This document shows, in pieces, positions 1 through 14,618 of a DNA stretch of 14,618 bases. The stretch lies in NCBI GenBank assembly GCA_937863905.1, contig CALMHV010000053.1, positions 1 through 14,618 of the forward strand, written 5' to 3'. The stretch comes from an uncultured Bacillota bacterium (GTDB lineage: Bacteria > Bacillota > Sulfobacillia > UBA995 > UBA9673). How positions within the stretch are numbered: the stretch's first letter is position 1; the number at the start of each line of letters is the position of its first letter. Position numbers and translations under genes: made by a program. Below the pieces are notes generated by a model that saw nothing but the letters and a program-made list of their open reading frames with translations, was not told the origin of the DNA and searched no databases.

Positions 1-54
1 GCGCCGCGGGTCATACTAATCCGGGAAGGTCCAGCGCCGGAGGGGAGGGGGACC

Positions 55-336
55 ATGCGGCTCGTCTGGGCGCCCCTGGGCCGGCGGCGGGGGTCTCCGG
101 GTCTGCGCCAGCGGCTGACCCGCCTGGGCCGCCTGGTGACCACCCTGGCCGTGACTCTCGCGCTGGTCATCGCCCTGGAACACCTGGCCGTCTGGGTCTA
201 CTCCGTCCTGTTCCCACCCGGCCTGGACGCCCCCTGGGACAAGGTGGCGGTGGTCCAGACCGGCGCGCCCCAACTGGAGAATCCCTCACCGGAACACCAG
301 GTTTGGCTGGCCAGAGGAATCTCTGGCACGGCGTAG
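55..336 (+). CDS. Small single-pass membrane protein, DUF4227/YqzK-like by position
   Basis: A 93-residue protein. The ATG follows a strong purine-rich ribosome site (GGAGGGGAGGGGG, about 40-52). The N-terminal 26 residues are rich in Arg (RRR at 10-12). One hydrophobic helix covers about residues 27-54 and ends at FPPG, followed by a roughly 40-residue polar tail. I see no catalytic motif. In Bacillus subtilis the small membrane protein YqzK (DUF4227) lies immediately upstream of xerD, and this gene has the same position, size and one-helix design. The family assignment is therefore inference from context and architecture, not from a recognised motif. The gene is separated from xerD by 103 bases in which I see no convincing promoter; that gap holds a 10-bp palindrome GCGGCGCCGC (396-405) and a doubled TCAGGC. 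The function of the Bacillus homologue is not known to me. Confidence 0.6.
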   Translation: MRLVWAPLGRRRGSPGLRQRLTRLGRLVTTLAVTLALVIALEHLAVWVYSVLFPPGLDAPWDKVAVVQTGAPQLENPSPEHQVWLARGISGTA

Positions 337-439
337 AAAACCGTGCCCAGATTGGCAATTCTGTCCGGAGGGCCCGTTTCAGGCTCAGGCTCGTCGCGGC
401 GCCGCAGGTTGTGGCTGGTTTGTCCCAGAGGAGCAAGCT

Positions 440-1330
440 ATGCAGGATCTCATCGGCGAGTTCATAAACTACCTCAGCGTCGAGCGCGGGCTGGCCTCCA
501 ACACCCTCGAGTCGTACGGTCGGGACCTCCGGCAGTACTCTCTCTACCTTCGGGCCAAGGCCCAACTGATGTCCCTTCAGGACGCCTCGCGGGCGACCAT
601 CATCTCCTATCTCCTTCTCATGGAGAAGCAGGGACGGGCGCCGGCCACCATCGCCCGGCGGCTAGCCGCTCTGAAGTCCTTCTACCAGTTCCTCGTCCGG
701 GAGAGCGTCGTCGAGCGCGACCCGACAGCCAACCTCGAATCGCCGAAGCTCGACCGGAAACTCCCCAAGGTTCTCACGGTCAGGGAGGTCGAGATGCTCC
801 TGCGCCAACCGAAGGCAGGTACGGTCGGAGGGCTCAGGGACAAGGCCATGCTGGAGGTGCTCTACGCCACCGGCATAAGGGTCTCGGAACTCATCTCGCT
901 GACGACGCCGGACGTGAACCTGGAGATGCGCTACGTCCGGTGCTTCGGAAAGGGCTCGAAGGAACGCCTGGTGCCCACAGGGACCATCGCCTGCCAGGCC
1001 GTGGCCGACTACCTCGCCCGAGGGCGGCCTAAGCTGGTCAAGGACCCCGGCGAACGCTGCCTCTTCGTGAACCACCACGGACGACGCATGACCCGTCAGG
1101 GGTTCTGGAAGATCATGAAGAAGTACTCCGCCGAGGCCGGGATCAAGAAGTCGATAACGCCTCACACCCTCCGGCATTCCTTTGCCACGCACCTCCTCGA
1201 GAACGGGGCTGATGTCCGCGCCGTCCAGGAGATGCTCGGTCACGCCGACATCTCGACCACGCAGATCTACACGCACGTGAACCGCGGACGCCTGCGCGAC
1301 GTGTACAAGAACAGCCATCCGAGGGCTTAG
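440..1330 (+). CDS. xerD: Tyrosine recombinase XerD (chromosome dimer resolution)
   Basis: A 296-residue tyrosine recombinase, the usual Xer length. With XerC it resolves chromosome dimers at dif sites near the terminus. The N-terminal SAM-like core-binding domain is at about 1-95 (FINYLSVERGLASNTLESY), and the catalytic domain at about 110-296. The full active-site set is visible: Arg147 (ATGIRVSEL), Lys171 (FGKGSKER), His242 and Arg245 (HTLRHSFATHLL), His268 (LGHADISTT) and the nucleophile Tyr277 (IYTHV). Spacing follows E. coli XerD almost residue for residue. The ATG has AGAGGAG (427-433) 6 nt upstream. It is called XerD rather than XerC or a phage integrase because it lies directly before deoB-punA-dacF-spoIIA, as in Bacillus (ripX/xerD), and because nothing nearby suggests an element. 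Confidence 0.93.
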   Translation: MQDLIGEFINYLSVERGLASNTLESYGRDLRQYSLYLRAKAQLMSLQDASRATIISYLLLMEKQGRAPATIARRLAALKSFYQFLVRESVVERDPTANLESPKLDRKLPKVLTVREVEMLLRQPKAGTVGGLRDKAMLEVLYATGIRVSELISLTTPDVNLEMRYVRCFGKGSKERLVPTGTIACQAVADYLARGRPKLVKDPGERCLFVNHHGRRMTRQGFWKIMKKYSAEAGIKKSITPHTLRHSFATHLLENGADVRAVQEMLGHADISTTQIYTHVNRGRLRDVYKNSHPRA

Positions 1331-1331
1331 G

Positions 1332-2546
1332 GTGCCCCCGGTCACTCGGATGGTCATCGCGGTGCTCGATGGCGTCGGTGTCGGCGCCCTCCCCGACGCC
1401 CAGGCCTACGGAGACGCCGGCAGCAACACCCTGGGCAACCTCTCGCGGGCCGTCGGTGGGCTGACCCTGCCCAACCTGGCCCGGATGGGGCTCGGTAGCC
1501 TGGCCTCCATCCAGGGTGTTCCCGCCCTGGTCCCTTCCGGCGCCGCGGGTTCGCTGGGCGAACTCTCCCCGGGCAAGGACACCCTCACCGGACACTGGGA
1601 ACTGACCGGTCTGGTCATGGCCGACCCTATACCGACCTATCCGGACGGCTTCCCGCCGGAGATGCTCGCCCCGTTCGAGGCGGCCGCCGGCGCCCGGGTC
1701 TTGGGCAACCGGGCCGCCTCCGGGACCGAGATAATCCAGGAGCTTGGAGAAGAGCACGTCCGGACGGCCCGGCCCATCGTCTACACCTCGGCCGACAGCG
1801 TGTTCCAGGTGGCCGCTCACGAGGCGGTCATCCCGCTGGAGCGGCTCTACGAGATGTGCGCGAAGGCCCGCGAACTCTACAGCCGACCGCCGTACCTGGT
1901 GGGCCGGGTCATCGCCCGGCCGTTCGCCGGCTCGCCGGGCACCTTCCAGCGCACGGCGGGGCGCCATGACTACAGTCTCCCGCCGCCCGGCCCGACCCTT
2001 TTGGACGACCTGGTCCTCGCCGGACTGGACGTGGTCGCCGTGGGCAAGGTCGGGGACATCTTCGCCGGGAGAGGCATCGGTCGGCACGTCCCGGCCGTGG
2101 GGAACGCCAACATCCTGAGAGGCATCATCGAGTCCGCCCGGGGGCTCTCCCGAGGGCTGGTCCTGGGCAACCTGGTGGACTTCGACATGGTCTACGGCCA
2201 CCGTAATGACGCACCTGGGTTCGCCCGGGCTCTGGAGGAGTTCGACCGGCGGCTACCGGAACTCCGGGAGGGGGTCCTGGGGCACCCGGGCGGGGGAGTC
2301 CTGGTCATCGTGTCCGACCACGGGTGCGACCCCACGACGCCGAGCACGGACCACTCGCGCGAGTATGTGCCGGTGCTCATGGAGGGGACCGGGCCTTTGG
2401 CCTTTGCCCACGGCGTGGACATCGGGCAAAGACCGAGTTTCGCGGACCTGGCGGCGACCCTGGCCGACCTGGCGGGGCTGCGGCGGTACCGGGGCCGCGG
2501 GCGGAGTTTCGCCCCGCGGCTGTTGGGGAGGCAAGACAGCGGATGA
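1332..2546 (+). CDS. deoB: Phosphopentomutase (DeoB/Drm)
   Basis: A 404-residue cytosolic enzyme of the alkaline phosphatase superfamily. It interconverts (deoxy)ribose-1-phosphate and (deoxy)ribose-5-phosphate, linking nucleoside phosphorolysis to central metabolism. Visible motifs are the metal-binding Asp13 in LDGVGVGALPDA, the phosphothreonine region KDTLTGHWE (Thr84 aligns with Thr85 of the Bacillus cereus enzyme), and the C-terminal dinuclear-metal motif SDHGCDPTTPSTDHS (Asp329, His330, His341). The start chosen is GTG 1332, one base after the xerD stop, with GAGG about 7 nt upstream; an ATG at 1350 lacks a ribosome site. The gene overlaps the next start (ATGA), so translation with punA is probably coupled. 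Length and all motifs are normal for the family. The gene order matches the drm-pupG pair of Bacillus. Confidence 0.95.
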   Translation: MPPVTRMVIAVLDGVGVGALPDAQAYGDAGSNTLGNLSRAVGGLTLPNLARMGLGSLASIQGVPALVPSGAAGSLGELSPGKDTLTGHWELTGLVMADPIPTYPDGFPPEMLAPFEAAAGARVLGNRAASGTEIIQELGEEHVRTARPIVYTSADSVFQVAAHEAVIPLERLYEMCAKARELYSRPPYLVGRVIARPFAGSPGTFQRTAGRHDYSLPPPGPTLLDDLVLAGLDVVAVGKVGDIFAGRGIGRHVPAVGNANILRGIIESARGLSRGLVLGNLVDFDMVYGHRNDAPGFARALEEFDRRLPELREGVLGHPGGGVLVIVSDHGCDPTTPSTDHSREYVPVLMEGTGPLAFAHGVDIGQRPSFADLAATLADLAGLRRYRGRGRSFAPRLLGRQDSG

Positions 2547-3376
2547 TTTCCATGTGGGACAAGGCCGAGCAGGCGGCCGCGTACGTCCGGGAGAAGGCGT
2601 CCCTTGGCGACCGGCGGCTTGAGGCGGCCGTCGTTCTGGGGTCGGGGCTCGGCGACCTCGCCGAGGAGATCGCCGAGCGGACGGTGCTTCCCTACCGGGA
2701 CATCCCGCACTTTCCTCGGTCCACGGTCGAGGGACACGCCAGCCGCCTGGTGATCGGCCGCCTGGCCGGGCGGTCCGTCTACGCCATGCAGGGACGTTTC
2801 CACTACTACGAGGGGTACTCGCTGGCCGAAGCCACGATCGGCATCCGGGTGGCGCAGCGGCTGGGCATCCCGGTGGTCGTCCTGACCAACGCGGCCGGCG
2901 GGCTGGACCCGGCCTTCGAGGCCGGGGACCTCATGCTCATCACCGACCACATCAACCTCCTGCCGGACAACCCGCTCCGCGGGCCCAACGACGACAGGTT
3001 CGGACCGCGGTTTCCCTCACCGGTCGGGGTCTACGATCCGAGGCTCATCGCGGCGGCCAAACGCGCGGCGGCCAAGGCGGGGTTCTCCTGCCGCGAGGGG
3101 GTGTACGCCGGGCTGCAGGGCCCGGCCTACGAGACCGAGGCTGAGGTGCGCCTGCTGCGGATGCTCGGGGCGGACGCCGTGGGCATGTCCACGGTCCCGG
3201 AGGCCCTGGTGGCCGCGCACGGGCGGCAGAAGGTCCTCGCCGTTTCGACGATTACCAACGTGCTCGGGAAGGCCCCGGGGACAATCGTCAGCCACGAGGA
3301 AGTCCTGGAAGTGGCGGAGAAGGTCAGGAGCAGGCTCGCGGCCCTGCTGAAGGGGTTCCTCGGCGAAGCCTGGTGA
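2543..3376 (+). CDS. punA: Purine nucleoside phosphorylase, trimeric class I
   Basis: A 277-residue PNP that cleaves (deoxy)inosine and (deoxy)guanosine with phosphate to base plus (deoxy)ribose-1-phosphate, the substrate of the upstream phosphopentomutase. Visible elements are the phosphate loop VVLGSGLG (Ser34), GRFHYYEGY (Arg85, His87, Tyr89), TNAAGGL (115-121), the base-binding GPAYETEAEVR (Glu197), GMSTVPE (Met215) and Asn239 in STITNVLG. The Glu197/Asn239 pair matches Glu201/Asn243 of mammalian PNP with a constant offset, which indicates the 6-oxopurine-specific trimeric class rather than the hexameric DeoD type. The ATG at 2543 overlaps the deoB stop as ATGA, with GGGGAGG at 2525-2531; a second in-frame ATG at 2552 would have a worse spacing. 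The product is cytosolic. Bacillus calls the gene in this place pupG. Confidence 0.94.
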   Translation: MISMWDKAEQAAAYVREKASLGDRRLEAAVVLGSGLGDLAEEIAERTVLPYRDIPHFPRSTVEGHASRLVIGRLAGRSVYAMQGRFHYYEGYSLAEATIGIRVAQRLGIPVVVLTNAAGGLDPAFEAGDLMLITDHINLLPDNPLRGPNDDRFGPRFPSPVGVYDPRLIAAAKRAAAKAGFSCREGVYAGLQGPAYETEAEVRLLRMLGADAVGMSTVPEALVAAHGRQKVLAVSTITNVLGKAPGTIVSHEEVLEVAEKVRSRLAALLKGFLGEAW

Positions 3377-3408
3377 GCGGCTCGCCCCACGGAGAGGATG
3401 ACCGGCAA

Positions 3409-4722
3409 GTGACGCCTTGGTCCGCCATCGACGCCATCAGACGTAAGCGCGATGGACAGGCTCTGGCCGCCCCCGACATCCAGGCTCTTGTCGAGGGCTA
3501 CGTGGCCGGGCGAATCCCCGACTACCAGATGAGCGCGTTCCTGATGGCCGTCTACTTCCGCGGCCTCGACGCCCGGGAGATGACCGACCTGACCATGGCC
3601 ATGGCCCGCTCGGGGGACATGGTCGACCTGGGTGACGACCCGCGCATCGTCGACAAGCACTCCACCGGCGGGGTCGGGGACAAGACGACCCTGGTCGTCG
3701 TCCCGCTCGTGGCCGCCGCCGGGGCGGTGGTCCCCAAGATGTCGGGCCGGGGTCTCGGGCACACCGGAGGCACTCTGGACAAGCTGGAGTCTATCCCGGG
3801 CTTCCGCATCGCCCTGAGTCCAGAGGAATTCCGTTCGTGCGTGAAACGCGTCGGGGCGGCCATCGTCGGGCAGACCGGGAACCTCGTGCCGGCCGATAAG
3901 CTCATCTACGCCCTGCGCGACGTGACGGCCACGGTCGAAAGCATCGGGCTGATCGCCTCGAGCGTGATGTCCAAGAAGATAGCCGGCGGGGCCAGGCGCC
4001 TCGTCCTTGACGTCAAGGCCGGGCGCGGGGCGTTCATGCCCACGGCGGAGAAGGCTCTCGAACTGGCCCGGGCCATGGTCGCCATCGGGCGCCAGGCGGG
4101 CCTGGGGGTCGTGGCCGTCGTCACCGCGATGGACCAGCCCCTGGGGCGCGCGGTCGGCAACTCCTTGGAGGTCGCCGAGGCCGTCCGCTGTCTCCAGGGC
4201 CAGGGCCCGGAAGACCTCGAGCATGAGGCCATCGAACTCGGGTCGCACCTGCTTGTCCTGGCCGGGCTGGCGGTGGACGCGGCCGCAGCGGGGGCCAGGC
4301 TGAAGGACCTCCTGCGGAGCGGAGAAGGCCTCGAGAAGTTCCGGCAGATGGTCGCCGCCCAGGGTGGCGAAAGCCGCGTGGCGGACGACCCGGACGGCAT
4401 CCTCCCGGCGGCTCCGGCCACGGCCGAGGCGGTCTCTCCGGCGTCCGGCTGGGTCAGAAGCATCGACGCCCTCGCTGTCGGGCGACTCACCATGCGCCTG
4501 GGCGCCGGACGGGAGCGTAAGGAGGACGTCATCGACGCCTCGGTCGGCGTGGTGCTGGCGGCCAAGGTCGGGGACCGCGTCGAGAAGGGTGGGCGCCTCG
4601 GAACCATCCACGCCCGCACGGCGGGCGAGGCCGGGGAAGGGGCCCGGGCTCTGGAGGCCACCTACGAACTGGCCGGACAAGCCGTGGTCGTTCCCGCGCT
4701 TGTCCTAGGGATCGTCCGGTAG
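3409..4722 (+). CDS. pdp: Pyrimidine-nucleoside phosphorylase
   Basis: A 437-residue enzyme of the thymidine/pyrimidine nucleoside phosphorylase family. It phosphorolyses uridine, thymidine and deoxyuridine to base plus (deoxy)ribose-1-phosphate. Visible elements are the N-terminal helical segment GYVAGRIPDYQMSAFLMA, the phosphate motif KHSTGGVGDKTTL (Lys83, His84, Ser85), the family signature SGRGLGHTGGTLDKLE (112-127), the glycosyltransferase-like centre (DVKAGRGAFM), and the C-terminal barrel-sandwich part GVVLAAKVGDRVEKGGRLGTIHA. GTG 3409 is preferred because the protein then aligns from its first residues with Bacillus Pdp (433 aa) and has GGAGAGG (3391-3397) upstream. An earlier GTG at 3373, overlapping the punA stop, would add 12 unsupported residues. 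Pdp versus DeoA cannot be settled from motifs alone. In Bacillus pdp is elsewhere, with dra and nupC. Confidence 0.92.
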   Translation: MTPWSAIDAIRRKRDGQALAAPDIQALVEGYVAGRIPDYQMSAFLMAVYFRGLDAREMTDLTMAMARSGDMVDLGDDPRIVDKHSTGGVGDKTTLVVVPLVAAAGAVVPKMSGRGLGHTGGTLDKLESIPGFRIALSPEEFRSCVKRVGAAIVGQTGNLVPADKLIYALRDVTATVESIGLIASSVMSKKIAGGARRLVLDVKAGRGAFMPTAEKALELARAMVAIGRQAGLGVVAVVTAMDQPLGRAVGNSLEVAEAVRCLQGQGPEDLEHEAIELGSHLLVLAGLAVDAAAAGARLKDLLRSGEGLEKFRQMVAAQGGESRVADDPDGILPAAPATAEAVSPASGWVRSIDALAVGRLTMRLGAGRERKEDVIDASVGVVLAAKVGDRVEKGGRLGTIHARTAGEAGEGARALEATYELAGQAVVVPALVLGIVR

Positions 4723-4731
4723 ACAGTCCCA

Positions 4732-4752
4732 GCCGGCGTCCGGTCGGCCGGC
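4732..4752 (+). other. GC-rich hairpin after pdp
   Basis: GCCGGC at 4732-4737 and again at 4747-4752 can pair across a 9-nt loop, 10 bases after the pdp stop. There is no T-run behind it, so it is a weak candidate for a transcription pause or attenuator between nucleoside salvage and dacF. In DNA this GC-rich it may be chance. The 134-base gap after pdp (4723-4856) is the longest in the window and is a plausible transcript boundary. I see no promoter in it that I would defend. Confidence 0.25.
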
Positions 4753-4817
4753 GACCCTTGTCCACTTATGCCGAGTCGCGTCATCAACCCCCGGGCCGAC
4801 GCGTAATCTTTGGCGGA

Positions 4818-4849
4818 CCGGACTACCCCTTTTCCGGCCCGCCGGAGGG
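4818..4849 (+). promoter_or_regulatory. Alternating inverted-repeat arms over the dacF ribosome site
   Basis: Three short arms alternate: CCGGA (4818-4822), TCCGG (4833-4837) and CCGGA (4842-4846). The middle arm can pair with either neighbour. The third arm overlaps the GGAGGG ribosome site of dacF (about 4844-4849), and the 2:3 hairpin has a 4-nt loop and can be lengthened by U-G pairs. This geometry could modulate dacF translation, but the motif is short and the DNA is GC-rich. It is seen in the sequence; a function is only inferred. Confidence 0.25.
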
Positions 4850-4856
4850 ATTCATT

Positions 4857-6140
4857 GTGAGGCGCCGGGTGTCTTGGCTGGTCCCTTTGACTTGGGTGAC
4901 CGTCGCTCTGGGCCTGTTCGGGGTGATCGCGCCCCTGGCCTCGCCGTTGGCCATGGCCGAGGAGTCGATCCGACTGGTCAGCGATGAGAGCCCTGAAGCC
5001 GTGCCGGAGGGGTCGTCCTGGCCGGACCCCGACGTCCTGGTCCAGGCGGTGCTCGGGGAGGCCGGCAAGGCCGCCCTGGAGGTCAAGTCGCCATCGGTCC
5101 TGCTCATGGAGCCGCTCAGCGGCCAGGTGCTGTTCCTGAAGGACGCCGACAGGAAGCTCGCCCCGGCCAGCTTGACCAAGATCATGACCCTGCTCCTGGC
5201 GATCGAGGCCATCGAGGAAGGCAAGCTCAGCCGGACCGAGACGCTGACGGCCTCCGCGAATGCGGAGAGCTATGGCGGTACCGAAATCTGGCTCGAACCC
5301 GGTGAGGAGATGCCCATCGAAGAGGTTCTTCTCTCCATCGCCGTGGCCTCGGCTAACGACGCCTCCGTGGCCCTGGCCGAACACATGGCGGGAAGCGAAG
5401 AGGCGTTCGTGGCTCTGATGAACGAGCGGGCCAGGGAACTCGGCCTGACCGGCACTCACTTCGCCAACTCGCACGGGCTGGACGATCCCAACCACTGGAG
5501 CACGGCGCGCGACATGGCCCTTCTCTGCTCGGAGGCCGCCAAGCATCCCGACCTCCTGCACTACACGGCTATCTACGAAATCCACATCCGGCCGGGCGGG
5601 GAGACCTGGCTGGTCAACCGTAACCAGATGGTGAACTTCTACCAGGGGTGCGACGGCCTAAAGACGGGTTGGACGAACGAGGCCGGGTACTCGCTGGCCG
5701 TGACCGCCAAGCGCGGGGAGACGCGCTTCGTGGTCATCGCGATGGGGGCCACCTCGTCCGCGGACCGTTTCGCTGATTCGGCCCGCCTCCTCAACTGGGC
5801 CTTCGCCAGCTACACCTCTCTGGTCGTCGCCGAGGAGGGGCACACCTACGGAGCGGTGCCCGTGAACCTCGGCGTGACGCACGAAGTCGAGGCGGTGGCC
5901 CCGAGCGAACAGGGCGTTCTCGTCGACAAGGGCAGCGAGGGCGAGGTCACTCGCGAGGTCACCCTCGCTGCCCGGCTGAAAGCCCCGGTGAAGCGCGGCG
6001 ACGCGGTGGGAACCATCGTCGTCAAGCGCGACGGGACGGAGATAGGCCGCTCGACTCTGGTGGCTGACCGTGACGTGCGGCGGCTCTCCTTGTTTGGCGT
6101 CTGGTGGAGGCTCTTCCGGAGAGTGCTGGGAGAAGCCTAG
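4857..6140 (+). CDS. dacF: Sporulation-linked D-alanyl-D-alanine carboxypeptidase, DacF-like
   Basis: A 427-residue class A low-molecular-weight penicillin-binding protein (peptidase family S11) that trims the terminal D-Ala from peptidoglycan stem peptides outside the membrane. A signal peptide is visible: basic RRR, a hydrophobic core at about 6-30, and a cleavage candidate after AMA (residue 34). The catalytic motifs are complete: Ser105-Leu-Thr-Lys108, Ser165-Ala-Asn167 and Lys269-Thr-Gly271. A beta-rich PBP5_C-like domain lies at about 325-405. The last 20 residues (LFGVWWRLFRRVLGEA) look like the amphipathic membrane-anchoring helix typical of PBP5-type enzymes. GTG 4857 is chosen because GGAGGGA ends 6-7 nt before it and the signal peptide begins there; the frame is open further upstream to 4758 but without a ribosome site. 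The location before spoIIA matches Bacillus dacF, where the gene is forespore-expressed. Confidence 0.9.
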   Translation: MRRRVSWLVPLTWVTVALGLFGVIAPLASPLAMAEESIRLVSDESPEAVPEGSSWPDPDVLVQAVLGEAGKAALEVKSPSVLLMEPLSGQVLFLKDADRKLAPASLTKIMTLLLAIEAIEEGKLSRTETLTASANAESYGGTEIWLEPGEEMPIEEVLLSIAVASANDASVALAEHMAGSEEAFVALMNERARELGLTGTHFANSHGLDDPNHWSTARDMALLCSEAAKHPDLLHYTAIYEIHIRPGGETWLVNRNQMVNFYQGCDGLKTGWTNEAGYSLAVTAKRGETRFVVIAMGATSSADRFADSARLLNWAFASYTSLVVAEEGHTYGAVPVNLGVTHEVEAVAPSEQGVLVDKGSEGEVTREVTLAARLKAPVKRGDAVGTIVVKRDGTEIGRSTLVADRDVRRLSLFGVWWRLFRRVLGEA

Positions 6141-6144
6141 CCCA

Positions 6145-6171
6145 GCAGGAAGATTCTTCCTCGCGCCGAAC
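6145..6171 (+). promoter_or_regulatory. Candidate sigma-H promoter of the spoIIA operon
   Basis: The sequence fits the B. subtilis sigma-H consensus as I recall it (RnAGGAwWW, 11-12 nt, RnnGAAT). The -35-like element is GCAGGAAGA at 6145-6153 (one mismatch), then an 11-nt spacer, then GCCGAAC at 6165-6171 (T to C in the last base). In Bacillus spoIIA is transcribed by sigma-H RNA polymerase from just this place, so the position adds weight. A transcript would start at about 6177-6181, roughly 20 bases before the spoIIAA ATG. The -35 overlaps a perfect 7+1+7 inverted repeat, AGGAAGATTCTTCCT (6147-6161), which could be an operator. No clear Spo0A box (TGNCGAA) was seen upstream. Confidence 0.5.
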
Positions 6172-6190
6172 CCCCCACCACGTAGGGGGG
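6171..6190 (+). promoter_or_regulatory. C6/G6 hairpin sequestering the spoIIAA ribosome site
   Basis: CCCCCC (6171-6176) can pair with GGGGGG (6185-6190) across the 8-nt loop ACCACGTA. The G6 arm is the Shine-Dalgarno sequence of spoIIAA, with its ATG at 6200. A six-pair all-GC stem should be stable. The C6 arm overlaps the end of the proposed sigma-H -10 element. It would therefore be present only in transcripts arriving from upstream (dacF read-through) and absent from a transcript started by sigma-H. The pairing is read from the sequence; the gating role is inference. Confidence 0.45.
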
Positions 6191-6199
6191 CACCCGCGC

Positions 6200-6571
6200 A
6201 TGGAGATCAGCAGCGAGAAGAACGGTCGAACTCTGGTCGTCAGGGTGGCCGGGGAACTCGACCTCGACACCGCCCGCGAGTTTCGCGCCCGCATCGACGC
6301 CGACCTCGACCGGTTCGGTAGCCGCGACCTAGTCCTGGATTTCGGCCTGGTGAGCTTTGTCGACAGTTCGGGCCTGGGGGCCATCCTCGGCCGGTACCGG
6401 CGCGTGACGGAGAAGGGCGGCACGGTCGTCCTTTGCCGTCCCGTGGACCATGTCCGGCGCCTTCTCGACCAGGCCGGAGTCAGCCGCGTCATCCGCATCC
6501 ACCAGACCCTGGAGCAGGCCATTCGGGGCCTCGGACAGAAAGACGCAGCCTTAGGAGGTGATACGCGGTGA
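6200..6571 (+). CDS. spoIIAA: Anti-sigma-F factor antagonist SpoIIAA
   Basis: A 123-residue STAS-domain protein (117 in B. subtilis). Unphosphorylated SpoIIAA binds SpoIIAB and frees sigma-F in the forespore; SpoIIAB phosphorylates it and SpoIIE dephosphorylates it. The STAS fold is clear: VVRVAGELDLDTA near the N-terminus and VSFVDSSGLGAILGRYRRV at 51-69. Ser56, the first Ser of DSSGLG, aligns with the phosphorylated Ser58 of B. subtilis. ATG 6200 is chosen because it starts the family's normal N-terminus (MEISSEKNGRTLVV) and has a G-rich ribosome site 9 nt upstream. The same frame is open back to 6104, but that stretch overlaps the end of dacF and is not homologous. The stop overlaps the spoIIAB GTG (GTGA), indicating coupled translation and balanced stoichiometry. 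Confidence 0.95.
   Translation: MEISSEKNGRTLVVRVAGELDLDTAREFRARIDADLDRFGSRDLVLDFGLVSFVDSSGLGAILGRYRRVTEKGGTVVLCRPVDHVRRLLDQAGVSRVIRIHQTLEQAIRGLGQKDAALGGDTR
6552..6562 (+). promoter_or_regulatory. Very strong ribosome binding site of spoIIAB
   Basis: TAGGAGGTGAT is nearly a full complement of the 16S rRNA 3' end and sits 5-7 nt before the GTG at 6568, inside the last codons of spoIIAA. It fixes the spoIIAB start and suggests that SpoIIAB is made efficiently despite the GTG start. Confidence 0.8.
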
Positions 6572-7101
6572 ACTGGATCAGGCTCGAACTGCCGGCTCTC
6601 CCGGAGAACGTGGCCCTGGTCCGCTTGGCCGTGGCTGCTCTGGCCGCCCAGCTCGATTTCACCCTCCCGGAGCTAGAGGAGATCCGTGTGGCCACTTCCG
6701 AGGCGTTCTCCAATGCCGTGCTGCACGCCTATCCCGAAGCCGCGCCGGAACAGGCCGGGGCGAGCGGGCAGACCGGCCCGGGGAGTCCGGGGGCCACGGT
6801 GACCGTGGAGGCGCGCCTGGATGGTGACACGCTCGAGGTCAGCGTGGCCGACCGGGGCGTGGGCATCGCCGACGTCGCGTTGGCCCGAACTCCGGCCTAC
6901 ACCACTTTGCCGGACCGGATGGGCCTGGGTTTTGCTTTCATGGAGTCGTTCATGGACGAGGTGGACGTACGAACCGCCCCGGGTTCGGGCACGAGAGTGG
7001 TCATGCGCAAGCGATGCGCCGAGCGGCCGGAGGCCAGCTCGGACAGCGGTGTGGCCGGAAGCGCCGGCGGCGGGGAAGCGGGGGCGGGCGGGAGGGGATA
7101 G
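6568..7101 (+). CDS. spoIIAB: Anti-sigma-F factor / serine kinase SpoIIAB
   Basis: A 177-residue GHKL-fold protein kinase (146 in B. subtilis). It holds sigma-F inactive and phosphorylates SpoIIAA. Arg19 aligns with Arg20 of Bacillus SpoIIAB, a contact for sigma-F and SpoIIAA. The N box is SEAFSNAVLHAY (Glu45, Asn49), the G1 box DRGVGIAD (Asp95, Gly97, Gly99) and the G2 box PDRMGLGFAFMESFMDEV (115-132). Two departures from the usual length are visible: a Gly/Ala/Pro/Ser-rich insertion at about 56-76 between the N box and the next strand, and a roughly 27-residue low-complexity Gly/Ala/Ser tail after MRKRC (151-177). Catalytic residues are intact, so it should be active. GTG 6568 overlaps the spoIIAA stop. 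The stop lies 2 bases before the sigF ATG. Confidence 0.94.
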   Translation: MNWIRLELPALPENVALVRLAVAALAAQLDFTLPELEEIRVATSEAFSNAVLHAYPEAAPEQAGASGQTGPGSPGATVTVEARLDGDTLEVSVADRGVGIADVALARTPAYTTLPDRMGLGFAFMESFMDEVDVRTAPGSGTRVVMRKRCAERPEASSDSGVAGSAGGGEAGAGGRG

Positions 7102-7103
7102 GC

Positions 7104-7925
7104 ATGGGACCTTCTCCCGAGGGTTCCTCCTGGCCACGCCCAATCTCCCCTCTCGGAGAAGTAGAGCTTCAAGAAACACTGCACCAGGCCCTCGCCGGCG
7201 ACGGCGAGGCCCGCCAGCGCATTATCCAGTCCCACCTCAGGCTGGTCTGGGATATCGTCCGGCGGTTCAAGGGCCGTGGCGCGGACACCGAGGACCTTTT
7301 CCAGATCGGTTGCGTCGGTCTTGTGGCCGCCCTCGACCGCTTCGACCTCTCCTTCGGCACGCGCTTCTCCACCTACGCGGTACCCCTAATCCTCGGTGAG
7401 ATAAGGCGCCATCTCCGCGATGACGGCCCGGTCAAGGTCTCGCGGCGGGCCAAGGAACTGGCCCGGGAGGCCTGGCGGACGCAGGAGGAGATGACGAAGG
7501 CCACCGGGCGGGTGCCCACGGTGACCGAACTGGCCAAGGCGCTCGGCGTGGAGGCGGCGGAGGTCGCCGAGTCGCTGGAGGCCGCGAGATTGCCCCTCTC
7601 GCTCTTCAGCGAGAGCCGCGGCGAAGGCGCCGGCGAGTCCTTCTACCTCATCGACCAGTTGGCGGCCTCCGGCGACATCGCCGCCACGGCGGCCGGCCGG
7701 CCCGTGGCGGGCGGGGCGGAGGAGGAGCGTGTCCTGGAAGGCGTGGCCCTCCGGGAAGCCCTCTCTCGCCTGGACGAGCGCGAGTGCCGCCTCCTTACCC
7801 TCCGGTTCTTCGAGGACAAGACCCAGGCCGGCGTGGGCGAGGCCCTGGGTGTCTCGCAGGTCCAGGTCTCGCGCCTGGAAAAGCAGGCCCTCCTCAAGCT
7901 TCGCGCGATGCTTTCCTCGGAGTGA
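7104..7925 (+). CDS. sigF: RNA polymerase sigma-F factor, forespore specific
   Basis: A 273-residue sigma-70-family factor (255 in B. subtilis SigF/SpoIIAC) that directs early forespore transcription. Region 2 covers about 38-112, with SHLRLVWDIVRRF, EDLFQIGCVGLVAALDRFD and GTRFSTYAVPLILGEIRRHLRDD. Region 3 covers about 113-175 (VSRRAKELA, TGRVPTVTELAKALGV). Region 4 covers about 219-271 (LTLRFFEDKTQAGVGEALGVSQVQVSRLEKQALLKLR), containing the helix-turn-helix. The linker at 188-217 is longer and more Ala/Gly-rich than in Bacillus. ATG 7104 has GGAGGGG (7091-7097) 6 nt upstream, inside the end of spoIIAB; an open frame upstream to 7014 encodes only Arg/Gly-rich sequence and is rejected. Sigma-F rather than sigma-G is called because it follows spoIIAA-spoIIAB directly. 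Confidence 0.95.
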   Translation: MGPSPEGSSWPRPISPLGEVELQETLHQALAGDGEARQRIIQSHLRLVWDIVRRFKGRGADTEDLFQIGCVGLVAALDRFDLSFGTRFSTYAVPLILGEIRRHLRDDGPVKVSRRAKELAREAWRTQEEMTKATGRVPTVTELAKALGVEAAEVAESLEAARLPLSLFSESRGEGAGESFYLIDQLAASGDIAATAAGRPVAGGAEEERVLEGVALREALSRLDERECRLLTLRFFEDKTQAGVGEALGVSQVQVSRLEKQALLKLRAMLSSE

Positions 7926-7976
7926 CCGGCGGCGGGCGGCGATTCGCCTCCCCGGATTGGGCCCCGCCTGCCGAGG

Positions 7977-8006
7977 GCATACTCCCCGACGGTAGCGGCG
8001 ACCTGA
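7977..8006 (+). promoter_or_regulatory. Weak sigma-F/sigma-G-like promoter candidate
   Basis: GCATA (7977-7981) matches the -35 shared by sigma-F and sigma-G. After a 15-nt spacer, GGCGACCTGA (7997-8006) matches 8 of 10 positions of the sigma-F -10 (GGnRAnAnTW). The position between sigF and the spoVA genes is apt, since spoVA is forespore-transcribed in Bacillus. A start at about 8013 would, however, cut into the ribosome site of the gene at 8020, so such a promoter would mainly serve the dodecin-like gene and spoVA. Low confidence. Confidence 0.22.
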
Positions 8007-8019
8007 GGGAGGGGGAGCG

Positions 8020-8214
8020 GTGCCCACCTGGACGCGTGGCCGCGTCAGGGTTCTCATCCTCGTCGGTCTGCTCGTCACGACCCTCCTCGTCCTGGCATCC
8101 CTGATTTACTTCAGGGCCGGCCCGCGTGTTCCCGAGGGGGCTGACACGGTGCGGTCGGGCGGAAGCCCGGTGGGGTGGAGCGAGCCGGGGCCGGCGGGCG
8201 GAGCGGGAGGATAG
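8020..8214 (+). CDS. Hypothetical 64-residue single-pass membrane protein
   Basis: I do not recognise this gene. GTG 8020 has an excellent ribosome site (GGGAGGGGGAG, about 8007-8017). The protein starts with a short basic segment (Trp4, Arg6, Arg8, Arg10). One hydrophobic helix follows at about 11-31 (VLILVGLLVTTLLVLASLIYF), then a Gly/Pro/Ser-rich polar tail of about 33 residues. A lipoprotein Cys is absent, and the design suggests an N-in anchor with an outward tail. It lies 94 bases after sigF and 40 bases before the dodecin-like gene, where Bacillus has spoVAA and spoVAB, but it resembles neither in length or sequence. Codons end mainly in G or C like its neighbours, which supports coding. 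It could be a small forespore membrane protein. Confidence 0.6.
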   Translation: MPTWTRGRVRVLILVGLLVTTLLVLASLIYFRAGPRVPEGADTVRSGGSPVGWSEPGPAGGAGG

Positions 8215-8254
8215 CCGCGGCGAACGGACAGCTTCCGAAGGGAGCGAGCGGAAA

Positions 8255-8479
8255 GTGACGGTCGTCAAAGTGCTGGAACTCGTAGGGGAGTCGCAGCAGA
8301 GCTGGCAGGACGCCGCCAACCAGGCCGTCATGGAGGCGGCCAAGACCGTGCACAACATAACGGGGGTCGAGGTCTCCAACTGGACCGCCCACGTGGACGA
8401 CGGTCGTATCTCGAACTACAAAGCGAACGTAAGATTGGCCTTCGTCGTCGACAGCGAGCGCCACGCCCCGAAGGCCTAG
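8255..8479 (+). CDS. Dodecin-like small protein in the sigF-spoVA interval
   Basis: A 74-residue protein with the dodecin pattern (COG3360 type): first strand VTVVKVLELVGES, helix SWQDAANQAVMEAAKTVHNI, then strands GVEVSNWTAHVDD and RISNYKANVRLAFVVDS. Classical dodecins assemble as 12-mers and bind riboflavin/FMN pairs using a Trp in the first turn after the helix and a Gln in the last strand. Aligned by eye to what I recall of those proteins, the Trp position is Gly37 here and the Gln position is Lys56, while a Trp occurs later (Trp43). Flavin binding is therefore uncertain, and another ligand is possible (a calcium-binding dodecin is known in mycobacteria). GTG 8255 is chosen because the family N-terminus begins there, with GAAGGGA at about 8237-8243. 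It precedes spoVAC by 11 bases and is probably co-transcribed with it. Confidence 0.82.
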   Translation: MTVVKVLELVGESQQSWQDAANQAVMEAAKTVHNITGVEVSNWTAHVDDGRISNYKANVRLAFVVDSERHAPKA

Positions 8480-8490
8480 CCGAGACCGGC

Positions 8491-8955
8491 ATGGCCAAGG
8501 CCGACAAGTCGACAGCCCAGCGGTACGCCCGCTTGGTCGCCAGGCGAAGTCCCAAGCCGCCCGTCCTGAGGAACGCCGTGACGGCCTTCCTGGGCGGTGG
8601 AGCGATTTGCTCCCTTGGCCAGGCCGTCTTGGGCTTCTTCCTGGTGCGGGGCTTGACGCTCGGCGAGGCCGCCATCACGGCCTCGGCCGTGATGGTCGGG
8701 TTGGGGGCGCTCCTAACCGGCCTGGGCATCTACGACGAGATGGGCCGGTGGGCCGGAATGGGGGCCGCTCTACCCATCACCGGGTTTGCCAACTCCATCG
8801 TGTCTCCGGCCATGGAGTACCGGCGGGAGGGGCTCGTTCTGGGCGTCGGAGCCCGGCTCTTCACCATCGCCGGCCCGGTCATCGTCTACGCCGTCGCCGC
8901 CGCGCTGCTCGCCAGTGTCGTGCGTCTGCTTGTGTCCGGAGGGTTGGGAGGCTAG
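8491..8955 (+). CDS. spoVAC: Stage V sporulation protein AC (Ca-DPA channel subunit)
   Basis: A 154-residue integral membrane protein (150 in Bacillus). SpoVAC is part of the forespore inner-membrane channel that moves dipicolinic acid into the spore and releases it at germination; in Bacillus it behaves as a mechanosensitive channel. The family sequence is plain: PKPPVLRNAVTAFLGGGAICSLGQ (21-44), then LLTGLGIYDEMGRWAGMG and LPITGFANSIVSPAMEY (94-110), REGLVLGVGARLFTIAGPVIVY (112-133). Hydrophobic segments lie at about 28-52, 60-80 and 114-148. The ATG at 8491 has only a weak ribosome site, so translation may depend on coupling to the dodecin-like gene 11 bases upstream. The stop is 2 bases before the spoVAD GTG. 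The related SpoVAE downstream shares the GLG-x-YD and AGxGAxxP motifs. Confidence 0.95.
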   Translation: MAKADKSTAQRYARLVARRSPKPPVLRNAVTAFLGGGAICSLGQAVLGFFLVRGLTLGEAAITASAVMVGLGALLTGLGIYDEMGRWAGMGAALPITGFANSIVSPAMEYRREGLVLGVGARLFTIAGPVIVYAVAAALLASVVRLLVSGGLGG

Positions 8956-8957
8956 GC

Positions 8958-10004
8958 GTGCCCAAATCGAGGGCGAAGGCCGGGCCGGGCAAGGTTGGGC
9001 AAACGATGGTCTTCGCCAAGGCGCCGACCATCCTCGGCGCGGCCTCGGTCGTCGGCCCGCGCGAGGGCGCCGGCCCCCTGTCGGGGTGGTTCGACGTCAT
9101 CAAGCCCGACCGGCTGCTCGGCCAGAGAAGCTGGGAGATGGCCGAGTCCAAGATGGTCGAGGAGGCCGTGGATCTGGCCCTGGCCAAGGCGGGCGTGAAA
9201 CGGCGGGACCTCGACTTCCTCTTGGCGGGGGACCTTCTCAACCAGATCATCGCCTCGAGCTTCGCCGCCCGGAACATCGACCGGCCCTACCTCGGGCTTT
9301 ACGGGGCCTGTTCGACCATGGCTCTGGCCCTGGCCCTCGGCGCCGCCCTGGTCAGCGCTGGTTTCGCCCGGCACGTGGGAGCCGTTTCGTCGAGCCACCA
9401 CGACACGGCTGAGCGTCAGTACCGCTCCCCGACCGAGTTCGGAAGCCAGCGGCCGCTCACGGCGCAGTGGACGGCGACGGCTGCCGGGGCCGTGGTCATG
9501 GGGCCGCCGGGCCAAGGCGACCTGCGCCTCACCCACGCCACGATCGGCCGGGTCGTGGACAACGACCAGAAGAATCCCTTCGACATGGGGTCGGCCATGG
9601 CGCCGGCGGCCGCCGACACCATCGTCGCTCACTTTAAGGATACCGGGCGCAAGCCCGACGCCTACGACCTCATCGTCACGGGCGACCTGGCGGCCGTGGG
9701 CCAGCCCCTGGCGGGCGACCTCCTGGCGGAGAAGGGTATCGACCTCGGTAACCGGTTCGTGGACTGCGGGAAGATGATCTATGACGAGACGCAGGACGCC
9801 CATGCGGGCGGGAGCGGCTGCGGCTGTTCGGCCTCCGTCTTCGCGGGCTACCTGGTCAAGAACCTGGCCGCCGGGAAGCTGCGCCGCGTTCTCTTCGTGG
9901 GCACGGGGGCCCTGCACAGCCCGACCTCCTACCAGCAGGGCGAGAGCATCCCGTGCGTGGCCCACGCGGTGGCGGTGGAGAACGGGCGGGTCTGCGGCAA
10001 TTGA
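8958..10004 (+). CDS. spoVAD: Stage V sporulation protein AD (DPA-binding, thiolase fold)
   Basis: A 348-residue soluble protein with a thiolase-like fold that binds dipicolinic acid at the forespore inner membrane. The match to Bacillus SpoVAD (338 aa) runs the full length: MVFAKAPTILGAASVVGPRE, SWEMAESKMVEEAVDLAL, LLAGDLLNQI, YGACSTMALALALGAALVSAGFA (Cys118), SSSHHDTAERQYRSPTEFGSQ, FDMGSAMAPAAADTI, VTGDLAAVGQPL, DCGKMIYDETQDAHAGGSGCGCSA (259-282) and VGTGALHSPTSYQQGESIPCVAHAV. GTG 8958 has GGGAGG (8946-8951) 6-7 nt upstream and lies 2 bases after the spoVAC stop; an ATG at 9006 would remove 16 residues and has no ribosome site. The N-terminus is about 8 residues longer than in Bacillus. A 67-base gap separates it from spoVAE. 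Confidence 0.95.
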   Translation: MPKSRAKAGPGKVGQTMVFAKAPTILGAASVVGPREGAGPLSGWFDVIKPDRLLGQRSWEMAESKMVEEAVDLALAKAGVKRRDLDFLLAGDLLNQIIASSFAARNIDRPYLGLYGACSTMALALALGAALVSAGFARHVGAVSSSHHDTAERQYRSPTEFGSQRPLTAQWTATAAGAVVMGPPGQGDLRLTHATIGRVVDNDQKNPFDMGSAMAPAAADTIVAHFKDTGRKPDAYDLIVTGDLAAVGQPLAGDLLAEKGIDLGNRFVDCGKMIYDETQDAHAGGSGCGCSASVFAGYLVKNLAAGKLRRVLFVGTGALHSPTSYQQGESIPCVAHAVAVENGRVCGN

Positions 10005-10055
10005 AGGCCGCCCCCTTGGCGGGGTGGCCCCACGGATAGGTCGGAGATGGCCGAG

Positions 10056-10063
10056 AGGAGGTG
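10056..10063 (+). promoter_or_regulatory. Ribosome site that places the spoVAE TTG start
   Basis: AGGAGGTG ends 8 nt before TTG 10072. No in-frame ATG or GTG with a ribosome site precedes the conserved part of SpoVAE, so this site is the main evidence for a TTG start. Confidence 0.65.
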
Positions 10064-10071
10064 TCGAGGCC

Positions 10072-10449
10072 TTGGATGCGGCGACGGGTCTGAGTCTTGG
10101 TGGTTTCGTCACGGCTTTCGTCGTGGGTGGGCTCATCTGCGTCCTGGCCCAACTCGTCCTGGACCTGACCCGGCTCACCGGAGCACACGTGATGGTCCTC
10201 TTCGTTGTCTTGGGCGCCGCGGCCAGCGGCCTCGGCCTCTACGACCCCTTGATTCGCTTCGCCGGAGCGGGGGCTTCGATTCCCCTCCCGGCCTTCGGTC
10301 ACGCTCTGGTCCAGGGGATGCTCAAGGGGGCCGCGAGCACGGGCCTATCAGGTCTTCTCAGCGGGGGGCTGTCCGCGGCGGCCTTGCCCCTGACGGTGGC
10401 CATTCTGTTCGGGCTGGCGATGGCCCTGACCTTCCGGCCCAAGGGGTGA
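10072..10449 (+). CDS. spoVAE: Stage V sporulation protein AE (SpoVAEB type)
   Basis: A 125-residue membrane protein (116 in Bacillus SpoVAEB), a third subunit of the spore Ca-DPA channel. Family features are GGFVTAFVVGGLICVLAQLVLD (10-31), LTGAHVMVLFVVLGAAASGLGLYDPLIRFAGAGASIPLPAFGHALVQGM (35-83) and the conserved end GLAMALTFRPKG. Hydrophobic helices lie at about 12-30, 38-56, 90-104 and 106-121. The start is assigned to TTG 10072 from the ribosome site at 10056-10063; the frame is open further upstream but only overlaps the end of spoVAD. The sequence is a distant relative of SpoVAC, as expected. No SpoVAEA or SpoVAF follows; instead, a redox-type gene starts 7 bases after the stop. Confidence 0.92.
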   Translation: MDAATGLSLGGFVTAFVVGGLICVLAQLVLDLTRLTGAHVMVLFVVLGAAASGLGLYDPLIRFAGAGASIPLPAFGHALVQGMLKGAASTGLSGLLSGGLSAAALPLTVAILFGLAMALTFRPKG

Positions 10450-10456
10450 TGACCTG

Positions 10457-11593
10457 ATGGCGATGGCCTGGCAACTCCGCCTCAAGGACGGAGCCGTGGT
10501 CGGCCTGCCCCGGGCGCTCCTGTTCTACGAACTGTACCCGTTCTGGCGCGGGCTCCTCGAGGGTCTGGGACTACGGGTCGCGGTCTCGACCGCAACGTCG
10601 CCGAAGCTTATCGAGGCCGGGGCCAGGCACGCCATGGACGAGGCCTGTCTTCCCGTGAAGAGCTTCTACGGGCACGTCATGGTCTTGCGCGACCGGGTGG
10701 ACGCGGTCTTCCTCCCGCGCCTGGTCAGCCTGAGCCCCGGCACCTACACCTGCCCGAAGATGCTGGGTCTTCCGGACATGGTCCGGCAAAACCTCCGCAG
10801 CCTCCCCCCGGTCATCGTCGCCGATTTCGACGCCAGACTCTGGCGACGGAGCCTGGAGGAGGGCGGGGAGAGCGTCGCCTGCCGGCTGGGACGGTCACGG
10901 GGACAAGCCAGGGAAGCGGTCTCCAGAGGACTGGAGGCCCTCCGGAGCTTCCGGGGGAGCCTGGAGGCCGGGCAGTCTTTCGAAGAAGCGGCGTCCGGCG
11001 CCGCACCGGGGTGGAAGACGCCGCTGGAGGGGTGGAAGACGCCGCTGGAGGGGTGGAAGACGCCGCTGGAGGGGTGGAAGGCGCCGCTGGCGGGAGGCGA
11101 CCCGGCGCCGACGAGGCCGGGCCCCAGGCGCCTGCGGGTCGGGCTGGTCGGGCACGCCTACAACCTCTTCGACCCGGGGGTGAACCTCGGCCTGGGCCGC
11201 AAGCTGGTGGCGCTCGGGTGCGACCTGGTGACCAGCGAGCAACTGAGCGAGGAAGAGGTCCAGACCGAGTCGGCGGCCCTGCCCAAGGAAATCTTCTGGA
11301 GCAGCGGCCGCCGCATCCTGGCGGCGGTGACGCGTTTCCGGAGGCGAGAACTGGTGGACGGGTTCATCCATGTGGTCTCCTTCGGCTGCGGCCCGGACTC
11401 GATGGTCGGCGAGATAGCCGAACGGGAGACCCGGCGGTCGTCGAACCTACCGTACATGGCTCTGACCATCGACGAACACACGGCCGAGGGCGGACTCCTG
11501 ACGCGGCTCGAGGCCTTCACGGACATGCTGGCGCGGCGGCGGGCCCGACCGGAGACGCCCGAGGGCTCCGTCGCGGCGGAGGTCACGGCGTGA
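10457..11593 (+). CDS. CoA-dehydratase-activase-related protein, DUF2229/COG3580-like
   Basis: A 378-residue cytosolic protein resembling DUF2229/COG3580 of the 2-hydroxyacyl-CoA dehydratase/activase superfamily. The N-terminal family pattern is clear: VGLPRALLFYELYPFWRGLLEGLGLRVAVS, then EACLPVKSFYGHV (Cys64) and YTCPKMLGLPDMV (Cys99). A second half begins at about 225 (RLRVGLVGHAYNLFDP) and carries SFGCGPDSM (Cys311) and the closing motif DEHTAEGGLLTRLEAF (339-354). Cys64, Cys99 and Cys311 are candidate ligands for a [4Fe-4S] cluster. The halves are joined by a linker at about 140-222 containing four copies of a G-W-K-T-P-L-E heptad. ATG 10457 lies 7 bases after spoVAE, with AAGGGG (10441-10446) upstream. 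The stop overlaps the next GTG. The reaction catalysed is unknown; members of the superfamily do ATP-driven low-potential reductions. Confidence 0.8.
   Translation: MAMAWQLRLKDGAVVGLPRALLFYELYPFWRGLLEGLGLRVAVSTATSPKLIEAGARHAMDEACLPVKSFYGHVMVLRDRVDAVFLPRLVSLSPGTYTCPKMLGLPDMVRQNLRSLPPVIVADFDARLWRRSLEEGGESVACRLGRSRGQAREAVSRGLEALRSFRGSLEAGQSFEEAASGAAPGWKTPLEGWKTPLEGWKTPLEGWKAPLAGGDPAPTRPGPRRLRVGLVGHAYNLFDPGVNLGLGRKLVALGCDLVTSEQLSEEEVQTESAALPKEIFWSSGRRILAAVTRFRRRELVDGFIHVVSFGCGPDSMVGEIAERETRRSSNLPYMALTIDEHTAEGGLLTRLEAFTDMLARRRARPETPEGSVAAEVTA
11009..11092 (+). repeat. Four tandem 21-bp repeats in the linker of the COG3580-like gene
   Basis: Units start at 11009, 11030, 11051 and 11072. The first three are identical over 21 bases; the fourth differs at two positions (ACG to GCG and GAG to GCG). 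Each unit encodes one heptapeptide (G-W-K-T-P-L-E; G-W-K-A-P-L-A in the last) at residues 185-212. A period of 21 keeps the reading frame, so copy number can change by slippage without breaking the gene. There are no spacers between units, so this is not a CRISPR array. Confidence 0.95.
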
Positions 11594-12735
11594 GAGTCAC
11601 CTTCCCCCACATGGGTAACCTGTGGATCATCGCCAAGACCCTCCTCGAGGACCTGGGACTCGAGGTCATCGTGCCTCCCCTCCCGAACCGGCGAAGCCTG
11701 GACGTGGGGGTCAGGCACGCGCCGGAGTTCGCCTGCTTCCCGCTCAAGCTGAACATCGGCGACTTCGTCGGGGCCCTGGACCAGGGGGCCGAGGCCATCG
11801 TGATGGCCGGCGGCATCGGACCGTGCCGGTTTGGGCACTACGCCCAGGTCGAGGCCCAGGTCCTCCATGACCTTGGCTACGACGTCGAGATGGTCATTCT
11901 TGAGCCGCCCCGGGGGCATCTCGACGGATTGCTGGCCAAGATCCGCCGTCTCTCCGGGGGGAAACCCCTGACCCGGGTGTGGAGGGCCATCCGCTTCGGG
12001 TGGGAGAAGCTGGTGGCCCTGGACGAGTTCGACCGGGCCCTGACCCGGGCGCGACCGGTGGAGCGCCTGACGGGCTCGGCGGCCCGGGCTCATCGGGCCG
12101 CGGCCGCTCGTCTCGCTGACGCGGACGGCGTTTGGGCGACGCGCCGCGTCGGCAGGGAAGGCGTGAGGGAGATCCTTTGCGCGGCGGGACTGGAGGAGTC
12201 TGGCCGGCCGGGCGAGCCGTCGTGGGGCAAGCCGTTCCCGCGCCTGCGCGTGGGGCTGGTCGGCGAGCTTTTCATGGTCGCCGAGCCTTTCGCCAACCAG
12301 GAGATCGAGAGGCGCCTCGGCGAGATGGGCGTGGAGGTGCTCCGTCCGCTCTACCTCTCGGACTGGGTGCGGACCCACCTCATCCCGCGTGTCTTCCAGC
12401 CTGGCCGGCGTCGGCGGGCCTCGGAGGTCAAACGGGCGGCCCGGCCGTACCTGGGGCACTTCGTCGGTGGGGAGGGCCTGGACAGCGTGGGGGAGACCAT
12501 CCTCTTCGACCGGCAGGGGTGTGACGGGGTGATCCACGTGGCCCCGTTCACCTGCATGCCCGAGATAGTGGCCGCCAGCCTGCTCCCCGAGGCCGGGCGG
12601 GACCTGGGCCTCCCCGTGCTCAGCCTGTTCCTGGATGAGCACACGGCCGAGGCCGGCCTGACGACACGCCTGGAGGCCTTCGTCGACCTTCTGGGGCGGC
12701 GCCGGGCGGTCGGCGGGGCGAGGGAGAAGTGGTAA
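11590..12735 (+). CDS. CoA-dehydratase-like protein, COG3581-like
   Basis: A 381-residue paralogue and likely partner of the preceding protein. The N-terminal half has VTFPHMGNLWIIAKTLLEDLG, EFACFPLKLNIGDFVGAL (Cys49) and the hallmark GIGPCRFGHYAQVEAQVL (Cys79). The second half begins at about 218 with RLRVGLVGELFMVAEPFANQEIERRLGEMG. It also contains APFTCMPEIVAASLL (Cys322) and ends with LDEHTAEAGLTTRLEAFVDLL, nearly the same motif as its neighbour. Cys49, Cys79 and Cys322 can be proposed as Fe-S ligands, as in HgdB/HgdC-type dehydratases. GTG 11590 overlaps the upstream stop (GTGA), and GGAGG (11578-11582) lies 7 nt before it. The stop shares a base with the activase ATG (TAATG). An alternative reading as HgdB itself is less likely because of the GPCRFG motif. 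The substrate is unknown. Confidence 0.8.
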   Translation: MRVTFPHMGNLWIIAKTLLEDLGLEVIVPPLPNRRSLDVGVRHAPEFACFPLKLNIGDFVGALDQGAEAIVMAGGIGPCRFGHYAQVEAQVLHDLGYDVEMVILEPPRGHLDGLLAKIRRLSGGKPLTRVWRAIRFGWEKLVALDEFDRALTRARPVERLTGSAARAHRAAAARLADADGVWATRRVGREGVREILCAAGLEESGRPGEPSWGKPFPRLRVGLVGELFMVAEPFANQEIERRLGEMGVEVLRPLYLSDWVRTHLIPRVFQPGRRRRASEVKRAARPYLGHFVGGEGLDSVGETILFDRQGCDGVIHVAPFTCMPEIVAASLLPEAGRDLGLPVLSLFLDEHTAEAGLTTRLEAFVDLLGRRRAVGGAREKW

Positions 12736-13745
12736 TGGGGACCAAGCCAGCGACAGGGCACGTGTGGCTCGGCATCGACGTGGGGTCGGTGACGACGAAA
12801 GCGGTGGCCGTCGGCGAGACGGGCGCCATCCTGGCGCACATCTGCCACGAGACCATGGGCCAGCCGGCCCGCCAGGTCGTGCGGGGTCTGGTCGAGCTTG
12901 GCGCCCAGCTGGCGGAAGTCCGGCGAAAGCCTCGGGTCCGGGGAGTGGGAACGACCGGGAGCGGGCGGTCTCTGGCCGCGGCTCTGGTTGGCGGGGATGT
13001 GGTCAAGAACGAGATAACCGCGCACGCCGTGGCGGCTCTGGACCTCGTGCCCGACGTCCGGACCGTCTTGGAGATAGGCGGACAAGACTCGAAGATCATC
13101 CTCTTGAGGGACGGGGGCGTCTCCGACTTCGCCATGAACACGGTGTGCGCCGCAGGGACGGGGTCGTTCCTCGACCGTCAGGCGGCGCGGCTCGGCCTCG
13201 CCCCGGCGGAACTGGGCGAACTCGCCCTGCGGTCGAAGCGCCCTGTCCGCATCGCCGGAAGGTGCGCCGTGTTCGCCGAAACGGACATGGTCCACCAGCA
13301 GCAGATAGGACACGCGGTCGAGGATATCGTGGCCGGTCTCTGCCAGGCCTTGGTGCGCAACTACCTGAATAACCTAGCCAAGGGGAAGGACCTCGAGCCC
13401 CCGTTCGTCTTTCAGGGCGGTGTCGCCGCGAACCGCGGCATGGTGGCCGCCTTCGAAGGGACCCTGGGCCATCCGGTGACGGTCCCGGAGCACCACGTCC
13501 TGATGGGGGCCTTCGGGGCGGCCCTCCTGGCCAAGGAGGCCGGTCTGGCCTCGACCAGGTTCCGCGGCTTCGGACTTGGGCGGATGGAGCACCGGACCGC
13601 CAGCTTCGACTGTGACGGGTGCCCGAACGCGTGCGAGATAACAGAACTCCGGGTGGACGGGGCCGTGGCGGCGAGATGGGGCGGGCGCTGCGACCGCTGG
13701 CAGCGGCAAGGGTCGCCGGCCCGCGAGGCGGGGGTCGAGGCGTAG
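12735..13745 (+). CDS. Acyl-CoA dehydratase activase-type ATPase (BadF/BadG/HgdC, COG1924)
   Basis: A 336-residue actin/HSP70-fold ATPase of the kind that donates low-potential electrons to 2-hydroxyacyl-CoA dehydratases and related Fe-S reductases. Nucleotide-binding motifs are GIDVGSVTTKAV (phosphate 1, 13-24), GTTGSGR (72-78), EIGGQDSKII (phosphate 2, 113-122) and QGGVAANRG (227-235). Cys138 (NTVCAAGTGSF) and Cys177 (AGRCAVFAETDM) are the pair that, in the HgdC family, ligates one [4Fe-4S] cluster across a dimer. Beyond the usual end at about 272 there is an extra segment with Cys293-x2-Cys296-x3-Cys300 and Cys319 (GGRCDRW), a possible second Fe-S or zinc site. ATG 12735 is chosen over GTG 12729 because AGGGAG (12721-12726) is then 8 nt away. 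It completes the three-gene module. Confidence 0.9.
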   Translation: MGTKPATGHVWLGIDVGSVTTKAVAVGETGAILAHICHETMGQPARQVVRGLVELGAQLAEVRRKPRVRGVGTTGSGRSLAAALVGGDVVKNEITAHAVAALDLVPDVRTVLEIGGQDSKIILLRDGGVSDFAMNTVCAAGTGSFLDRQAARLGLAPAELGELALRSKRPVRIAGRCAVFAETDMVHQQQIGHAVEDIVAGLCQALVRNYLNNLAKGKDLEPPFVFQGGVAANRGMVAAFEGTLGHPVTVPEHHVLMGAFGAALLAKEAGLASTRFRGFGLGRMEHRTASFDCDGCPNACEITELRVDGAVAARWGGRCDRWQRQGSPAREAGVEA

Positions 13746-13792
13746 GGGAGAGGACGGCCCCGGCGAAGGGAGACGCCCTGGAGGTGCATCGC

Positions 13793-14506
13793 GTGACGAG
13801 CAAGGATGTCGGCCCGGCTCCCGCAGGCTGGGACGAACTCGCCTGGCCGGGACTCTGGGCGCCGCTCGCGGCCTTCGCCCTGTACTTCGTGGCCACTCTG
13901 GTCATTGTCACGGTGGTGCTCGGAATCCAGACCGGGTTGACCGGCCAACTCCCCGGCACCCCGTCTCCGGGGGCCCAGGCCTGGGTCACCCTGGCGAGTC
14001 TGGTCATCTTAGGCGGGGTAAGCCTGGCGATGCTCTCCCGTCACCGGGGCCAGGGTCTTAGACGGGTCGTCTCGCTCGGAAGCAAGCTGCGGCGTGCCGA
14101 CTTCGTCCCTGTCCTCGTGCTGCTGGTTCTGACCATCCCGACGGGCCTGGCCATCGCCTACTTCCTGAGTCTTCACCAGGTCAACCTCGACCCCGAGATG
14201 GGCAAGTTCCTGACCCATCCGGCGGGTCTGGTCGCGGCCCTGGTCGGCGCCCCCGTGGCCGAGGAACTGTGGTTGAGGGGGCTCCTCTACGGCTCCCTGC
14301 GCCGCTGGGGACCATGGGTGGCGGTCGTCGGGACGGCGGTCGTGTCGGCCGCGGTGCACCTGCAACTCGCGCAGTCGCTCAGCGTCCTCCCGGGGATGCT
14401 GGCCTTGAGCTGGCTCAGGTACCGTACGGGCCGGCTCGCGCCCTGCGTCGTTCTCCACGGGCTAAACAATCTCTGGGCGGTGATCGTGAGCTTCATAGCC
14501 GTGTGA
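13793..14506 (+). CDS. CPBP-family intramembrane metalloprotease-like protein
   Basis: A 237-residue membrane protein of the CPBP (CAAX protease / bacteriocin-processing, Abi) family. Hydrophobic segments lie at about 20-46, 62-82, 103-125, 144-156, 171-188 and 216-236. The conserved motifs are present in order: Glu157-Glu158-x3-Arg162 (VAEELWLRG), His189 (VVSAAVHLQ) and His222-x3-Asn226 (LHGLNNLWAV), which in the family line an intramembrane glutamate/metal site. GTG 13793 is set by GGAGGTG (13780-13786) 6 nt upstream; the frame is open to 13619 but that part overlaps the activase gene. It follows the activase by 47 bases and may be the last gene of the transcript. Substrates are not predictable. 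Family roles include prenyl-protein cleavage, peptide maturation and anti-sigma processing. Confidence 0.85.
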   Translation: MTSKDVGPAPAGWDELAWPGLWAPLAAFALYFVATLVIVTVVLGIQTGLTGQLPGTPSPGAQAWVTLASLVILGGVSLAMLSRHRGQGLRRVVSLGSKLRRADFVPVLVLLVLTIPTGLAIAYFLSLHQVNLDPEMGKFLTHPAGLVAALVGAPVAEELWLRGLLYGSLRRWGPWVAVVGTAVVSAAVHLQLAQSLSVLPGMLALSWLRYRTGRLAPCVVLHGLNNLWAVIVSFIAV

Positions 14507-14512
14507 TCTCGG

Positions 14513-14527
14513 GGCCGCCCGGCGGCC
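14513..14527 (+). other. Short GC hairpin after the CPBP gene
   Basis: GGCCGC and GCGGCC form a 6-bp stem around a 3-nt loop, 6 bases after the stop. A second small stem follows (GCCGC 14553-14557 with GCGGC 14565-14569). Neither is followed by a T-run, so an intrinsic terminator is not well supported, although position fits an operon end. Confidence 0.25.
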
Positions 14528-14581
14528 GCCCCGTCGGGCCGGGTGGCCTGGAGCCGCTCTCCTTGCGGCCAAGTCCGGCAG

Positions 14582-14593
14582 GTTTGGCCAAAC
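14582..14593. promoter_or_regulatory. Perfect 12-bp palindrome, operator candidate
   Basis: GTTTGGCCAAAC reads the same on both strands and lies in the noncoding tail of the window. It is followed by two direct ACGGGA copies (14594-14599 and 14605-14610). The AT-containing flanks stand out from the surrounding GC-rich DNA. This could be a regulator site for a gene beyond the right edge, which is not visible. Confidence 0.3.
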
Positions 14594-14618
14594 ACGGGAA
14601 GAATACGGGAGCAGCCAC

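Follow-up and report, generated by a model that had tools for sequence, protein, structure and literature searches.

The aerobe Bacillus subtilis is the organism in which sporulation is best understood. The stretch of DNA analysed here (the window; 14,618 nucleotides from an uncultured Bacillota bacterium) raises the question of why genes for what resembles an ATP-driven Fe-S reductase directly follow a spoVA operon, and what such an enzyme could do for a spore. The features of the window that bear on this question are collected in Table 1.

Table 1. Features of the spoVA-A-B-C region of the window
Feature	Position	Strand	Remarks
Candidate forespore-type (sigma F/G-like) promoter, spoVA operon	7954..7984	+	8/10 consensus positions, 19-nt spacer
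Small ORF, possibly the operon's first gene	8020..8214	+	One hydrophobic stretch (by eye)
Dodecin-like gene	8257..8479	+	14-sequence profile matches PDB dodecins, E 3e-10
spoVAC	8491..8955	+	TIGR02838, 164.5 bits (cut-off 164); PF03862
spoVAD	8958..10004	+	PF07451, E 1e-144
spoVAE (SpoVAEB type)	10072..10449	+	TIGR02839, E 2e-36; PF03862, E 1.5e-27
Subunit A, COG3580-like (DUF2229 + HGD-D end)	10457..11593	+	Invariant Cys64, Cys99, Cys311
21-bp tandem repeat, 4.1 copies, variable linker of A	11008..11094	+	
Subunit B, COG3581-like	11590..12735	+	Invariant Cys49, Cys79, Cys322
Subunit C, BadF/HgdC-type ATPase	12735..13745	+	Interface Cys138, Cys177; 4-Cys tail

As originally predicted, A-B-C begins 7 nt after spoVAE, with a 4-nt overlap of A and B (GTGA) and a TAATG junction between B and C, and in a consensus scan nothing like a terminator separates spoVAE from A. 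The same kind of scan, which cannot exclude such a promoter, returned no sigma-70-like promoter in 7900-14618. The module had been described as fused to the spoVA operon; the adjacency is real, and the proper word for it is co-operonic. On its own, the candidate forespore-type promoter is a weak match. A GGGCATAMTCC block is found at this site in three of four family members, and the fourth has GGGCAGAATCC. The small ORF has no Pfam match of note and its start region is kept in all four members, while the dodecin-like gene, as a single sequence, gave zero matches in Pfam or PDB. The TIGR02839 score of spoVAE (124.7 bits) lies slightly below the cut-off of 131.1, and the 21-bp repeat in A is absent, by eye, from 27 aligned relatives. 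As judged from this arrangement, A-B-C is probably co-transcribed in the window with spoVAC-AD-AE from the forespore-type promoter.

Subunit A matched Pfam DUF2229 (E 8e-44) and the C-terminal end of HGD-D, PF06050 scoring 29.4 bits (cut-off 28.4) over the C-terminal 60-70 residues only. Subunit B gave a weaker DUF2229 match and a PF06050 score below the cut-off (23.5 bits), again confined to the C-terminal 60-70 residues. The full-length PF06050 match that marks a 2-hydroxyacyl-CoA dehydratase was thus found in neither. The two subunits are homologous yet distinct genes (hhalign E 8e-35), and not the one-gene homodimer of DCCP proper. Single-sequence PDB searches with A and B returned little; the predicted folds of both match DCCP, 2-hydroxyacyl-CoA dehydratase (3o3n among the matches) and benzoyl-CoA reductase, placing them in the three-domain alpha/beta fold of the BCR class I/HAD/DCCP superfamily. 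Both also contain the minimum of at least three conserved Cys for a putative open-site [4Fe-4S] cluster. Subunit C matched BcrAD_BadFG (E 7e-48) as well as the TIGR00241 activase, and has the ATP motifs and the interface Cys pair of a BadF/HgdC-type ATPase, C138 and C177 being invariant. The key Cys and ATP motifs named in the original prediction are all present, and these residues did not vary across alignments of 28-32 sequences.

The subunits of 2-hydroxyacyl-CoA dehydratases hold a three-Cys, open-site [4Fe-4S] cluster. A-B-C resembles (R)-2-hydroxyisocaproyl-CoA dehydratase HadBC-HadI and HgdABC (3o3m, 4eht, 1hux) in having two different catalytic subunits of the same fold, an ATPase with two interface Cys, and putative three-Cys cluster sites. 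It is possible, though we consider it doubtful, that A-B-C is a dehydratase-like radical enzyme, acting on a CoA-ester or other substrate, that makes a spore metabolite instead of serving redox upkeep. Two different subunits that each have three conserved Cys, as in HAD, and the match of the predicted fold to 3o3n are consistent with this. However, a full-length HGD-D match is missing, just the last 60-70 residues of PF06050 being matched, and no CoA-transferase was noticed adjoining the module when its neighbours were viewed without a CoA-transferase profile. Unlike these dehydratases, too, C has a 4-Cys tail, and the context is spoVA and not amino-acid fermentation. The predicted lack of a canonical dehydratase system held beside the module but not for the genome, which has a full HGD-D pair on contig C169; other BadF-type ATPases lie on contigs C302 and C362, away from the module.

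By its best structural match, A-B could have been a double-cubane protein, and we set this aside since three invariant Cys per subunit are too few for a double cubane; the six per subunit needed for an [8Fe-9S] cluster were found in neither A nor B. Compared with DCCP:DCCP-R (PDB 6eno, 7yyl, 7yzm), A-B consists of two different subunits with three invariant Cys each, and A-B-C is linked to spoVA, whereas the part of the DCCP literature covered here does not mention linkage to a spore locus. In the class I benzoyl-CoA reductases (BzdNOPQ, 8s02; MbdONQP, 9gai), BzdN has six Cys, which ligate an [8Fe-9S] double cubane (PMC11971306), whereas A and B both have three. In their spacing, the Cys of A (64-99-311) and of B (49-79-322) are similar to those at the three-Cys site of BzdO, 95-128-380 (PMC11971306). 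No aromatic-degradation context was noticed around A-B-C.

The 4-Cys tail of C (Cys293, 296, 300 and 319), judged in linked copies from invariant alignment columns, was considered as a mark of the spore clade and rejected, because unlinked paralogues carry it too. It also occurs in C genes beside fused A-B forms and in one long fused protein (L003), and is unmatched in other long fused proteins (L018, L019, L021, L022, L024, L027-L030) and in L155, another activase of the window's own genome.

Does the adjacency extend beyond this genome? We counted a fetched locus as linked when it had a sigF, spoIIA or spoVA-type gene upstream and in the same orientation. For the best 80 named relatives of B this gave 61 linked loci and 9 located elsewhere, with 10 left undecided by contig ends. 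The nearest such gene is 3-798 nt away in 60 linked loci and 3.2 kb away in L066. In eight of the 61, spoVAF-/spoVAEA-type genes were the only ones seen (L050, L051, L066, L075, L082, L097, L124, L125), from clusters named by eye and then confirmed by Pfam with one representative each. The common order is sigF-spoVAC-AD-AE-(spoVAEA)-(spoVAF)-A-B-C-(trpB-like)-lysA-...-scpA-scpB-ytfJ. In a set of 41 genomes of relatives, 14 have DUF2229 in the same orientation as SpoVAD and about 5 kb or less downstream of it, and two of the 14 (G003, G034) have B and C on a second contig; three relatives of the window's order (G004, G005, G007) have SpoVAD and lack the linked module. A sample of 398 genomes of the phylum gave 79 that have both B and SpoVAD among the 150 placed matches listed for each search; in 51 of these, B follows SpoVAD within 12 kb and in the same orientation. 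The adjacency recurs in many families, which favours the original prediction, and a chance neighbourhood in one genome was rejected; neither adjacency in this genome alone nor equal presence in non-spore-formers was seen in the survey.

We scored upstream regions against the sigma F/G consensus. A sigma-G-like promoter (score at least 9 of 10) precedes A at 23 of 81 loci, compared to 3.65 expected from GC-matched windows and to a single match on the reverse strand; the 81 include a few loci fetched twice (e.g. L033/L048), and the 11 loci below L047 have no match among them. Perfect scores were seen for A (12/81), dacF (8/45) and spoVAC (1/46), and in none of 12 other gene sets. Within the 61 linked loci, matches depended on the spacer before A: 0/12 below 50 nt, 2/12 at 50-90 nt and 17/37 at 90 nt or more. 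Matches of score 9 elsewhere were found for trpS (5/34), spoVAC (6/46), spoVAF (3/42), spoVAEA (3/33), lysA (2/37), B (2/93), spoVAD (1/50) and the trpB-like gene (1/24). The windows of spoVAF, spoVAEA, lysA, trpS, scpA, M50 and trpB-like genes started from the open frame and not the start codon, making them looser controls than B and C. A sigma-G-type promoter is thus seen at the level of the family, the window itself having the weak match upstream of the operon, and in gene order and in the sigma-G-like promoters of part of its loci the module resembles the spoVA operon and the sigma-G regulon.

The module lies in a conserved block, xerD ... sigF-spoVA ... lysA-trpS-scpAB. Its housekeeping lysA-, trpS- and scpAB-like genes, and the A-B-C paralogues that occur away from spoVA, would suit a reductase of general, vegetative use in anaerobes that only happens to be kept in a large housekeeping-plus-sporulation block. 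We regard this as unlikely, as a sigma-G-like promoter precedes A even at 3 of 6 loci that are not next to spoVA. The distribution argues in the same direction. Strong B (best E <= 1e-60; 276 genomes strong and 41 weak among the 398) was found in 266/337 SpoVAD-positive and 10/61 SpoVAD-negative genomes (Fisher p 8e-21, no phylogenetic correction), and among oxidase-negative genomes in 265/310 and 10/57, respectively. The strong/weak split and its matching to the SpoVAD and COX1 tables were read by eye, and the strong-B threshold does not tell the spore clade and paralogues apart in all genomes.

In 8 of the 10 SpoVAD-negative genomes with strong B, the copies fall outside the 65-row clade (SH-aLRT 99 for its branch) in which all 40 linked rows of that tree sit. 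The other two, with a copy inside it, are G295 (63% complete) and G277 (93% complete, 230 contigs). As predicted for a module lost in non-spore-formers, the linked clade is nearly confined to spore formers, with SpoVAD and not observed sporulation as the marker. The linked rows do not make up a strict clade: both unlinked and fused A-B forms branch among them, and L119, a linked row, falls weakly among paralogues on a long branch in a 99-row tree. B pieces covering less than 75% of the profile were dropped before both trees. The 99-row tree also left out 12 duplicates; that of the 65-row clade left out the same duplicates and a further 40 close relatives (30 linked), and has L047 and L115, whose linkage is undecidable, labelled as unlinked. 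The DUF2229 family at large is not specific to spore formers, being present in 4 of 14 control genomes, none of the four known to form spores; in B. subtilis, also a control, SpoVAD is present and DUF2229 was not found, unlike in the window.

Among SpoVAD-positive genomes, 265 of the 310 that lack a strong heme-copper oxidase (COX1) had strong B, versus 1 of the 27 that possess one (p 9e-19, no phylogenetic correction). In the 41-genome set COX1 was found in 2/14 linked versus 15/23 unlinked SpoVAD-positive genomes. Strict anaerobiosis by itself could account for this pattern, which would also suit a vegetative reductase. Strong B is missing from 71 of the 337 SpoVAD-positive genomes, 45 of them without a strong oxidase, indicating that spore formation as such does not require the module.

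Since the module adjoins the DPA channel genes, it might be linked to dipicolinate, as a stand-in for DPA synthase or a reducer of DPA or a precursor. This is highly improbable, given that the step from dihydrodipicolinate to DPA is oxidative. Of the 14 linked genomes of the 41-genome set, 10, among them the window's, have a DpaA-like protein (TIGR02853, E < 1e-50, short of the family cut-off), as do 12 of the 23 SpoVAD-positive genomes that are unlinked. The module therefore does not replace the DpaA-like protein, and a substitute DPA synthase was rejected.

The linkage, the near restriction to SpoVAD-positive and oxidase-poor genomes, the promoters, the fold and the Cys pattern suggest that A-B-C is probably a forespore-made, ATP-driven, low-potential Fe-S enzyme of anaerobic endospore formers. 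Expression in the forespore, read from the sequence, is very likely, and we hold ATP-driven electron transfer by A-B-C to be likely with good confidence. In part of the loci outside the window, A would be under its own sigma-G-like promoter. By analogy with its relatives, C would form a homodimer that shares one [4Fe-4S] cluster and hydrolyses ATP. An electron would enter C from a ferredoxin-like donor, perhaps via the extra 4-Cys tail site, and then pass, at very low potential, to a heterodimer of A and B. Each of its subunits may hold a three-Cys, open-site [4Fe-4S] cluster, as in 2-hydroxyacyl-CoA dehydratase, and A-B would then reduce, or radically transform, a substrate. Our tentative guess is that, during late spore maturation or in germination, A-B-C brings some oxygen-sensitive component of the core (an Fe-S enzyme, a cofactor or a metabolite) into its reduced state, or returns it there, and this fits the near absence of the module from oxidase-bearing spore formers. 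The roles put forward in the original prediction, namely reduction of a spore metabolite, redox protection of the core or supply of electrons for germination, are likewise guesses.

In a 2012 census (PMC3533761), the terms activase, dehydratase and BadF do not occur in the main text, and a search of titles and abstract openings, covering the broad topic in part, found no paper tying the A-B-C family to sporulation. Across 398 genomes the module tracks SpoVAD and a missing terminal oxidase; together with its sigma-G-like promoters, this points to an unexplored redox step in the spores of anaerobes and to a possible physiological setting for a branch of the BCR/HAD/DCCP superfamily without a known role. 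There is perhaps an even chance that A-B-C is an overlooked, ancient, sigma-G-controlled, ATP-driven low-potential reductase of anaerobic endosporulation, loaded into the spore to make ready or restore the oxygen-sensitive redox chemistry of its core for dormancy or revival; most anaerobic lineages with SpoVAD would have retained it, and it would have been lost along with the respiratory use of oxygen. If true, anaerobic spores would differ in this built-in respect from aerobic ones.

On its plus strand the window carries xerD, deoB and genes for a purine and a pyrimidine phosphorylase (all four identified by eye), then dacF, spoIIAA, spoIIAB, sigF and a small ORF; a dodecin-like gene, spoVAC, spoVAD and spoVAE come next, followed by the three genes of the module and a CPBP protease gene. 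The first module gene, A (COG3580-like, DUF2229), begins 7 nt beyond the stop codon of spoVAE and overlaps B (COG3581-like) by GTGA, and B overlaps C (a BadF/HgdC-type ATPase) by TAATG. Consensus scans found nothing resembling a terminator in the gap from spoVAE to A, and no sigma-70-like promoter in the region around the module. The window makes up contig C53 in a 1.94 Mb genome assembly (93% complete, 452 contigs) that holds one DUF2229 locus; its other contigs carry a full 2-hydroxyglutaryl-CoA dehydratase-type (PF06050) pair and further BadF-type ATPases. The units encoded by a tandem repeat in A, GWKTPLE, were not seen among 27 aligned relatives, and no CPBP protease cluster was noticed among recurrent neighbours at other loci.

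Coordinates of the module, its neighbours and one related locus
Sequence	Feature	Coordinates	Strand	Observation
Window	Candidate forespore-type site	7954-7984		Weaker match; upstream of spoVA operon
Window	Small conserved ORF	8020-8214	+	One hydrophobic stretch; immediately 3' of candidate forespore promoter
Window	Dodecin-like gene	8257-8479	+	Between sigF and spoVAC
Window	A	10457-11593	+	
Window	21-bp tandem repeat	11008-11094		4.1 copies, 96% match; inside variable linker of A
Window	B	11590-12735	+	
Window	C	12735-13745	+	
Window	CPBP (Rce1-like) intramembrane protease gene	13619-14506	+	Directly 3' of C
L032 (locus in G001)	Aminotransferase-like ORF (by eye)	8645-9970	-	Opposite strand; separates B from C

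The arrangement recurs in other genomes. Among 41 relatives, a set that takes in the window's own genome, DUF2229 was found in 29 and the sporulation marker SpoVAD in 37; in 14 (G000-G003, G009, G011, G016, G018, G020, G021, G022, G025, G031 and G034) DUF2229 followed SpoVAD on the same strand within ~5 kb. A search with B through named species, taking the best 80 loci of 560 relatives, placed B downstream of sigF/spoVA-type genes at 61 loci, as annotated by ORF calling and phmmer, and elsewhere at nine; the remaining 10 could not be judged, their contigs beginning within 3 kb. At the 61 linked loci these genes lay 3-798 nt away, or 3.2 kb in one case; among the locus titles are Desulfofundulus, Pelotomaculum, Thermincola, Orenia, Natroniella, Tepidanaerobacter and Symbiobacterium. 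The genes follow a consensus order of dacF-spoIIAA-AB-sigF-spoVAC-AD-AE-(spoVAEA)-(spoVAF)-A-B-C, followed by (trpB-like)-lysA-(CBS/tRNA nucleotidyltransferase)-M50 peptidase-trpS-scpA-scpB-ytfJ, with one representative per named neighbour cluster checked by Pfam and the remainder named by cluster membership. Two MAGs titled Deltaproteobacteria and Desulfovibrio also hold a spoVA-A-B type locus (L087, L094); these bins are probably mislabelled or contaminated.

We then scored the 200 nt upstream of each gene against a 10-position sigma-G consensus, which we take to be GNATA, 16-19 nt, CATA-TA. Scores of 9 or 10 were obtained upstream of A at 23 of 81 loci, matches in sister species not being independent; GC-matched windows taken from these loci predict 3.65, and the reverse strand gave 1. 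Perfect scores occurred before A (12/81), dacF (8/45) and spoVAC (1/46), and before none of 12 other gene sets. A score of 9 was also seen before trpS (5/34), spoVAC (6/46), spoVAF (3/42), spoVAEA (3/33), lysA (2/37), B (2/93), dacF (2/45), spoVAD (1/50) and the trpB-like gene (1/24). Matches before A in the 61 linked named loci depended on the room available upstream, with 0/12 for gaps below 50 nt, 2/12 for 50-90 nt and 17/37 for at least 90 nt; three of six unlinked and one of three undecidable loci also had one. In the window, the gap between spoVAE and A leaves no room for a separate promoter of A. The -10 block of the candidate site upstream of the window's spoVA operon is kept in three of four family members and variant in the fourth.

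The dodecin-like gene recurs at this position in several related loci (L033, L104, L107, L109 and others), and its profile matches solved dodecins (E 3e-10). In dodecins, flavin stacks on a Trp; a Gly of the dodecin-like consensus aligns with this residue (GVEV for WFEV). Judged from sequence, the protein is possibly a non-flavin dodecin of the forespore.

Profile searches of 398 genomes sampled evenly across the phylum gave matches to B in 317 and to SpoVAD in 337. With strong B set at E <= 1e-60, a split made by eye that retains 276 genomes, 266 had both, 10 only B, 71 only SpoVAD and 51 neither (Fisher p 8e-21, without phylogenetic correction). In 51 of the 79 genomes of this sample with both places shown, B followed SpoVAD on the same strand, no more than 12 kb away. 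A quick LG+G4 tree of 83 rows, rooted at the midpoint only, put the 40 linked rows that it included together, all of them on the 65-row side of a single branch (SH-aLRT 99). In eight of the 10 genomes with strong B but no SpoVAD, the best copy falls outside this side; the two with a copy inside are G295 (63% complete) and G277 (93%, 230 contigs). The linked clade is impure, with unlinked copies and fused A-B forms nested inside, and in a 99-row tree, also quick LG+G4, one linked row (L119) falls weakly among paralogues. DUF2229 as a whole is wider than this clade, and was found in 4 of 14 control genomes (Thermus, Deinobacterium, Thermotoga and Lactococcus). A second A-B subfamily, unlinked to spoVA (L005, L006, L007, L010, L017 and relatives), accompanies a linked copy in four of five genomes (G009, G016, G025 and G034, not G035). 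B-like genes with no neighbouring A or C by phmmer were seen in Desulfosporosinus, Bacillota and Desulfotomaculaceae bins (L112, L123 and L073).

Strong matches to heme-copper oxidase (COX1, E <= 1e-80) were present in 31 of the 398 genomes, 27 of them SpoVAD-positive; strong B was found in one of these 27 vs 265 of the 310 SpoVAD-positive genomes without strong COX1 (Fisher p 9e-19, uncorrected). The exception, G089, has the weakest COX1 match of the 31. In the 41-genome set, COX1 at E <= 1e-10 occurred in 2/14 linked vs 15/23 other SpoVAD-positive genomes (p 0.006; 0.056 when counted only below 1e-90); of the 10 SpoVAD-positive genomes lacking a DUF2229 match, 8 had it too. The Bacillus subtilis control matched SpoVAD and not DUF2229.

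Searches combining the family names of A-B-C with sporulation terms found no paper linking the two among those listed, which for one search were 15 of 614; the literature covered was mostly open-access, and an earlier mention elsewhere is possible. The terms activase, dehydratase and BadF do not occur in the main text of a 2012 sporulation-gene census (PMC3533761).

A role for A-B-C as a substitute DPA synthase is unlikely, since a DpaA-like protein (TIGR02853, E < 1e-50) co-occurs with the linked module in 10 of 14 genomes, vs 12 of 23 unlinked SpoVAD-positive ones. We infer that A-B-C is expressed in the forespore and that C provides ATP coupling. Most likely, C would couple ATP hydrolysis to the supply of low-potential electrons to A-B, which would then reduce, or radically transform, a substrate within the forespore. 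As the module is near absent from oxidase-bearing spore formers, the setting we favour, though only tentatively, is an oxygen-sensitive redox chemistry of the spore core.
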